Source: Chryseobacterium sp. OV279 (GTDB lineage: Bacteria; Bacteroidota; Bacteroidia; Flavobacteriales; Weeksellaceae). Taken from it: a stretch of 64,000 bases of DNA. Below the pieces are notes generated by a model that saw only the letters and a program-made list of their open reading frames with translations, was not told the DNA's origin and did not search any database. Positions 1-64,000 of this stretch are shown here, in pieces (position 1 is the first letter of the stretch; each line of letters starts with the position of its first letter). The stretch spans positions 710,371 to 774,370 of the forward strand of contig NZ_FQUD01000002.1 of NCBI RefSeq assembly GCF_900128945.1. The letters are read 5' to 3'. The translations under genes and the position numbers were made by a program.

Positions 1-216
1 ATCAGATTTTTCCTTCAGATAGTTCACGATCTCTTTTTCATCCTCCTCGTGGTTTATGAAATAATTGATGCTGTATATTTCATCTTCGGTGAGAAATTCA
101 ATTTCTTTCAGCACTTCAGAATCTTTTTCGTAATAATATAAATGATAGTCGTCTAATTTCTCAGCTTTGGCTTTTGAAATCACTTCTCCAAAAATGTTTT
201 TGTATACTTTTTTCAT
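1..216 (-). CDS. Hypothetical protein, N-terminal part (cut by window edge)
   Basis: This is an open reading frame whose ATG lies at 214-216 on the minus strand and which runs off the left edge, so only the first 72 codons are visible. The visible part begins MKKVYKNIFGEVISKAKAEK and is rich in acidic residues and tyrosine, with no signal peptide or membrane segment. I do not recognise the family. Small acidic cytoplasmic proteins of this kind are often immunity proteins of polymorphic toxin systems, but nothing visible proves that here, and any toxin would lie outside the window. Confidence 0.6.
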   Translation of the reverse strand, partial: MKKVYKNIFGEVISKAKAEKLDDYHLYYYEKDSEVLKEIEFLTEDEIYSINYFINHEEDEKEIVNYLKEKSD

Positions 217-639
217 GTTAGTCGTTTAATGTAGGTTGTGTTACCATTGTGTTTGTGTCAGGGAAAATTGGGAATATCTTACACACCTTTAAATCCCGCA
301 GCCTTTAGATACAATTATCCTGCTTTGGTTAAGTTGGCTTTAGGAATTTTATGCAGTTTTGTGCAGCATTTTTTCAGGATGATTATTCCTGAAGTTCAAA
401 AGCCATTGATATTTACAGTTGTGGTAGAAATTCGTTGATAGTGTCAGAATACACTTATCATTAACGGAATTGTGATCCGTTAGGAGGATTAGGGTTTTAT
501 TCTGGTTGTCTGTATGACATACCATTTGTACTTTTTCCCATATGCATGGACGCTATCCACGAGTTTAAAATGTTTACTTCTGTACTCAGTTTTCATGGGT
601 GTTTTTTTTATGAGTTCAAATATATTTAAAATCAGAGAA
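217..639. other. Gene-poor gap left of the 280-aa hypothetical gene
   Basis: This 423-bp stretch lies between two minus-strand hypothetical genes. It holds one possible 35-codon minus-strand reading frame at 489-596, listed separately. I see no convincing terminator hairpin, RNA gene or transposon end. A plus-strand reading frame through 238-438 has low-complexity hydrophobic content, no homology I recognise and no good start context, so I treat it as chance. Confidence 0.4.
489..596 (-). CDS. Possible 35-aa small protein
   Basis: A minus-strand reading frame starts with ATG at 594-596 and ends with TAA at 489-491. It encodes a basic 35-residue peptide beginning MKTEYRSKHFKLVDSVHA and ending RIKP. 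It is too short for family assignment and lies in a gene-poor gap between two other minus-strand genes. Its composition (Lys, Tyr, Trp, few runs) looks more like real protein than translated noise, but there is no other support. Confidence 0.2.
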   Translation of the reverse strand: MKTEYRSKHFKLVDSVHAYGKKYKWYVIQTTRIKP

Positions 640-1482
640 TTAAGGAATAATATCTGAATTTTTATAATAAGGATTTTTTGATAAGAAACCCGGGTATATT
701 AGATCCATCTCTGAAGCGTAAATATATGGGGTCTCTGCATTACAGTGTTCAATGGCGGAAAACTCACCATGATCATCATATAAAAGCTCTACACTATACT
801 GGAGCTGTTCGTCAAAATAATATTTTCTGATGATGACTTCTGATCCTCCGTTAAAATAATTTTCTTCCTTTTCATAAATCATCCGGTCATTGTTGTCATA
901 AAGGCTGGTAAGATAAAACTCATCGTTCTTTCCCTTACTGTAGGCTGTACTGAATTCTTTCCTGTATCCACCAATATTTTCAGTTCTTATCAAAGAAAAA
1001 TCTATCTCATGGAATGTTTTTACCAGAGCTGAAACTATTTCCTCTTCAGATTCATATTCCTTTATAAAATATTGAAATTCAGAATATTTGTCTACAATAG
1101 TGTTGTCAAAAGGAGCAGCATGTAGAAAAGCTTTCCATAAAAAAAGTATCTCCTTAAGATCTGAAAAAGGAATTTCCTGGAGGTGTGTCTGCTCAGGATC
1201 AATATCCTCAAACAGAGCGGAAGTATCTGTGTATCTCATGGTGAGAAAATCAAGATAGGTCTCCATGCAGTATTCGGGATCATAGAAGCCTTCTGAAATA
1301 ATGAAATTAATCTCTGAAACTATTTCATCAATACTTTCGTCATCTTTAAAACGGCTTAGAAAATAGCCTAGGAAATCATTGTCCACACGATGTATGGCTG
1401 TTTTCATATTAACCGTCTTATCACTGGGAAAAGTGAAGGGACGGTCTACAAAGAAGAGCTTATATTTTTCTAAAATCTGCAT
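640..1482 (-). CDS. Hypothetical protein, 280 aa
   Basis: This is a 280-residue soluble, acidic protein with many aromatic residues, starting MQILEKYKLFFVDRP. It has no signal peptide, membrane helix or catalytic motif that I recognise. Its C-terminal half contains alternating Tyr/Glu/Asp segments typical of beta-rich binding proteins. It lies in the same direction as the truncated gene at the left edge and the DUF4268 gene, with a 114-bp gap to the latter. Size and composition would suit an immunity or toxin-associated protein, but this is a guess from context. Confidence 0.7.
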   Translation of the reverse strand: MQILEKYKLFFVDRPFTFPSDKTVNMKTAIHRVDNDFLGYFLSRFKDDESIDEIVSEINFIISEGFYDPEYCMETYLDFLTMRYTDTSALFEDIDPEQTHLQEIPFSDLKEILFLWKAFLHAAPFDNTIVDKYSEFQYFIKEYESEEEIVSALVKTFHEIDFSLIRTENIGGYRKEFSTAYSKGKNDEFYLTSLYDNNDRMIYEKEENYFNGGSEVIIRKYYFDEQLQYSVELLYDDHGEFSAIEHCNAETPYIYASEMDLIYPGFLSKNPYYKNSDIIP

Positions 1483-1596
1483 TGCTTCATGATTAAATGT
1501 ACATCGGGACAGATATTGAGATTCAATAGGTTGATTAGTTTTTATTAGAAAGATAAAATTTGATTTTTTTATTTCTGCTTGGTATTGATTTTTAAA

Positions 1597-2025
1597 TTAA
1601 ACATCTTTTATAAAGTCTTCGTATTCATAGTAAAACCTTTCAAAGCCATCCATTTTATCCCAGAAAAATTCGAAAATTTCCTGCCAGGTATTTTTGTTGA
1701 ATACAGAAACCCCGTGTTTTTCAACCCAGATTTTGCTGATTACTTTTCCATTGTCAAGCGTAAAAAATTCTTCTTTTTGAAAGTCTCCTATAAAATCTTT
1801 CAAAATATCTTCCAAAGACCAGATCTTATAATAATACGCATTCCGGAAGATCTCATCCTTCATTTCGATATCCAATGAGACCTCCGCTTTTTTATTATCG
1901 GCATTAAATTTAAATGACATATCCTTGATCTTCGTATCATAGAGGAGCCATTTTCTGGGAAAAGACTTTCCAAAAGCCGTCCAAAATTCCTTTTTTAGCT
2001 GTTGAGCTTCTTGTTTACTGAACAT
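1597..2025 (-). CDS. DUF4268 domain-containing protein
   Basis: This 142-residue protein resembles the small DUF4268 family common in Bacteroidota. It opens with MFSKQEAQQLKKEFWTAFGK, then alternating beta and helical segments and a C-terminal aromatic/acidic stretch ending FERFYYEYEDFIKDV. The family is related to nuclease-like folds found at the C-terminus of some restriction-associated proteins, but the stand-alone short form has no established role. The gene is divergent from the Rrf2 gene starting at 2158. Family assignment is from recognised sequence pattern; the function is unknown. Confidence 0.75.
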   Translation of the reverse strand: MFSKQEAQQLKKEFWTAFGKSFPRKWLLYDTKIKDMSFKFNADNKKAEVSLDIEMKDEIFRNAYYYKIWSLEDILKDFIGDFQKEEFFTLDNGKVISKIWVEKHGVSVFNKNTWQEIFEFFWDKMDGFERFYYEYEDFIKDV

Positions 2026-2144
2026 GTGACAAACATAAGAATTTAATGGGAAAAGAACAACGTTATGAAAGTTAATGTATCAATTAGAGAAAATACATTT
2101 TTTCGATCATCATGTTCCCATTTATATTATTCAAACTATTTTCT

Positions 2145-2152
2145 TATTTTTG
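2145..2152 (+). promoter_or_regulatory. -7 promoter element of the Rrf2 gene
   Basis: The octamer TATTTTTG fits the Bacteroidota -7 consensus TAnnTTTG. Only 5 nt separate it from the ATG at 2158, so the transcript would begin at or next to the start codon, which suggests a leaderless or near-leaderless mRNA. No clear -33 TTG is visible at the usual 19-nt distance. Confidence 0.5.
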
Positions 2153-2157
2153 CTGTA

Positions 2158-2565
2158 ATGCTTTCAAAAAAATCCCAATATGCTTTTAAAGCGCTTTCGT
2201 ACCTTGTAGAAAAAAGGAATGATGGCCCGGTCCTTATATCCGAAATTGCGGAACGTAAGAAGATCCCTTTAAAGTTTTTAGAAAATATCCTGCTTGAATT
2301 AAAAAAAGCAGATATCCTTGACAGTAAGAAAGGGAAGGGAGGAGGATACTTCCTGAGAGAAAACCCTGAAAATGTGAAACTGGCCAAGATCATCCGATTA
2401 GTGAACGGCCCTATTGCCATGCTTCCCTGTGTCAGCTTAAACTTCTATGAAAAATGCGAAGACTGCAATGAAGATCACTGCGGGCTGCATGATGTGCTCA
2501 TTGAAGTACGGGACGCCTCACTGAATATTCTCGAGAAAAAAACTTTAATGGATCTGGTTGATTAA
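2158..2565 (+). CDS. Rrf2 family transcriptional regulator
   Basis: This is a 135-residue winged-helix regulator of the Rrf2/IscR/CymR family. The N-terminus MLSKKSQYAFKALSYLVE and the following EIAERKKIPLKFLENIL and GKGGGYFL segments are the typical Rrf2 helix-turn-helix and wing. The effector loop contains four cysteines (PC, KCEDC, DHC), spaced 9, 3 and 5 residues apart, a candidate Fe-S cluster or redox-sensing site. The reading frame is open upstream to 2065, but the ATG at 2158 matches family length and follows a TAnnTTTG element. The gene ends inside its own terminator. The downstream TauE/SafE gene suggests a sulfur-related regulon, as known for CymR-like members; that is inference. 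Confidence 0.9.
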   Translation: MLSKKSQYAFKALSYLVEKRNDGPVLISEIAERKKIPLKFLENILLELKKADILDSKKGKGGGYFLRENPENVKLAKIIRLVNGPIAMLPCVSLNFYEKCEDCNEDHCGLHDVLIEVRDASLNILEKKTLMDLVD

Positions 2566-2582
2566 CCCGGTCCTTTTTTTTT
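2550..2582 (+). terminator. Intrinsic terminator overlapping the Rrf2 stop codon
   Basis: A 10-bp stem (2550-2559 with 2564-2573, one mismatch and one G-U) around the loop GATT is followed by a run of nine T. The stop codon TAA at 2563-2565 lies in the loop and the start of the 3' arm, so the coding end doubles as a terminator. Confidence 0.8.
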
Positions 2583-2631
2583 GAATAATTAGTCTACTTT
2601 TTTGGTAGGATAATATTTTTATTTGATATTT

Positions 2632-2757
2632 GCAGTAGTCCAAATGACCCAATCACACTAAAAACTGCTCTGGTGCAGGTTTTAAAAGTTTCCGAGACCT
2701 TTAGATCTGCCAAAAGATCTGGATCCATGAAACTGAAAAGGTAGAGCAGGGGCTGTA
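2632..2757 (+). ncRNA. Candidate structured leader RNA upstream of the TauE/SafE gene
   Basis: Three nested helices can form: 2665-2671 with 2743-2749 (CTGCTCT/AGAGCAG), 2687-2692 with 2729-2734 (AGTTTC/GAAACT), and 2703-2708 with 2715-2720 (AGATCT/AGATCT, loop GCCAAA), extended by G-U pairs. The 5' strand of the outer helix can instead pair locally with 2675-2683 (AAAACTGC/GCAGGTTTT) or with 2632-2636. The 3' strand of the outer helix ends 8 nt before the start codon at 2758. Mutually exclusive pairings ending near a start codon are what a riboswitch or attenuator would show. I could not match it to a known class from memory. Confidence 0.4.
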
Positions 2758-3657
2758 ATGATATTTAATATGATAATTTCAAGAAAAATTCAGATAAGAC
2801 TCAATGTATTCTTTGTTACAGCTGCAGTCCTGCTGATCTCCGTTTTGTCCATGTACGAACTCGGCTATATGGATGAGCTGCTGAATATTTTAGCCAAAGA
2901 CAATTATGTATTTTACTGGATGCTTCTCGTAGGAGTTGTGGCAGAAATTGTAGCGGGATCTATGGGAATGGGCTATGGGGTGATTTGTACAACGACGCTT
3001 TTATTCCTCAATATTCCGCCTCATATTGTAAGTGCAAGTATTCATTCTGCGGAGAGTTTTACGACTGCTGCGGGAAGTTTAAGTCATATCAAGCTTAAAA
3101 ATGTAAGTAAAAGTCTGGTTAAAAAACTGGCCATTCCGGCAGTCATCGGAGCCGTTATCGGAGCGGTAAGTCTTACGTATCTTGGTGAATATTATGCTAA
3201 AATTACCAAAACGGTTATCGCTTTTTATACCCTTTATCTGGGAATTCAGATTCTATCCAATGCTTTTAAAAAGAAACAGAACCGGGCTATGAAAAGGAAG
3301 ACAAACCTTACAAGGCTGGGCGTTATTGGTGGATTTATAGATTCATTTGCAGGAGGTGGCTGGGGTCCATTGGTGACCGGAACCCTGATCAAAAATGCAT
3401 TCACGCCAAGATTTGCGGTGGGAAGTTCTACTGTTGCTAAATTTATATTAACCATAACAGCTGCCGTTACTTTTTTCTTTACCCTCGGAATCCAGCACTG
3501 GAATATTATCCTGGGACTTCTGATCGGTGGAATTATCACGGCTCCTTTTTCTGCCATGCTTACGGCAAAGCTTCCGGTGAAAAAAATGTTCATAGTCATT
3601 GGAATCCTTGTGATTGTAATGAGTTCCATAACTATTTATAAATCAGTTTTTAATTAA
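2758..3657 (+). CDS. TauE/SafE family sulfite/anion exporter
   Basis: This 299-residue integral membrane protein has about eight hydrophobic helices arranged as two related halves. Family hallmarks are the EIVAGSMGMGYGVICTTTLL segment of the first repeat and the GFIDSFAGGGWGPLVTGTL segment of the second. The TauE/SafE family exports sulfite, sulfoacetate or related organosulfur anions, or moves them along with protons. The start could be ATG 2758 or 2770. It follows a sulfur-type Rrf2 regulator and a potentially structured leader, which supports a sulfur-linked role. The exact substrate cannot be read from sequence. Confidence 0.9.
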   Translation: MIFNMIISRKIQIRLNVFFVTAAVLLISVLSMYELGYMDELLNILAKDNYVFYWMLLVGVVAEIVAGSMGMGYGVICTTTLLFLNIPPHIVSASIHSAESFTTAAGSLSHIKLKNVSKSLVKKLAIPAVIGAVIGAVSLTYLGEYYAKITKTVIAFYTLYLGIQILSNAFKKKQNRAMKRKTNLTRLGVIGGFIDSFAGGGWGPLVTGTLIKNAFTPRFAVGSSTVAKFILTITAAVTFFFTLGIQHWNIILGLLIGGIITAPFSAMLTAKLPVKKMFIVIGILVIVMSSITIYKSVFN

Positions 3658-3745
3658 ATCAGACAGAATTTGTAGAAAAATAAATGCCTGAAAAACATTT
3701 TTCGTTTTGAAAATATTCTACTTTTACACCACTAAATATTAGAAC

Positions 3746-4036
3746 ATGAATTTACATATAGTAGCGCTTTTTAAGTTTAACGAAAACTATCTGATGGACG
3801 CTGTAGAGCTTTTTCAAAATCTGGTAAAAGAGACGAGAAAAGAGGAAGGATGCCTTCAGTACGACCTTATCGAGGATAAAGATAACAAAGGAACTTTCTT
3901 TCTGATCGAACTTTGGGAAAGCGTTGAGCACCATAGCAGACATCTTGGACAGGACCACCTTCTTAATTTCCGTAAAGATGCTTCAAAAATGATGGAAAGT
4001 GCTGCGGAGGTGTATAAAGGGTTTAAGATTTATTGA
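3746..4036 (+). CDS. Antibiotic biosynthesis monooxygenase (ABM) domain protein
   Basis: This 96-residue protein spans a single ABM ferredoxin-like domain, as in putative quinol monooxygenases of the YgiN type. Typical features are the N-terminal strand LHIVALFKF, the EEGCLQYDLIEDKDN turn, FFLIELWES, and the H-x-x-H-L segment (HHSRHLGQDHL). Members act as small dimeric oxygenases on quinols or bind heme and related aromatics. It follows the TauE gene by 88 bp on the same strand but may have its own promoter. The substrate is unknown. Confidence 0.85.
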   Translation: MNLHIVALFKFNENYLMDAVELFQNLVKETRKEEGCLQYDLIEDKDNKGTFFLIELWESVEHHSRHLGQDHLLNFRKDASKMMESAAEVYKGFKIY

Positions 4037-4140
4037 TTTTAAAGATTTAAAGATTTAAAAATTGAAGAATTTAAAAATTAGGGTTAAGTAATCATTGGAC
4101 CTCTTAATCTTTAAATTTTTCAATGCTTTAATTAAAAATA
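4037..4140. repeat. AT-rich inverted repeat between convergent genes
   Basis: The sequence after the ABM gene contains repeated GATTTAAA words (4038-4078) and an approximately complementary segment around 4107-4135 (AATCTTTAAATTTTTCAAT). This imperfect inverted repeat can form a weak AT-rich stem. It looks like intergenic repeat filler rather than a gene. Confidence 0.4.
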
Positions 4141-4151
4141 AAATAACAAAT

Positions 4152-4184
4152 AAAAGGCGGTTTCAGATTCTGAAACCGCCTTTT
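4152..4184. terminator. Bidirectional intrinsic terminator
   Basis: A perfect stem with arms AAAAGGCGGTTTCAG and CTGAAACCGCCTTTT around an ATT loop is flanked by A-runs on the left and T-runs on the right. It can terminate both the plus-strand ABM gene and the convergent minus-strand T9SS gene ending at 4220. Confidence 0.9.
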
Positions 4185-4219
4185 GATTAGAAAAAATAGA
4201 AAGTATTAAAATTTTGAGT

Positions 4220-5518
4220 TTATTTTACGATAAGTTTTTTCGTTTCCGTACTGCCTCCGAAAGTGATTTTTACGATATAGTTTCCGGCAGTAAGGTGAGA
4301 TAAGTTCAGATCCTGCTTGTAGAAACCAGCCTGATTGCTAAGTTCTGCAGTATGTACTATTTTCCCGGTAAGGTCATAGACTTCTATGCTTCCTTTATTG
4401 TTTGCTTTTTCTTTAACATCAAAAAGAACAGTTACTTTTTTATCAGCCGTTGTTGGGTTTGGATAAATCCCGAAAGAAGCTTTTTTGCTTACTTCTGTGA
4501 TCCCTAAAGTGGCTGTAATCTTCTTGTATTTGAAATACATATTTCCGGTTTGGGTACCTTCATTTGAGATGAAATACATTCTGTAATAGTCTGTGCCCTG
4601 TTTTACATAATATACTGCGTCAGAATATACTCCCGAAGTAGGCTTCCATGAATGACCGATAGTCGTAATATTACCGGAGAATGCTGTTGAAGCCGGAAGA
4701 GTAGAAGTTGCCGTTTCCTGAGTTTCAGGTCTTACTTTGGCTACTGAAATATTCGAATTTTGGATAACTCCGGACATTCTGTATTTCATGGTTTGCGGAT
4801 TTCCCTGTGGGTCGGTATAAGGATAATCTGTGTAATATCTTGTAAACATCATGTCCCAGTTAGATCTTGCAGGCTCAAGGTTGGAAACCTTTTCACCGGT
4901 AGCAAATGAGAAGTAGTTGAAATAAGCATCATCAGATCCGTTGGCAACTGTTTTGGTTTGTGTAGCATCCCATGAAGAGGTTGCTGCATTCCATTTTGCA
5001 TATTTAAAAGTATATCCTCCAAAATAATCTTCGATCATAAATTTCACAGACGCCCCTGAAGCGTACTGCATGATGAAGATTACTTTTCCTTCTACGTGAT
5101 GGTTTAAAGGGTTATATTCTCCCCATCCATACGTTGCAGATCCTTGTTCAAATGCACCTTCCTGCAGATAGGTCGTGTTGTCAACATTAAAAAGTGGAGC
5201 TCCGTAAGAAGCGATGCTATTGCTTGTGATGTTGTTCCAGTCAGCCGGATTGGCAGATGCCTGATACACTTTGATATCATAAGCATCATTAATTCTTGTT
5301 CCAAAATTAGTTGCAGATGCTCTGTAAAAAGCTACATCCCATGAATTAGCGGGCTGTGATACTATATTATTGGCACTAAAGTCGAAAAAAACGCGGTTCT
5401 GGTAACTGCTCCCCATAGACAGATTAACTGTCGTGTATCCATTAGCATCCGTCTGTGCCAGTACTGTTTGTTGAACTGAAAGTGCAAACAGAGAGGTCAA
5501 AAGTAATTTTGTTTTCAT
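4220..5518 (-). CDS. Secreted HmuY-like heme-binding protein with T9SS sorting domain
   Basis: This 432-residue exported protein has three parts. The first is a signal peptide (MKTKLLLTSLFALSVQQTVLAQ). The second is an HmuY-like region of about 310 residues, including the WDVAFYRAS and NWDMMFTRYY strands typical of that family. The third is a C-terminal type A T9SS sorting domain starting near FGIYPNPT and ending GNYIVKITF...KKLIVK. HmuY proteins bind heme outside the cell and pass it to a TonB receptor. Here the T9SS tail predicts secretion or surface anchoring rather than a lipid anchor. The promoter carries two Fur-like boxes shared with the neighbouring T9SS gene and, in part, the receptor operon. 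Heme binding is inferred; the axial ligands were not identified. Confidence 0.85.
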   Translation of the reverse strand: MKTKLLLTSLFALSVQQTVLAQTDANGYTTVNLSMGSSYQNRVFFDFSANNIVSQPANSWDVAFYRASATNFGTRINDAYDIKVYQASANPADWNNITSNSIASYGAPLFNVDNTTYLQEGAFEQGSATYGWGEYNPLNHHVEGKVIFIMQYASGASVKFMIEDYFGGYTFKYAKWNAATSSWDATQTKTVANGSDDAYFNYFSFATGEKVSNLEPARSNWDMMFTRYYTDYPYTDPQGNPQTMKYRMSGVIQNSNISVAKVRPETQETATSTLPASTAFSGNITTIGHSWKPTSGVYSDAVYYVKQGTDYYRMYFISNEGTQTGNMYFKYKKITATLGITEVSKKASFGIYPNPTTADKKVTVLFDVKEKANNKGSIEVYDLTGKIVHTAELSNQAGFYKQDLNLSHLTAGNYIVKITFGGSTETKKLIVK

Positions 5519-5545
5519 AACAAGTAAAATTTATATGGTATTCTT

Positions 5546-5564
5546 ATTTAGAATGATTCCACAA
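5546..5564 (-). promoter_or_regulatory. Fur-like box, proximal copy (near +1) of the HmuY-like T9SS gene
   Basis: The plus-strand sequence ATTTAGAATGATTCCACAA matches the first 13 defined positions of the palindrome ATTTAGAATnATTCTAAAT and differs at three positions in the second half. It overlaps the 3' end of the -7 element and the likely transcription start. Its start lies 31 bp from that of the distal copy, the same spacing as in the neighbouring promoter. Confidence 0.6.
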
Positions 5565-5569
5565 AAGTA
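5562..5569 (-). promoter_or_regulatory. -7 promoter element of the HmuY-like T9SS gene
   Basis: Read on the minus strand this is TACTTTTG, a match to TAnnTTTG. It lies exactly 7 nt downstream of the distal Fur-like box and about 44 nt upstream of the ATG at 5518. Confidence 0.65.
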
Positions 5570-5576
5570 TATAATT

Positions 5577-5595
5577 ATTTTTAATCATTCTAAAT
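5577..5595 (-). promoter_or_regulatory. Fur-like box, distal copy (-33 region) of the HmuY-like T9SS gene
   Basis: ATTTTTAATCATTCTAAAT matches 16 of the 18 defined positions of ATTTAGAATnATTCTAAAT. It covers the -33 region, so a bound repressor would block RNA polymerase. I recall a Fur box of this form being described for the related genus Riemerella; I cannot verify that here. Confidence 0.65.
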
Positions 5596-5661
5596 AAAAA
5601 CATGATATTTATCCTGTTTCATTATAATTCCGTGATCAATACTGGTATTTTTGGCATAAAA

Positions 5662-5694
5662 AAAAGCCGGCTGGAAAACTTCCAGCCGGCTTTA
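5662..5694. terminator. Intrinsic terminator of the 272-aa T9SS gene
   Basis: The 11-bp GC-rich stem GCCGGCTGGAA/TTCCAGCCGGC (5666-5676 with 5680-5690), with loop AAC, is extended by AAA/TTT and followed on the minus strand by T-rich sequence. It lies just downstream of the minus-strand gene ending at 5719. Confidence 0.9.
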
Positions 5695-5718
5695 TAAAGG
5701 GATACTGTCTAATAAACC

Positions 5719-6537
5719 TTATTTTTTGATGAACTTAGATTTTACTACTGAACCTTCTGCAGTTTCCACAAGCATATAGTAAACGCCTGTATGCAATCCA
5801 CTGATGTCAAATTTTTGTGCTTTTAATTTTCCTTCAGCAACTTTTTGTCCTGAAGCAGAATAAACTTCAATATTTTTAGGTTCTGTTCTTGTGATAAATT
5901 CTAAAGCTGTGTTGCTTGAATTTACTGCAAATTTGAAGTTCTCATTTACTTTAGCAGTATCATTAACTCCTAAAGAAGAAGAAGCTTTATATACTACATC
6001 ATCAACCTGTATTGCTACGTGAGTGGCTGAAGGTGTAAATTTAAAAACGATATATGAACCTGTAGAAGCTGGAATATTAACAGTGATATTTTGTGTTACT
6101 CCAATTGTCGTTACATTAATAAGATTCCCTACTGGTACGAAAGTAGTCATGTCACTAGGGCTTGTAGAAACCCCGATCTGAATGGTTCCAGGACCTGGAG
6201 AAGGAGATACCAATGTCGTTGTGAATGTTAAAACTTTATTTCCTGTAGGAGCCTCTATCTGAGGAGAAATAAGGTAAGAAGAAGCTGTTGCATTATTACC
6301 GGCATAAGCCTGGATGAATTTCTGAGTATTATCATTTTCAAGTGCAGCTACAATCATTCTAGGCGGTGCTGGTGGAAATGCACCCGTAATAGGAGCAACT
6401 ACTGCAGCCCAGCCTCCCTGTGGAAATGTGGTGGTTCCAATAGTAAAGTTGTTGAAATTTTCATTAAGCGCAGCTACTTGTGCATTCGCTGTAACAGCCG
6501 TAAACATTAAAGTTCCTAAAAGTAGTTTTAATTTCAT
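5719..6537 (-). CDS. Secreted T9SS type A sorting-domain protein of unknown function
   Basis: This 272-residue protein has a signal peptide (MKLKLLLGTLMFTAVTANAQ), a beta-sandwich region of about 160 residues and a C-terminal T9SS sorting domain ending YYMLVETAEGSVVKSKFIKK. The middle begins ENFNNFTIGTTTFPQGGW and continues with SSYLISPQIEAPTGNKVLTF, the pattern of choice-of-anchor J/MAM-like adhesion or carbohydrate-binding domains. It shares a near-identical dual Fur-like promoter with the HmuY-like gene downstream and lies beside the heme receptor operon. That makes a role in iron or heme capture plausible, though no such function is recognised in the fold. Confidence 0.8.
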   Translation of the reverse strand: MKLKLLLGTLMFTAVTANAQVAALNENFNNFTIGTTTFPQGGWAAVVAPITGAFPPAPPRMIVAALENDNTQKFIQAYAGNNATASSYLISPQIEAPTGNKVLTFTTTLVSPSPGPGTIQIGVSTSPSDMTTFVPVGNLINVTTIGVTQNITVNIPASTGSYIVFKFTPSATHVAIQVDDVVYKASSSLGVNDTAKVNENFKFAVNSSNTALEFITRTEPKNIEVYSASGQKVAEGKLKAQKFDISGLHTGVYYMLVETAEGSVVKSKFIKK

Positions 6538-6548
6538 AACGTATCTTT

Positions 6549-6567
6549 ATTTAGAATTATTCCACAA
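6549..6567 (-). promoter_or_regulatory. Fur-like box, proximal copy of the 272-aa T9SS gene
   Basis: ATTTAGAATTATTCCACAA is nearly identical to the proximal box at 5546-5564 and starts 31 bp from the distal copy, the same spacing. It overlaps the end of the -7 element and the predicted start of transcription. Confidence 0.6.
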
Positions 6568-6572
6568 AAATA
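6565..6572 (-). promoter_or_regulatory. -7 promoter element of the 272-aa T9SS gene
   Basis: Read on the minus strand this is TATTTTTG, a match to TAnnTTTG. It is 7 nt downstream of the distal Fur-like box and about 28 nt upstream of the ATG at 6537. Confidence 0.65.
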
Positions 6573-6579
6573 AGTATTA

Positions 6580-6598
6580 ATTTTTAATTGTTCTAAAT
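6580..6598 (-). promoter_or_regulatory. Fur-like box, distal copy of the 272-aa T9SS gene
   Basis: ATTTTTAATTGTTCTAAAT matches 15 of 18 defined positions of ATTTAGAATnATTCTAAAT and covers the -33 region. The layout is the same as in the other two promoters of the island. Confidence 0.6.
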
Positions 6599-7000
6599 AA
6601 TCATAAATTTAACGTTTAAATTTTATTATTGATCCCATACAAAATCATTGCTCTTTCATTACAGGAAGAGATGAATCAGGTATGGAAAGTAGAAGAGGGA
6701 GAAAACAAGTTGTTTGAAGTGAGAAATACACTCACAGGATTATTTTAGTATGACTGCGAATGATTATAAAACCATTATCAGCTTCCAGTCTCCCTATTCC
6801 GGCTTCCTATCCACTAATTTTTTATTGCCTGCCCCAGATTCATCTGTTTCTAATAAATAACTCTCTTTTTGCAGTTTATTTTAATTTGAACGAAAAAAAT
6901 TATGATAAATATCAATTTTTGATTAAAAATATTTACACAAGCGCTTCTCTAGAATGTTGTTTGTTGTGAAAAGGCAAAAAAAGAAATAATATTTTCCATT
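6599..7000. other. Divergent intergenic region before the heme receptor operon
   Basis: About 400 bp separate the two divergent Fur-like promoters. A 25-codon frame (6671-6748, starting MNQVWKVEEGENKLFEV) and a 69-codon plus frame (6760-6969) are present, but neither has a recognisable product or start context. I treat the region as non-coding. Confidence 0.4.
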
Positions 7001-7019
7001 ATTTTTAACTATTCTAAAT
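7001..7019 (+). promoter_or_regulatory. Fur-like box of the heme receptor operon
   Basis: ATTTTTAACTATTCTAAAT matches 15 of 18 defined positions of ATTTAGAATnATTCTAAAT. It ends 7 nt before the -7 element, exactly as in the two divergent promoters. Only this single copy is seen here. It would repress the whole receptor-to-HmuS operon when iron is plentiful. Confidence 0.6.
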
Positions 7020-7026
7020 AAAGCGT

Positions 7027-7034
7027 TATATTTG
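7027..7034 (+). promoter_or_regulatory. -7 promoter element of the heme receptor operon
   Basis: TATATTTG matches TAnnTTTG perfectly. It is 15 nt from the ATG at 7050, which predicts a very short 5' leader of about 10 nt. Confidence 0.65.
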
Positions 7035-7049
7035 CCAAAATTTTACTCT

Positions 7050-9164
7050 ATGAAGAAGAAAGTGCTTTCCGTTCTATCACTATCCATTGCCTTTTGGATG
7101 AACGCACAACAAAAAGATTCTCTTAATAAAAATAAAATAGAGGAAGTTGTCATTACAGGACAATATACACAGCAGTCGATTAATAAATCTATATATAAAG
7201 TTGACGTAATTGATGCCCAGCAGATCAAAAATATGGCTGCAACCAATGTGGCAGATGTTTTAAATCAAAGTCTTAACATACAAATTACACCAGATACCCG
7301 CTCAGGAAATTCTACCGCTAATATCATGGGGCTTGACGGGAATTATGTAAAAATATTAATTGATAATATTCCGGTAGTAGGAGATACAGGACTTGGAAGC
7401 AATATTGACCTAACCAAACTTTCCCTGAATAATGTAGAAAGAATTGAGATTGTAAAGGGAAGTATGGGGGTAGAATATGGAAATGGAGCAGTAGCCGGAG
7501 TCATCAATATTATTACCAGAAAAACAAGCACAAAAAAGGTTGCTGTAAAAGCATCTCTTCAGGAAGAAACGGTAAGAGATAACTACGACCTTAAGAAGAA
7601 AGGAAAGGGAAGACATATTCAGAACTTTAACGTAGATTATAATATAGACAACAATTGGTTTGCGAATATCAGTTTCAATCATAACCAATTCATGGGGTAC
7701 GAAGGCGAGAGTAAAGGATATAAATATTTTGGGACAGACCCGGAGATAAAAAGAGGCTATGAATGGAATCCGAAGGATCAATACGACGCTTCTGCATTGA
7801 TAAGATACAGCAAAAACAAAACTTCATTCTATTATAAACTTTCTTATCTGAACGAGAAATTTAATTTTTATAATCCTGAGACCAACAGGATTCCTCTTAA
7901 CGATGGTCTGGGAGGCGTTGTTTACCAGAGCAGAGATAGAGAATACAATACCAACAGATGGATTCATCAGTTCAATATCCAGGCAAATTTAGGGGATATC
8001 CGATATATGGGAGACTTTTCTTATCAGACCCAGGATAGAAAATACTTTGATTACAACTACGATATTCCTAACAGATCTGTTACCAGTAAAGATGAAAAAA
8101 GATCATATTATCAGACAGATATCGTGTATTCAAGAGGGATGTTCAGTAATTTTCTGAACAATAAAACTTTTGATTTCCAGCTTGGTTATGAGCTGGATTA
8201 TACCAATGGCCAGGCAGCGCTTATTGCAGGCCAGTTTTTTGGTGAATCTGTGAAAAGAAAAATCTTTACCTATTCCAATTTCCTTTCAGCGGAATGGAAT
8301 ATCTCAGATAAATTCTCATTAAGACCAGGGGCAAGACTTTCAGTAAGTGATATGTTTGATAACCAATTCAATTACTCCCTTTCTGCGAGACTGAAAACTT
8401 CTGACAACTCAAATCTGAGAGCTGTTGCCGGGACGGCCAACCGTTTTCCTACCTACGATGAGCTGTTTACTTTCTTTGTGAATATTAATCATGATGTTCA
8501 GGGAAATCCTGATCTGAATCCTGAAAAAGGGTTTTCTGCAGGTCTTTTCTGGGATCAGAATTTTTCAGCCGCTAATGACTGGAAAATAGCTTATAGTGTT
8601 AATGCACTCTATCTGGATGTACAGGACAGAATAGAAATGGTGATGATAAAAAGACCTTCCACCTATAAATATATGAACCTCAATACCTACAGAAACATGC
8701 TTTTATCTGCAAACGTAGATTTTAGAAAAGATCAGTTGGCATTTTCTTTAAGAGGTTCGGTGAATGGTACTTCTGTGTCATTAAATGAATTGGAACATAC
8801 TTCTCCTACAGATTTCCAATATCTTGTACAGGCAGGAGCATCCGTAAATTATAAACTGAAAAATATAGGGACAGGCTTTTCTCTATACTATAAATATACA
8901 GGTCCCGGAAGAAACTATGTATTGGAAAATGATATCGAAGGTTTCAGACTTGGTAAAACAGACGGTTTTCATATGATGGATTTTATCGTAAGTCAGCCAC
9001 TTTGGAAAGATCATCTTGAAGTGTCTGCGGGGGTGAAAAATATATTTGACGTTACAAGTCTGAATTCTACTTCCAGTGCAGGAGCTGGCCATATTGCAGG
9101 GGCAGACCGTATTAATTTATATTACGGAAGAAGCTATTTTGCAAGATTAATTTATCAATTTTAA
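7050..9164 (+). CDS. hmuR: TonB-dependent heme/hemoprotein receptor (HmuR-like)
   Basis: This 704-residue outer-membrane receptor has a signal peptide (MKKKVLSVLSLSIAFWMNAQ). A TonB box/plug follows (IEEVVITGQ, then NVERIEIVKGSMGVEYGNGAVAGVINI across about residues 95-150). The 22-strand barrel ends in aromatic YFARLIYQF. The segment NRFPTYDELF ... GNPDLNPEKG corresponds to the FRAP and NPNL motifs of heme receptors. A His lies between them (NINHDVQ), the position of the heme ligand in HemR-type receptors. The frame is open to a TTG at 7032, but ATG 7050 starts the signal peptide. It heads an operon with HmuY, HmuTUV and HmuS, under a Fur-like box. Confidence 0.9.
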   Translation: MKKKVLSVLSLSIAFWMNAQQKDSLNKNKIEEVVITGQYTQQSINKSIYKVDVIDAQQIKNMAATNVADVLNQSLNIQITPDTRSGNSTANIMGLDGNYVKILIDNIPVVGDTGLGSNIDLTKLSLNNVERIEIVKGSMGVEYGNGAVAGVINIITRKTSTKKVAVKASLQEETVRDNYDLKKKGKGRHIQNFNVDYNIDNNWFANISFNHNQFMGYEGESKGYKYFGTDPEIKRGYEWNPKDQYDASALIRYSKNKTSFYYKLSYLNEKFNFYNPETNRIPLNDGLGGVVYQSRDREYNTNRWIHQFNIQANLGDIRYMGDFSYQTQDRKYFDYNYDIPNRSVTSKDEKRSYYQTDIVYSRGMFSNFLNNKTFDFQLGYELDYTNGQAALIAGQFFGESVKRKIFTYSNFLSAEWNISDKFSLRPGARLSVSDMFDNQFNYSLSARLKTSDNSNLRAVAGTANRFPTYDELFTFFVNINHDVQGNPDLNPEKGFSAGLFWDQNFSAANDWKIAYSVNALYLDVQDRIEMVMIKRPSTYKYMNLNTYRNMLLSANVDFRKDQLAFSLRGSVNGTSVSLNELEHTSPTDFQYLVQAGASVNYKLKNIGTGFSLYYKYTGPGRNYVLENDIEGFRLGKTDGFHMMDFIVSQPLWKDHLEVSAGVKNIFDVTSLNSTSSAGAGHIAGADRINLYYGRSYFARLIYQF

Positions 9165-9179
9165 AACTAAGCTATCATT

Positions 9180-10286
9180 ATGAAATATTTAAAAATAGTA
9201 TCTCTTCTGTCCATCATCGCTTTGCAGTCATGTCTGTCAGCAGATGAAGATCCGGTGCCGGTTGCTCCTCTTACGGGATCAGTAGTAGATGTTGCAGTAG
9301 GAGGACCTACAGAACCTAACCAGGTGTGGATTGATTTAAGTGACTACAAAAATGCGGTTACTAATACAAGAACAGACTGGGACCTTGGGTTTTATACAGG
9401 AGATGCATTTCGCGTAGTGATCAATGGATCTATAGCAATGACAGTTGCAAAAGTTCCTAATGCCACAGATATCAACATGGTAAAGGAATCAGATGTTGCT
9501 GCACTGAAAACAACGGCTCAGGTGGGAACATTCAATGCTTCCAATATGCAATATGTTGATAATCCTATTGGAAATTTCCTGACACAAACTACAGGAATCG
9601 ATGCCATTAAAGAAAACGATGCAGAAAATCCGATTTATCTGGTGAACATGGGAAGGGATGTTCCACCTTCCAGCAATATTGGAGCCGGATCTGTAAATTT
9701 ATCAGGAGCTGCGAGAGGCTGGAAGAAAGTGCAGATTCTACGTGCCCTGAACGGATACAAAATACGTTATGCTGATGTAGAAGCCACAACTTATAAGGAA
9801 TATCTTATCGCAAAAGATACAGAGTATAATTTTACCTATTTCAATCTTAAGACCGGAGCACCCGCTAAGGTACAGCCTAAAAAGAAAAAATGGGATTTAG
9901 CATTTACAACGTTTACCAACGAAGTATTCTCAGCTCCGACTACCAGTGCGGGAAGCTATTTCTATGCTGATTTTATTATCACCAATACGCTGGATGGCGT
10001 TGGAGTATATCAGGTAAATGCAGGAGGTAATCTTGAACAGGCTTATAATGCATTCAAATTAAGTGATGTAGATCAGTCTAAATTTATTTTTAATGACCAG
10101 CGAGCTCTTGGAGATAAATGGAGAACGACTACCGGAACACCGGATATACCACAACCATTTGTATACTCAGACCGCTTTTTTGTCCTAAAAGATGCAGAAG
10201 GATTTTATTTTAAATTGAGATTCAATGCTATGAAAGACAAAAATGGAAACCGTGGTGCTTCCAATTTTGAATTTGACCCTTTATAA
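9180..10286 (+). CDS. hmuY: HmuY family heme-binding lipoprotein
   Basis: This 368-residue surface lipoprotein has a type II signal peptide with lipobox LQSC (Cys18). The HmuY fold follows, marked by the paired strands TDWDLGFYTGDAFRVVING near the N-terminus and KKWDLAFTTFTNEVFSAP in the second half. HmuY captures heme from host or environmental hemoproteins and delivers it to the HmuR receptor. The gene is 15 bp downstream of the receptor gene in the same operon. Unlike the HmuY-like protein at 4220-5518, it has no T9SS tail, so the island encodes two differently anchored HmuY-type proteins. Heme ligands were not assigned. Confidence 0.85.
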   Translation: MKYLKIVSLLSIIALQSCLSADEDPVPVAPLTGSVVDVAVGGPTEPNQVWIDLSDYKNAVTNTRTDWDLGFYTGDAFRVVINGSIAMTVAKVPNATDINMVKESDVAALKTTAQVGTFNASNMQYVDNPIGNFLTQTTGIDAIKENDAENPIYLVNMGRDVPPSSNIGAGSVNLSGAARGWKKVQILRALNGYKIRYADVEATTYKEYLIAKDTEYNFTYFNLKTGAPAKVQPKKKKWDLAFTTFTNEVFSAPTTSAGSYFYADFIITNTLDGVGVYQVNAGGNLEQAYNAFKLSDVDQSKFIFNDQRALGDKWRTTTGTPDIPQPFVYSDRFFVLKDAEGFYFKLRFNAMKDKNGNRGASNFEFDPL

Positions 10287-10308
10287 TCAATCAAATAAAT
10301 CGTATATC

Positions 10309-11187
10309 ATGAAAAAAATAATTCTTGCAGCTTCCATTCTGATGGCAGTGTATTCATGCAAAAAAGAAGAAGGTGCAAAAAAAGAAAATACAACAGAAAC
10401 CTCTGCTGAAGCTCCGAAAAGCAACAATAAAATTGTTACACTAAGCGGTGGAGTTACAGAAATTGTAAGTGCATTGGGCCATGAAAAAGAAATCGTAGGA
10501 ACAGATGTTACAAGTACTTATCCTGAAACTTTAAAAACTACAGCTAAAGGACTTGGTCATGTAAGATCAATGACGATTGAGCCTATCATGGCGGTAAATC
10601 CTACTTTAATTTTAGCTTCAGAAAAAGATATCAATCCTGAATTGATGACCAAGATTAAATCTTCAGGAATCAAAGTTGAGGTTTTCAAACAGGATTACAC
10701 CGTAGATGGAACCAAAAAACTAATTGCTGATGTAGCAAAAGCGGTTGGAAATACAGAGTATCAGAAATTAAATGATAAAATCGATGCTGATTTAAAGCAA
10801 ATCCAGCCTATCGCTAAAAAACCTAAAGTATTGTTCATCTACGCAAGAGGAAACATGCTGATGGTTTCAGGAACAAAAACACCAATGGATGCACTGATCA
10901 GCCTTGCCGGCGGACAGAATGCCGTAACCGATTTCGAAGATTTCAAACCTTTGACACCGGAAGCAGTCGTAAAAGCTAATCCGGATGTTTTATTCTTCTT
11001 CTCAACCGGCCTTGAAGGTGCAGGAGGAAACGAAGGAGCACTTAAAATGCCGGGCGTAGCACAAACCAACGCAGGTAAAAACAAGAAGATCATCGCAATG
11101 GATGGAGGGTTAGTTTCAGGTTTCGGACCTAGACTAGGAGAAGCAGCATTAGGATTAAACAAACTTTTAATTGAGAACACAAAGTAA
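10309..11187 (+). CDS. hmuT: Heme ABC transporter substrate-binding lipoprotein (HmuT)
   Basis: This 292-residue class III periplasmic-binding protein has lipobox VYSC (Cys17), a charged linker, and a Fe/B12-type binding domain beginning KIVTLSGGVTEIVSALG. Characteristic parts are the EIVGTDVTSTYPE loop, a long connecting helix around residues 120-165, and the GFGPRLGEAALGLNKLL C-terminus. It would accept heme released by the TonB receptor and feed HmuUV. The ATG at 10309 gives the signal peptide; the frame is open further upstream into the HmuY gene. It overlaps the permease gene by 17 bp. Confidence 0.9.
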   Translation: MKKIILAASILMAVYSCKKEEGAKKENTTETSAEAPKSNNKIVTLSGGVTEIVSALGHEKEIVGTDVTSTYPETLKTTAKGLGHVRSMTIEPIMAVNPTLILASEKDINPELMTKIKSSGIKVEVFKQDYTVDGTKKLIADVAKAVGNTEYQKLNDKIDADLKQIQPIAKKPKVLFIYARGNMLMVSGTKTPMDALISLAGGQNAVTDFEDFKPLTPEAVVKANPDVLFFFSTGLEGAGGNEGALKMPGVAQTNAGKNKKIIAMDGGLVSGFGPRLGEAALGLNKLLIENTK

Positions 11188-12211
11188 ACTGTACTTTTAT
11201 CTAATAATAGGTGCCGTACTGCTTGCTATCATAGCAGTACTGGCGCTTAATACTGGAGTCTACGACTTCGGAGGAATGTCACCCTTCAAAGTTTTATGGC
11301 AATATATAAAAGGAGATCCCGACTTATCTATAAGCAACAAATATGTGATCTGGGATGTGCGGGCAGCAAGGATCATTATGGCCATTTTAATAGGAAGCAT
11401 GCTGGCGGTTTCCGGAACCGGTCTGCAGGGGCTTTTCAAAAACCCTCTGGCGACAGGAGATCTGATAGGTCTTACATCCGGGGCAACATTACTGGCGGCA
11501 ATTGCCATTGTTTTAGGAGGACATTTCAAACAGTATCTTCCTGAAGCCGTACAATTTTCAATAGTAGGCATTGCAGCATTTATTGGTTCCCTTTTATCCA
11601 TGATGCTTGTATACAGGATTTCTACGGCTGGTGGAAAAACCAATGTAGTGATGATGCTTCTTTCCGGAGTAGCCATTACCGCAATCGGGTTTTCGATCAC
11701 CGGATTTTTGATCTATATTTCAAAAGATGAGCAACTCAGAGACCTTACGTTCTGGAATCTGGGAAGTCTGGCGGCAGCGACGTGGACGAAAAATATTATT
11801 TTAGCAGTCGTTCTGGTCATTTCTTACATCATTCTGCTTCCAAAGGGAAAGGCTTTAAATGCCATGATGCTTGGGGAAAAAGATGCACAGCATTTAGGAA
11901 TCAATGTGGAAAAGCTTAAAAAGCAGATCATTATTATTGTCGCATTAATGGTGGGAACATGTGTGGCATTTTCAGGAACGATAGGATTTGTAGGGCTTAT
12001 TGTCCCTTACATTCTAAGACTTTTGTTTAAATCCAATTACACATTTATCCTGCCTTTATCAGCCATATGCGGAAGTATATTATTGTTGACGGCAGATACG
12101 TTCAGCAGAAGTATTGTAGAACCTTCGGAACTTCCGATCGGGATTCTTACAGCACTGATGGGAGGTCCTATTTTTATTGCTATTTTAGTTAAATTCAAAA
12201 AATCTCTGTAA
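11171..12211 (+). CDS. hmuU: Heme ABC transporter permease (FecCD family, HmuU)
   Basis: This 346-residue FecCD/BtuC-type permease has about ten membrane helices. Family motifs include RAARIIMAILIGSMLAVSGT, QGLFKNPLATGDLIGLTSGA and GTIGFVGLIVPYILRLL, the last before the cytoplasmic coupling helix. It forms the inner-membrane channel for heme with the HmuV ATPase. Translation appears to start at TTG 11171 within the end of hmuT, because no in-frame ATG precedes the first helix; this suggests translational coupling. It overlaps the following ATPase gene in a TAATG junction. Confidence 0.9.
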   Translation: MRTQSKLYFYLIIGAVLLAIIAVLALNTGVYDFGGMSPFKVLWQYIKGDPDLSISNKYVIWDVRAARIIMAILIGSMLAVSGTGLQGLFKNPLATGDLIGLTSGATLLAAIAIVLGGHFKQYLPEAVQFSIVGIAAFIGSLLSMMLVYRISTAGGKTNVVMMLLSGVAITAIGFSITGFLIYISKDEQLRDLTFWNLGSLAAATWTKNIILAVVLVISYIILLPKGKALNAMMLGEKDAQHLGINVEKLKKQIIIIVALMVGTCVAFSGTIGFVGLIVPYILRLLFKSNYTFILPLSAICGSILLLTADTFSRSIVEPSELPIGILTALMGGPIFIAILVKFKKSL

Positions 12212-12981
12212 TGATAAAGGCACATCAGATCAGTTACAAACACAAAGACTTCCATATTCTGGACGGGATAGATGTTGCTCTTGGATACGGTGAATTTCTT
12301 GCCATTGTAGGCCCGAACGGAGCCGGAAAATCAAGTTTGCTAAGCGTTTTGGCTAATGAGATCAAGTCCAGACAGAAAATACTGTTTAAAGATAAAGATA
12401 TCACGCAATGGGATGTGAGAGAACTGTCTCAGCACAAGGCTAAATTTTCTCAGCACAACAGCAATGATATTCCGCTTGAAGTAAAAGATGTGATCATGAT
12501 GGGAAGGTATCCCTATTTCGATGCCCAACCCGGAAAAGAAGATCTTGAAGCCATGAATAATATGATGTATGAAACCGACATCTTTCACCTTAAAGACAGA
12601 GAATACAACACCCTGTCCGGAGGTGAAAAGCAGCGTGTACATCTTTCAAGAGTCATGGCGCAGCTCGAAAATGAAATTGCCCACAAGCTGGTCTTTCTCG
12701 ATGAGCCGCTGAATAATTTGGACATCAAACATCAGTATAAGGCGTTGGAAATTATTAAAAAATTCACCAAAAAAGCCAACAGCGCTATCGTTGTACTGCA
12801 TGATCTGAATCTGGCAGCCCAGTTTGCCGACAAAATTTTATTAATGAAATCAGGAAAGGTGTCTGCATACGGAACGCCACAGGAAGTATTCACAGCTGAA
12901 AATATCAGTCATGCCTATAATTTTCCGTGCACCATCTGCGAACACCCAATTACCAATAACCCAATGATCATTTTTGGATAA
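12211..12981 (+). CDS. hmuV: Heme ABC transporter ATP-binding protein (HmuV)
   Basis: This 256-residue ABC ATPase has Walker A GPNGAGKSS (residues 34-42), Q-loop in KFSQHNSND, signature LSGGEKQRV, Walker B LVFLDEP and switch His in VVLHDLNLAAQFADK. The closest pattern is the heme importer ATPase family (HmuV/ChuV). It energises heme uptake through HmuU. The start ATG overlaps the hmuU stop codon in TAATG, and the gene ends 2 bp before the methyltransferase gene. Confidence 0.9.
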   Translation: MIKAHQISYKHKDFHILDGIDVALGYGEFLAIVGPNGAGKSSLLSVLANEIKSRQKILFKDKDITQWDVRELSQHKAKFSQHNSNDIPLEVKDVIMMGRYPYFDAQPGKEDLEAMNNMMYETDIFHLKDREYNTLSGGEKQRVHLSRVMAQLENEIAHKLVFLDEPLNNLDIKHQYKALEIIKKFTKKANSAIVVLHDLNLAAQFADKILLMKSGKVSAYGTPQEVFTAENISHAYNFPCTICEHPITNNPMIIFG

Positions 12982-12983
12982 CC

Positions 12984-13634
12984 ATGGAAAAAGATGAATT
13001 AAAAATCCTCGCTCAGAACCTTGCCAATCCACAGGGAGAAAAAGGAGTTGAGATCGGCGAGATGATGAACGCTACCAACATCAGCATGACCTTAGAAAGC
13101 GTCAAAACGCTTTTAATAGAAGATGATGAACACATCCTTGAAATAGGACACGGAAATGCCGGACATCTGAAAAATATTTTAAGCAGAGCCCAAAATCTGA
13201 AATACACAGGAGTAGATATTTCTGAAACCATGTACAATGAAGCAAAAAAGCTGAACAAAGACTTTGAAAGCCATGCCGATTTTGTATTGTATGAAGGAAA
13301 AAAACTTCCCTTTGAAGATAAAACGTTTGATAAAATATTTACCGTCAATACCGTTTATTTCTGGGAAAACCCGGTTGAGTTTCTCAATGAGATCTACAGA
13401 GTTTTAAAGAATGACGGAACTTTCGTTCTTACTTTCGGACAGAGAAAATTCATGGAAACGCTGCCGTTTACGGAATTTAATTTCACCATGTACAGCAACA
13501 GCGAAATGGAGGAGTTGGTTTCCAAAAGCCACTTCAAGAGAATGAAAATTTCTGAAAAAGAGGAAGATATTCAAAGCAAATCCGGAAACGAAACCATCCA
13601 CAGAATTTATACAGTTTTAACCATAAAAAAATAA
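12984..13634 (+). CDS. Class I SAM-dependent methyltransferase in the heme operon
   Basis: This 216-residue Rossmann methyltransferase has motif I ILEIGHGNAGHL, GVDISETMYNEA, motif post-I LPFEDKTFDKIFTVN and YRVLKNDGTFVLTFG, the pattern of Methyltransf_11/UbiE-like enzymes. It contains no metal or radical-SAM cysteines. The gene lies 2 bp after hmuV and 4 bp before hmuS, so it is co-transcribed with heme import and utilisation genes. Its substrate is unknown; a heme-derived tetrapyrrole or a metabolite linked to heme breakdown is a reasonable guess from position only. Confidence 0.85.
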   Translation: MEKDELKILAQNLANPQGEKGVEIGEMMNATNISMTLESVKTLLIEDDEHILEIGHGNAGHLKNILSRAQNLKYTGVDISETMYNEAKKLNKDFESHADFVLYEGKKLPFEDKTFDKIFTVNTVYFWENPVEFLNEIYRVLKNDGTFVLTFGQRKFMETLPFTEFNFTMYSNSEMEELVSKSHFKRMKISEKEEDIQSKSGNETIHRIYTVLTIKK

Positions 13635-13638
13635 AATA

Positions 13639-14667
13639 ATGAGCACGTTAGTTAATGATTTAAAGGAAAAATGGGAAGCTCTGAAAGCAGAAAATCCACA
13701 TATAAGAATAAGAAACGCTGCGGCACAGTTAGGCGTAAGCGAAGCTGAATTATTGGTAACAAGCATTGGAGAAGGCGTTACGGTTCTGAATGCTGATTTC
13801 CCTGCTATCCTTACCGAAGCAGAGAAACTTGGAAAAGTTATGGCCCTTACCCGCAACGACGAATGCGTGCACGAAAGAAAAGGAATTTACCAGAACGGTG
13901 ATTTCAGCAGTCCTCATGCACAGCTTTTCGTAGGAGAAGATATTGACCTTAGAATATTCCTTAACCACTGGAAATCTGCATTCGCAGTAGTGGAAGGAGA
14001 TAAAAAAAGCCTTCAGTTTTTTGGAAAAGACGGTCTTGCCCTTCATAAGATCTATCTGACAAAAAACAGTGAGGAAGCAGCTTTCGATGCGATTGTAGAA
14101 CAGTTCAAGGCTGAAGATCAGAATCAGGCATTCGCTGTTGAGGCAGTGGCTCCAAAAGCTCCTGAAAAAGCAGATGCTGAAATTGATGCGGAAGGATTCA
14201 AAAAAGCATGGACAGAATTAAAAGATACCCACGATTTCTTTATGATGACAAGAAAATTCGGGGTAAGCAGAACTCAGGCATTAAGACTGGCTCCGGAAGG
14301 ATTTGCTAAAAAAATCGATAATGCTAAAGTGGTGAATGTTCTTGAAGATGCTTCAGAAAAGAATATTCCAATTATGGTATTCGTTGGAAACAGGGGAATC
14401 ATCCAGATTCACACCGGAAATGTGAAGAAAACACTTTGGCACCAGCAGTGGTTCAATGTAATGGATCCGGATTTCAACTTACACCTTGATGTGACAAAAA
14501 TTGCAGAAGCATGGATCGTGAAGAAACCTACTGAAGACGGAGAAGTAACGGCTATCGAAGTATTCAACAAAGAAGGAGACTTCATCGTTCAGTTCTTCGG
14601 AAAGAGAAAGCCGGGAATCCCTGAACTTCAGGAGTGGAAAGATCTCGTAGCAGAATTAGAGAAATAA
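13639..14667 (+). CDS. hmuS: Hemin-degrading factor / heme utilisation protein (HmuS/ChuS-like)
   Basis: This 342-residue cytoplasmic protein has two tandem repeats of the HemS/ChuX domain, matching E. coli ChuS (342 aa) in length. The first repeat carries ALTRNDECVHERKGIY, the family's signature, and DLRIFLNHWKSAFAV. The second carries NRGIIQIHTGNVKKTLW, HQQWFNVMDPDFNLHL and VFNKEGDFIVQFFGKRKPG. Family members bind heme and either open the ring or pass it on. It is the last gene of the receptor-to-hmuS operon, followed by a terminator. Whether it degrades heme or only carries it cannot be told from sequence. Confidence 0.9.
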   Translation: MSTLVNDLKEKWEALKAENPHIRIRNAAAQLGVSEAELLVTSIGEGVTVLNADFPAILTEAEKLGKVMALTRNDECVHERKGIYQNGDFSSPHAQLFVGEDIDLRIFLNHWKSAFAVVEGDKKSLQFFGKDGLALHKIYLTKNSEEAAFDAIVEQFKAEDQNQAFAVEAVAPKAPEKADAEIDAEGFKKAWTELKDTHDFFMMTRKFGVSRTQALRLAPEGFAKKIDNAKVVNVLEDASEKNIPIMVFVGNRGIIQIHTGNVKKTLWHQQWFNVMDPDFNLHLDVTKIAEAWIVKKPTEDGEVTAIEVFNKEGDFIVQFFGKRKPGIPELQEWKDLVAELEK

Positions 14668-14687
14668 TAATTAGATGATTTTGAATG

Positions 14688-14724
14688 GGCCGTTTTGTTT
14701 TTTAATTCAAGACGGCCTTTTGTT
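14688..14724 (+). terminator. Terminator after the heme operon
   Basis: The stem GGCCGT/ACGGCC (14688-14693 with 14712-14717) with an 18-nt AT-rich loop is followed by TTTTGTTTTTG. It lies 20 bp after the hmuS stop codon. Confidence 0.7.
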
Positions 14725-14990
14725 TTTGATGCAGATCACTAGATTTGCTTAAGAATAAATAAATCGCAATTTTTTTTAACCACAAAAGTCACAAAAGTTT
14801 ATTAAAGACTTTAGTTATTTCTAAAGTTAATACATTGCGCATAAGAAGTACACTTAAGTTGTGTGAAAATCTTTTGTAGTTTAAAATCAGCGTACAAATT
14901 TGTGTTATCTGTACAGCAATATTTGTGTAATTTGTGTTTAAATCAATTAAAATCAGCGTAAAAATTTGTATAATTTGTGTTTAAATAAAA
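14725..14990. repeat. Intergenic direct repeats of TTTGTGTTTAAAT type
   Basis: This AT-rich gap contains two good copies of a unit that begins AAAATCAGCGTA, continues AAATTTGT and ends TTTGTGTTTAAAT, near 14882-14942 and 14949-14985. Upstream is a CACAAAAGTCACAAAAG word near 14781-14798. The same word style recurs near 49940-50020. No gene is visible. Confidence 0.5.
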
Positions 14991-14995
14991 TAAAA

Positions 14996-15868
14996 ATGAA
15001 GAATATTTTCATAGCCGTTTTGCTGGCAGGTTTTTGCTCATTAAGCGGGCAGGAGATCAGAGCCTATCAGTTTTATGACAAGAAAGGGAAAGAAGTAAAG
15101 ACTGAAAAACTGGTTAAAGAACTGGCTGAATATGATGTGGTTTTCTTTGGTGAAAATCATAACAGTTCTATCAACCATTGGCTTCAGCTGAAAGTGACGG
15201 AAGGTTTATTTCAAAAGAAAAACGGACAGATCATCCTGGGTGCAGAAATGTTCGAAAGAGATAATCAGTCGCAGCTGAATCAATATCTGGAAGGAAAATT
15301 TGATGCTAAAACATTGAAAGATTCCGCCCGTTTGTGGAATAATTACGCAACGGATTACAAACCTTTGGTTGATTTTGCTAAAGCTAAAAAACTGAACTTT
15401 ATCGCAACCAATATTCCAAGAAAATATGCGTCTCAGACGGCAAAAGAAGGTTTGGAATCTTTGAACAAATTAAGTGACAAAGAGAAAGCTTATATCGCTC
15501 AGCTTCCGATTAAAGTAACGCTGGATACTCCCGGGTATCAGGAAATGAAAGCGATGATGGGTGATCATGCGGAAGGAACAAAAGTGATGAATTTCATCTC
15601 CGCACAGGCTACGAAAGATGCTACCATGGCTGAATCTATCCTGAAAAGTATGCAGGCCGGAAAAACGTTTATCCATTACAACGGAAATTATCACAGTAAG
15701 GAATTCGGTGGAATTTTTTGGTACATTAAGCAGAAGAACCCGAGTCTTAAAATGGCGGTGATCTCTGTTTTTGAATCTGAAGATCCTGAACTGAAAGTTC
15801 CTGCGAAAGAATATAGCCCGACAGATTTCAATCTGATCATTCCGGCTGATATGACAAAAACATTTTAA
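14996..15868 (+). CDS. ChaN-like iron/heme-regulated protein
   Basis: This 290-residue exported protein has an N-terminal signal peptide (MKNIFIAVLLAGFCSLSGQ) and one ChaN (DUF399) domain. Family segments are VVFFGENHNSSINHWLQ, ILGAEMFERDNQSQLNQY and FIHYNGNYHSKEFGGIFWY. ChaN of Campylobacter is an iron-regulated lipoprotein that binds paired hemes; related proteins adopt an EreA-like fold. No lipobox cysteine is clear here. Its position right after the heme operon supports a role in heme storage or handling at the membrane. It follows the hmuS terminator, so it probably has its own promoter; no Fur-like box was found upstream. Confidence 0.85.
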   Translation: MKNIFIAVLLAGFCSLSGQEIRAYQFYDKKGKEVKTEKLVKELAEYDVVFFGENHNSSINHWLQLKVTEGLFQKKNGQIILGAEMFERDNQSQLNQYLEGKFDAKTLKDSARLWNNYATDYKPLVDFAKAKKLNFIATNIPRKYASQTAKEGLESLNKLSDKEKAYIAQLPIKVTLDTPGYQEMKAMMGDHAEGTKVMNFISAQATKDATMAESILKSMQAGKTFIHYNGNYHSKEFGGIFWYIKQKNPSLKMAVISVFESEDPELKVPAKEYSPTDFNLIIPADMTKTF

Positions 15869-15878
15869 AATTCAATAG

Positions 15879-15905
15879 AAACGGGCTTTGGTCCGTTTTT
15901 TTTTG
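15879..15905 (+). terminator. Terminator after the ChaN-like gene
   Basis: The stem AAACGG/CCGTTT (15879-15884 with 15893-15898) is followed by ten T. The sequence around it, ATTCAATAG followed by a GGGCTTT hairpin, recurs at 49864-49890, so this terminator may derive from a dispersed repeat. Confidence 0.75.
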
Positions 15906-15969
15906 TTTAAAAATCCTGAACAGTTTGTATAAAACCTCCATTCCAGTTACCTGTTTGAGGGACATTATT

Positions 15970-15977
15970 TATCTTTG
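15970..15977 (+). promoter_or_regulatory. -7 promoter element of the deformylase-like gene
   Basis: TATCTTTG matches TAnnTTTG and lies 17 nt upstream of the ATG at 15995. Confidence 0.55.
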
Positions 15978-15994
15978 TATCACAAATAGTAAAA

Positions 15995-16624
15995 ATGAAA
16001 AAATTATCTTTTCTGCTTATCCTTTTTATTGGTTTTATCAACGCACAAAAGTTGACACCCGGTGAGATTTCGATCATTAATAAAGGGGATATCAATATGG
16101 CGATGCCAATTTATCAGACTACAGACGCTGATCAGCATAAAACTTTACTTAGCCTTTCCTCAGAAATCAACCCAGTGGAGCCTAATACCGCTGTTTTAGT
16201 GAAAAGAATGAAAGAATCTTTGCTTTCAACAGACGGTGGAGTAGGAATTGCGGCACCACAGGTCGGAATCAACAGAAAAGTGATTTGGGTACAGCGTTTT
16301 GACAAAGAAGGAAGTCCATTGGAATATTTCATCAATCCGGTGATTGTCTGGAGATCAGAATTACAGAATCTCGGCCCGGAAGGAGATTTATCCATTCCCG
16401 AATTCAGGGATCAGTTTTACAGAAGCAAAGTGATTCAGCTGGAATATGTGGATTTGAAAGGACAGAAATACTCAGAAATCGTGGAAGGCTTTACCGCAGT
16501 AATTTTTCAGCATGAAATAGACCATCTTTTCGGAATCCTGATTTCAGATAAAAAAGAAAAAGAGAAGAACGATTCTTATAAGAAAGTGGATGCTTTTAAA
16601 AAGAGTGATTCGACAACGAGATAA
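15995..16624 (+). CDS. Exported peptide deformylase-like protein with altered metal site
   Basis: This 209-residue protein has a clear signal peptide (MKKLSFLLILFIGFINAQ) followed by a peptide deformylase domain. Motif 1 is intact (GVGIAAPQ, 82-89) and motif 3 is intact (HEIDH, 173-177). Motif 2 reads EGDLS (129-133) instead of EGCLS, so the cysteine that binds the catalytic metal is aspartate (residue 131). Ordinary deformylases act on new polypeptides in the cytoplasm; an exported one cannot do that job. It may have altered metal use, another amide substrate, or no catalysis. The gene has its own promoter next to the heme island. Confidence 0.85.
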   Translation: MKKLSFLLILFIGFINAQKLTPGEISIINKGDINMAMPIYQTTDADQHKTLLSLSSEINPVEPNTAVLVKRMKESLLSTDGGVGIAAPQVGINRKVIWVQRFDKEGSPLEYFINPVIVWRSELQNLGPEGDLSIPEFRDQFYRSKVIQLEYVDLKGQKYSEIVEGFTAVIFQHEIDHLFGILISDKKEKEKNDSYKKVDAFKKSDSTTR

Positions 16625-16690
16625 TTGTTTTTTTCTAAATATAAATTCAATTTTTCTTTAAGTTTTTACCATACTTTTTTAATAGAATAA

Positions 16691-17413
16691 TTACTTTTTG
16701 TTTCTTGTATATGTACATTTCGGGAAATTACTACAGCCCCAGAAAGATCCATATTGACCATTTCTTTTAATAAGGTTCCCCCCACAATCTGGACATGAAA
16801 TATTTCGGTTGATAGTAGAGTTGGCTATTATTTTTTTATCTTCAGTACGGTTGTTTTTCCTTGCAGTGAGGATTGTTGCGACAATTTCGTTCCTGGTCCG
16901 TTCATATATATAGGCAGAGTCATATTTTTTTATGGTTTTGATTAACTTATTGGTATAAACAACATCAGTATATGTTTTGGTCTTTAGGGTTGCCCTTTTT
17001 GTAAATGTAATTATTGAGTAATATCGTAAATAAGGATAGTTTTTCAGGACGTGTTTTAAAGCATAAATATGACCCTGATTTTGTAAAATAGGATTGTAAA
17101 ACTTACGTCTGTACTTATAAATAACCTGAAACCAATACCTGTCTTTTTCATAGCCTAAAATCCAGCCTTTATAATTCTTGGTTTCAATAACGAATATTCC
17201 ATAATCTGAAACAATAATGTGATCTATTTGTGAAATGGAGCCTTTAATCTTTAATTCTATATTATTCAGGACAATATATTCTTTATTGTTTAATCTTTTA
17301 AGAATTTCAGAAACCCTGCGTTCACCAATATACCCCTTTATTTTTGGAGTGTAATATCTAATGATTAAGTACAGGATGCCTAAGATAAAAATGATTAAAA
17401 AACTACTGTCCAT
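16691..17413 (-). CDS. NERD domain protein with C-terminal topoisomerase-type zinc finger
   Basis: This 240-residue protein has an N-terminal membrane helix (residues 2-20), a NERD nuclease-related domain (about 28-140) and a C-terminal C4 zinc finger. The NERD part shows GERRV (30-34), QIDHIIV (62-68) and FVIETKN (74-80), giving candidate PD-(D/E)xK residues D64, E77 and K79. The zinc finger cysteines are C207, C210, C227 and C233, as in topoisomerase I tails. It is probably a membrane-tethered DNA-binding or nuclease-like protein of unknown role. It stands alone on the minus strand, and base composition is more AT-rich than its neighbours. Confidence 0.85.
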
Positions 17414-17464
17414 GCTGTTTTTACACTATTTCTGTTGATGTTTTTTTGTTTTCCATTAGTAAAT

Positions 17465-17496
17465 AAAAAATCTGTCTCCAAAGAAACAGATTTTTT
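17465..17496. terminator. Terminator after the Ohr operon
   Basis: The 11-bp stem AAAAAATCTGT/ACAGATTTTTT around a 10-nt loop lies just downstream of the minus-strand ohr gene. T-runs on both sides allow termination in either direction. Confidence 0.8.
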
Positions 17497-17514
17497 ATTA
17501 AAAAGGAATTAAAC

Positions 17515-17937
17515 TTAGTTATTCGTAACCACAATTTTCACCTCCATATTATTTCTCGTCGCATTGGAATATGGGCAAATCTGGTGTGCTTTTTCCGTCA
17601 AGGCCTGTGCTTCTTCGATAGAAACTCCGGGAATATTCACATCCAGTTCTGCTGCCAGACCGAAACCACCATTTTCAATCTGTCCGATGCTGATCTTAGC
17701 AGTTACGGTTGTTTCTCCTGTTTTGGTTTTCGCTAAACTGATCACTCTGTTAAGCGCACTGTCAAAACAAGCCGAATATCCGGCTGCAAAAAGCATTTCA
17801 GGATTGGCAAAATCATCATTACCACCACCTAAAGCTTTAGGCATTCTTACTTCAAGATCCAAAACTCCGTTTTCACTTTTTACATGGCCGTTTCTTCCGC
17901 CCTGTGCAGTTACCTGTGTTGTATATAACGTTTTCAT
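17515..17937 (-). CDS. ohr: Organic hydroperoxide resistance protein (Ohr)
   Basis: This 140-residue OsmC/Ohr family thiol peroxidase reduces organic hydroperoxides using two cysteines. Both are present: C57 in GYSACF and C121 in HQICPYSNA. The N-terminus MKTLYTTQVTAQGGRNG is typical of Ohr rather than OsmC. The gene starts directly after the stop codon of the OhrR-type regulator gene (TAA-ATG), so the two are translated together and controlled by the same redox sensor. Confidence 0.92.
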   Translation of the reverse strand: MKTLYTTQVTAQGGRNGHVKSENGVLDLEVRMPKALGGGNDDFANPEMLFAAGYSACFDSALNRVISLAKTKTGETTVTAKISIGQIENGGFGLAAELDVNIPGVSIEEAQALTEKAHQICPYSNATRNNMEVKIVVTNN

Positions 17938-18372
17938 TTATTTTTCTATTTTGTTTAATATTTTTTGGATAGTTTCCTTAAGATGAATAAGATCTTCTGT
18001 TTCTACTCCGATCTTATTCTGTATTTTTCCGGGAATTTCACATGCTTTTTGCTGCAGTTTTTTCCCAGCTTCAGTTAGGAAAACTTCAACAACTCTTTCA
18101 TCCTCTTTTTTTCTTTTTCGGTCGATGATTCCCTTGCTCTCCAGTCTTTTTAGAAGAGGCGTTAAAGTTCCACTGTCCAGAAAAAGTTTGTCACCGATAT
18201 GGCTGACTGCAAGACCGTCGTTTTCCCATAATACCATCAAAACGAGATACTGCGGATACGTAATGTCAATTTCATCAAGAAACGGACGGTAAAGTCCCGT
18301 AATCTCTTTCGCAATCACATAAAGCGGAAAGCAGATCTGGTTGTCTAGTTGTAACGATTTTGAATTTTCCAT
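17938..18372 (-). CDS. ohrR: MarR family redox regulator (OhrR-like)
   Basis: This MarR-type winged-helix repressor is 144 residues from the ATG at 18372; an upstream ATG at 18384 would add MLSL. The reactive cysteine is at position 14 in LDNQICFPLYV, the place of Cys15 in OhrR. The DNA-binding part includes HIGDKLFLDSGTLTPLLKRLE and the wing KRKKEDERVVEVFLT. It should lose DNA binding on oxidation by organic peroxides. It is the middle gene of a minus-strand operon: nitroreductase, ohrR, ohr. Confidence 0.9.
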   Translation of the reverse strand: MENSKSLQLDNQICFPLYVIAKEITGLYRPFLDEIDITYPQYLVLMVLWENDGLAVSHIGDKLFLDSGTLTPLLKRLESKGIIDRKRKKEDERVVEVFLTEAGKKLQQKACEIPGKIQNKIGVETEDLIHLKETIQKILNKIEK

Positions 18373-18405
18373 AAGGCTGAGCATGAAAGGTTTGTTGTGA
18401 ATATA

Positions 18406-19038
18406 TTACTTTTTGATGATGAATTCCTCCATAGGAACTCTTACTTTTTTCATCGTTGAAAGCCAGTCTTTTTCTTCATCTCTATACCCAAGATACAGAA
18501 GGCTGACACTTTTTAATCCTAATTCTTTTAATCCAAGAATTTCATCTACCACTTCATTGCTGAATCCTTCTGCCGGCGTACTGTCGATTTTTAATTCCGC
18601 AGCCTGAGCCAAAGCAAACCCTAAAGCAATATAAGTCTGGCGGGCTGTATGGGCAAAATGTTCCGCAGAAGTCTGATTGCCATACATTTGTTTAAGCATA
18701 TCCGTATAGCTTCCAAAGCGGCCCTGTGGCAGTTCTCTTACATCGGTATGATGGTCATACACTTTATCAATTTTTTCATTGGAGTAGCTGTCCCATGCGG
18801 CAAAGACCAAAACGTGTGAAGAATCTTTCATCACTTCAGGGTTTAAAGCTCCGGCTACCATTTTTTCTTTTAATTCCTGATTTTCCACTACAATGATACG
18901 GAAAGGCTGAAGTCCGGATGAAGTAGGAGCCAGTCTCGCTGCTTCTAAAATAGTATTAAGATCTTCCTGTGATACTTTTTTTGACGGATCATAAGCTTTT
19001 ACAGCGTGTCTCCATTGTAAGTCTTGTATTAATGACAT
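18406..19038 (-). CDS. NAD(P)H-dependent nitroreductase family protein
   Basis: This 210-residue FMN-dependent oxidoreductase resembles NfsB-type enzymes. It shows RHAVKAYDPSKKVSQEDL at the N-terminus, the FMN-contact segment RLAPTSSGLQPFRIIVV, and AEHFAHTARQTYIALGFALA with the LLYLGYRDEEKDW C-terminal part. It reduces quinones or nitroaromatics with NAD(P)H. It lies first in the operon with ohrR and ohr, so it is probably induced by organic peroxides together with them. Confidence 0.9.
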   Translation of the reverse strand: MSLIQDLQWRHAVKAYDPSKKVSQEDLNTILEAARLAPTSSGLQPFRIIVVENQELKEKMVAGALNPEVMKDSSHVLVFAAWDSYSNEKIDKVYDHHTDVRELPQGRFGSYTDMLKQMYGNQTSAEHFAHTARQTYIALGFALAQAAELKIDSTPAEGFSNEVVDEILGLKELGLKSVSLLYLGYRDEEKDWLSTMKKVRVPMEEFIIKK

Positions 19039-19109
19039 TTCTATTATTTTAAATTATACTTCTTTATTTAATCATCCCGGAAAAAAAATCCGGAGATGAA
19101 TTTCTTTAG

Positions 19110-19139
19110 CAAATGTATGACTAATTAGATTGTGTGCAA
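19110..19139 (-). promoter_or_regulatory. Promoter of the nitroreductase-ohrR-ohr operon
   Basis: On the minus strand the -33 triplet TTG (19137-19139) is separated by 19 nt from TACATTTG (19110-19117), a textbook Bacteroidota promoter. The leader would be about 65 nt. Confidence 0.65.
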
Positions 19140-19140
19140 T
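19129..19140. promoter_or_regulatory. Candidate OhrR operator
   Basis: The palindrome ATTGTGTGCAAT has arms ATTG and CAAT and overlaps the -33 element. Position and symmetry fit an autoregulatory MarR-family site, but one site in one promoter is weak evidence. Confidence 0.35.
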
Positions 19141-19194
19141 TTAATTTTGATAGATTTAATTTATAGCGATCTTAGAAGAAACCGAAAATAGGGA

Positions 19195-19500
19195 TATTAC
19201 GGGTTGAAGAGTTTGAGGGTTTAGATTTTGAGGGTTTGAGGGTTTTAGAGTAGATGAGTTTGAAAGAGGGTTGCTAGTTTCTGGTTGCTAGTTTAAAATA
19301 ACATTGCATAATTATAGTTACATCATATTTTATATCTGTTGTCTGAAATCTGAAGTCTAAAATCTGAAATCTTGTGTCTGCAATAAAAATTCACCTTTCA
19401 CTTGCGAAGCAAAATTCACCATTGACATTTCTAAATGGTAGCCTCAACCTAAAATCAGATATCTAAAACAAATGTTTTATCCCGAACTCACGTTAAAACA
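19195..19500. repeat. Gene-poor region with dispersed intergenic repeats
   Basis: This region holds word-like repeats shared with other gaps in the window. They are GGTTTGAGGGTTT runs (19205-19240), GGTTGCTAGTTTAAAATAAC (19284-19303), a CACTTGCGAAGCAAAATTCA unit (19399-19418) and TATCCCGAACTCA (19479-19491). The third recurs inverted at 55766-55805, the second inverted near 55891-55909, and the fourth near 39193-39206 with one change. No gene is visible. Confidence 0.5.
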
Positions 19501-19503
19501 ATA

Positions 19504-19537
19504 AAAATCCCCATCATTCTCTGTGATGGGGGATTTT
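19504..19537. terminator. Intrinsic terminator near the small lipoprotein gene
   Basis: The 13-14 bp stem AAAATCCCCATCA/TGATGGGGGATTTT around TTCTCTG lies downstream of the minus-strand lipoprotein gene ending at 19612. Confidence 0.8.
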
Positions 19538-19611
19538 GAAGGATGTGGTTGGTTTTTTTCATCGGCCTGCTTTAAGTGCAGTATTTCGATTGGAAGGAGA
19601 GGAAATCCTTG

Positions 19612-19923
19612 TTAGGGAATTTCATTCACCTGTTTGATAATATTGGTGTTATTTTCTATACCTATATTATATGCTTTTCCTCTTTTTTTACTCTGGCTTG
19701 TTTTTTCCAGAAGGGCTTTATAATCTTCCGACTTTTTAGACAGGTAAAAGATCTGTGGACTTATTCCAATGGATACACGGGTGAATTCCTCCGGTTTTTC
19801 CGGATCTTCAGTGACATCAGTGATGACAGAGTTATTATACCAGGTCAGGTTCTGTGAACTTGAGTTTCCGGAACAGGATGTGATCATAAATAGTAGTAAT
19901 AGTATATAAGTCCAGGGTTTCAT
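19612..19923 (-). CDS. Small lipoprotein downstream of protein-glutaminase
   Basis: This 103-residue protein has a type II signal peptide with lipobox ITSC (Cys17). The mature part has a disordered Ser/Asn linker and a mixed helical C-terminus with many Lys and Glu. I do not recognise the family. It starts 67 bp after the stop of the protein-glutaminase gene on the same strand, with no strong terminator between them, so the two are probably co-transcribed. A protective or accessory role toward the enzyme is possible but rests on position only. Confidence 0.7.
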   Translation of the reverse strand: MKPWTYILLLLFMITSCSGNSSSQNLTWYNNSVITDVTEDPEKPEEFTRVSIGISPQIFYLSKKSEDYKALLEKTSQSKKRGKAYNIGIENNTNIIKQVNEIP

Positions 19924-19990
19924 AGAAAAAATATTTAGTAAACAGCTCCTGCAATTAAATTATTAAAACGGCAGAAGCTGTATAAGTTAA

Positions 19991-20953
19991 TTAAAATCCA
20001 CAGCTTCCAACATTTGGAGCCGGAGATGGAGAACATCCTGAAAGTGATGAGAATATCGTCAGTACACAATTCGTGTTCACTAAGTTATTGTCATACAGGT
20101 AAGAATTGGAAGGGCTTCTGTAGTACACATTTCCTGCAGTATTAGCATAAGAAGATACTGATGCAGATCCACATGTCGTGTTGATACAGGCGTTTCTCCA
20201 TGCTGTATCCGTTACAGGTCCGCTAGGGAACAGAGAAGGATCAATGATTCTTTTTTCAGTAACGCCGGATGCATTTTTATAGCTTACCAGAATGGCAACG
20301 TGATAACTCCATGCAACGCAGCAGGTACCGGTAGAAGCTTTTAAGTTTCCGTATACAAATTGTTTTTCACAATCGTAGCCGTTGTTGATCAGGATTTGTC
20401 TCATTTTGTGAGCTCTTGCATAGCATCCGTCTACAGGATATCTGAAGGTAATACATGGCGAAGATGCTGTAGAAGTACCGCAAGCCTGATTTTTGATCAG
20501 GGCAAACATGCTGTTCAGGGTAGCTACGTTAGGCAGAACGCTGGTTAATTTGTTCGTTTCACTTTTAGCCTCTTTTGTATAAGCAGATTTGAAGAAACGT
20601 ACATCTTCTTCGCTTCCTTTTTCTACTTTCGCAATTTCATGCGTGTTTGGCTTGATGAAAACCTGAATTGGAGATTCGTTTTTCACGGCTTCTCTGATCA
20701 GGCTGATGTACGCTTCATTCTCCTTTGTAGGCGTGATGGTATAAAACTGAGCTGTAACGATGAAAGATACTTTCAGGGTACCGTTTTCATCTTCAATTCC
20801 TACAGGAATCGTTTTTCCAAGAGCTGTCAAAGGCTTGTTGCTCGTTTCGTTCTGACTCATTTGCTGTTCTGCGTTAGAGTCGTTACAGGCATTGAATGAC
20901 AAAGCTGCCACGAATACCATCATTGATAACAGAAATTTTCTCATAATTTTCAT
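19991..20953 (-). CDS. Pre-pro protein-glutaminase (protein deamidase)
   Basis: This 320-residue precursor corresponds to the secreted protein-glutaminase of Chryseobacterium proteolyticum, which deamidates glutamine side chains in proteins. It comprises a signal peptide (about 1-21), a propeptide (to residue 135) and a 185-residue mature enzyme beginning LTSVLPNVATLNS. The catalytic triad is C177 (DGCYARAH), H218 (SYHVAIL) and D238 (IIDPSLF). Without the 21-residue signal these become 156, 197 and 217, the numbers I recall for the known proenzyme. Ten further cysteines in the mature part suit disulfides. Total length equals that of the known precursor. It shares an apparent transcript with the small lipoprotein. 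Confidence 0.93.
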   Translation of the reverse strand: MKIMRKFLLSMMVFVAALSFNACNDSNAEQQMSQNETSNKPLTALGKTIPVGIEDENGTLKVSFIVTAQFYTITPTKENEAYISLIREAVKNESPIQVFIKPNTHEIAKVEKGSEEDVRFFKSAYTKEAKSETNKLTSVLPNVATLNSMFALIKNQACGTSTASSPCITFRYPVDGCYARAHKMRQILINNGYDCEKQFVYGNLKASTGTCCVAWSYHVAILVSYKNASGVTEKRIIDPSLFPSGPVTDTAWRNACINTTCGSASVSSYANTAGNVYYRSPSNSYLYDNNLVNTNCVLTIFSSLSGCSPSPAPNVGSCGF

Positions 20954-21576
20954 AGTTTGGTGGTTAGTAATAAAATGTATTGATCTAAGTTTTGGTGTGT
21001 GTCGTTTTCCAGTGAATAATAAAAAAATAGTTCACTTTAATGTGATATTAAAAGTAGACAAAAATAGTATACTGACAAATTATTTTTCAATAAAATGTTA
21101 ATTATTTTAACATATGCTTGAGTTAAACCTGTATTTTAGGGGTTTTGAATGGTTTTTTATTATTAATATATCGGTGGGGTTTCGATAATCGTAAAACCTA
21201 AATCGCAAGCAGAGAATGACAAGAAGTGTGTTTTGAGACTTAAAAATGTAAAAAACTACTAATTAAAACATATAAAAAATGTCTGCTTATCGTTTTAATT
21301 GTTTCATCATCGCAAGGGTAAACAAAGGTTTTTTGAAATGAAACAACTTTAATAAAGATAAACAAAGGCATTCTATTTAAGAGCGTAAAACAAAAAACAC
21401 CGGAAAAATCTCAAAAATTCAGAGGTTTTGATTGATGTGAAAATCTTGTATTTCGGAGATAAGTGAAACGCCTTTGTTTATCTTACTTTAAAGAAATTAA
21501 AATTAATTCTTTGTTTTTCTTTGTGTTAAAGAAAAAAAGCATTCTATATAATGACAACTCATTAAAATATAAAAAG
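20954..21576. other. AT-rich non-coding region with a 15-bp inverted repeat
   Basis: More than 600 bp separate the protein-glutaminase and lipB genes. The only clear structure is a perfect inverted repeat, AAGATAAACAAAGGC at 21355-21369 and GCCTTTGTTTATCTT at 21470-21484, with 100 bp between the arms. A further TAAACAAAGG word lies near 21319-21328. No coding potential is convincing; the frames at 20892-21101 and 21463-21789 look like chance. Confidence 0.5.
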
Positions 21577-21606
21577 AAAACCGACTGTAGAACTACGGCC
21601 GGTTTT
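21577..21606. terminator. Terminator after lipB
   Basis: The stem AAAACCGACTGTAG/CTACGGCCGGTTTT (13 of 14 pairs, one of them G-T) with loop AA lies downstream of the minus-strand lipB gene, with A/T runs on both sides. Confidence 0.75.
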
Positions 21607-21626
21607 TATTGTTATTGCGAAGAATA

Positions 21627-22355
21627 TTATTTGTTTACAAGCTCAGCGCCGAAAACATCTGCAAAGTGCTTTCTGATCTTAGCTTTTAAATCTTCCACTT
21701 CCTCAGTAGTCAGATCTCTTTCAAGTTCTCTTTTTACAGAAGTTACCTGCTTGTCTTTGATACCGCACGGAACAATATATTCAAAATAACGCATATCAGT
21801 ATTGACGTTTAAAGCAAAACCATGAAGCGTTACCCATCGTGATGCTTTCACACCCATTGCGCAGATTTTTCTGGCATAAGGTTTTCCCACATCCAGCCAA
21901 ACTCCGGTTTCGCCGGGTGAACGTTCTCCTTTGATTCCAAATTCACCAATGGCCCTGATGATCACTTCTTCCAGATTTCTCATATACAGATGAATATCCG
22001 TAAAGAAGTTTTCAAGATCCAGAACAGGATAGCCAACAATCTGTCCGAAACCATGATAAGTAATATCTCCACCACGGTTAACTTTCACAAAAGTGGCATC
22101 AATTTCTTTCAGTTTGTCGGTTCCGGCAAGCATATTTTCTTCATGACCGCTTTTTCCCAAAGTGTACACATGAGGATGTTCTACCAATAAGAAATGGTTG
22201 GATGTCGTCATGTGCTCTTCTGCCGGTAAATCACGGTTTTTAATTTTGGTATCAATGATATTTTTCATCAGACTCTCCTGATAATCCCAGGCGGGCTGAT
22301 ATTCTTTGATACCCAGATCTTCAAATTCTACTGATTTATTTTGATTTGTATTCAT
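21627..22355 (-). CDS. lipB: Octanoyltransferase LipB
   Basis: This 242-residue enzyme moves octanoyl groups from acyl carrier protein to lipoate-dependent enzymes, the first step of lipoate synthesis. Family motifs are LLVEHPHVYTLGKSGHEENM, VNRGGDITYHGFGQIVGYPV, the lysine segment KICAMGVKASRWVTLHG and the catalytic cysteine in YIVPCGIKDKQVTSV. It has a short Bacteroidota-type C-terminal helix. It is monocistronic on the minus strand, ending at the terminator at 21577-21606. Confidence 0.95.
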   Translation of the reverse strand: MNTNQNKSVEFEDLGIKEYQPAWDYQESLMKNIIDTKIKNRDLPAEEHMTTSNHFLLVEHPHVYTLGKSGHEENMLAGTDKLKEIDATFVKVNRGGDITYHGFGQIVGYPVLDLENFFTDIHLYMRNLEEVIIRAIGEFGIKGERSPGETGVWLDVGKPYARKICAMGVKASRWVTLHGFALNVNTDMRYFEYIVPCGIKDKQVTSVKRELERDLTTEEVEDLKAKIRKHFADVFGAELVNK

Positions 22356-22432
22356 ACGTTGCTGTCTGTTTTCTTAATGACCATGGAGTTGTGACGTCCT
22401 GCCATTTTTCTGACATACAAATTTAGTGAATT

Positions 22433-23167
22433 TTAACCTTTTATAGAATGGATAAAATCTATGGCAGCATTCTTCCAGTCTTTATGATTCAACAGCGTAT
22501 GCACAAAGGCTGTTCCGATAATTCCACCGTCTGCTTTTTCAGTTACATTTTCAAAATCTTCTTTAGATTTAATCCCGAAACCAATCATCACTGGATTCTT
22601 AATTGGAAGGGAAGCCAGTCTTGAAAGATAGTTTTCATTTTTCAGAACTGCATTGCCATTTCCGGTGGTTGACGATGAACTTACCGCATACAGAAACCCG
22701 GAACTTAAAGAATCTAAGTATAAAATTCTCTCGTCGGAAGTTTCAGGAGTTACCAGAAACGTAAAATTAAGGTTATACTTTTTTATGATCAGGTGATAAT
22801 TGTTTTCAAATTCAATCGGAGGAAGATCAGGAATGATAAGCCCCGAAACTCCGCTTTCCGAACATTCTTTACAGAACTCTTCAAAACCGAAACTCAAAAC
22901 CGGGTTGATATAGCCCATCAGAATAATAGGGATCTGTATTTTGTCTTTGACCGTTTTTAGTTGAGAAAACAGTTTTTCAATGGTCATTCCGTTCTTTAAA
23001 GCCTGCTCATGGGCCTGCTGGATCACCGGACCATCTGCTACCGGATCCGAATAAGGCATCCCGATTTCCATCATATCCGCTCCGGACTGCTGGATCAGTT
23101 GTATAATATCAGCGGTATCTTCCAGTTGCGGAATTCCTGCTGTGAAGTATATGTTTAGTTTTTTCAT
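22433..23167 (-). CDS. trpA: Tryptophan synthase alpha chain
   Basis: This 244-residue TIM-barrel subunit cleaves indole-3-glycerol phosphate to indole. Typical segments are MEIGMPYSDPVADGPVIQQA with the catalytic Asp region, PIILMGYINPVLSFGFEEF, GLIIPDLPPIEFEN and the phosphate-binding MIGFGIKSKEDFE ... GIIGTAFVHTL. It is the last gene of the trp operon, 92 bp after trpB. The gap holds an AT-rich inverted repeat (23181-23215 against 23249-23275, TTAGAAATTAGA type). Confidence 0.95.
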   Translation of the reverse strand: MKKLNIYFTAGIPQLEDTADIIQLIQQSGADMMEIGMPYSDPVADGPVIQQAHEQALKNGMTIEKLFSQLKTVKDKIQIPIILMGYINPVLSFGFEEFCKECSESGVSGLIIPDLPPIEFENNYHLIIKKYNLNFTFLVTPETSDERILYLDSLSSGFLYAVSSSSTTGNGNAVLKNENYLSRLASLPIKNPVMIGFGIKSKEDFENVTEKADGGIIGTAFVHTLLNHKDWKNAAIDFIHSIKG

Positions 23168-23259
23168 TGTTATAATAGATGTTAGAAATTAGAAATTAGA
23201 GATTAGAAGTTAGAAGAGGTATTATAAATTGGAGGTGCTAAAGGACTAATTTCTAATCT

Positions 23260-24444
23260 CTAGCTTCTAATTTCTCTTAAATACGTTTCCATATCCTTAT
23301 CCCCACGTCCGCTCAGGCAGATCACGACAATATCATTTTCCTTAAATTTCTTCTTATCCAAAACGGCGAGAGCATGAGAACTTTCCAGCGCCGGGATAAT
23401 TCCTTCCAGTTTTGTCAGTTCAAAAGCAGACTGTAAGGCTTCCTCATCATTGATGCTGAAAAACTCAGCGCGTTTTTCTTTAAATAAATGAGCATGAAAC
23501 GGCCCGATTCCCGGATAGTCAAGTCCTGCAGAGATCGAGTGGGGCTCAATAACCTGTCCGTCTCCTGTTTGCATCACAAGACTTTTGCTTCCATGAAGAA
23601 CGCCTAATGTTCCCAGGAAAGTAGTTGCAGCTGATTTTCCGGAATCAACGCCTAATCCGCCAGCTTCCGCAGCAATGATTTTCACTTCTTTTTCTTCCAC
23701 AAAATGATAGAAAGTTCCCGCTGCATTACTTCCTCCACCTACACAGGCGATCACATAATCCGGATTTTCCCTTCCTATTTTCTCCTTCAGTTGCTCCCTG
23801 ATCTCTTTTGAAATAATACTTTGAAACCTAGCCACTAAATCAGGAAACGGATGAGGACCTACCACACTTCCGATTACGTAGTGGGTTGTCACAGGATTAT
23901 TGATCCAGTCTCTAAGAGCTTCATTCACTGCGTCTTTCAGTGTTTTTGAACCTGAGGTTGCAGGGATGACTTCTGCACCCAGCATTTTCATTCTTGCAAC
24001 ATTCGGAGCCTGTCGCTGGATGTCGATTTCACCCATATAGACGATACATTCCAGACCCAGTAAAGCACAGGCCGTAGCGGTAGCCACGCCATGCTGTCCG
24101 GCACCGGTTTCAGCAATAATTCTGGTTTTCCCCAAACGTTTTGCTAAAAGAACCTGTCCCAGGGCATTGTTGATTTTATGGGCTCCCGTATGGTTGAGGT
24201 CTTCTCGTTTTAAATAGATCTGAGTATTGTATTTGTGACTTAAATTCTTAGCGAAATAGAGTGGTGTAGCACGTCCAACATAGTTTTTAAGCAGGTCCTG
24301 ATACTCATTCTGAAACTCCTCGGATTCTATGATCTCAAGATAATTTTTCTGCAGTTCCTCTACATTCGGGTACAACATTTCTGGGATGAAAGCGCCTCCG
24401 AATTCACCATAATATCCGTGTTCATCAGGGTTTTTATAATTCAT
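23260..24444 (-). CDS. trpB: Tryptophan synthase beta chain
   Basis: This 394-residue PLP enzyme condenses indole with serine. It has the PLP lysine K90 in [14 protein letters not shown], the [15 protein letters not shown] segment, the glycine-rich phosphate-binding loop [15 protein letters not shown] and the C-terminal [12 protein letters not shown]. The length is normal. It follows two guest genes of the trp operon, the GNAT-type gene ending only 4 bp upstream. Confidence 0.96.
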
Positions 24445-24448
24445 TGTA

Positions 24449-24994
24449 TTATTCTTTAGTGATTAAATAAGCATTGTTTTCCGGGCTAAGCTGTCTGAGC
24501 AGCTCTTTTTTTTCTTTGGAAGTATTAAAAATTAAAATATCATCATCTTCAGAGCTGATCCATCCGGTTTCATCATTTTCAAGGATGGCTTTGGCTTTAT
24601 CTTCCAAAATTTCAATATCACAGAGATGATAAAACGGTCGCAAATCTGTAAAACAGAATCCTATAGTTTCAAGATTCCTCTGAATGACATTTTCTGTAAA
24701 AGACCGGACCAGTTGCGATCCGTATCCTTTTTTCTCCTGAGCAGAAACCAGACCAACGGCCTCCGCAAAGGAATATTGTTTTCCGGAGATCTCCAGCACA
24801 AAATCAAAATTAAGCCGGATAACCGAAAGTATCTCTTCTTCAGAGTTTAACAGCAAATGAAATTCCGAATCTTTAAAGGAAGTGCGAAAGTCTGAAGGTG
24901 TCATCTCGCTCCACTCCGAAACGTCCCAAAGTTTCAGAATAAATCCCGTCTCGTGATCCGTCAGTTCGCTTGGTTTTTTAATTTGATAATTCAT
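24449..24994 (-). CDS. GNAT-like acetyltransferase, guest gene in the trp operon
   Basis: This 181-residue protein has a GNAT-like core: motif A-like [20 protein letters not shown] with the CoA-loop pattern Q-x-x-x-G-Y-G, then a helix and the strand [16 protein letters not shown]. The first part reads [16 protein letters not shown]. It lies between trpB (4 bp) and a hypothetical gene that it overlaps by 17 bp, so it is translated with the trp operon. The substrate is unknown, and no link with tryptophan metabolism is apparent. Confidence 0.7.
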
Positions 24995-25502
24995 CAGTTA
25001 AGCTGTTGATAAAATGGATGTTATGATTACGTTGCTGTCTTGTGATCAGTTTTTTATGATGCATAAATTCAATTTTGCTGGTGAGATCAATTAATGTCGC
25101 TGTGTCTATTTTAGATTCATACATCGTGACCGCAATTTCCAGGTTGTCAATTAAAAAATAAGGATCGGAATCTTCATAAAGCAAAAAAATCTTCGCATAA
25201 ATCTTTCCGAGGTCATATTTGATATTCGCCCTGACATGGCTGTCCAAAAATTTATCAGAAATAATAACCAGATAGTAACTATTCCAAAGACTGATCCTTT
25301 CAAAGAAATACTGGATATCACTCTCATCAAAGCTTTTGATAATGCCTATAAATTCCTGCAGCTGCCCGTCTATGGTCCAATATTCCGTATCACTGTCATT
25401 TTGAGAAACAAAATTATACAGAGACTGGATTTTTTTATTCCCGAATTTTGGCGGAAATAAGGTTTTATAAAATGTTTTTTTTAACTGATGTATGTTCATC
25501 AT
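24978..25502 (-). CDS. Hypothetical protein, guest gene in the trp operon
   Basis: This 174-residue, mostly helical soluble protein starts MMNIHQLKKTFYKTLFPPKF; ATG 25502 or 25499 may be used. It contains many aromatic and acidic residues and a C-terminal segment HHKKLITRQQRNHNIHFINS. I do not recognise the family. It lies downstream of the decayed transposase and overlaps the GNAT-like gene by 17 bp. Confidence 0.65.
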   Translation of the reverse strand: MMNIHQLKKTFYKTLFPPKFGNKKIQSLYNFVSQNDSDTEYWTIDGQLQEFIGIIKSFDESDIQYFFERISLWNSYYLVIISDKFLDSHVRANIKYDLGKIYAKIFLLYEDSDPYFLIDNLEIAVTMYESKIDTATLIDLTSKIEFMHHKKLITRQQRNHNIHFINSLTDELSN

Positions 25503-25520
25503 CTTGGTGTGTATTTTTTA

Positions 25521-25570
25521 GAGAGTCCCAAAGGGACGATTTAACTGTAGTAAAGGATGAAGTCCTTTAC
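25521..25570. repeat. REP-like repeat at the 3' side of the transposase pseudogene
   Basis: Two adjacent hairpins occur: GTCCC/GGGAC (25525-25529 with 25533-25537) and GTAAAGGA/TCCTTTAC (25550-25557 with 25563-25570). The first, with its flank GATTTAAC, is the reverse complement of the core of the triple repeat at 26054-26285. So the transposase remnant is bracketed by inverted copies. Confidence 0.7.
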
Positions 25571-25584
25571 TTCTATCATTGCAT

Positions 25585-26037
25585 TTAATCCCAAACGTAT
25601 TTTTCATCATAATCAATATGATGCTTTTCCAACATTTCAATCACTTCATCCTTGAATTTTTGCTTCTGATGATGAATCCGCTGGTTTTTGATATACTTGA
25701 TGACCCTATTCACTTCATCTCTACAAACTGAAAAAGCTCCATATCCATCCTGCCAGAAGAAGGTTTCATATTGAGGCCCTTTAGTCTTTATCCATTTTGA
25801 AGAATGGGCCTTGATTTCCTGAACCAGCTTCATCAGCGGTATTTTCCGTGAAAGAAGACATAAAATATGAATATGATCATCACTTCCACCTATCTGCAGG
25901 GCCGGACTTTCAAAATCCTTACACAATACTGCGATATAGGAAAACAACTGTTTTTATATTTCTTCATCAATGAAATCCTGCCGGTACTTTGTACTGAAAA
26001 CAATGTGGATGTAGTTTTTTACTAGGGACTGGGGCAT
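25585..26037 (-). pseudogene. IS200/REP-associated tyrosine transposase with internal stop
   Basis: Read from ATG 26037 this is a 150-codon Y1 transposase of the IS200/RAYT type: MPQSLVKNYIHIVFSTKYR, the HUH motif in DDHIHIL, the WQDGYGAFSV segment and the catalytic tyrosine region VIKYIKNQ. An in-frame TAA at 25954-25956 after IDEEI interrupts it (one base from CAA Gln). A downstream restart could only give a 120-aa fragment. Otherwise the frame is intact, so inactivation looks recent. It lies inside the trp operon and is flanked by REP-like hairpin repeats, as expected for RAYT-type elements. Confidence 0.85.
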
Positions 26038-26053
26038 TTTATTTGTGTTTTTT

Positions 26054-26285
26054 ATTAATGTGATCGGACTACATCCGATCTTTTGTTAAATCGTCCCTTT
26101 GGGACTCTTTCGATGTAATTTTATTTTTTTATGTGTTTCATTAATCGGACTGTATCCGATCTTTTGTTAAATCGTCCCTTTGGGACTCTTTCGATGTAAT
26201 TTTATTTTTTTCTGTGTTTCTATTAATCGGACTGCATCCGATCTTTTGTTAAATCGTCCCTTTGGGACTCTTTCGATGTAATTTT
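26054..26285. repeat. Three tandem copies of an 81-82-bp REP-like unit
   Basis: Each copy has a hairpin of the form ATCGGA-nnnnn-TCCGAT (starting at 26063, 26144 and 26226), then TTTTGTTAAATC, then the hairpin GTCCC-TTT-GGGAC, then CTTTCGATGTAATTTT. Loops vary (CTACA, CTGTA, CTGCA) while the rest is nearly identical, including compensated stems. The units abut directly without spacers. The third copy runs into the 3' end of trpF. Confidence 0.85.
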
Positions 26286-26902
26286 TTTATTTTTTCCAGG
26301 TCTTTATTTCCCGGTTCTATTTCAAATTTTGAATTGATATCAACAGCAAATGGCTTTTGATTCAAAAGTTTGATATCTTCGATGTTTTCTTCTGAAATTC
26401 CACCACTCAGAAGATAGGGGAGCGGAATCTCTAATTCATTTAATAAGGTCCAGTCGAACTGTTTTCCAGTTCCTCCGAATGCTTTTCCGTCTGTATCAAA
26501 AAGAAAATAATCGACAATGGAAAGATGAGAATTGATCGTGTTTTCTATTTTTTTTCTGGTTTCCACATCATTATTTCCAATCCTGATCACCTTTATGATT
26601 TTAACATCCGGTTGCAGTTTTTGTCTTAATTCAATAATAAAATCTTCACTTTCATCACCGTGCAACTGAATCAGGTTTAATTCTGCCTGTTCAGCAATTT
26701 GAACAATTCTATCAATTTCTTCATTCACAAAAACTCCTGTTTTCCCCTGATGACCGATTTGAGCAATATCTTCCGGTTTCAAATGATTCAGAACATATCT
26801 CGGCGATTTTTCATAGAAAATAAAGCCAAGAAAATCTGTTTTCATGGAAATCAGTTCATGAATTTGATCTGGTTTTATTAAACCGCAAACTTTGAGTTTC
26901 AT
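26249..26902 (-). CDS. trpF: Phosphoribosylanthranilate isomerase
   Basis: This 217-residue TIM-barrel enzyme carries out the third step of tryptophan synthesis. The catalytic cysteine is in LKVCGLIKPDQIHEL; other family parts are FGFIFYEKSPRYV (here LGFIFYEKSPRYV), LIQLHGDES, FDTDGKAFGGTGKQFDW and PYLLSGGISEENI. The start overlaps the stop of the VOC gene by 4 nt (ATGA). The last residues, RKSPKGTI and the stop, are encoded by the third REP-like repeat, so the natural C-terminus has been replaced or extended. Confidence 0.93.
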   Translation of the reverse strand: MKLKVCGLIKPDQIHELISMKTDFLGFIFYEKSPRYVLNHLKPEDIAQIGHQGKTGVFVNEEIDRIVQIAEQAELNLIQLHGDESEDFIIELRQKLQPDVKIIKVIRIGNNDVETRKKIENTINSHLSIVDYFLFDTDGKAFGGTGKQFDWTLLNELEIPLPYLLSGGISEENIEDIKLLNQKPFAVDINSKFEIEPGNKDLEKIKKLHRKSPKGTI

Positions 26903-27276
26903 TTTGCAAATTGTTTAGAAATAATAATCCCAAAGCCGTCCGGGTCGAGAAAGTAAATTCCATTCTCCTTCCAATAAGGATTCTTAGGTTGCAGCATGGG
27001 GATTGTATGCTTTTTGAGATTTTCTGTGAAGTTTTGAAAGTCAGATTTTAATTCCGGATAAAACACCAATAAGTCATCTTCATCAAAAACCTGCATTGGG
27101 ATTTCATCTGAAACGGTAAATTCCAGATGCCAGTTTTCATCTTTTTTTCCAAGAAAAATGCCATCATACCCGGCATGGTTTTCAAAAGTCCCCAAAATTT
27201 CAAAATTGAGAACAGAGGTATAAAATGCTTTGATTCTTTCTACATCTGTAGTATGTCTTGCGTATCTGAATTTCAT
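26899..27276 (-). CDS. VOC family (glyoxalase-like) protein, guest gene in the trp operon
   Basis: This 125-residue vicinal oxygen chelate protein has the paired beta-alpha-beta-beta-beta modules: FRYARHTTDVERIKAFYTSV, FLGKKDENWHLEFTVS, and the C-terminal NGIYFLDPDGFGIII. The last contains the DPDG turn typical of the family. Candidate metal ligands are H8, E52 region and the C-terminal acidic turn, but they are not certain. It overlaps trpF by 4 nt and lies 5 bp after trpC, so it is part of the operon. The substrate is unknown. Confidence 0.85.
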   Translation of the reverse strand: MKFRYARHTTDVERIKAFYTSVLNFEILGTFENHAGYDGIFLGKKDENWHLEFTVSDEIPMQVFDEDDLLVFYPELKSDFQNFTENLKKHTIPMLQPKNPYWKENGIYFLDPDGFGIIISKQFAK

Positions 27277-27281
27277 ATTAA

Positions 27282-28064
27282 TTATTGTATTGCTATATTA
27301 GAAATAAATTCACTGAATTTGTTTCCAGGATCTTCATTTTTCATAAAATATTCTCCCATCAGGAAACCATCGAAGCCTTTTTCCTTTAAATATTTAAAAT
27401 CTTCGATATTGTAAATTCCGCTTTCTGCCACAGACAAAACATCTTTCGGAAGCTGGTCTTTTAAAAGGACAGAATGTTGAAGATCAACTTTAAAATCCTT
27501 TAAATTCCTGTTGTTGATACCTACGAGATCTATTTTAGAATTAAAATGCTGTAACTCTTCTTCCGTATGAATTTCCAGCAAAACTTCCAGATCCAGCTCG
27601 TGGGCCAGCTCAGTAAACTCCTGAATCTGATTGGGAGATAGACACGCCGCAATCAGTAAAACCGCATCAGCCCCAATGCTTTTGGCTTCATAAAACTGGT
27701 ATTCATCCACCATAAAATCCTTTCTGAGAATAGGAATGTTGATGTGATTTCTTACATTCAGAATATCATCAAAACTTCCTCCAAAAAAGTCCTTATCGGT
27801 AAGAATTGAAATTCCAGATGCTCCAAAACTTTGATAAGAAGAAGCCACTTCCAGAGGCTGAATCCGATCATTAATGATCCCTTTTGACGGAGATTGTCTT
27901 TTAAATTCGGCAATAATTCCGCTTTTGTTTTTTACAGATTCTTTAAGAGAAAAAGTTTTTCTTCCGAAAAATTCAGAATTCTTCAGTTGATCAATTGAAA
28001 TGCTAGCTTTTGAAGCTGCGATTTCTTCTTTTTTTCTTGCAATAATTGTATCGAGTATTGTCAT
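27282..28064 (-). CDS. trpC: Indole-3-glycerol phosphate synthase
   Basis: This 260-residue TIM-barrel enzyme closes the indole ring. Family motifs are IIAEFKRQSPSKGII with the catalytic lysine, SILTDKDFFGGSFDDI, PILRKDFMVDEYQ, ADAVLLIAACL, LVGINNRNLKDFKVD and VAESGIYNIED. The length is normal. It is separated from trpD by 67 bp that contain TTAGAAATTAGAAGTTAG repeat words. Confidence 0.95.
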   Translation of the reverse strand: MTILDTIIARKKEEIAASKASISIDQLKNSEFFGRKTFSLKESVKNKSGIIAEFKRQSPSKGIINDRIQPLEVASSYQSFGASGISILTDKDFFGGSFDDILNVRNHINIPILRKDFMVDEYQFYEAKSIGADAVLLIAACLSPNQIQEFTELAHELDLEVLLEIHTEEELQHFNSKIDLVGINNRNLKDFKVDLQHSVLLKDQLPKDVLSVAESGIYNIEDFKYLKEKGFDGFLMGEYFMKNEDPGNKFSEFISNIAIQ

Positions 28065-28131
28065 GTTTCCTTATAGAAGTTAGATGTTAGAAATTAGAAG
28101 TTAGATGTGCTCGAGAATAGTTTATAAAGTG

Positions 28132-29169
28132 TTATCCATTCACCAATAATTCAAGGCTTCTCAGTGCTTTTCCGCTTTCCAGACTTTCTTTGGCCATTAA
28201 GAGACAGTCTTCATAAGTTCCGAATTTCTGGGTGTGGAAAAGGGCAGTCGATGCATTGGCAAGAACAACAGAATTCTGCTGTATTGATCCGTTTCCTTCC
28301 AGAATATTTCTGAATATTTTTGCAGATTCCTGAGGTGTTTCACCAGCCAGAATACTTTCCGGACTTACGGATTCAAATCCCAGATCTTCTGCTGAATAAA
28401 TTTCTTCACCGCTTTTTGTAATGATTTTACTGTCCTGGGTAAGACTTATTTCATCATAACCATCCAATCCATGTACGAGGATAAATTCACGTTCTTCTTT
28501 CTGTAACAGATATTGATAAATTCTTGCAATTTCAAGATTATAAACGCCAATCACAGAATATTTCGGTTTTGCAGGATTAACAAGTGGACCCAGAAGATTG
28601 AAAAATGTTCTCAGCCCCAACGCTTTTCTCAAAGCACCTACAGACTGAAGGGCAGGATGAAAATAGGGAGCGTGCAGGAAACAGATATTGGCTTTATCAA
28701 GATCTTTATTCAATTCGTCTGAATTGTTTTTGAACTGATAGCCAAGTTCTTCCATGACATTAGATGATCCTGTGGTAGCTGATGCCCCGTAGTTTCCGTG
28801 TTTTGCCACCTTCTGTCCAGTTCCTGCAACCACAAAGCTTGCCAATGTTGATATATTGATGGTGTTTTTACCATCACCTCCGGTTCCTACAATATCCATC
28901 GTATCATGGTGGTCAAGATGTATAGGAACAGCCATCTGCAGAAGTGCTTCCCTGAAACCTTCCAGTTCTTTTAAGGTAATGTTCCGCATTAGAAAAACGC
29001 TGATAAAGGCGGTCACTTCTGCCGAATTAAATTTATTCTGGGCAATTTCAATCATCGTTGCCTTCGCCTCAGATTTGGACAAAGTATGATGATTGAACAG
29101 GTATTGTAATATTTCTTTCATTTGTGGAGTTTTTATGGTTGTTACGTAATCGTTTTCTGTTGGTTTCAT
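28132..29169 (-). CDS. trpD: Anthranilate phosphoribosyltransferase
   Basis: This enzyme transfers phosphoribose from PRPP to anthranilate. It shows DIVGTGGDGKNTINISTLAS, the KHGNYGASATTGSSNVMEELG PRPP loop and FFNLLGPLVNPAKPKYSVIG. From ATG 29169 it has 345 residues; ATG 29121 would give 329 residues and the usual family start MKEILQYLFNHH. The upstream ATG overlaps the stop of the preceding guest gene (ATGA), so a 16-residue extension produced by translational coupling is possible. Confidence 0.95.
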   Translation of the reverse strand: MKPTENDYVTTIKTPQMKEILQYLFNHHTLSKSEAKATMIEIAQNKFNSAEVTAFISVFLMRNITLKELEGFREALLQMAVPIHLDHHDTMDIVGTGGDGKNTINISTLASFVVAGTGQKVAKHGNYGASATTGSSNVMEELGYQFKNNSDELNKDLDKANICFLHAPYFHPALQSVGALRKALGLRTFFNLLGPLVNPAKPKYSVIGVYNLEIARIYQYLLQKEEREFILVHGLDGYDEISLTQDSKIITKSGEEIYSAEDLGFESVSPESILAGETPQESAKIFRNILEGNGSIQQNSVVLANASTALFHTQKFGTYEDCLLMAKESLESGKALRSLELLVNG

Positions 29170-29657
29170 AATTCTACGGGGTAAGCAAATTGCATTAAGG
29201 CTTCAGTTGAACTGAAATTAAGTTTCTCTGCAAGTCTTTCTAAAACTTCTTCGTCTGCAAGATTTAAATTAATGTGTAACTGATCAAAGATTATATAGAG
29301 ATCACAATCATATTTTGGGAAATCAAATAATTCTAAATACAGCGTAATCCTTTCATTTACATTATAATCAAGTTCTGAACTTGAAATTAAAGACTGGGCA
29401 AATAATTCGATTTGAAAACCACTCCAATTGCGAACATCTTCTTTTATTTTTTCAAGAATATGCTCACTGGAACTTTGAATGAGCCTTATGACATGATCAG
29501 TACCATGGCATTCACTCCACCAATCACTGTCCCAGTTCTCATGCTCCAAAATGTAAGCATAGATCTGTAGAACTTCTTCATCAGAACTTTGGGTTTTGCT
29601 GTTTTGAGCATATGTTTCTTTTTTGGTGAGAAACTGTTCAAACTCTTCCTTAGTCAT
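29166..29657 (-). CDS. Hypothetical protein, guest gene between trpG and trpD
   Basis: This 163-residue, strongly acidic, helical protein starts MTKEEFEQFLTKKETYAQNS. Its middle contains ENWDSDWWSECHGTDHVIRL, suggesting a helical repeat or immunity-like fold. I do not recognise it. It begins 1 bp after trpG and overlaps the extended trpD start by 4 nt, so it is tightly built into the operon. Confidence 0.7.
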   Translation of the reverse strand: MTKEEFEQFLTKKETYAQNSKTQSSDEEVLQIYAYILEHENWDSDWWSECHGTDHVIRLIQSSSEHILEKIKEDVRNWSGFQIELFAQSLISSSELDYNVNERITLYLELFDFPKYDCDLYIIFDQLHINLNLADEEVLERLAEKLNFSSTEALMQFAYPVEL

Positions 29658-29658
29658 C

Positions 29659-30267
29659 TCAGTTCAGTAAAAAATTTCGGATAATCACTTCTCCATCCGG
29701 AGTTAAAATGCTCTCCGGATGGAACTGCACGCCATGTACATCGTAAGTTTTATGCTGCAGAGCCATGATCATTCCGTCCTTATCTACAGCGGTGATTTCA
29801 AGATCTTCCGGGAAACCTTCCGGATTGACTGCCCAACTGTGGTATCTTCCTACTTCCATTCCTGAAGTCAGATTTCTGAAAATTTTGGTATTTTCTTTCA
29901 CCAGCTCAGCAGAGGTTGCTACCCCATGAAAAATTTCTGAAAGATTGATCAGACTTCCTCCAAAAGCTTCTGCGATAGCCTGTTGTCCCAGACATACACC
30001 CAGGATACTTTTAGTAGAAGCATATTGTCTGATCAAATCGAGTAATATTCCGGCTTCCTCGGGTATTCCAGGGCCTGGAGAAAGAATAATTTTATCATAT
30101 TTTCCGATCTCTTCCAAAGTAATCTGATCGTTTCTTACAACATCTACTTTCTGATCCAGAATTCGTTCAATGATCTGCACAAGGTTGTACGTAAAACTAT
30201 CATAGTTATCAAAAACCAGAACTTTAAGTTGAGTAGGAGTTTCCGGTTGGTTTATATTGTTGCTCAT
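29659..30267 (-). CDS. trpG: Anthranilate synthase glutamine amidotransferase
   Basis: This 202-residue class I glutamine amidotransferase supplies ammonia to TrpE. Catalytic residues are visible: Cys in GVCLGQQAIAEAFGG, and His-x-Glu in VQFHPESILT. Other family parts are VLVFDNYDSFTYNLVQ and IILSPGPGIPEEAG. It starts after a short N-terminal extension (MSNNINQPETPTQLK). It follows trpE by 77 bp containing the CTAGTTGCTAGTTG repeat word. Confidence 0.95.
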   Translation of the reverse strand: MSNNINQPETPTQLKVLVFDNYDSFTYNLVQIIERILDQKVDVVRNDQITLEEIGKYDKIILSPGPGIPEEAGILLDLIRQYASTKSILGVCLGQQAIAEAFGGSLINLSEIFHGVATSAELVKENTKIFRNLTSGMEVGRYHSWAVNPEGFPEDLEITAVDKDGMIMALQHKTYDVHGVQFHPESILTPDGEVIIRNFLLN

Positions 30268-30344
30268 TTTTTGTTTTTTTAATGGGTTGGGGAGTTTTGC
30301 TAGTTGCTAGTTGTCTGTTATTGTTAATTTATAACTCATCACTT

Positions 30345-31769
30345 TTAACTCATCACTATTTTACCGGCTTTGTCTACCGCTTTTTTCAGTGCATTTAATT
30401 TATTGTTCACTTCCTGCAATTCATTTTCAGGGACTGATTTTGCGACCAGTCCGGCTCCGGCCTGATAATAAAGGGTATTGTTTCTGCTTAAAAAAGTACG
30501 GATCATAATCGCCTGGTTGCAGGTTCCGTTTAATCCAATCATTCCGATGCATCCTCCGTAATAACCTCGGGAGTCTTTTTCGTACTGATCGATGAGCTGA
30601 AGGGCTTTATGTTTTGGGGCGCCGCTTAGAGTTCCCTGTGGAAAGGTAGCGGAAACCATGTCAAGCGGATTGATATTTTCCGGAAGATCAGCGGTCACTT
30701 CACTTACCATATGAATGACATGGGAGAAAAGCTGGATCTCCTTAAGTTTGGTAACGGTTACGTTTTTGCCCAGTTTTCCAAGATCGTTTCTGGCAAGGTC
30801 TACCAGCATAGTATGTTCTGCATTTTCCTTTGGATCGTTTTTCAAAGCTTCAATAGACTGAAGATCTGTTTCCAGATGCCCTGTTCTTTTAAAAGTCCCT
30901 GCAATAGGGTGGATGATAGCCTTATTATCTTTTATAATTAATTGACTTTCAGGACTTGATCCGAATAATTTATAATTTCCGTAATCAAAAAAGAAAAGAT
31001 ACGGTGACGGATTGATATTTCTAAGCGCACGGTATACATTGAATTCGTCCCCCTTGAATTTCTGTTCAAATCTTCTGCTTAACACCAATTGGAAAACATC
31101 CCCTCTCATGCAGTGTTTTTGAGCTGTTTTTACCAATTCGATATATTCTTCATCGGTAAGGTTAGACGTTTCGTTTTCTACTTTTTCGAAAGGGTAGACC
31201 GGAGTATTTTGGTTACGGATCAGATTTTCAAGCAGATAAAGTTCAGATTTCAAACCCGGAATCTGATTTTCAATGATATGCATTTCATCATTGTAATGAT
31301 TGATCGCAATGACATATTGATAGAGTCTGTAACGTAGAATCGGGATTTCAACTTCCGGACTCTGTGGCTTCAGATGAATATCCTCAAAGAACTGTACCGC
31401 TTCAAAACTGGTATAGCCAAAAAGACTCTGAGCCGTCTGTTCGATTGGATCATGTGTAGTTTCACACTCGAAAGTACTTTGAAATTCATCAAAGATATCA
31501 GTAAGGTTTTTATCCCCAATCAACTGTTTTACAGGATCTGAACCCGGAAGCTTGATTTCAAATTCAGTCAGGTTTTTAACTTCAATTCCTGCCACAGCAT
31601 TCACAGCAATAAAGGAAAAGTTATTGTCAATATTCTTTGAGTCTGAACTTTCCAAAAGAATCGTATCCCTGAACCGGTCTCTGATCTGAAGATAGATATT
31701 CATGGGAGTATAAAGATCTCCCAGTGTTTTTTTGGAATCGGTTTTTATTTTAATTTTTTGAGTGGTCAT
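30345..31769 (-). CDS. trpE: Anthranilate synthase component I
   Basis: This 474-residue chorismate-utilising enzyme forms anthranilate with TrpG. It shows the N-terminal regulatory region with LLESSDSKNIDNNFSFIAVN (the feedback-site LLES element), then GDVFQLVLSRRFEQKF, PSPYLFFFDYGNYKLFGSSP, PIAGTFKRTG and TLSGAPKHKALQLID. It is the first structural gene of the trp operon, preceded by a Trp-codon leader peptide and attenuator, so both allosteric and attenuation control are expected. Confidence 0.95.
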   Translation of the reverse strand: MTTQKIKIKTDSKKTLGDLYTPMNIYLQIRDRFRDTILLESSDSKNIDNNFSFIAVNAVAGIEVKNLTEFEIKLPGSDPVKQLIGDKNLTDIFDEFQSTFECETTHDPIEQTAQSLFGYTSFEAVQFFEDIHLKPQSPEVEIPILRYRLYQYVIAINHYNDEMHIIENQIPGLKSELYLLENLIRNQNTPVYPFEKVENETSNLTDEEYIELVKTAQKHCMRGDVFQLVLSRRFEQKFKGDEFNVYRALRNINPSPYLFFFDYGNYKLFGSSPESQLIIKDNKAIIHPIAGTFKRTGHLETDLQSIEALKNDPKENAEHTMLVDLARNDLGKLGKNVTVTKLKEIQLFSHVIHMVSEVTADLPENINPLDMVSATFPQGTLSGAPKHKALQLIDQYEKDSRGYYGGCIGMIGLNGTCNQAIMIRTFLSRNNTLYYQAGAGLVAKSVPENELQEVNNKLNALKKAVDKAGKIVMS

Positions 31770-31798
31770 CTGACGTGTATTTTTTTGTTTTGAGTGAA

Positions 31799-31832
31799 AT
31801 AAAAAAGGCTTTAACGGAATCCGTCAAAGCCT
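31799..31832 (-). terminator. trp operon attenuator hairpin
   Basis: On the minus strand the RNA forms AGGCUUUGACGG/CCGUUAAAGCCU (12 bp including one G-U) around AUU, followed by UUUUUU. It lies between the leader peptide stop (31867) and trpE (31769), the position of a transcription attenuator. Confidence 0.8.
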
Positions 31833-31866
31833 ATATATTGTGTATTTTAATTATTCTGCTAAACCA

Positions 31867-31935
31867 CTAGCAACATGACAATACCTCCAGACCCGACGAA
31901 GAGTTTGAAAGCCACCACCAAATATTGTTGCTCAT
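31867..31935 (-). CDS. trpL: trp operon leader peptide (22 aa, three tandem Trp codons)
   Basis: A 22-residue frame starts at ATG 31933-31935 and ends at TAG 31867-31869, beginning MSNNIWWWLS. Residues 6-8 are encoded by TGG TGG TGG (31912-31920). A ribosome stalled there for lack of charged tRNA-Trp would change pairing of the leader. Candidate pairs are ACAATA at the peptide start with TATTGT near its end, and GCAAC with GTTGC. Release would let the downstream attenuator hairpin form. The gene is too short for standard annotation but its placement is decisive. Confidence 0.85.
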   Translation of the reverse strand: MSNNIWWWLSNSSSGLEVLSCC

Positions 31936-31948
31936 GTTAATCATGTGA

Positions 31949-31956
31949 CAAATGTA
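31949..31956 (-). promoter_or_regulatory. -7 promoter element of the trp operon
   Basis: On the minus strand this is TACATTTG, matching TAnnTTTG. A TTG lies 21 nt upstream (31978-31980 on the plus strand as CAA). The transcript would start about 7-8 nt before the leader peptide ATG. Confidence 0.6.
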
Positions 31957-32020
31957 GAAATTTTTTTTATACAAAAACAAGAAAAAGTCCGAAAATTAAA
32001 AAACTTAAAAGAGAAATCCT

Positions 32021-32665
32021 TTATTTAAGCTGCTTCAACTCTGTTTTTAATTCCTCGATTTTTGCTTTGCATTCTTCACTATCATAGCTTTTTAGATAAT
32101 CTTCCAGTGCGGCAATATATTCTTCTATGAATTCTTTATTTGTTTTGTCCGCCTCATATTTGATCTTAGCCGATTCTATCGGAGCCATTTTTTCATACTT
32201 CAGCCTATTGCTTCCTTCCTCAGACTGATTATAAAGAATCACGATGTTTTTCTCGTACCCCGGAATATATTTTACCGGGAAATATTGGCCCATCGCAGGA
32301 ATTCTGATGGCATTTTCAATAGGGTAGACGGTCGCACTGGTCGTCGAAAAGAATGTTGAAGTAAATTTTCCGTCCTGTTTTTTAACAATCGCTTCGTAAT
32401 CATGAATATACATGTCATTCAGCGTGGAATTGGTCTCTACATCGGAAGTGATGATCGCCGTACTTTCAATACCGTATTTATTTAAAAACCAGGCATTAAG
32501 ATACTGTCCGGCAACACCATTCAATATTGCTAAAGGAATAATAGGAGCAAGAAACCATGCTTTTTTGGTCACAAAAGAAAGCAGACTAAAGAATGCCAGC
32601 AGAATAATCACAGTATAAAAACCATGATGACTGGTGAAAAACAGAATTTTGGAGATGAAAATCAT
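32021..32665 (-). CDS. Membrane protein of unknown function, 214 aa
   Basis: The N-terminus carries two or three membrane helices (about residues 5-60), followed by a 100-residue soluble beta-rich region and a C-terminal helical/coiled-coil segment rich in Glu and Lys (about 160-214, ending KIEELKTELKQLK). I do not recognise the family. It lies upstream of the trp promoter on the same strand, but the trp promoter makes it a separate unit. Confidence 0.75.
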   Translation of the reverse strand: MIFISKILFFTSHHGFYTVIILLAFFSLLSFVTKKAWFLAPIIPLAILNGVAGQYLNAWFLNKYGIESTAIITSDVETNSTLNDMYIHDYEAIVKKQDGKFTSTFFSTTSATVYPIENAIRIPAMGQYFPVKYIPGYEKNIVILYNQSEEGSNRLKYEKMAPIESAKIKYEADKTNKEFIEEYIAALEDYLKSYDSEECKAKIEELKTELKQLK

Positions 32666-32774
32666 AGCTTAAATTTAAAACTATCGGTACAAATAATCAT
32701 TATCTAAACATTAAATTTCCGGAGAAATATTGGTAACGCGAACATTTGTCATGAGTTTAAACGCTTATTTTTTA

Positions 32775-32782
32775 TATTTTTG
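32775..32782 (+). promoter_or_regulatory. -7 promoter element of the lipoprotein-cytochrome pair
   Basis: TATTTTTG matches TAnnTTTG, with TTTG at 32745-32748 somewhat farther upstream than usual (26 nt). The ATG at 32805 is 22 nt downstream. Confidence 0.45.
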
Positions 32783-32804
32783 TCTAAATTTTATAGAAAA
32801 AATA

Positions 32805-33029
32805 ATGAGAAAAGTATTAGCAATTGCATTTATCGGAAGTTTATTAGTGGTAAACTGTTCTAAGAAACCAGACCATACATTACAGGACAGCAACACGATG
32901 CTTGAAGAGCCTGAAACTACGACAGTAGTAGACTCTACAGCTAAGAAAGCGGCTCCAGCTGCAGCTGCAACCCCAGCACCAGCTACTCCTGAAGCAGCTA
33001 AAACAGATTCTACTGCAGCAAAAAAATAA
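32805..33029 (+). CDS. Small Ala/Pro-rich lipoprotein
   Basis: This 74-residue lipoprotein has a type II signal peptide and lipobox VVNC (Cys18). The mature part is low-complexity: acidic and Thr-rich, then Ala/Pro/Lys-rich (KKAAPAAAATPAPATPEAAK). It probably acts as a flexible spacer or envelope-associated protein. The reading frame is open from 32730, but the signal peptide fixes the start at 32805. It overlaps the cytochrome gene by one base (TAATG). Confidence 0.7.
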   Translation: MRKVLAIAFIGSLLVVNCSKKPDHTLQDSNTMLEEPETTTVVDSTAKKAAPAAAATPAPATPEAAKTDSTAAKK

Positions 33030-33406
33030 TGAAAAAACTCCTTTTGGCAGGAGCTATGGGATTTTTGATCCTATCCTGTTCTAAAAAAGAAAATACGGAG
33101 GCACAAGGTGTACCCTCTGAGACATCCGCTGTTTCAGAGCCGGTAAAAGCGGCTAATCTTTCAGGTGATCAGATCATCGAAACATTAGACTGCTCAGGAT
33201 GCCATGCCGTGAATGAGAGAATGATAGGACCTTCTTACAAAGAGATCGCAGGAAAATATTCTGATAAAGATATTGAAATGCTGGCCTCGAAAATTATAGA
33301 AGGCGGAAGCGGAGTTTGGGGAGGCGTTCCGATGGCTCCTCATCCACAGGTATCTAAAGAAGATGCTAAAAAAATGGTAGAATATATTTTGAGTCAGAAA
33401 AAATAA
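33029..33406 (+). CDS. c-type cytochrome lipoprotein
   Basis: This 125-residue class I cytochrome c has lipobox ILSC (Cys17), an acidic linker and one heme site CSGCH in IETLDCSGCHAVNE. The probable axial methionine is in GVPMAPHPQ. C-terminal helix EDAKKMVEYILSQ completes the fold. It would carry electrons at the periplasmic face of the membrane. It is translationally coupled to the small lipoprotein upstream and is 2 bp from rlmF. Confidence 0.9.
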   Translation: MKKLLLAGAMGFLILSCSKKENTEAQGVPSETSAVSEPVKAANLSGDQIIETLDCSGCHAVNERMIGPSYKEIAGKYSDKDIEMLASKIIEGGSGVWGGVPMAPHPQVSKEDAKKMVEYILSQKK

Positions 33407-33408
33407 AT

Positions 33409-34335
33409 ATGACTACTGAAAAATCCAGTCTGCACACAAGAAATCTGCATCGCAATCCCTATGATTTTGATCAGCTTATTTCTTGTGTGCCAGAACTGAA
33501 GCACTATGTTTTTGTTAATGCTTACCAAACGAAGACCATTAACTTCAGTCTTCCCAAAGCGGTGAAACTGCTTAATCAGGCATTACTTTTACATTTTTAC
33601 AACATTAAAAACTGGGATATTCCTGAGGCTAATCTATGTCCTCCTATTCCCGGACGTGCCGATTACATCCATTATATAGCAGATCTTTTAGCCGAGCTGC
33701 AAACTGAAATCCCGACGGGGACTTCTGTATCAGGTTTAGATATTGGAACTGGAGCGAATCTTGTTTATCCCTTGCTAGCCCACCGATCTTACGGGTGGAA
33801 AATGCTTGGAACAGAGATCAATAAAGATTCGTTAGAAAATGCTCAGCAAATTTTAGATCACAATCCGGATTTATCACCTGCTATCCAATTAAAACAGCAG
33901 CCCGATTCCCATCATATCTTCAAAAATATCATCGGGGCCGGCGACCGTTTTACATTTTCTATGTGCAATCCTCCTTTTCATGATTCTGAAGAATCTGCCA
34001 TGAAAGGAAATCTTAGAAAAACAAAAAATGTCAATAAATCAGAGGCTAAAAAGACTTTACTTAATTTTGGCGGACAGCAGTCGGAATTGTGGTGTGAGGG
34101 TGGTGAGATCGCTTTTATTTCAAAAATGATCGAGGAAAGTGTTCAGTATTCCTCACAGGTTCTCTGGTTTACGTGTTTGGTTTCTAAAAAGGATAATCTT
34201 CCTAAGCTGAATTCTCTTTTAAAGAAAGTCAAAGCAGTAGATGTCAAAACCATCGATATGGCTCAGGGACAGAAAGTGAGCAGAATGCTGGCGTGGACTT
34301 TTATTCCCCGGAAAGAGAAGAAAGATTGGCTTTAA
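33409..34335 (+). CDS. rlmF: 23S rRNA (adenine-1618 N6)-methyltransferase
   Basis: This 308-residue RlmF/YbiN family enzyme methylates A1618 of 23S rRNA. It shows LHRNPYDFDQLISCVPELK, the SAM-binding GLDIGTGANLVYPLLA, the N6-methyltransferase catalytic motif NPPFHDS and the WCEGGEIAFISKMIEES segment. The length is normal. It is the third gene after the lipoprotein and cytochrome, 2 bp downstream. Confidence 0.93.
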   Translation: MTTEKSSLHTRNLHRNPYDFDQLISCVPELKHYVFVNAYQTKTINFSLPKAVKLLNQALLLHFYNIKNWDIPEANLCPPIPGRADYIHYIADLLAELQTEIPTGTSVSGLDIGTGANLVYPLLAHRSYGWKMLGTEINKDSLENAQQILDHNPDLSPAIQLKQQPDSHHIFKNIIGAGDRFTFSMCNPPFHDSEESAMKGNLRKTKNVNKSEAKKTLLNFGGQQSELWCEGGEIAFISKMIEESVQYSSQVLWFTCLVSKKDNLPKLNSLLKKVKAVDVKTIDMAQGQKVSRMLAWTFIPRKEKKDWL

Positions 34336-34789
34336 CGTGAATTGTCAATTTTGCTTCGCAAGTCAATGGTGAATGTTAATTTGGGTGAATAGTTTTAATG
34401 GCCGGAGATAATGTCAATAGTGAATTTTGCTTCGCTAGTCAATTGTCAATAATAAATTTGTTCAAAGAAATTTCCTGCGAGCCCATTCAAAATTGATGGC
34501 GTTGGTTTAAACTATTCACACTATCCTCTAATTAATTCACTACGAAGTACATTCATAATTGACCATTCACATTTAAACCGTTAATCTTCAATGATAACCT
34601 CCATCAATAAATTCACTGCGAAGCATATTGACTATTGACCATTCACATTTAACTGCTATTCCTAATGATAATCATCTTCAAAGAATTCACTGCGAAGCAA
34701 ATTCACCATTGCCCATTCACAATTAAAAAAATCATCATTGACAAATCACTAAAAATGCCTAAATTTGTACGCTTTTAGAAAAATAAGAA
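34336..34789. repeat. Cluster of dispersed TTCGC-containing intergenic repeats
   Basis: This 450-bp gap is almost wholly made of related repeat words: AATTTTGCTTCGCAAGTCAA (34350-34369), GAATTTTGCTTCGCTAGTCA (34422-34441), and three inverted units of the form TTCACTGCGAAGC followed by TTGACCATTCACATTTAA (near 34537, 34608 and 34685). Relatives lie at 19399-19430 and 55766-55805. A -7 element for lysS (TAAATTTG, 34760-34767) ends the region. No gene is visible. Confidence 0.65.
34760..34767 (+). promoter_or_regulatory. -7 promoter element of lysS
   Basis: TAAATTTG matches TAnnTTTG and lies 22 nt upstream of the ATG at 34790. Confidence 0.5.
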
Positions 34790-36484
34790 ATGCAATTATC
34801 AGAACAAGAAATCATTAGAAGAGAAAAGCTGAACAAGCTTACTGAAATGGGAATAAATGCGTTCCCTGCGGAGGAGTATACGATTACAGATACTACAGAA
34901 TCTATAAAACAGGATTTTTCTGAGAATAAACAGGTGAAGATCGCTGGTAGATTGATGTCTCGCAGAATTCAGGGAAAGGCTTCTTTTGCTGAATTGCAGG
35001 ACTCTAAGGGTAAGATTCAGGTGTATTTCAACAGAGACGAGATCTGCCCGGGTGATGATAAAGAGCTGTACAATGAAGTGTACAAGCACCTTTTGGATAT
35101 CGGAGATATTATCGGTATCGAAGGAACTTTATTCACGACTCAGGTAGGGGAAATGACGATTTTAGTAAAGAACTTTACGCTTCTTACTAAAGCTTTACGT
35201 CCGCTTCCTCAGGCTAAAACTGACGAAAATGGAGTAGTACACGACGGATTTACAGATCCTGAACTGAGATACAGACAGCGTTATGTAGATTTAACGGTTA
35301 ATCCGCAGGTGAAAGAAATCTTCGTAAAAAGAACAAAAATGTTCAATGCGATGAGAACTTTCTTCAACGATGCCGGATATTTTGAGGTGGAAACACCAAT
35401 TCTGCAGTCGATTCCCGGAGGAGCAGCGGCAAAACCGTTTATCACGCATCACAATGCTTTAGATATTCCATTATATTTAAGAATCGCGAACGAATTATAT
35501 CTGAAAAGACTGATCGTTGGTGGTTTTGACGGGGTTTATGAGTTCTCTAAAAACTTCAGAAATGAAGGAATGGACAGAACACACAATCCTGAATTTACAG
35601 CGATGGAGATCTATGTAGCGTATAAAGACTACAACTGGATGATGGATTTCACAGAAAAACTGTTGGAATTCTGTGCCAATCAGGTAAACGGAAGTGCGGA
35701 ATCTACTTTCGGAGAACATACGATCAACTGGAAAGCGCCTTATCCAAGGGTTTCTATGACAGAAGCGATCCAAAAATATACAGGTTTCGATATCACAGGG
35801 AAAACCGAGCAGGAACTGTTTGATTTTGCTAAATCTATCGGAATTGACGTCAATGAAACGATGGGGAAAGGAAAATTAATTGATGAGATCTTCGGTGAAA
35901 AGTGCGAAGGAAACTTCATTCAGCCGACATTCATCACAGACTATCCGATTGAAATGTCTCCATTGACGAAGAAACACAGAAGTAAAGAAGGCTTGACTGA
36001 GCGTTTTGAACTAATGGTTTGCGGAAAAGAAATCGCTAATGCTTATTCCGAGCTGAATGACCCGATTGACCAGAGAGAACGTTTCGAATCTCAAATGGCC
36101 TTATCAGAAAGAGGAGATGATGAAGCGATGTTCATCGACCAGGATTTCTTAAGAGCATTGGAATATGGTATGCCTCCAACTTCCGGATTGGGAATTGGGA
36201 TGGACAGACTGATTATGTTCCTTACAAACAATGCATCTATCCAGGAAGTATTATTCTTCCCTCAGATGAGACCGGAAAAAACGGTTCCTCAGATTGAACT
36301 CGGTGAAGATGAAAAGGTAATTCTGGAAATTTTGAAATCAGGAGAACAGCTTGCTTTAAATGATGTGAAACAACAAAGTCAGCTTTCCGGTAAAAAATGG
36401 GACAAAGCATCTAAAACTTTGACGAAGAATAATTTGGTGAAAGTAGAGAAGATTGATGAGGTTCTTTTGATGAAACTCGCTTAA
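34790..36484 (+). CDS. lysS: Lysyl-tRNA synthetase (class II)
   Basis: This 564-residue class II synthetase has an N-terminal OB-fold anticodon-binding domain (about residues 40-150, VKIAGRLMSRRIQGKASFAE). The catalytic domain contains motif 2 (FRNEGMDRTHNPEFT) and motif 3 (GLGIGMDRLIMFLT). Most bacterial LysS proteins have about 500 residues. Here a C-terminal extension of about 65 residues (from PQIELGEDEKVILEILK) looks like a small winged-helix domain, as in other Bacteroidota. It has its own promoter and a strong terminator. Confidence 0.96.
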   Translation: MQLSEQEIIRREKLNKLTEMGINAFPAEEYTITDTTESIKQDFSENKQVKIAGRLMSRRIQGKASFAELQDSKGKIQVYFNRDEICPGDDKELYNEVYKHLLDIGDIIGIEGTLFTTQVGEMTILVKNFTLLTKALRPLPQAKTDENGVVHDGFTDPELRYRQRYVDLTVNPQVKEIFVKRTKMFNAMRTFFNDAGYFEVETPILQSIPGGAAAKPFITHHNALDIPLYLRIANELYLKRLIVGGFDGVYEFSKNFRNEGMDRTHNPEFTAMEIYVAYKDYNWMMDFTEKLLEFCANQVNGSAESTFGEHTINWKAPYPRVSMTEAIQKYTGFDITGKTEQELFDFAKSIGIDVNETMGKGKLIDEIFGEKCEGNFIQPTFITDYPIEMSPLTKKHRSKEGLTERFELMVCGKEIANAYSELNDPIDQRERFESQMALSERGDDEAMFIDQDFLRALEYGMPPTSGLGIGMDRLIMFLTNNASIQEVLFFPQMRPEKTVPQIELGEDEKVILEILKSGEQLALNDVKQQSQLSGKKWDKASKTLTKNNLVKVEKIDEVLLMKLA

Positions 36485-36503
36485 GCTTACTTTAAAATAA
36501 ATA

Positions 36504-36541
36504 AAAACCGGCACAGAATCACTCTGTGCCGGTTTTTTTAT
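36504..36541. terminator. Bidirectional terminator between lysS and cydB
   Basis: The 14-bp stem AAAACCGGCACAGA/TCTGTGCCGGTTTT with a 5-nt loop and T-runs on both strands lies between the convergent genes. Confidence 0.92.
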
Positions 36542-36556
36542 TTCTTTAGCCGGATC

Positions 36557-37561
36557 TTACTTTCTCTGCTTACTGAATGAAGCCATCAGATAAAACAAAA
36601 ACGGAAGGATAAACAAAGAACCGAGCATCAGTGCCCAACCCAAAGCATTAATGGTTTTTGGTGGAGCCATGTGTTCCAGTAACGAAAGATGCTGTCCGTT
36701 TCCAAGCAGAATGATATCGGGATTGTGCTGATAGGTAGCTGCAATCAGGATCATCACCATCTGAAAACCAGCTAAAGCCCTTACAGGAAGCAGTTTTCGC
36801 TTATGAAGGGCTCGAAGGATCAGTCCTAAAGCGACAGTAGCAAAGGAAATCGCCATGATACCCAATGGTTTTGAAAACACCCACATCACAAGAGGGATAT
36901 CAGAAATGGAAGCGGTTAAAAATACCAGCATCCCCGTAACCACGACAAAAACCATCGTCTGTCTGGATTTTTTGATCATCAGGGTAAGATCCATTTTGTC
37001 ACGGGTTTCCCTTAATGAAAAGATAGAAGCCAGATAAGCACAAAGTGCCACTGTAAAAAGACCTACGGAAACACCGAACCAGTTCAGCCAGCTGAATATA
37101 TATAAGTCTAAAAATCCAACTGCGTCAGGATTGATTGAGTGTGAAACCGTTGCAGCAGCGATCAGTCCTAAGAAAAATGGTGTCAGCAGACTTGCATAAT
37201 AGAAAACCTGCGTATATAAAACCTGCATATTGTCTTTCACCGCATCATAATGTCTGAAGGTAAAAGCAGTTCCCCTTGCAATAATACCTAAAAGCATCAG
37301 AACCAAAGGGATATGAAGATAGGTGGACATCGTAGTGTAAATCTCAGGAAATCCTACGAAAAGAATTACAATCGCAATGATCAGCCACATATGATTGGCC
37401 TCCCACACCGGGGCTATGGATTCGTACATAATCTCCTGGGTTTTGTGACGGGCTTTTTTATGGGTGAAAAGCTCTACAATTCCGGCTCCGAAATCAGCAC
37501 CGCCCAAAATGATATACAGGCAGATAGAAAGCCATAGAAATCCTATTACTACGTAGATCAT
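36557..37561 (-). CDS. cydB: Cytochrome bd ubiquinol/menaquinol oxidase subunit II
   Basis: This 334-residue membrane protein has about nine helices. Family segments are GGADFGAGIVELFTHKKARH, the APVWEANHMWLIIAIVILFVG motif and RGTAFTFRHYDA. It pairs with CydA to form the high-affinity oxygen reductase of the inner membrane. It overlaps cydA by 4 nt (ATGA). Confidence 0.95.
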   Translation of the reverse strand: MIYVVIGFLWLSICLYIILGGADFGAGIVELFTHKKARHKTQEIMYESIAPVWEANHMWLIIAIVILFVGFPEIYTTMSTYLHIPLVLMLLGIIARGTAFTFRHYDAVKDNMQVLYTQVFYYASLLTPFFLGLIAAATVSHSINPDAVGFLDLYIFSWLNWFGVSVGLFTVALCAYLASIFSLRETRDKMDLTLMIKKSRQTMVFVVVTGMLVFLTASISDIPLVMWVFSKPLGIMAISFATVALGLILRALHKRKLLPVRALAGFQMVMILIAATYQHNPDIILLGNGQHLSLLEHMAPPKTINALGWALMLGSLFILPFLFYLMASFSKQRK

Positions 37562-38901
37562 GATTTTTTGTTTTTATCGTTAAACTGAGCGTCTGTAGGG
37601 TCGTAAAGTTTAGGTACCATCTGGATCTGTCTTTTTAAAAGGAAGATGATGATCAGGGATAATGATACGAAAATAGCGGTAAAGAAGTAAAAAGAATACT
37701 GTATTCCCGGCATTGGAGTCACTGCATCTACCGTTTTCATAATTCCGTAGATGATCCACGGCTGTCTTCCTACTTCGGTCACTGTCCATCCTGCTTCCAA
37801 AGCTATATATCCGAAAGGAGTCGCGAACAGGAATGTTTTTAAAAGCCAGTTTTTAGTCAGCCACTCCTTTTTAAAGAAGAAAGCATACAGATAAATACTT
37901 CCGATAATGATCATCACCACTCCGAAGAAGATCATAATTTGAAACGCATAATGGACAACAGCTACCGGAGGCCACTCGTCTCTTGGGAAATCATTTAATC
38001 CTTTCACTTCATGATTGAAATCGTTGCTTACCAAAAAGCTTAATACTTTTGGAATTTTAATGGCATATTTTACTTCACCTTTCTCCTGATCAGGAATTCC
38101 GCCGATAATGAACGGGGCTCCTTTTTCAGTTTCAAAGTGAGCTTCCATCGCTGCCAGTTTTATAGGTTGTCTTTCCGCAACAGATTTAGCGGCTACGTCA
38201 CCACTTAGAGGGGCTCCAAATGCTCCGATTAAAGCAAATCCGGCTGCAATCCTGAATGCTTTGGTATGAAATTCCACATTTTTTTTCTTCATAATTAAAA
38301 AGGCGTGAACCCCTGCAACGGCAAATCCTGTCGCACAGAACGCAGCCACGGTCATATGAAGAGCCTGAGGAAACCAGGCATCATTAAACATCGCTTTGAT
38401 AGGATCTATATTTAAATACTGTCCGTTGATATAATCGAAACCTGTCGGTGAATTCATCCATGCATTAGCGGCAACCACAAGAATACCGGAAGCCAGTCCG
38501 CTAAGACCTACCAGAAATCCACAGAACCAATGGAACCATTTATTGAATTTTTCCCAGCCATATAAAAAGAACCCGATGGCAATGGCTTCAATAAAAAATG
38601 CGGTTCCCTCAAGAGAAAACGGCATTCCAAAGATGGGTCCGGCGTGTTTCATAAATCCCGGCCACAGAAGTCCAAGTTCAAACGAAAGCATGGTTCCTGA
38701 AACGGCTCCGGTAGCAAACAGAATCGCAACTCCCTTGCTCCAGGCTTTTGTAAGGCCTTTATATACTTCATTATTGGTCTTAAGGTATTTCCAGTGAGCG
38801 AAGGCCATCAGAAAGGGCATCACCATTCCCACACAGGCGAAAATGATATGAAAGCCCAGCGAGAGAGCCATCTGCGCGCGGGCTGCAATAAAATCATCCA
38901 T
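37558..38901 (-). CDS. cydA: Cytochrome bd oxidase subunit I
   Basis: This subunit carries the three hemes and the quinol site. From the ATG at 38901 the protein has 447 residues and the usual start MDDFIAARAQMALSLGFHII with a heme-ligand histidine. An upstream ATG at 38934 would add 11 residues. Other hallmarks are the second histidine in FPQALHMTVAA, a short Q-loop, and GRQPWIIYG. It forms a two-gene operon with cydB. No CydX-like small gene was seen after cydB. Confidence 0.95.
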   Translation of the reverse strand: MDDFIAARAQMALSLGFHIIFACVGMVMPFLMAFAHWKYLKTNNEVYKGLTKAWSKGVAILFATGAVSGTMLSFELGLLWPGFMKHAGPIFGMPFSLEGTAFFIEAIAIGFFLYGWEKFNKWFHWFCGFLVGLSGLASGILVVAANAWMNSPTGFDYINGQYLNIDPIKAMFNDAWFPQALHMTVAAFCATGFAVAGVHAFLIMKKKNVEFHTKAFRIAAGFALIGAFGAPLSGDVAAKSVAERQPIKLAAMEAHFETEKGAPFIIGGIPDQEKGEVKYAIKIPKVLSFLVSNDFNHEVKGLNDFPRDEWPPVAVVHYAFQIMIFFGVVMIIIGSIYLYAFFFKKEWLTKNWLLKTFLFATPFGYIALEAGWTVTEVGRQPWIIYGIMKTVDAVTPMPGIQYSFYFFTAIFVSLSLIIIFLLKRQIQMVPKLYDPTDAQFNDKNKKS

Positions 38902-38934
38902 ATAATCAACTTTTGAGTAAATAAATTTAAGCAT

Positions 38935-41271
<2,337 letters not shown>

Positions 41272-41293
41272 TTGTTATTAAAAATATATTAAG

Positions 41294-41323
41294 AAAAGCT
41301 TCTATTTATTAGAAGCTTTTTTT
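41294..41323 (+). terminator. Terminator after gyrB
   Basis: The 11-bp stem AAAAGCTTCTA/TAGAAGCTTTT around TTTAT is followed by TTT. Confidence 0.88.
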
Positions 41324-41330
41324 ATATTTG
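41323..41330 (+). promoter_or_regulatory. -7 promoter element of the DUF5684 gene
   Basis: TATATTTG matches TAnnTTTG. It begins at the last T of the gyrB terminator tail and is 25 nt from the ATG at 41356. Confidence 0.5.
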
Positions 41331-41355
41331 GTGAAAACCAATAAAAAATAATAAT

Positions 41356-41781
41356 ATGTTAACTCTTTTACAAACAGACCCTTATGATGGGGCTGATGCA
41401 ATGTCTGGTGCAGCTGCTGCAGGACTGGGAATGGGCTCTATGATCTTCGGATTGCTGATCTATTTATTTTATGGATACTGTATGTATAAAATATTTCAGA
41501 AAGCAGGCAGAGAAGATGCATGGGCGGCTTTTGTTCCTATCTATAATATCATCGTACTGCTTGATATTGTTAAGAAACCGATTTGGTGGTTCATCCTGTT
41601 CCTGATTCCTTTCGTGAACTTATTTGCTTCATGGGTGGTGAATGACAGATTGGCAAAAGCCTTTGGAAAAGAAACTCCGGTGTATACCATTCTTCTTTTC
41701 TTCTTTGGGTTTATTTTTGTGCCGGTTCTTGCTTTCAGCAGTGATAAGTACGACAGCAACAGAATTCCAAATGATCAGTAA
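41356..41781 (+). CDS. DUF5684 membrane protein
   Basis: This 141-residue protein has about four hydrophobic segments. The core YCMYKIFQKAGREDAWAAFVPIYNIIVLL is the signature of DUF5684, a small membrane domain that in some proteins is fused to signal peptidase I. Here it stands alone with a short N-terminal Ala/Gly-rich region. The function is unknown. It is monocistronic, with its own promoter and terminator. Confidence 0.85.
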   Translation: MLTLLQTDPYDGADAMSGAAAAGLGMGSMIFGLLIYLFYGYCMYKIFQKAGREDAWAAFVPIYNIIVLLDIVKKPIWWFILFLIPFVNLFASWVVNDRLAKAFGKETPVYTILLFFFGFIFVPVLAFSSDKYDSNRIPNDQ

Positions 41782-41799
41782 TTAATAAAAAAATAGATA

Positions 41800-41827
41800 A
41801 AAGACTTCAGAAATGGAGTCTTTTTTT
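41800..41827 (+). terminator. Terminator after the DUF5684 gene
   Basis: The 10-bp RNA stem AAAGACTTCA/TGGAGTCTTT (one G-U) around GAAA is followed by a T-run. Confidence 0.8.
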
Positions 41828-42164
41828 ATGCCTTGTAGCAGAATTTTAAAATTTAACAAATTATTCTCTTTTGGAATATTTGTGTTGAAAAATTGTAAAA
41901 AATCCTTATTTATAGACATAAATTATTTAAATCATAATATAAATAGGTTTTATAAGTGTATACTTTTCTGTGGTATCATTATTTATATTGAAAATAAAAA
42001 ATTAACATTTATTAAGATTTTATTATTTTTGCCCGATTTTAATAACCATGATGAAAAATTTAATTCTCGGAGCTCTATCTGAAGCCTCACTAAATGCTGC
42101 TAAAACAGTGTCTTCCAGTTCTGGAAAATTGACATTTTTCTCAATAACTGAAAGAATTAATTAT
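41828..42164. other. Leader region of the first DUF3857 gene
   Basis: A -7 element TATTTTTG lies at 42024-42031. From 42048 a frame in phase with the gene encodes MMKNLILGALSEASLNAAKT, which resembles the signal peptide start of the second DUF3857 protein (MKILLLVALSTASIYFAQT), but it is followed by a second signal-peptide start at 42165. The palindrome TTCCAGTTCTGGAA lies at 42113-42126. The rest is AT-rich and shows no gene. Confidence 0.45.
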
Positions 42165-44102
42165 ATGAGAATCAGTAGCAAACTTAATACAGCGATATGC
42201 TGTCTTGCTTTTAATCTATTTTTTACACAGCATAAATTTATGGTTCATCCTGCTTTTGATGAAGCTGATCTAAAAAAAACAAATTCACTGATCGATAAGA
42301 ATGCACCCGCAGAAATTCTTTACAACAGTGTACGTTATAATATTGCAACCAATACCATTGGGCCTAATTTCCTTGTAGAAAGAGAATATTATTCTAAAAT
42401 AAAAATATACGACAAGAAAAATGCTGAAGAATGGCTGAATATAGAAATTCCTATTCAGTCCGGTACCGTGCTGGATAAATATGAAGTGAAGGTGTATAAT
42501 CTTGTCAATAATAAAGTAGAAAGAATATCAATTGATAAAAAAGAACAACTCAAAGAAAATTTCACAAAAGGATTAAGATTTTTCAAACTGGCTATTCCCA
42601 ATGTGTCAGATGGTGCTGTGATAGAATACAGATATAAAATCTCCTCATCAAATATATTCAACATTAATTATTTTCTGGAGTATAATATTCCTGTCGTGTA
42701 TCAGGAATATAATCTGGAGTATCCTCATGAGAATCTGGATTATACTTTTAGTGCTACAGGGACTTTAATAAAGCCAGATCATCAATATACAAGCTCTGAA
42801 GCTCGTCTTGGTACGACCTATGACATATTCAGATTTGGTTATGAAAATACAAAACCTACACAAAGAGAAAGGTTTGTGAAAGATTCTGATAGAAACAGAG
42901 GGAAAATAAAACCGGAGGTTAAAGGCTATACGACAGAAAAATACAGATATACTTTCTCAAAAAGCTGGAACAGGATAGCAGATCTTTTGCATCATTCTGA
43001 TGATTTTGGTGGTTATTTGAAAAGTAATGTAAAGGAAATATTACCTGAAAATATTAAAACTCACATTGACCCGCTCGAAAGGGCTAATAAAATTTTCAAC
43101 TTTGTTAAGGAGAATTACAAATGGAACAGAAATGATAATATTATGGCCAGTCAGAATCTTGGTAAACTGTTGAAGACAAAATCAGGAAACAGTGCAGATA
43201 TTAATCTGTTATTGGTGATGCTTCTAAGAAATGCCGGAATTGAAGCCAATCCACTGCTTATTTCTACAGCAGATAATGGAATACTTAATATTATTTCTCC
43301 TGGCTTTGGTGACTTAAACTTTGTGCTGGCTTCGGTTAAAATTAATGATCAGATCCATTTTTATGATGCCACATCTTTTGCTTCCAAAGCAGATCTTCTT
43401 CCGGAAAGAGACTGGAATGATTTCGGAATCCTGATAGAAAAAGATAAAGGAACTGATCTGTCGTTTTCCAATACGAATGTCAGTAAAAAAGAGCAGGTAA
43501 TTAAAGCAGCCATAGATGTAGAAAATTCCCAGGTTAAAGGGACATTTATACAGAAAGATAACGGGATGTTTGCTATTGAAACATATGATGAATTTGATAG
43601 CAATAAAGATAAGTATAACGAATCTTTTAAATTAAAATACGGCGCAGATGTTAAAGATGTAGAGTCCAAACTAAATTCGGATGGTGATTTTGAAACTCAA
43701 ATGAAGTTTTCCGGGAATAATCTAATGGATGTGATTGGAAGTAAAATTCTTATTAATCCGGTTATGTTTCTTAGTGCCGGAAATGATACATTTAATCAAA
43801 CTGATGAAAGAAAATATCAGATCGATTTTCTGTCTGCTTTTGAAAAAGAGAAAAGAATAGAGCTGGAAATACCTGCAGATTATAAAATATCAAGCCTTCC
43901 TAAGGATAAAAAAGTACAGACCGATGATAAAGAAATAGCGTACTTCTATAAAGTAGAAACTGCGGGAAATAAACTCATTATTACATCTAAAATAAATATT
44001 GCCAGCCAGAACTACCCGAAAGAATATTATGCTTTCTTTAAACAAGTCTGGAAAGTAATGTCGGATGCTGAAAACCAGGTGATTAGTTTGGTTAAAAAAT
44101 AA
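42165..44102 (+). CDS. DUF3857 protein with degenerate transglutaminase-like domain (first of three)
   Basis: From ATG 42165 the protein has 645 residues, exactly as the third paralog; the frame is open to 42048. A signal peptide (MRISSKLNTAICCLAFNLFF) is followed by HPAFDEADLKKTNSLIDKNAPAEILY, a DUF3857 beta-rich domain, a transglutaminase-like domain and a C-terminal DUF2569-like beta region. In the transglutaminase-like core the sequence is KSGNSADINLLLVMLLR where an active enzyme has GDCKD; the catalytic Cys is Ser, and the active-site His is replaced (LNFVLASV). It is therefore probably non-catalytic. Two paralogs follow directly. Confidence 0.88.
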   Translation: MRISSKLNTAICCLAFNLFFTQHKFMVHPAFDEADLKKTNSLIDKNAPAEILYNSVRYNIATNTIGPNFLVEREYYSKIKIYDKKNAEEWLNIEIPIQSGTVLDKYEVKVYNLVNNKVERISIDKKEQLKENFTKGLRFFKLAIPNVSDGAVIEYRYKISSSNIFNINYFLEYNIPVVYQEYNLEYPHENLDYTFSATGTLIKPDHQYTSSEARLGTTYDIFRFGYENTKPTQRERFVKDSDRNRGKIKPEVKGYTTEKYRYTFSKSWNRIADLLHHSDDFGGYLKSNVKEILPENIKTHIDPLERANKIFNFVKENYKWNRNDNIMASQNLGKLLKTKSGNSADINLLLVMLLRNAGIEANPLLISTADNGILNIISPGFGDLNFVLASVKINDQIHFYDATSFASKADLLPERDWNDFGILIEKDKGTDLSFSNTNVSKKEQVIKAAIDVENSQVKGTFIQKDNGMFAIETYDEFDSNKDKYNESFKLKYGADVKDVESKLNSDGDFETQMKFSGNNLMDVIGSKILINPVMFLSAGNDTFNQTDERKYQIDFLSAFEKEKRIELEIPADYKISSLPKDKKVQTDDKEIAYFYKVETAGNKLIITSKINIASQNYPKEYYAFFKQVWKVMSDAENQVISLVKK

Positions 44103-44139
44103 TGATATACTAATGTTCATTTTAAAATTCTAATAAACG

Positions 44140-46029
44140 ATGAAAATATTACTTCTTGTAGCTTTGTCTACAGCCTCAATATATTTTGCCCAAACCTATC
44201 CGGCATCTGCCATTCCCGAAAATTTAAAGAAAAATGCTGATGTAGTGATCAGAAAAGATTTTACAACAGCTCAGATTAATAAAATCGATGAAATCAAATA
44301 CCAGTTCAATACGGTAACTACGGTCTTAAATAAAGATGGTGACTCTAAAGCTTTGATTTATATCCCTTATAAAAAGGGTGATAATATTTCGGACGTGAAG
44401 GTGACTATTTATGATGAAGCAGGAAAAAAGGTGAAAAGTTTTTCGAAATCTGATTTCGGAGACTTTGCTAACAATAGCCAAGGCGTGTTTTATTCTGATA
44501 ACAGGATTTTGGCATTGTCATACACTTCCGCTCATTATCCTTATACTGTGGATTTTTCTTATCAGATCACCAATGATAATACCATTTTCATTCCTGATTT
44601 TGTGCCGTTTTCATCGCCGAATATATCTCTTGAAGAAGGGCAGTTTAAAATAATCAATAAATCAGGAATCGAACTCAGATCCAAGACATATCCTTCAAAA
44701 TATAATTATGCATCGGTTGTGACAAGTGATAATGGAGGTGAAAAGACATACTCTTATAAGAATGTTCCGGCCATTGATGATGCTCAGATGCTTCCGCAAC
44801 CCGTGAAAATTTTGCCGAAAGTGAGTTTTGCTTTAGCTAAATTCAATCTGGAGGGAAAGCAGGGAACGCTGAATAACTGGACAGATTTCGGAACCTGGTA
44901 TTATACCAATCTTGTAGAGCCTGTTTCTGCGCCTACTCCCGCTATTAAAGCTGAGGTAGCTGCTTTGAAATTAGAAGGTTCAACTGAAGAGAAGGTAAAA
45001 AAACTCTACCAGTATATGCAGACAAAAACCAGATATATATTCGTAGGACTTGGAATAGGAGGATGGCTTCCTATGCTTCCCGATGAAGTGCATAAAAAAG
45101 GATACGGAGACTGTAAAGGACTTACCAATTACATGAAAACACTCTTGAATGAAGCAGGAATTCCTTCCAATTACTGCGTCATCAATTCCAGTTCATCTGA
45201 AGTGTCTTTTGATCCTGATTTTCCTGCCATGGGAGGAAATCACGCGATCCTGATGGTTCCTACTGAAAAAGGAAATATCTGGCTGGAAAATACATCTCAG
45301 CAGATCGCTTTTAACCATTTGGGTTACAGTACTACCGATAGAAATGTTCTTGCCGTCACTAAAAAAGGGATAGAGCTTATCAATACACCGGCATACACCG
45401 CAGAGCAGAATAGAGAGAAGCAAAACTTGAAAATCACTCTTAGTGAAGACAGTACCATAAAAGGAGAAGGTCAGTTTTCCTATACTGGAAGTCAATACGA
45501 CAGTAATTTGTCCTATACTTATCTCTCTCCAAAAGAAAGGATTGAATCCATGAAAAGCAGATTTGATGTTCTGAATTTCGAGAAAGTGGAAATGAAAGAC
45601 TTTGTGAATGATAAAGATAATGCGGTTGTGAAATTCAATTTGGATTTTAAAGCCAATAATTATTCTAAAACAACAGGAGAGAGTATGATTTTCCGAGCGG
45701 TGCCTATTTTCTCCAATTATCATTACAAAGCTGATGAAAACAGAGAACTTCCTTTTGAAATAGGACAGTCTTTTGAGGATGAATATGAAATAGATTTTGT
45801 ACTTCCCAAGAATTATAAAATAGATGAAGTTCCACAAAATGTTACCGTTAATTCTGAATTTGGAACCTACAAACTGACCCTTGTGAAAAACGGGGAATCA
45901 TTGAAAGTGAACCGTTTCATTAAGATTAATAAAGGGATTTTTCCAAAAGAGAAATACAACGACTATGTGAGCTTCCGTAAAAAAGCATTAAATGGAGATA
46001 ATGCTAAAATTTTATTGACAAAAATTTAA
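44140..46029 (+). CDS. DUF3857 transglutaminase-like protein, catalytic residues kept (second of three)
   Basis: This 629-residue exported protein has a signal peptide (MKILLLVALSTASIYFAQ), a DUF3857 domain (about 40-250) and a transglutaminase-like core. The core retains Cys325 (GDCKGLTNYMKTLL) and His368 (GNHAILMV), followed by WLENTSQQ. A C-terminal beta-rich domain follows. Such proteins are frequent in Bacteroidota envelopes; cysteine-protease or protein cross-linking activity is presumed but not established. It lies 37 bp after the first paralog and 8 bp before the third. Confidence 0.88.
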   Translation: MKILLLVALSTASIYFAQTYPASAIPENLKKNADVVIRKDFTTAQINKIDEIKYQFNTVTTVLNKDGDSKALIYIPYKKGDNISDVKVTIYDEAGKKVKSFSKSDFGDFANNSQGVFYSDNRILALSYTSAHYPYTVDFSYQITNDNTIFIPDFVPFSSPNISLEEGQFKIINKSGIELRSKTYPSKYNYASVVTSDNGGEKTYSYKNVPAIDDAQMLPQPVKILPKVSFALAKFNLEGKQGTLNNWTDFGTWYYTNLVEPVSAPTPAIKAEVAALKLEGSTEEKVKKLYQYMQTKTRYIFVGLGIGGWLPMLPDEVHKKGYGDCKGLTNYMKTLLNEAGIPSNYCVINSSSSEVSFDPDFPAMGGNHAILMVPTEKGNIWLENTSQQIAFNHLGYSTTDRNVLAVTKKGIELINTPAYTAEQNREKQNLKITLSEDSTIKGEGQFSYTGSQYDSNLSYTYLSPKERIESMKSRFDVLNFEKVEMKDFVNDKDNAVVKFNLDFKANNYSKTTGESMIFRAVPIFSNYHYKADENRELPFEIGQSFEDEYEIDFVLPKNYKIDEVPQNVTVNSEFGTYKLTLVKNGESLKVNRFIKINKGIFPKEKYNDYVSFRKKALNGDNAKILLTKI

Positions 46030-46037
46030 ATACAAAC

Positions 46038-47975
46038 ATGAAAAAAATATTTTTGACAGCATTTTGCTTCATCGCTTTGACTCTATTCAACGGTCAGAAA
46101 CATGAATTTCTGAATCCTCCGGCATTCGATAATGCAGATCTGTCCAAAGCAAAATCACTGCTGGATGAGAATGCTCCCGCTGAAATCTTATATAAATCCG
46201 TACATTTCGGAGTAGATACCTCTACAGGAGATTTGCGGAAAAAAGTTTTTTACCGGGTAAAAATTTATGATAAAGATAAAGCTGAAGATTGGTTAAATCT
46301 GGAAATTCCATTACATAAAAATTCAGCTGGTGACGAGGAGGTTTTAAATAAAATGAAAGGCTTTGTATATAATCTCGAAAATGGAACAGCAATAACCACA
46401 AAAGTAGATAAAAGTTCAAAATACAAAAGCAAGGAAAGTAAATACACCACAATCACCAAATTTGCTTTTCCCAACGTAAAGAACGGTTCCGTTATAGAAT
46501 ACCAGTATGAAGTTTTATCTCCGTTTTTGTATTCTGTGCCGCAGATCATTATAGAATCGGATACGCCTTCACTTTATACGGAATATATTCTCGATGCCCC
46601 TTCTTATATAGCCTATAATGTAAATTATACGGGTTCATTAGCTCCAAAGCACCGAATAATAGAGGAAAAAACAATGTATGGGGTGCAGTTTAAAACCTAT
46701 AGATTCGGATATGAAAATCTCAAAGGGTTTAAATCTGAAAAATTTGTTAAAAATGATAGGAATTACCGTACAAAAATAAGTGCAGAGCTGCATTCTACCA
46801 ATTTTGGCCAGCTTAAAATGCATTCTTCTTCCTGGGAGGAAATCAAAGAAAAGCTGTATAAAGATGAAGACTTTGGTTCCGAACTAAAAAGAACGAAATT
46901 GGCAAAAGAAAATATGCCTGCAGGGATTTCAAGTCTGCCATCTGATGCTGAAAAAGCAGATGCTATCTTTAATTATGTAAAAAATACATTTACCTGGAAT
47001 AAAGACCGCGGTATTTATACGGAAGATGGAATCAAAAAACTGATCGAAACCAAAACAGGAAATGCAGCAGAGATCAACCTTTTCCTGATTATGTTGCTTC
47101 GGGAGGCAGGGCTTACAGCAGAACCTCTGATCATTTCTACAGTAGACAATGGTCTGATTAATTTAACTTCTCCAAGTATCGTGAGTATGAATTTTGTTTT
47201 GGCAGCTGTAAAAATAAAAGATGGATTTAATCTTTTTGATGCTACTTCTAAACAGTCTTCAAAGAACAATCTTCCTCCAAGAGACTGGAATAATTATGGC
47301 GTTCTGATAGCTAAAGAAAAGACATCGCTCATGGAGATGACTAATACTACATCCAGTTTCAATTATCTTACTGCCGAAGCAAAGATCAATGAAGACGGAA
47401 GTATTTCGGGAACTTATGCTGATAAAGATACAGGTACATATGCTATGTTTGTTAAAGAAAGTTACGATGAAAATGCTGAAAAATATAAAAAACAGTACAA
47501 AGAAAATTATTCAATAGACTTTACAGGAATTGATTCAAAAATTTTAGAAAACGGAGATTTTGAAAGTACAATGAAATTCTCTTCAGACAATCTGATTGAT
47601 AGAGTAGGAAAAAAGATGATCATCAACCCAATGTTGTTCCTGAACAAAAATTCCAATGAATTTGATCAGGCAGATGAAAGAAAATACCCTATTGATTTTA
47701 TTTCTTCATTTACCAAAGTGAAAAAAATAATTCTGGAAATACCGGAAGGCTATCTCATAGAAAGTATGCCTAAAAGTAAAAAGATTGTTACCCAGGATAA
47801 AGAAATAGAATACAGCTATGTTGCCGAGCAGAAAGGAAATAAGCTGGAAATTATTTCTACGACCAAAATTGTAAGTCCGGATTATCCTAAAGAATATTAT
47901 CCTGCATTTAAGCAGATTTGGGGAACCGCTTCAAAAAGTGAAAACCAGGTAATCAGTCTGATTAAAAAATCATAA
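46038..47975 (+). CDS. DUF3857 protein with degenerate transglutaminase-like domain (third of three)
   Basis: This 645-residue paralog of the first gene starts MKKIFLTAFCFIALTLFNGQ, then NPPAFDNADLSKAKSLLDENAPAEILY, nearly matching the first paralog. The would-be catalytic position reads KTGNAAEINLFLIMLLR (Cys to Ala) and the His region reads MNFVLAAV. It should also lack catalysis. The shared gene order and close spacing suggest the three proteins work together, perhaps as an active enzyme with two binding partners; this is inference. Confidence 0.88.
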   Translation: MKKIFLTAFCFIALTLFNGQKHEFLNPPAFDNADLSKAKSLLDENAPAEILYKSVHFGVDTSTGDLRKKVFYRVKIYDKDKAEDWLNLEIPLHKNSAGDEEVLNKMKGFVYNLENGTAITTKVDKSSKYKSKESKYTTITKFAFPNVKNGSVIEYQYEVLSPFLYSVPQIIIESDTPSLYTEYILDAPSYIAYNVNYTGSLAPKHRIIEEKTMYGVQFKTYRFGYENLKGFKSEKFVKNDRNYRTKISAELHSTNFGQLKMHSSSWEEIKEKLYKDEDFGSELKRTKLAKENMPAGISSLPSDAEKADAIFNYVKNTFTWNKDRGIYTEDGIKKLIETKTGNAAEINLFLIMLLREAGLTAEPLIISTVDNGLINLTSPSIVSMNFVLAAVKIKDGFNLFDATSKQSSKNNLPPRDWNNYGVLIAKEKTSLMEMTNTTSSFNYLTAEAKINEDGSISGTYADKDTGTYAMFVKESYDENAEKYKKQYKENYSIDFTGIDSKILENGDFESTMKFSSDNLIDRVGKKMIINPMLFLNKNSNEFDQADERKYPIDFISSFTKVKKIILEIPEGYLIESMPKSKKIVTQDKEIEYSYVAEQKGNKLEIISTTKIVSPDYPKEYYPAFKQIWGTASKSENQVISLIKKS

Positions 47976-48021
47976 AGGACAATTTGATTTAGATTCTTAG
48001 ATTAAATAAAAATAATTTTGC

Positions 48022-48049
48022 AAAACCATTCATTTTTTGAATGGTTTTT
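48022..48049 (+). terminator. Terminator after the DUF3857 gene trio
   Basis: The 11-bp stem AAAACCATTCA/TGAATGGTTTT around TTTTT ends in TTTG, 46 bp after the stop codon of the third gene. Confidence 0.8.
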
Positions 48050-48073
48050 GTATTAATACTAAAAAGATAAATT

Positions 48074-48901
48074 ATGAAAAATACAATTGCCGTTCTGGCA
48101 GTTTCTTCTTTTCTTGCTTTTTCAGCATGTAAAAAGGCAGAAAATACAACTACACCTTCTGATAAGACCGCCGCATCACAGCCTGAAAAACTGGTCGTTG
48201 ACTCTGTTAAAGTAAGTGATTCTTCAAAGATTGCAGACTCATTGAGCGTGAAATTCACTTCAAAATTGCTCGTTTTCCCGACGCTGAAAGAAAAAAAGCT
48301 CTTAGATAGTATTTATTTTCATGAGCAGGGAATTAAAGATTTTTCTCAAAAAGGACTGCAGGCTTATCTGGATAATCAGAAAAATGAGTACTTCAAATCT
48401 ACGAAAAGTGAAAGCAAAGACTGGCTTTCAGATATTTCCTACGCCCAAAGCTGGTATACAAATTCCTATATGGACTTGATCTCTAATGAGAATGATTATA
48501 TGCACATTGGATATGTATGGAGTTCATATGAAGGGGGTGCTCATGATAATTACGGATTTTCAGAAAGAGTTTTTGATCTTAAAAGCAATACAAAACTGGA
48601 GCTTAAAGATGTGACTTCAATGCCGAAAGCTAAACTGGAAGCGCTCTTGATGAAAAACCTGAATAAGGTAAAAAGCGGAACAACAGATGCTGAAGGAGAC
48701 GTGAAAAACTCAGATATGCTATTGGTAGAGGTCATTCCTGCTACGAATAACTTCTATTTTGATCAGAAAAACCTGTACTTCCATTACAGCCCGTACGAAA
48801 TTGCCGCTTTTGCAGCCGGAGATATTGTTATTCCTGTTTCATGGGATGAATTGAAAGGAACTCTGAATGCGGAATTTAAAGAAAGAATGAAAATAAAGTA
48901 A
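48074..48901 (+). CDS. DUF3298/RsiV-like lipoprotein
   Basis: This 275-residue lipoprotein has lipobox FSAC (Cys19), a Ser/Thr/Asp-rich linker to about residue 60 and an RsiV-type two-domain region (DUF4163 then DUF3298). Typical features are YMHIGYVWSSYEGGAHDNYG and the C-terminal FHYSPYEIAAFAAGDIVIPV. In Bacillus the related region of RsiV binds lysozyme and controls a sigma factor, but no sigma factor gene is nearby here. The role could be binding of a peptidoglycan-active protein; that is unproven. Confidence 0.87.
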   Translation: MKNTIAVLAVSSFLAFSACKKAENTTTPSDKTAASQPEKLVVDSVKVSDSSKIADSLSVKFTSKLLVFPTLKEKKLLDSIYFHEQGIKDFSQKGLQAYLDNQKNEYFKSTKSESKDWLSDISYAQSWYTNSYMDLISNENDYMHIGYVWSSYEGGAHDNYGFSERVFDLKSNTKLELKDVTSMPKAKLEALLMKNLNKVKSGTTDAEGDVKNSDMLLVEVIPATNNFYFDQKNLYFHYSPYEIAAFAAGDIVIPVSWDELKGTLNAEFKERMKIK

Positions 48902-48904
48902 ATT

Positions 48905-48928
48905 AATGCTTCCGGATCAGGAAGCATT
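48905..48928 (+). terminator. Terminator overlapping the dagK promoter region
   Basis: The 9-bp stem AATGCTTCC/GGAAGCATT around GGATCA is followed by TTCTATTTTTG. The T-tract also forms the -7 element of the next gene, so terminator and promoter share bases. Confidence 0.75.
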
Positions 48929-48931
48929 TTC

Positions 48932-48939
48932 TATTTTTG
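48932..48939 (+). promoter_or_regulatory. -7 promoter element of the diacylglycerol kinase-like gene
   Basis: TATTTTTG matches TAnnTTTG and is only 5 nt from ATG 48945, predicting a leaderless transcript, as for the Rrf2 gene. Confidence 0.5.
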
Positions 48940-48944
48940 CGGTA

Positions 48945-49796
48945 ATGGAAAAAGCAGCTTTTATCATTAATCCCTTTTCGGCCAAAAAAAATTATCAGCC
49001 GTTTCTTGACGAACTCAAAAAAAAGGTTGACAATCCTTTGTACTATATCTCTGAATCTATCCCGGGGACAGATGATTTTATTAAGGCTAATTTTGACAAT
49101 GTTGATATTTTTGTGGCTATAGGAGGCGACGGAACCATCTCCACTGTGGCGCGAAATCTTATTAATACAGAAAAAATTCTGGCCATATTTCCGGCAGGAT
49201 CAGGGAATGGTTTTTCCAATGAAACTAAATTTAATAAAAATCTGGATGAACTTCTGGAAAAAATTAAAGCCAAAGCATTCAGGAAAATTGATACTTTTAC
49301 GGTGAATGACAGACTGTCGATCAACGTTTCAGGAACAGGATTTGACGGAAAAGTGGTAAAAGAGTTTGAAAAAACCACCCGCGGATTCAAAAATTATATC
49401 AAAGTCTCTCTGAAGACATTCTTCAATTATAAACCCATCAAGGTTAAGTTTACCGACGAAGCTTATCAGCAGTACAATGGAAGATATCTGATGCTGAATA
49501 TAGCCAACACCCGACAGTTCGGAAATAACGCTTATATTGCTCCCAATGCAAGTAAAAGTGATGGTTTGGTAGATATGGTATTGGTGAAAAAATTCCCGCT
49601 GACCTATTCCGCGCTTTTTGCGTTCAGGATGTTCACCAAAAGACTGAAGGATGATGAATATGTAACCTACCTTCCCGTTTCAGAAATTTCATTTAAAGTA
49701 ACCACCAAAAACTGGCATCTCGACGGGGAATTTAATAAAATAGAATCACCGGTTCATGTGAAAGTCTTGCCTGCAAGTCTGAATATTTTAGTGTAG
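48945..49796 (+). CDS. Diacylglycerol/lipid kinase family protein
   Basis: This 283-residue protein of the DagK/YegS/sphingosine kinase-like family phosphorylates a lipid hydroxyl group with ATP. It shows AAFIINPFSAKKNYQPFL, the ATP-binding FVAIGGDGTISTVARNL and IFPAGSGNGFSNE, and a C-terminal LDGEFNKIESPVHVKV. The frame is open to 48906, but the family start and -7 element support ATG 48945. The lipid substrate is not evident. The stop codon is immediately followed by (GGTAAA) repeats. Confidence 0.9.
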   Translation: MEKAAFIINPFSAKKNYQPFLDELKKKVDNPLYYISESIPGTDDFIKANFDNVDIFVAIGGDGTISTVARNLINTEKILAIFPAGSGNGFSNETKFNKNLDELLEKIKAKAFRKIDTFTVNDRLSINVSGTGFDGKVVKEFEKTTRGFKNYIKVSLKTFFNYKPIKVKFTDEAYQQYNGRYLMLNIANTRQFGNNAYIAPNASKSDGLVDMVLVKKFPLTYSALFAFRMFTKRLKDDEYVTYLPVSEISFKVTTKNWHLDGEFNKIESPVHVKVLPASLNILV

Positions 49797-49831
49797 GTAA
49801 AGGTAAAGGTAAAGGTAAAGGTAAAGGTAAA
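49796..49831. repeat. Hexanucleotide tandem repeat (GGTAAA)x6
   Basis: Six perfect copies of GGTAAA begin at the last base of the dagK-like stop codon. It is a simple-sequence repeat likely to vary in copy number by replication slippage. Confidence 0.9.
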
Positions 49832-49863
49832 GGGTGGCAGAGGTAAAAACAATCATTTTGAAA

Positions 49864-50020
49864 TTCAATAGAGGTGGGCTTTAGCCCGCCTTAAAAATAA
49901 ATCCTTATTCATTCGGCTTTAGCCAAAATCTAAAAATTAAAACACAAATTCCACAAATAGTCACAAAAACATTTAACATCATCATCTGTGAGAATCTTTG
50001 TCATCTGTGATTAAAAAGAA
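49864..50020. repeat. Dispersed repeat region with GGGCTTTAGCCC hairpins
   Basis: ATTCAATAG is followed by the hairpin GGTGGGC-TTTA-GCCCGCC (49873-49890), then CGGCTTTAGCC (49914-49924), then CACAAATTCCACAAATAGTCA and ATCTGTGAGAATCTTTGTCA words. The first two parts echo 15870-15900, the later words echo 14781-14990. No gene is visible in the gap 49797-50121. Confidence 0.5.
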
Positions 50021-50121
50021 TAATTGGTTTAAATTCTATTTATTTCTTAATGTTAAAACCTACATTCTGTTTTACGAAAAGTTTTTGCTGAGTGTTAACG
50101 TTCTTGTATCTGTCTCAACAC

Positions 50122-51402
50122 CTAAAGTTCCAGCTTCTTCTCAATCTCAGCCGGATGATTCAGACAGTACTGTAACTGCTCTTTATCCAACTGCTTTTCC
50201 CAGTTTGCCACAACTACTGTAGCCACAGAATTTCCAATAACATTCGTCAAAGCTCTGCACTCACTCATAAACTTATCAATTCCCAAAATTAAAGTCATTC
50301 CGGCAATCGGAATCTCAGGAACGACAGCCAATGTTGCAGCCAGCGTTACAAATCCTGCTCCTGTAACACCTGCGGCTCCTTTTGAACTTAGCATCGCTAC
50401 CAAAAGCAGCATCAACTGTTTTTCCAAAGGAAGATCAATATTCAGAGCCTGAGCGATAAACAGAGAAGCCAGCGTCATATAAATATTGGTTCCATCCAGA
50501 TTGAAAGAATATCCGGTAGGTACTACCAGTCCTACAATAGCTCTCGAACACCCGGCTTTTTCCAGCTTTTCCATAATTCCGGGAAGTGCCGATTCGGAAG
50601 AGCTGGTTCCTAAAACCAGTAGAAGTTCCTCTTTCAGATAATACATCAGTTTAAAAATACTGAATCCGTTGTACCAGGCAACCGCTCCCAAAACCAATAC
50701 CACAAAAAGGATAGACGTAATATAAAAGGTTCCCACTAAAAAGATCAGGTTCAGTACAGAATGAAGACCATATTTTCCGATAGTGAATGCCATTGCCCCA
50801 AAAGCCCCGATCGGAGCCAGTTTCATGAGCATATGGACAATTTTGAAAATCGGAGTGGATAGATCCTGTAAAAAGTCCGTTACTTTTTGACTTTTTTCTT
50901 TGGTTAAAACCAGAGCAACACCCATTAATATAGCTACCAGAAGTACCTGAAGAATATTTTCGCCAACCAATGGACTGAAAAGGGTTTCAGGAATAATATT
51001 CATGATAAAACCTGTCAGCGTAGAGTCATGAGCTTTCTGTTGATATTGTGAAACATCGCCGGATAGAGTAGCGGGGTCTATATTTAAACCGTGTCCCGGT
51101 TGTAGAATATTTCCGACAATCAGTCCGATGATCAATGCTAAAGTGGAAAACGTAAAAAAATAGATCATTGCTTTTACAGCAATACGGCCGACTTTTTTGA
51201 GATCGGTCATATGAGCAATTCCTAAAGTCAGGGTAATGAAGATCACCGGAGCGATGATCATTTTTACCAGTTTGATGAATCCATCGCCGAGAGGTTTCAT
51301 TTTTTCACCCAGTTCAGGATAAAACCTTCCTAAAAGTATACCGGCTACTATGGCGATAATGACTTGAAAATAAAGCTGATGATAGAATTGTTTCGCTTTC
51401 AA
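50122..51402 (-). CDS. Dicarboxylate/amino acid:cation symporter (DctA/GltP family)
   Basis: This 426-residue transporter of the DAACS family imports C4-dicarboxylates or glutamate with H+ or Na+. Family motifs are the serine-rich hairpin loop [40 protein letters not shown] and [20 protein letters not shown]. About eight helices plus two re-entrant loops are visible. The choice between dicarboxylate and glutamate cannot be made safely by reading. It is monocistronic on the minus strand. Confidence 0.93.
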
Positions 51403-51783
51403 AGGATTCTTTTTTAGATTTTGAAGCCGGAAAATTAAGAATTTTTATCTTAAAACATGACGAAAGTCAGTTAAATTGATAATTTTGGAAGGAGATGGAA
51501 GAAATGAAGATGGGAGATGGAAGTGCTGGAAGTTTTTAGTTTCGGTTTAAGGGATCATTTGCAAAACTTGGCAAAGAGATGAAATTTTTTCAAAGATTCT
51601 TTCCGGATATAGCGTCTGCTTAATCGAATCAATGCAATTGATTCCACTCTTTATATTCTTAAAGGGATGCGGCATCAGAATCAAATTTTGCGTTAAAAAA
51701 GCTCATCCATTCCCAGGTTTTGAAATTGATTCGGTTTAAGCCTTATGATTGAATTGAGGGTTACAGAAATAAAGAAATAAAAA
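51403..51783. other. Intergenic region without recognised genes
   Basis: This gap upstream of the symporter gene contains a purine-rich stretch (GGAAGGAGATGGAAGAAATG, 51488-51507) similar to intergenic filler near 39030, and otherwise nothing I can assign. Confidence 0.35.
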
Positions 51784-51848
51784 ATGCTTCGACTCCGCTC
51801 AGCATGACAACGTTGATAAGTACGTTATGTTGAGCGGAGTCGAAGCAT
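51784..51848. repeat. Long inverted repeat of TTCGACTCCGCTCA type
   Basis: Two 18-bp arms, ATGCTTCGACTCCGCTCA (51784-51801) and its exact complement ending at 51848, continue with further pairing (ACGT region) around a short centre. The hairpin sits just after the end of ggt (minus strand) and may terminate it. This word is a widespread dispersed repeat in flavobacterial genomes, as I recall. Confidence 0.8.
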
Positions 51849-51868
51849 ATAGTATAATGATAACAAAA

Positions 51869-53557
51869 TTATTCTACGGCAACAGAATCATCCCCGCGGC
51901 CATCTGCCACAGCATGAATGTTTCCATTGTCGTCCATCAGAATCAATTCAGTTTTTCCAATGTATTTTATTTTTTCAATCACGTAATTTTTGCTTTTCAG
52001 GGCTGAGATCGTACTTTCCGGAAAATTGTTCTCTACCGTGATTTTTTCCGGAAGCCACTGGTGATGGAATTTCGGTGCATTCACCGAGATATTGGCATTC
52101 AGTTTAAAATCTACCACATTCACAATCGATTGATAGACGGATGTAGGAATCGTTGTCCCTCCCGGAGTTCCCACCACCATATAAGGTTTTCCGTTTTTAA
52201 GGAGGATCGTAGGAGTCATGGAAGAAAGCATTCTTTTATTTGGCTGAATCGAGTTGGCTTCTCCTCCCACCGCTCCGAACATATTCGGAACTCCTGGTTT
52301 GATGGAAAAGTCATCCATTTCATTATTTAAAAAGAATCCTGCACCCGAAACTACAACCTTGCTTCCATAATATCCGTTAAGGGTAGTGGTCACAGAAGCT
52401 GTGTTTCCGTCCTTATCAATCACGGAAATATGAGTGGTTTGCGTAGATTCATTCGGTTGGCTGATGATTTTTCCCACTTCGGCGCTCGGTGTGGCTTTGT
52501 TGAAACTAAAACTTTTCCATCTGCTTTTTAAATAAGCATCAGAAGTCAGATAAGCAGTTTTGTCTTCAATGAAATCAGGATCACCCATGTATTCCGCCCG
52601 GTCAGCAAAAGCTCTTCTTTCAGCTTCAGTCATGATCTGTACAGCCTCTGTAGAATTCTGCTGGTATTTTTCCAGATTTTCATATCCGGCCATGGTCAAC
52701 ATTTGGGCAAGTAATACACCGCCGCTCGAAGGCAGAGGCATAGTCACCACACGGCTTCCTTTATAGTCAAATTCCAAAGGTTTTCTTTCGGCAGCTTTAT
52801 AATTTTTAAGATCCTCTAAAGTCATGATTCCGTTTCCTTTTTTCATTTCAGAAACCATAAGCTCAGCTGTTTTTCCTTCGTAAAATCCTTTTGCGCCCTG
52901 TTTTTGAATTAATTTAAGCGTGGCAGCCAGTTCTTTCTGTACCAGAATATCACCTGCTTTCCACGGAGTATCTTTTACAAAAGCGATAGCTGATGTATTG
53001 TGTTTAAGGAATTTTTCTCTGTGGGTGTTCAGCATTTCAGCTTCCATTTCTGTGATGGCAAATCCTTTTTCTGCTAAATCAATGGCAGGCTGGATGATTT
53101 TGTCCATTGGTAGTTTACAGTATTTCAAAGTAGCATAAAAACCTGCAATACTTCCCGGGATCCCTACAGCAAGCCTTCCGTATTGAGAAAGATCTGTATT
53201 CGCTTTGCCGTTTTTGTCAACGTACATATCCCTTGAAGCTTTTTTAGGAGCAGTTTCTCTATAATCCAGTGTGAATTTTTCACCATTATTTTTAACACCC
53301 ACTAAAAAACCGCCGCCGCCGATATTTCCAGCCTGAGGATAAACCACGGCCAGCGCATATTGTGTAGCGACAACTGCATCATAGGCATTTCCGCCCATTT
53401 TCATCATTTTTGCACCTGCTTCACTCGCAAGAGGATGGGCAGATACCACTGCACCTTTATTTTTTATTTTTACTTCCTTGACAATTTTAAAATCAGTAAA
53501 CTGTGCCCAGTACACATTTCCGGCAAACAGTACTGCTGCAATGAAAAGCTTCTTCAT
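51869..53557 (-). CDS. ggt: Gamma-glutamyltransferase
   Basis: This 562-residue exported enzyme cleaves gamma-glutamyl bonds such as in glutathione. It has a signal peptide (MKKLFIAAVLFAGNVYWAQ), the N-terminal GGNAYDAVVATQYALAVVYP segment and the autoprocessing site STQTTHISV, where Thr374 becomes the nucleophile of the small subunit. LNGYYGSKVVVSGAGFFLNN and the oxyanion region LSSMTPTILLKNGKPYMVVG follow. The length is normal. It acts in the periplasm or outside the cell. Confidence 0.94.
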   Translation of the reverse strand: MKKLFIAAVLFAGNVYWAQFTDFKIVKEVKIKNKGAVVSAHPLASEAGAKMMKMGGNAYDAVVATQYALAVVYPQAGNIGGGGFLVGVKNNGEKFTLDYRETAPKKASRDMYVDKNGKANTDLSQYGRLAVGIPGSIAGFYATLKYCKLPMDKIIQPAIDLAEKGFAITEMEAEMLNTHREKFLKHNTSAIAFVKDTPWKAGDILVQKELAATLKLIQKQGAKGFYEGKTAELMVSEMKKGNGIMTLEDLKNYKAAERKPLEFDYKGSRVVTMPLPSSGGVLLAQMLTMAGYENLEKYQQNSTEAVQIMTEAERRAFADRAEYMGDPDFIEDKTAYLTSDAYLKSRWKSFSFNKATPSAEVGKIISQPNESTQTTHISVIDKDGNTASVTTTLNGYYGSKVVVSGAGFFLNNEMDDFSIKPGVPNMFGAVGGEANSIQPNKRMLSSMTPTILLKNGKPYMVVGTPGGTTIPTSVYQSIVNVVDFKLNANISVNAPKFHHQWLPEKITVENNFPESTISALKSKNYVIEKIKYIGKTELILMDDNGNIHAVADGRGDDSVAVE

Positions 53558-53808
53558 AAGATTTTGTTTAAAACAAAAGTAGATATTTTTTTAATGCAAA
53601 CGGTTGCAGGTTAAACAAATGGAATAGCTTGCTCTGGTGCTGTTAATAAAGAAAAAGAAGATATGGTCAGATATTTTTGATGATTTTTTATAGGATGTCA
53701 AATATGATTGATTTGTTTGAAATATTATTTTTTTTATCAATTTTCAAGGCAGGTATACAGAATCTATTTTTAACCCCAGCTTTATTATTATGATAAGCAT
53801 GATTTTTT

Positions 53809-53816
53809 TACTTTTG
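53809..53816 (+). promoter_or_regulatory. -7 promoter element of the threonine dehydrogenase gene
   Basis: TACTTTTG matches TAnnTTTG and lies 25 nt before the ATG at 53842. Confidence 0.5.
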
Positions 53817-53841
53817 TACAACTCTAAAAAAATATGTAAAA

Positions 53842-54807
53842 ATGGAATCCTATACGGAAAGAATATTGATTACAGGTGCTCTGGGACAGATTGGCACCGA
53901 ACTGACGAACAGACTTGTTGAAATGCACGGAGCTGACAATGTAGTAGCATCTGGACTGGACAGATGGCAAAAGGGAATTACCGCTGCCGGACATTACGAA
54001 AGAATGGATGTTACCAATACGCAGCTGGTAAGACAGGTGATCAAAGATTATGAGATTACTACAGTGTATCACCTGGCATCGCTTTTATCAGGAACTTCAG
54101 AAAAGCAGCCTATTTTTGCCTGGAAACTGAATCTTGAACCTCTTCTTCATTTTTGTGAAATGGCAAAGGAAGGGCTTCTTAAAAAGATCTTCTGGCCTAG
54201 TTCAATCGCTGTATTCGGGAAAGGAATTCCAAAACATGATGTAGCACAGGATGTGGTTTTAAATCCTACTACCGTGTACGGGATCTCGAAAATGGCAGGT
54301 GAAAAGTGGTGCGAATATTATTTTGACAAGCATGGAGTAGATGTAAGAAGTATCAGGTACCCGGGACTTATTTCATGGAAAACACCTGCCGGAGGTGGAA
54401 CTACAGATTACGCTGTTGAGATTTTTTACGAAGCCATCGAGGAAGGAAAATACACAAGTTTCATTTCTGAAGACACCGGAATGCCGATGCTTTATATGGA
54501 TGATGCGATCAACGCAACCTTGAAATTAATGGAAGCTCCGAAGGAAAGTCTTACCGTTCGTTCGTCTTATAATTTAGGAGGAATGTCATTTACACCGAAA
54601 GAACTTGCCGAAGAAATCAAGAAAGAAATACCGGAATTTACGATCGATTACAAACCGGATTTCAGACAGGCGATTGCAGATTCATGGCCGGCATCCATCG
54701 ATGATTCTGTAGCGAAAAAGGACTGGGGACTGACCTATGATTTCGGAATTTCTGAAATGTCGAAGGACATGATCAAGAATCTTAAAGTGAAATTGAATAA
54801 AAATTAA
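53842..54807 (+). CDS. tdh: NAD-dependent epimerase/dehydratase family L-threonine 3-dehydrogenase
   Basis: This 321-residue short-chain (extended SDR) protein has the NAD-binding ILITGALGQIGTELTNRL, the acid ASGLDRW, active-site Ser in FWPSSIAVFG, and YGISKMAGE (YxxxK). The C-terminal region SSYNLGGMSFTPKELAEEIK matches the SDR-type threonine dehydrogenases described from flavobacteria. It oxidises L-threonine to 2-amino-3-oxobutyrate. No kbl (glycine C-acetyltransferase) gene is adjacent. Other epimerase functions are possible but less likely. Confidence 0.85.
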   Translation: MESYTERILITGALGQIGTELTNRLVEMHGADNVVASGLDRWQKGITAAGHYERMDVTNTQLVRQVIKDYEITTVYHLASLLSGTSEKQPIFAWKLNLEPLLHFCEMAKEGLLKKIFWPSSIAVFGKGIPKHDVAQDVVLNPTTVYGISKMAGEKWCEYYFDKHGVDVRSIRYPGLISWKTPAGGGTTDYAVEIFYEAIEEGKYTSFISEDTGMPMLYMDDAINATLKLMEAPKESLTVRSSYNLGGMSFTPKELAEEIKKEIPEFTIDYKPDFRQAIADSWPASIDDSVAKKDWGLTYDFGISEMSKDMIKNLKVKLNKN

Positions 54808-54891
54808 TTACTTAAAGTTAATATTTAAATAAATATTATTTTAACAATTGATTTTTAATTACTTATAAACTATATCTAAAATTTAATTTAA

Positions 54892-55644
54892 ATGATTTTA
54901 TTGACTTTTAACATCTTAAATATAGAGGCTGAAGCCAAAAACAGCGTGCAGATTTCTGATGAAGAAAGACTGAAGATCACAGAAGATAACACCAAAGCTA
55001 TTCTTCGGATTTTAGATATTCATGACATCAAAGCCAGTTTTTTTGTGGAGATTTCCATCGCGGAAAAACTGCAGAATTTAATAAAAGCAATTTCATCCAA
55101 AGGGCATGAAATTGCTTTTTATAATTTCAATTCAAATCTTCAGGAAATTGAAGAGGTGAAAAAAAACATTCAGGATCTTCTCGAAAAACAGATCAGAGGA
55201 ATCCGGCAGAAAGATTATAAACTGCCTCAGGAAGATCTGAAATCGCTGGAGTTTAATTATGTCTCCAATATCGATAATGCAGATGTTCTTTTTCCATTCA
55301 AACGACTGAAAAGAGATACCGAGATTAATGAAGAAGACGGGCTGAGTATTGTACCGGAAAGTATCTCACCTTACAGTCAGTTGCCGTATAATGATTTTGT
55401 GTTTCAGATCCTGCCGATGAACTATTACCAGAGTATGGTTTTTGAAACGCTGAAGAATGATGATTTTGTCTTAATCTATTTAAATTCATGGCAGTTCACT
55501 GATTTTAAAAAATACCGGTTTGATATTCCATTTTACAGAAGCCTCTTTTCAGGAAAGAAAATGGAAGACAAACTCGATGCCCTTCTTACCTGGGTGAATG
55601 AGCATGATATGGCGACCTCGCGGATGAAGGATTATATTTTTTAG
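54892..55644 (+). CDS. Polysaccharide deacetylase-like protein, probably inactive
   Basis: This 250-residue protein follows the NodB/DUF3473 deacetylase pattern: N-terminal LLTFNILNIEAEAKNS, helix and strand KASFFVEISIAEKLQNL and SSKGHEIAFYNFNSN, then FRFDIPFYRSL-like C-terminal parts. The catalytic Asp of the LTFD motif is Asn7, and both metal-binding histidines of the usual GHEIASHGYSH motif are replaced (Tyr77, Ser81). It thus keeps the fold but lacks the zinc site. It probably acts as a binding or structural protein, or is a decayed enzyme. It lies 84 bp after tdh. Confidence 0.8.
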   Translation: MILLTFNILNIEAEAKNSVQISDEERLKITEDNTKAILRILDIHDIKASFFVEISIAEKLQNLIKAISSKGHEIAFYNFNSNLQEIEEVKKNIQDLLEKQIRGIRQKDYKLPQEDLKSLEFNYVSNIDNADVLFPFKRLKRDTEINEEDGLSIVPESISPYSQLPYNDFVFQILPMNYYQSMVFETLKNDDFVLIYLNSWQFTDFKKYRFDIPFYRSLFSGKKMEDKLDALLTWVNEHDMATSRMKDYIF

Positions 55645-55971
55645 GTGGTAGGTAGCAGGTTTTAGGTTGCAGGGATTAGGGATTAGGGATTAGGGATTAG
55701 GGATTAGGGATTGTGCCGAAGGTTGAAACTATGGTCTTTTGATTTGGTTTTTGGGCGAGATAGATGTCAATGGTGAATTTTGCTTCGCAAGTGAATGGTG
55801 AATGATAGATTCAAGAACCAAGAACCAAGATGTCAGACATTAGGCTAAGGTTTAGACTGAGATTATGCATTTTATTTACAAAAAACCAGCAACCCGGAAC
55901 GTTATTTTAACTAGCAACTAGCAACTTGACAACCCTCAGACTCTCAAACGCTCTCACTCTCAAACTCAAAA
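55645..55971. repeat. Gene-poor region with heptamer and dispersed repeats
   Basis: Five full copies of GGGATTA plus a partial one lie at 55672-55712. An inverted copy of the 19.4-kb repeat occupies 55766-55805 (GAATTTTGCTTCGCAAGTGA core). AACTAGCAACTAGCAACTTG and CTCAAACGCTCTCACTCTCA words complete the gap. No gene is visible. Confidence 0.65.
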
Positions 55972-57177
55972 CTAGCTCAGCTCAAACAAAGTAATCTCAG
56001 GCAATACGCCCACTCTTCCCGGATATCCCAGAACACCGAAGCCTCTGTTCACGTAAAGCATTTTTCCTTCGCTTTCGTATAAATCGGCCCATTTTGGGTA
56101 ACGGTATTGTACAGGAGACCATTTAACGTTTTTCAGATCTAAACCGAACTGCATTCCGTGGGTGTGTCCTGAAAGTGTCAAATGGATGTTTCCAGGGTGT
56201 TTTTTGACTACGTAATCAAAGTGGGTAGGGTCATGGCTCATCAGGATTTTCGGAGCAGATTCCGGCACCCCTTTTAAAGCATCATCAATCTTTCCGAATT
56301 GAGGAAATGGTTTTAATCCCCAGTTTTCAACGCCGAGAATGTATAATTTTTCTCCGTTTCTCTCAATCACTCTGTGTTCGTTTCTTAACATATCAAAACC
56401 TGCCTGTCTTTCATAGTCGATAAGCGTGTCGAGGTTTTTCTTCTTGGCATCGAGGGAAGTCCATGTTACATAGTCTCCATAATCGTGGTTTCCAAGTACT
56501 GCAAACTTGCCGTCTTTTGCTTTTATCTTTGAAAATAGAGGAATGAAAGGTTTGAATTCATCAGAAATATTATTGACCATATCGCCGGTAAAAAGCACAA
56601 GATCAGGATTTTGCTCGTTGATCAGATCAATAGCGTGCTGAAGTTTCGATGGATCTGAAAAACTGCCGCTGTGAACATCAGAGATCTGAATCACTTTATA
56701 ACCTTCAAAATTTTTCGAAAGACCCGGAATCTTCACCTTAATCCTTCTTACAGTATGTCTATATTTTCCGAACGTAATTCCGTCGATGAAAAGAGCAGAA
56801 AGAACGCCTCCAAGGCCCAGTCCAACAATGCTCAGGAATTTCCTTCTTTCAGGGAAGAAATTTTCCTGTGGTCGTGTTAATCCGATTAAATAGCCTCCGG
56901 TTCTGAAAATATCGTCAATTAATAAAAACAGAACCACAAAGATTTTTGGAAGTATAAAGATCAGGAACAGCGAAATAGTGATCTGGACTCTAACGGAGCT
57001 TTTATCTGTTCTTTGGAAATGAGTAATTTCGTAGGCGAAAATCGCGTAAACGGTCAAAGATACAACCCAATACCCAAGCCTGATCCAGAAATTATCTGTT
57101 AATGTTCTTATAGCCTGATAGATATAAACTTCCAGAACCAGAAAGATAGCGGCAATGATCAAAAAATTTCTCTGCAT
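55972..57177 (-). CDS. Membrane-anchored metallophosphoesterase
   Basis: This 401-residue protein has four N-terminal membrane helices (to about residue 135) and a calcineurin-like phosphoesterase domain. Metal-site motifs are all present: ISDVHSGSF, FTGDMVNNIS, LGNHDYGDY, MSHDPTH and LSGHTHGMQFG. The closest type is YaeI-like phosphodiesterase. The active domain follows the helices and a short charged linker, and its side of the membrane is not clear. The substrate may be a phospholipid head group or a cyclic nucleotide. Confidence 0.88.
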   Translation of the reverse strand: MQRNFLIIAAIFLVLEVYIYQAIRTLTDNFWIRLGYWVVSLTVYAIFAYEITHFQRTDKSSVRVQITISLFLIFILPKIFVVLFLLIDDIFRTGGYLIGLTRPQENFFPERRKFLSIVGLGLGGVLSALFIDGITFGKYRHTVRRIKVKIPGLSKNFEGYKVIQISDVHSGSFSDPSKLQHAIDLINEQNPDLVLFTGDMVNNISDEFKPFIPLFSKIKAKDGKFAVLGNHDYGDYVTWTSLDAKKKNLDTLIDYERQAGFDMLRNEHRVIERNGEKLYILGVENWGLKPFPQFGKIDDALKGVPESAPKILMSHDPTHFDYVVKKHPGNIHLTLSGHTHGMQFGLDLKNVKWSPVQYRYPKWADLYESEGKMLYVNRGFGVLGYPGRVGVLPEITLFELS

Positions 57178-57186
57178 GATAAATCT

Positions 57187-57221
57187 AAAAAAAGCACAAA
57201 GAATATGTTTCCCTGTGCTTT
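57187..57221 (-). terminator. Terminator after the KAS III gene
   Basis: On the minus strand AAAGCACA and TGTGCTTT pair around a 15-nt loop and are followed by TTTTTAG. It lies 25 bp downstream of the minus-strand KAS III gene and just upstream of the metallophosphoesterase start. Confidence 0.75.
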
Positions 57222-57245
57222 ATATTTTTTTGTTAATTAAATATT

Positions 57246-58313
57246 TTAAGGAAATCTGTAAACGATAGCATTGATGTTCATTCCGGCACCTACCGAAGTC
57301 ATCACAATGTTACCTTTATCTTTAAACGTTTGACCCTCCATTTTTCCTTTAATTATTAAATCATACATCGTAGGAATAGTTGCTACAGACGTATTTCCAA
57401 GATCCTGAATCGTCATAGGAGAGATCGCATGGTCGTAATCTTTCACATCATAAAGCTTGTGAAGTCTTTCGATCATGGCGTAATCCATTTTTGCATTCGC
57501 CTGGTGGATAAGGATTTTGTCAATGTTTTCGATAGAAAGTCCCGCATCTTCAATTGTTTCCTTGATTGCTGAAGGAACATTTTTAAGGGCGTACTCATAG
57601 ATTTTTCTTCCCTGCATTCTTACATAAAGGCGTCTTTGATCTACGTTTGCGTTGATAGAAGACGCGTTTTCAAGATAACACAGTTCCGGACCGTTGTCAC
57701 AAATGGTGTTGTGAGCAATGATACCTACATTTTCCTGATCTGTAGCCTGTACAACTACTGCACCGGCACCGTCAGCGAAAATCATTCTGTTTCTGTCATG
57801 CGGATCTGTAACGCGGCTTAAAGTTTCTGCACCTACCACAAGGATGGTTTTTGCAGCTTTTGCCTTGATAAGGTTGTCGGCAAGGATCATGGCTTCCACC
57901 CATCCCGGACATCCGAAAATCATATCATAAGTGATGCATTTTCTGTTTTTAATGCCCAGCTTATTTTTCACTCTTGCTGCCATATTAGGCATGAAATTCA
58001 CATATCCGTCTACAGTAACTTCTCCAAAGTTGCTTGCGTAAATAATGTAGTCAAGGTCCTCGCCGTCTATTTTAGCATCCTCAAGGGCTGCTTTTGCAGC
58101 TTCAGAACCGATCTGTGAGTTGGAAAGATCGTCTTCAATGAATCTTCTGTTTTCTATTTCTGTGATTTCTACAAACTTCGCGATGGTTTCTTCTGCAGGT
58201 TTTTCAATCTTAACTCCGTCTTCAGTGTAGAACTCAGAATCCATGAAATAATCTCTACCAATAACTCTGTTAGGAATATAGGATCCGGAACCAATAATGA
58301 TCGTATTCGGCAT
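57246..58313 (-). CDS. 3-Oxoacyl-ACP synthase III family protein (FabH-like)
   Basis: This 355-residue thiolase-fold enzyme has the catalytic triad: Cys135 in IFGCPGWVEA, His in LIHQANAKMD and Asn in LGNTSVATIP. GDGAGAVVV is represented by FADGAGAVVVQAT. It is longer than typical FabH (about 320) because of an N-terminal insertion (DYFMDSEFYTEDGVKIEKPA). It may start fatty acid synthesis or make another acyl chain, such as branched or aryl polyene precursors. No fatty acid genes are adjacent. Confidence 0.88.
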   Translation of the reverse strand: MPNTIIIGSGSYIPNRVIGRDYFMDSEFYTEDGVKIEKPAEETIAKFVEITEIENRRFIEDDLSNSQIGSEAAKAALEDAKIDGEDLDYIIYASNFGEVTVDGYVNFMPNMAARVKNKLGIKNRKCITYDMIFGCPGWVEAMILADNLIKAKAAKTILVVGAETLSRVTDPHDRNRMIFADGAGAVVVQATDQENVGIIAHNTICDNGPELCYLENASSINANVDQRRLYVRMQGRKIYEYALKNVPSAIKETIEDAGLSIENIDKILIHQANAKMDYAMIERLHKLYDVKDYDHAISPMTIQDLGNTSVATIPTMYDLIIKGKMEGQTFKDKGNIVMTSVGAGMNINAIVYRFP

Positions 58314-58383
58314 TCGTTTAAATGATTTTTTAAAGATGCAAAGTTAATAATTAATATTAATAACGGAGAATTAAAAATATTAT

Positions 58384-58391
58384 TAAATTTG
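58384..58391 (+). promoter_or_regulatory. -7 promoter element of the 189-aa membrane protein gene
   Basis: TAAATTTG matches TAnnTTTG, 23 nt before ATG 58415. The transcript would include ubiE and porT. Confidence 0.5.
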
Positions 58392-58414
58392 CAAAAATTG
58401 TACTTTACAATCGT

Positions 58415-58984
58415 ATGAAAAACAACTCGTCCTTAAAAGGCTTACTTATTGCAGCTGTGGTGTTTATCGTTGCCTTTGGAGTCTACTTCTTTTTTTTAGC
58501 CAAGAAAAATTATTTTGTAGTAGACAACCCTACTCCCAATACCTATTATTTTAAAATCAATAATGGTTCTGAGGGGATAATTTCAGCGGGACAGTATGTT
58601 CACGTGGATATCAAAAAGGGGAAAAATTCCATCAAAGTTTTCGACCGGAATAAGAAAATGCTCTATGATTCTGCATTTGAAGTGAATAAGATTCGTGGGC
58701 TGATTAACATCGCACATCAGGATTATTATATTAATGATCAATATTATGGGTACAATCTTAAAAAAGATTCATTACTTTTGGCCCTGGACAAAATCACAAT
58801 AGACGGAAAAGATTATTTCGGAGGAGCGAGACGCTTCAACAAGCTTTATACTGAAGATTTTTATTACAATGTGGATGAGGATTACGATAAAGTGATCAAA
58901 AACATTCAGCAGGTGGAATCGAGATCAAAGATTTTCAGAAAGCAGGATTTCCTAAATTATTACAAAGAATATTACAAGTTTTAA
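58415..58984 (+). CDS. Membrane-anchored protein of unknown function, 189 aa
   Basis: There is one N-terminal membrane helix (about residues 8-28, LLIAAVVFIVAFGVYFFFLA) and a 160-residue periplasmic-side domain rich in Tyr, Asp and Lys. I do not recognise the family. It lies 3 bp before the menaquinone methyltransferase gene and therefore shares its transcript with ubiE and porT. Confidence 0.78.
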   Translation: MKNNSSLKGLLIAAVVFIVAFGVYFFFLAKKNYFVVDNPTPNTYYFKINNGSEGIISAGQYVHVDIKKGKNSIKVFDRNKKMLYDSAFEVNKIRGLINIAHQDYYINDQYYGYNLKKDSLLLALDKITIDGKDYFGGARRFNKLYTEDFYYNVDEDYDKVIKNIQQVESRSKIFRKQDFLNYYKEYYKF

Positions 58985-58987
58985 GTT

Positions 58988-59719
58988 TTGACAAAAGATA
59001 TTACCAAAGTTACTCCCTACAATTCTGAGGCTACTAAAAAAAGCCAGGTAGAGGATATGTTCGACAATATTGCACCGAAGTATGACCTTCTGAATCATGT
59101 TTTATCTATGAAAATTGATGTTTTATGGAGAAATACATTGGTGAAAATGATGAAAAAAGACAACCCGCAGGAAGTGCTGGATGTGGCTACAGGAACGGGA
59201 GATTTAGCAATCACGATTGAAAAAGGAACCGATGCAAAAGTAATTGGTTTAGATTTATCACAACAAATGCTGAATGTTGGCGTTATTAAAATAAAAAAAC
59301 TTAAATTAGACGGCAAAATTTCCATGCAAAAAGGAGATGCAGAAAATTTACCTTTCGAGGACAATAGATTCGATGCTGTTTCCGTTGCATTTGGAGTAAG
59401 GAATTTTGAAAACCTTACCAAAGGTTTGGCAGAATTAAGAAGAGTAGTTAAAGATAACAAGAGTGTTTATATACTGGAGTTTTCAAAGGTTGAGGGGTTC
59501 TTAGGTCCATTTTATATGTTTTATTTCAGAAACATATTACCTGCCATCGGCAGACTGGTATCCAAAGATAATAGGGCGTATACATACCTTCCGGATTCTG
59601 TAAATGCTTTTCCTTTCGGGGAAAAGATGAAGCAAATTCTTTTAGATACAGGATTTAAGAAAGTAGAATATAAAAAGCTAAGTTTAGGTATAGCCACAAT
59701 TTATAAAGCAACAAAGTAA
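58988..59719 (+). CDS. ubiE: Demethylmenaquinone methyltransferase
   Basis: This 243-residue MenG/UbiE enzyme carries out the last methylation in menaquinone synthesis. Motifs are VEDMFDNIAPKYDLLNHVLS, the SAM-binding EVLDVATGTGDLAITI, MQKGDAENLPFEDNRFDAV and AFGVRNFENL. Translation probably starts at TTG 58988, because the protein begins MTKDITKVTPYNSEATKKSQ as in relatives and no suitable ATG lies nearby. It is 3 bp downstream of the preceding gene and 3 bp upstream of porT, an order conserved in Bacteroidota. Confidence 0.93.
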   Translation: MTKDITKVTPYNSEATKKSQVEDMFDNIAPKYDLLNHVLSMKIDVLWRNTLVKMMKKDNPQEVLDVATGTGDLAITIEKGTDAKVIGLDLSQQMLNVGVIKIKKLKLDGKISMQKGDAENLPFEDNRFDAVSVAFGVRNFENLTKGLAELRRVVKDNKSVYILEFSKVEGFLGPFYMFYFRNILPAIGRLVSKDNRAYTYLPDSVNAFPFGEKMKQILLDTGFKKVEYKKLSLGIATIYKATK

Positions 59720-59722
59720 CCT

Positions 59723-60505
59723 ATGAATAAATTTCTATTAAGAGCACTGGTTTTAGCCTCAGTTAATATTGCTGTTTTTGCAGATGCGCAATTCAGAACC
59801 CGAAACAGAATGGATAAGTTGGAAGACTTTGACGAGCAGAAATTCAGTTGGGGTTTTTATTTGAACGGCAACAGGCTAGACTACCGTATCGTCCTTCATC
59901 CAAGATATGGTGCGGAAGGTAATCAGAATCTTGTTAAATCCAGAGAAAGCTACAGTTTCGGAGCTGGTTTGATCGCCAAGTGGAGACTGAATGATAATCT
60001 GGACCTAAGATTGGAGCCAGGCTTGCAATTTGCTCAAAGGCAGTTGATTTTTAATACCCAGTCCAATGACCAGTATGCTGCCGGAACATTGACTAATCCA
60101 CCTTTTTTCCCAATTGCTTTAACTGAGAAAGATAAAGTAAGAGAGATTAAATCTACTTTGGTAGACATCCCTGTACTATTGGAGCTTCACGGGAACAGAT
60201 GGTACAATTCAAGACCGTATATTGCAGGAGGGGTGAACTATATCGTGAACCTTCAGTCTAATTCTGATTCTGTGGATGACAACATGCAGCAGGTTTTCAG
60301 ATCGACTACGCATAATTTTGCATGGTCTGCTGAAATGGGAATTCAGTTTTACTTCAATAAATTTAAACTTACGCCGGCGATCAGAGGAACATTCTTCATG
60401 AATAACGAGAAAGTGGCTGATAATGCGACTACACCTCCATATTGGGCGACAGCAATGTCTACGCTTCAGACAAGAGCGGTGATGTTTGTATTGAAATTCG
60501 AATAA
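59723..60505 (+). CDS. porT: Type IX secretion system protein PorT (outer-membrane beta-barrel)
   Basis: This 260-residue protein has a signal peptide (to about residue 23) and an eight-stranded barrel pattern. Typical parts are KFSWGFYLNGNRLDYRIVLHP, SYSFGAGLIAKWRLNDNLDLR and NKFKLTPAIRGTFFMNNE, ending in an aromatic strand (MFVLKFE). PorT is needed for T9SS function, and the two T9SS-tailed proteins at 4220-6537 are its likely clients. The ubiE-porT order agrees with other Bacteroidota. It is the last gene of its operon. Confidence 0.88.
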   Translation: MNKFLLRALVLASVNIAVFADAQFRTRNRMDKLEDFDEQKFSWGFYLNGNRLDYRIVLHPRYGAEGNQNLVKSRESYSFGAGLIAKWRLNDNLDLRLEPGLQFAQRQLIFNTQSNDQYAAGTLTNPPFFPIALTEKDKVREIKSTLVDIPVLLELHGNRWYNSRPYIAGGVNYIVNLQSNSDSVDDNMQQVFRSTTHNFAWSAEMGIQFYFNKFKLTPAIRGTFFMNNEKVADNATTPPYWATAMSTLQTRAVMFVLKFE

Positions 60506-60526
60506 GAAAATATACATTAAAAATAC

Positions 60527-60556
60527 AAAAGGAGGTGCATCTGCATCTCCTTTTTT
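60527..60556 (+). terminator. Terminator after porT
   Basis: The 13-bp imperfect stem AAAAGGAGGTGCA/TGCATCTCCTTTT (one G-U) with a tight loop is followed by TT. Confidence 0.82.
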
Positions 60557-60587
60557 CGTACCAAATCAAAATATAGAGACATTTATT

Positions 60588-60618
60588 TTTGTTACTGTTA
60601 TTATTTTTTTATTTTTGT
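60588..60618 (+). promoter_or_regulatory. Promoter of the coiled-coil/zapA pair
   Basis: TTTG at 60588-60591, a 19-nt spacer and TATTTTTG at 60611-60618 form a perfect Bacteroidota promoter. It would serve the coiled-coil gene, zapA and possibly the 6S RNA precursor. Confidence 0.7.
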
Positions 60619-60645
60619 TGCTAGTTAGAATATACAAAACCTGAA

Positions 60646-60948
60646 ATGCTTCAAGATTTAGAAAACAATTTTTCAGAATTAGAGAGAAAGATTTTCCTTT
60701 TACAAAAGAATTATAAAAGTCTTACTGAAAGATTATCAGACTTAAGTGTTGAGCATGAAGAACTGAAAACGAAATATGATGAGGAGAGAAGAAGAAATCA
60801 GGTATTAGCAGAAGAACAAAAAAATATAAAACTTTATTCAGCAATATCAGGGAATCCTGAACACAACAGATTAATGAAAAACCATATCAACAGATTGGTG
60901 AAAGAAATTGATTTCTGTATTGCGCAGCTTCAAAACAGTGGATTATAA
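60646..60948 (+). CDS. Small coiled-coil protein encoded with ZapA
   Basis: This 100-residue protein is a continuous coiled coil from about residue 5 to 65 (ELERKIFLLQKNYKSLTERL), then a short helix pair. It has no signal peptide or membrane helix. The stop codon overlaps the zapA start (TAATG), so it probably acts with ZapA at the division ring, similar in size to ZapB; this is inferred from position and structure only. Confidence 0.82.
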   Translation: MLQDLENNFSELERKIFLLQKNYKSLTERLSDLSVEHEELKTKYDEERRRNQVLAEEQKNIKLYSAISGNPEHNRLMKNHINRLVKEIDFCIAQLQNSGL

Positions 60949-61235
60949 TGGAGGTAAGAAGAATAACCATCAACATTGCAGGAAGGGTATATCCGCTGAA
61001 CGTGCCGGCCGCAGAGGAGGAAACTCTGCGCAAGGTAGGAAAGCAGATCGAAAATATGATTAAAGATTTTGAACAGAACTTCGATGTCAGAGACAAACAG
61101 GATGCTTTGGCGATGTGTGCCCTTAAACTGGGAACCAACGCGGAAGTAGTTTCTCTGAACTACGAAAAAAATATAAATTCTACCAACGAAAGATTAGTGC
61201 AGATTAATCAGTCGTTGAATGAAATAGGGAAATAG
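60948..61235 (+). CDS. zapA: Cell division protein ZapA
   Basis: This 95-residue protein matches the ZapA family that bundles FtsZ filaments. It shows RRITINIAGRVYPLNVPAAEEE and LRKVGKQIENMIKDFEQNF, then a C-terminal coiled coil (VVSLNYEKNINSTNERLVQI). It overlaps the coiled-coil gene by one base and is followed by the 6S RNA, a linkage also known in gamma-proteobacteria. Confidence 0.9.
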   Translation: MEVRRITINIAGRVYPLNVPAAEEETLRKVGKQIENMIKDFEQNFDVRDKQDALAMCALKLGTNAEVVSLNYEKNINSTNERLVQINQSLNEIGK

Positions 61236-61249
61236 AATTCTTTTCCCGT

Positions 61250-61428
61250 CAGACTGCCTACAATAATTCTAACACATTTAAGGTAAACTCAACGCTAAAC
61301 AATTACCGAGCAAATGTCCGCTGAATGGCGTGCCGGGTCTCCCGGATTACAGACAGAGGAAATCAGTTCAAATCGTGTTGATTAGGAGTTTACTCTCAAT
61401 CCCTGAATTGTTGTAGGTTTTTTTTATT
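61250..61428 (+). ncRNA. ssrS: 6S RNA, flavobacterial type
   Basis: The region forms a long rod-like RNA: closing stem CCTACAATAATTC/GAATTGTTGTAGG (61257-61269 with 61405-61417), inner stem GTAAACTC/GAGTTTAC (61283-61290 with 61386-61393) and the terminal hairpin CCGGG-TCT-CCCGG (61333-61345). Large internal bubbles lie between them, as in 6S RNA, which binds the sigma-70 holoenzyme. The T-run from 61418 terminates it. It lies between zapA and rny, where I recall 6S-Flavo RNAs being placed. The 5' end is approximate. Confidence 0.75.
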
Positions 61429-61465
61429 TAGATAAGTGTAAGACAATTAAAACTCAATATATATT

Positions 61466-63034
61466 ATGACAACAGCCATTATAGTCGGCGTTATTTGCTT
61501 AGTTATTGGCGCAGTGATAGGGATTCTTTTCTCTAAGAGCTCGCTGAATACCAAGGCAAAATTTATTGTAGATGATGCAAAGAAAAATGCCGAAAACCTT
61601 ATAGAAAAAGCAAATGTTCAAGCTGAATCCATAAAGAAAGAAAAGAACCTACAGGCCAAAGAAAAGTTTTTGGAACTGAAATCTCAGCATGATGCGGATA
61701 TCCAATCCCGTGAGAAAAAAATGCAGGAGGTAGAAAAAAGAACCAAAGACAAGGAACACAAGCTGAATGACGAGCTTAGCAAGACGGGAAAACTTGAAAA
61801 GGACCTTGACAAGCAGATTGGAGATTACGCTAAGAAAAATGAGATCTTAGATAGAAAACAGCAGGAACTTGAGGTGGCGACTACTAAAAAGGTAGAGATC
61901 CTTGAGAAAATTGCTAATTACACCGCAGAAGAAGCTAAAGCAGAATTGGTAGAAACCATGAAAGCAGAGGCTAAAACAAGAGCTCAGGCACACGTTCAGA
62001 GCATTATGGAGGAGGCACAGCTGAATGCTAAGAACGAAGCCAGAAAAATAGTTGTTCAGACCATTCAGAGAATTGGTACAGAACAGGCTATTGAAAACTC
62101 AGTATCTGTTTTCAACATTGAATCAGACGAGGTAAAAGGTAGAATCATTGGTAGAGAAGGTAGAAATATCCGTGCTTTGGAAGCAATGACAGGCGTGGAA
62201 ATTATCGTAGATGATACTCCGGAAGCTATTCTTCTTTCTTGTTTTGATCCGGTAAGAAGAGAAATCGCAAGATTATCCCTACACAGATTGGTGACGGACG
62301 GAAGAATCCACCCGGCAAGAATCGAAGAAGTAGTAGAAAAAACAAAAAAACAGATCGAAGAAGAGATCATTGAAGTAGGAAAAAGAACAATCATTGATTT
62401 AGGAATCCACGGATTACACCCGGAACTGATCAAGATTGTAGGTAGAATGAAATACCGTTCTTCTTACGGACAGAACTTACTACAGCACTCAAGAGAAGTA
62501 GCGAACATTGCTGCAACGATGGCTGCTGAATTAGGATTGAACGTAAAACTAGCGAAAAGAGCAGGTCTTCTACACGATATCGGTAAAGTTCCTGAGCAGG
62601 AATCTGAACTTCCTCACGCTTTACTGGGAATGCAGTGGGCTGAAAAGTACGGTGAAAATGCAGAAGTTGTTAACGCAATTGGAGCTCACCACGACGAAAT
62701 TGAAATGAAGTCATTATTATCACCGATCATCCAGGTAGCCGATGCTATCTCAGGAGCAAGACCGGGAGCAAGAAGACAGGTCCTTGAATCTTATATCCAG
62801 AGACTGAAAGATCTTGAATCTGCAGCCTTAAGTTTCGACGGCGTATCAAGCGCTTATGCGATCCAGGCAGGTAGAGAACTTAGAGTAATGGTAGAAAGCG
62901 GAAAAGTAAATGATGAAGTAGCGAACCAGCTTTCTTACGACATCTCTGAAAAAATCCAAAATGAACTGACGTATCCGGGACAGGTAAAAGTAACGGTAAT
63001 CAGAGAAACAAGAGCTGTGAATATTGCAAGATAA
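61466..63034 (+). CDS. rny: Ribonuclease Y
   Basis: This 522-residue membrane-bound endonuclease initiates mRNA decay. It has an N-terminal membrane helix (residues 4-24), a long coiled coil (about 30-200), a KH domain ([20 protein letters not shown]) and an HD domain with catalytic HD in [11 protein letters not shown] plus HHDEIE. The order and length are typical. It follows the 6S RNA gene by about 40 bp and ends at a strong terminator. Confidence 0.96.
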
Positions 63035-63057
63035 TAACAGAATAAAGATATTTTATA

Positions 63058-63087
63058 AAAACCTTTCAAGAAATTGAAAGGTTTTTT
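63058..63087 (+). terminator. Terminator after rny
   Basis: The 12-bp stem AAAACCTTTCAA/TTGAAAGGTTTT around GAAA is followed by TT. Confidence 0.88.
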
Positions 63088-63107
63088 ATTTTTATCAAAA
63101 CTTAAAA

Positions 63108-64000
63108 ATGCAAGAACTGTCTTTGTCTTCAAAACTGAAGTATATCTTTTCAATCCCCGTTATCATTTCCGCCCTGGGCTATTTCGTAGACATCTATGAC
63201 CTGCTTTTATTCGGTATCGTAAGAATTCCAAGTTTAAAAGCTTTAGGCCTGAATCCCGACGCTGACGGAACCTTTATTCTCAACTGTCAGATGGTAGGAC
63301 TCCTTATCGGTGGTGTGTTCTGGGGAATTTTTGGAGACAAAAAAGGACGACTGTCTGTCCTTTTCGGTTCTATTCTGGTATATTCCCTGGCCAATATAGC
63401 CTGTGGATTTCTTCCTTACTTTCCGAAAGAGCATCTCGTGTATCAATACGCGGGTTTAAGGTTCATCGCGGGAATAGGACTCGCCGGAGAGCTTGGAGCA
63501 GGAATTACCCTCGTTTCTGAGAGTCTCCCGAAGAATTTAAGAGCCATTGGAACTTCCGTGGTAGCCGGATTTGGACTGATGGGTGCTGTTGTGGCTCAGC
63601 TTACCGTAGAATTGGCCGGCGGTTGGAATATTTCCTACATCATCGGAGGAATTATGGGAATTATGCTGTTGTTGCTGAGAATCAGCGTTTCAGAATCCGG
63701 CATTTATAAAAACATAGTACATAAAAGCGTCTCAAAAGGCAATTTTCTCTCCTTCTTTACCAATAAGGAGCGGCTGACGAGATATCTCAAATGTATTGCG
63801 GTAGGATTGCCCACCTGGTATTGTATAGGGATCCTTGCTGTTTTAGCCAATCAGTTTGCCCCTGAATTAGGCATCAGGGATCTGAATCCCGGAAAAGCCA
63901 TTATGTGGGCTTATATAGGCATTTCTGTAGGTGACCTGATGAGTGGTTTTATTTCCCATGCTTTAAAATCCCGGAAGATGGCTATTTTTTATATGCTGCT
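63108..64000 (+). CDS. MFS transporter, N-terminal part (cut by window edge)
   Basis: The reading frame is open from ATG 63108 to the end of the window, 297 codons so far. It encodes eight or so hydrophobic helices with the major facilitator motif A in GVFWGIFGDKKGRLSVLFG and the helix 4-5 region RFIAGIGLAGELGAGITLVSESLP, the pattern of the sugar/aromatic-acid transporter subfamily. The last visible residues are KSRKMAIFYML. The substrate cannot be told, and the C-terminal half is outside the window. Confidence 0.88.
   Translation, partial: MQELSLSSKLKYIFSIPVIISALGYFVDIYDLLLFGIVRIPSLKALGLNPDADGTFILNCQMVGLLIGGVFWGIFGDKKGRLSVLFGSILVYSLANIACGFLPYFPKEHLVYQYAGLRFIAGIGLAGELGAGITLVSESLPKNLRAIGTSVVAGFGLMGAVVAQLTVELAGGWNISYIIGGIMGIMLLLLRISVSESGIYKNIVHKSVSKGNFLSFFTNKERLTRYLKCIAVGLPTWYCIGILAVLANQFAPELGIRDLNPGKAIMWAYIGISVGDLMSGFISHALKSRKMAIFYML

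Follow-up and report, generated by a model that had tools for sequence, protein, structure and literature searches.

Three promoters of a Chryseobacterium haem island carry the Fur box of a family relative in an unusually rigid layout

Introduction

The closest described systems are haem-uptake genes of the duck pathogen Riemerella anatipestifer, which shares its family with Chryseobacterium; statements on this species follow excerpts of the cited reports. The predicted consensus Fur box of R. anatipestifer is ATTTAGAATTATTCTAAAT, and purified Fur shifted four box-bearing promoter fragments in gel assays, including those of sprT and of hmuR, the box of which is ATTTAAAATTATTCTAAAT (PMC5609570). 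The genes rhuH and rhuR, i.e., a secreted haem protein and a haem receptor that are transcribed divergently, are served by one 122-bp promoter region that contains a Fur box, and their control by Fur and iron has been shown (PMC5609570, PMC11967795). Both deletion of fur and mutation of the Fur box derepressed the gene divergent from the haem receptor (PMC11967795). The same box type (ATTTAGAATTATCCTAAAT) is found in the promoter of the haem receptor gene rhuB, where Fur binding was metal-dependent, with a reported Kd of 4.3 nM (PMC10986502). A different Fur box, GATAATGATAATCATTATC, was quoted by a second group for R. anatipestifer strain YM (excerpt of PMC7976709).

Haem uptake by the HmuY/HmuR systems of the Bacteroidota also combines a TonB-dependent receptor with haemophores of the HmuY family. 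In Flavobacterium psychrophilum, haem uptake by the hfp operon is iron-repressed (PMC9331221), and the HmuY of Flavobacterium columnare is secreted by the type IX secretion system (T9SS) and has a T9SS tail (PMC9618737); the term "Fur box" is absent from the text of the latter report and the word "box" from that of the former. In the excerpted Table 2 for Elizabethkingia anophelis, genes for a hemin-degrading protein, a transport permease and a DABA decarboxylase come first among those repressed by high iron, the direction of repression being read from the respiratory genes of the same table (PMC7221216). Extrapolation of Fur behavior across the phylum is unsafe, because the Fur of Porphyromonas gingivalis is reported, in the excerpted text, to be non-canonical and not to bind the Escherichia coli box (PMC6613475). 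No literature on Fur in Chryseobacterium was found among open-licence PMC papers.

Here we describe a haem island in a 64,000-nt stretch of the Chryseobacterium sp. OV279 genome (the window; all positions are counted from its first base). Its consensus box, ATTTAGAATnATTCTAAAT, is the same 19-mer as that of R. anatipestifer, and, as in rhuH/rhuR, a likely haem receptor gene in the genus is divergent from a gene for a secreted protein. Unlike rhuH/rhuR, for which one Fur box is named in the excerpted text (PMC11967795), Chryseobacterium has two boxes 31 bp apart; the rhuB promoter differs likewise in that one box is named there and in serving another receptor (excerpt of PMC10986502).

The Haem Island

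The genes of the island that are considered here are as follows.

4220..5518, minus strand: gene 1, HmuY-like protein with a T9SS sorting tail (Por_Secre_tail, 2.3e-15)
5719..6537, minus strand: gene 2, T9SS cargo protein with a choice-of-anchor J / jelly-roll domain (NCBIfam choice_anch_J, 5.6e-14)
7050..9164, plus strand: hmuR, TonB-dependent receptor, likely of haem type (Plug and barrel domains)
9180..10286, plus strand: gene for an HmuY-family protein, downstream of hmuR (Pfam HmuY, 3.3e-24)
10306..12981, plus strand: haem-type ABC importer, i.e., binding protein, FecCD permease and ATPase (profile matches)
13639..14667, plus strand: HemS/ChuX-type haem-handling protein (profile match)

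A methyltransferase-like protein is also encoded in the island. The Pfam HmuY model did not match the window's own gene 1 product at E<=1; it matched 6 of 23 gene 1 homologues (best 6.2e-12), and alignment of gene 1 with HmuY by hhalign gave 96.7% (E 3.6e-10). By profile match, gene 1 is therefore predicted to belong to the HmuY family. Its predicted structure was poor (pLDDT 69.8), and Foldseek returned nothing clear with this model. Gene 2 was predicted to form a jelly-roll (mean pLDDT 82.6); its best Foldseek match was a CBM4 carbohydrate-binding module (3.7e-8), and the K1-K3 cleaved-adhesin domains of the gingipain Kgp (5.1e-7 to 7.3e-5) were among many later matches. The genome is that of a close relative of C. 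oleae. The receptor, which is 100% identical to that of C. oleae in the best segment, matched the TonB-hemin model TIGR01785 at 2.9e-25, below its cut-off, and a TonB-B12 model scored higher, also below cut-off; a haem-type receptor is likely.

Neither gene 1 nor gene 2 is supported as RhuH. Apart from T9SS tails, phmmer gave no match at E<=1 among PDB sequences, and RhuH was absent from the 50 Foldseek matches listed for either model, in database copies that may lack its structure, 8XJC. A T9SS-tailed HmuY-like protein is shared with F. columnare. Unlike the Flavobacterium systems, the island has a second, T9SS-tailed HmuY-like gene (gene 1) near hmuR, with its own two-box promoter.

Five Boxes at Three Promoters

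The promoter features of gene 1, gene 2 and hmuR are listed below; mismatches are counted against ATTTAGAATnATTCTAAAT, and "six split genomes" refers to the genomes with the insert described further on.

5546..5564, minus strand: putative Fur box A of gene 1 (3 mismatches), over the putative start site (~5557)
5562..5569, minus strand: -7 element TACTTTTG of gene 1, matching TAnnTTTG
5577..5595, minus strand: putative Fur box B of gene 1 (2 mismatches), over the -33 region, 7 nt before TAnnTTTG
6549..6567, minus strand: putative Fur box A of gene 2 (3 mismatches), 17/19 columns invariant in the six split genomes
6565..6572, minus strand: -7 element TATTTTTG of gene 2, matching TAnnTTTG, 8/8 columns invariant in the six split genomes
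6580..6598, minus strand: putative Fur box B of gene 2 (3 mismatches), 19/19 columns invariant in the six split genomes
7001..7019, plus strand: putative Fur box of hmuR (3 mismatches), 7 nt before TAnnTTTG, 19/19 columns invariant in the six split genomes
7027..7034, plus strand: -7 element TATATTTG of hmuR, invariant in 37 distinct compact regions and in the six split genomes

An earlier note on this DNA had described five copies of the palindrome. All five boxes are present, but ATTTAGAATnATTCTAAAT is a consensus that none of them matches exactly, with 3, 2, 3, 3, and 3 mismatches, respectively, for the boxes starting at 5546, 5577, 6549, 6580, and 7001. Symmetry inside each box extends to only 6-7 of 9 base pairs. 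Four of the five boxes contain a perfect half-site and the better half of 6580-6598 has one mismatch, while the other half is altered in every copy; in box A, the altered half is the one that overlaps the -7 element TAnnTTTG. Against the five matches observed in the window, shuffling it 100 times gave 0.31 on average and never as many as five.

The layout proposed in the same note held throughout. The gap between box and TAnnTTTG is 7 nt at all three promoters (boxes 5577, 6580, and 7001). At those of genes 1 and 2, both on the minus strand, the two copies begin 31 bp from each other, the second one lying across the -7 element and the putative start site. TAnnTTTG is the sigma-A -7 box of F. 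psychrophilum, placed at -12 to -5 (excerpt of PMC9723704), a placing that would put the start sites at ~5557, 6560, and 7039. All boxes lie less than 100 bp from the start codon and overlap promoter elements, the farthest box end being 77 bp away. The hmuR promoter in the window has a single box. The modules of genes 1 and 2 are near-copies of one another, and the gene 1 boxes include exact 13-base inverted arms, 5546-5558 and 5583-5595 as read on the plus strand.

The Two-Box Module in Relatives

Of 49 named loci found via the receptor, 48 were counted, a Roseivirga locus (L056, 30% identity) being left out. With up to four mismatches allowed for each box, 129 of 139 gaps from box to -7 element measured 7 nt, and 87 of 90 box pairs had the 31-bp spacing. 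In 44 of the 48 relatives, the inner box nearest hmuR is flanked on both sides, at 7-9 nt, by opposed -7 elements, and a single divergent promoter shared by hmuR and its neighbor is predicted there; the exceptions are L033, L044, and two loci split by an insert, L008 and L015. In Epilithonimonas (L042), the divergent position next to hmuR that gene 2 usually holds is taken by gene 1, and gene 2 was not found. A search for the 50-bp two-box module gave hits in 184 of 320 family genomes and none for the control: 165/173 in Chryseobacterium, 18/23 in genus g11, 1/2 in genus g32, and none in the other 30 genera. When 30 of the module loci were fetched, gene 1 or gene 2 was present in all 30, and hmuR within 3 kb in 29.

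Conservation of the boxes is inflated in the profiles of 42 and 40 sequences, because these sequences were picked by box match; box A of gene 1, for example, has 17/19 columns at >=97% in 42 distinct modules so selected. Fairer measures come from the alignment of the six split genomes and from that of the compact form, which was anchored on gene starts (44 loci; L033 and L051 were excluded because of odd start calls, leaving 37 distinct sequences). Invariant columns in the 37 compact regions amount to 15/19 for box A, 14/19 for box B, and 8/8 for TAnnTTTG, and to 6/12 for the inter-box stretch, 3/7 for the 7-nt spacer, and 8/28 for the remainder. The conservation of box A can be explained in part by its overlap with the -7 element alone.

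Given that hmuR and its divergent neighbor share one two-box promoter in 44 of the 48 named relatives, common descent appears to account for most of the similarity in layout. The resemblance among the three promoters therefore points to shared descent and, most likely, to Fur control.

Split of the Shared Promoter

In the window, the promoters of gene 2 and hmuR are separated as follows.

6600..7000, no strand: insert between the promoters of gene 2 and hmuR; 6 of 173 genus genomes, counting that of the window, have it at this locus

The insert is ~400 bp long, and each promoter half retains a box. A DNA search of the 173 genus genomes gave matches in 45. Besides the window's genome, those at length and at this locus were in G072, G133, G049, G100, and G114, and the others were of at most ~70 bases; the five further split genomes are a lower bound, because only three candidates were scored per genome. 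Of the split loci named above, L015, from C. oleae, includes the stretch of G072, and L008 includes that of G133. Across the six split genomes, 157 of 401 insert columns are invariant, and none of the 383 windows of 19 bases is fully so. The compact 50-bp two-box promoter of two divergent genes is probably the older form, because it is the commonest and is present in the outgroup Epilithonimonas, an argument from parsimony rather than from a tree.

The Box Across the Genome

The earlier note had suggested that a scan of the whole genome would tell an operator from a chance motif. The box exceeds its reversed control, with 45 vs. 20 places at <=3 mismatches and 10 vs. 2 at <=2 mismatches. Of its 40 sites beyond the window, 11 are near iron-related genes and 29 have no clear one alongside in these scans; the positional excess is only modest. 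Summed over 25 family genomes, 173 box places compare with 38 for the control at <=2 mismatches, the exceptions being G305 (3 vs. 3) and G186 (none). Intergenic positions with a start within 200 bp account for 27/40 sites outside the window vs. 9/20 control sites, positions inside called reading frames for 9/40 vs. 9/20, and sites with TAnnTTTG starting within 19 nt for 10/40 vs. 1/20. Two of the nine in-frame sites, at L081 and L103, precede the likely true start on re-reading.

The genes within 250 bp of the 11 sites encode the following proteins.

L078, L079, L080, L081, L089, L091: TonB receptors (6)
L111: ferritin
L093: Pfam peroxidase, interpreted as KatG, a haem peroxidase
L108: aconitase
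L096: HutZ-like protein (score below cut-off)
L103: DABA-decarboxylase-like protein of siderophore type (score below cut-off)

TonB receptors alone were not counted as proof of Fur, because 2 of the 20 control sites also precede one. The scanned neighbors of box sites were 35 of the 39 listed (four of 60-147 residues were left out) plus three proteins from L081 and L103, 38 in all; among the control neighbors, these two receptors, of 13 proteins, were run through Pfam and the rest were judged by eye. No obvious zinc gene was seen among the 38 proteins. The strict layout, i.e., a box with its outer bases, 7 nt and TAnnTTTG, occurs with zero mismatches at only the three haem promoters in the genome, and with <=2 mismatches at 21 places vs. 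9 for the control, both strands being counted.

Candidate Regulators

Two proteins over the PF01475 cut-off (L005 and L006) and one just under it (L007) are encoded in the genome. L005 (L005:1432-1908) is the one clear Fur: its five best PDB matches are all Fur proteins, and its best NCBIfam model is Fur, at a score below the cut-off of that model. The nearest solved-structure match of L006 is Zur; for L007 a protein called Fur is the best such match and Zur the second. Zur is the top NCBIfam model for both, with both scores below cut-off. A search of 24 other genomes, each from a different genus, found a match to the L005 Fur in every one, with 56-90% identity. Genome G189, which we take to be a Riemerella, has a Fur 86% identical to L005 and carries the exact published hmuR box of R. 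anatipestifer.

The identification of the regulator as Fur, which the earlier note had based on palindrome type and target genes, is supported by the identity of the box with that of R. anatipestifer, the presence of one clear Fur, the location of some sites at iron genes and the retention of the boxes in relatives. The iron repression reported for E. anophelis in the excerpted table (PMC7221216) agrees with this reading. We infer that Fur binds these boxes in this Chryseobacterium and that they respond to iron.

A Second Dyad Beside Box B of Gene 1

Another conserved element adjoins box B of gene 1.

5599..5618, no strand: second dyad, approximately ACAnGATnnnnATCnTGT, here AACATGATATTTATCCTGTT

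The regions upstream of gene 1 were anchored at its start codon and at the box B end. A lenient pattern, drawn up once the sequences had been inspected, finds the dyad in 44 of 45 of them; GATnnnnATC occurs in 31/45 and GATAnnTATC in 3/45. Across the genome, 15 places match with <=3 mismatches vs. 3 for the reversed control; 8 of the 15 are inside reading frames, and no clear common theme was seen among the neighbors of the 15. Within the insert, the 19 bases that are best conserved overlap a related sequence, TGATAAATATCA, at 6903-6914. The TGATnnnnATC core resembles CRP/FNR-type sites, and ten Crp-type HTH proteins score over cut-off in the genome. A terminator hairpin was considered as well: the minus-strand hairpin would lose a pair in seven relatives with TGAT....GTC, for which reason a DNA dyad is weakly preferred.

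Proposed Mechanism and Alternatives

Carrying the published Fur box of the family, the three promoters would thus constitute an ordinary iron switch in an unusually rigid layout. The boxes are very probably Fur operators, at which iron-replete Fur would exclude RNA polymerase and from which iron scarcity would release the genes for the secreted proteins, receptor and importer. Sequence, spacing, conservation and family precedent are the observed basis of this explanation, to which binding, iron response, occlusion and cooperation between boxes are added by extrapolation. When cytoplasmic iron is sufficient, metal-bound Fur would occupy box B over the -33 region and, at genes 1 and 2, box A over the -7 element and start site as well; lying over the promoter elements, it would therefore exclude the polymerase. 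When iron is scarce, Fur would leave, allowing joint transcription of the haem importer operon and the genes for the receptor and both secreted proteins. Since 31 bp corresponds to about three helical turns, two Fur dimers bound at this spacing would lie on the same face of the DNA. An ancestral 50-bp two-box promoter was probably common to two divergent genes, until an insert in one clade separated its halves, leaving a box to each.

Boxes of Fur-family regulators resemble one another. With L006 over and L007 just under the Pfam cut-off and Zur the best, sub-cut-off NCBIfam model of both, another protein of the family, e.g., the zinc regulator Zur, could be thought to read these boxes. This is very unlikely and was set aside, in that R. 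anatipestifer Fur binds the same 19-mer (excerpts of PMC5609570 and PMC10986502), other sites lie near ferritin, haem peroxidase, aconitase and siderophore-type decarboxylase genes with no obvious zinc genes among the 38 neighboring proteins scanned, and the Zur label of L007 is itself unsure, its best structural match being called Fur. A role of the exact 13-base arms of the gene 1 boxes (5546-5558 and 5583-5595) in RNA or DNA structure or in recombination, instead of as a repressor site, is scarcely credible: the arms span the promoter, their sequence is the published Fur box, single boxes elsewhere sit near iron genes, and no recombinase was found among the ten window proteins scanned, so that this role too was set aside.

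The layout might be merely inherited from a promoter duplication, with the -33 box as the working operator and little or no function for the other, and the near-identity of the gene 1 and gene 2 modules, the position of gene 1 opposite hmuR in Epilithonimonas L042, where gene 2 was not found, and the single box of the window's hmuR promoter would all fit. We nevertheless consider this improbable, given the 15/19 invariant columns of box A against 8/28 outside the listed elements in the 37 compact promoters, and the 31-bp spacing kept in 87 of 90 pairs. It is conceivable, if somewhat doubtful, that the 50-bp module acts as one integrated switch, in which two Fur dimers three turns apart would govern a shared divergent promoter that has become fixed in most Chryseobacterium. 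The same proposal would join the module at gene 1 to the second dyad (ACAnGATnnnnATCnTGT), so that the haemophore answers to iron and a second signal, and would have the insert of the C. oleae clade uncouple hmuR from gene 2 and bring a similar dyad upstream of hmuR.

Conclusions

Fur control of this kind is already known, and nothing here overturns known Fur biology. In the parts of the open-licence PMC literature surveyed, no earlier description was found of the 50-bp two-box module, its split or the adjoining dyad. With Fur probably operating these promoters, a Fur box known from one duck pathogen is extended to 165 of the 173 genus genomes searched. The module is a rigid, searchable mark of haem islands, present in 184 of the 320 family genomes with 0 control hits. 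The two T9SS cargo proteins are likely parts of the iron-starvation response, and the natural split of the shared promoter would let haem uptake be compared cleanly in its coupled and uncoupled forms.

Sequences Adjoining the Fur Boxes

The operator of gene 1, which encodes the HmuY-like protein, is adjoined by a dyad of approximately ACAnGATnnnnATCnTGT at positions 5599-5618 of the window. Of 45 regions upstream of gene 1, 44 retained this dyad next to the Fur operator when a lenient pattern was applied. A dyad-like sequence, TGATAAATATCA, was noticed upstream of hmuR at positions 6903-6914, where it falls within the most strongly conserved part of the 400-bp insert. The 50-bp module with its two Fur boxes occurred three times per genome in each of G084 and G227, two of the family genomes searched.

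Other Loci

A gene for an Rrf2-family regulator is found at positions 2065-2565, upstream of the haem-uptake island. Elsewhere in the same genome, at L006:487-1884, a Zur-like gene of the Fur family is preceded by a gene whose product resembles a cation-diffusion zinc exporter. A Fur-like box at L103:1501-1519 is flanked by two divergent genes, a siderophore-type DABA-decarboxylase-like gene on one side and a TauD/VioC-like oxygenase gene on the other. At a further site of this genome (L124:1579-3018), the encoded N-terminus resembles that of a type II Cas9.

Product of Gene 2

The product of gene 2 (positions 5719-6537) is a T9SS cargo whose structure model contains a jelly-roll similar to a CBM4 module and to the adhesin domains of the gingipain Kgp. 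It is possibly a binder of sugar, haemoglobin or red cells.
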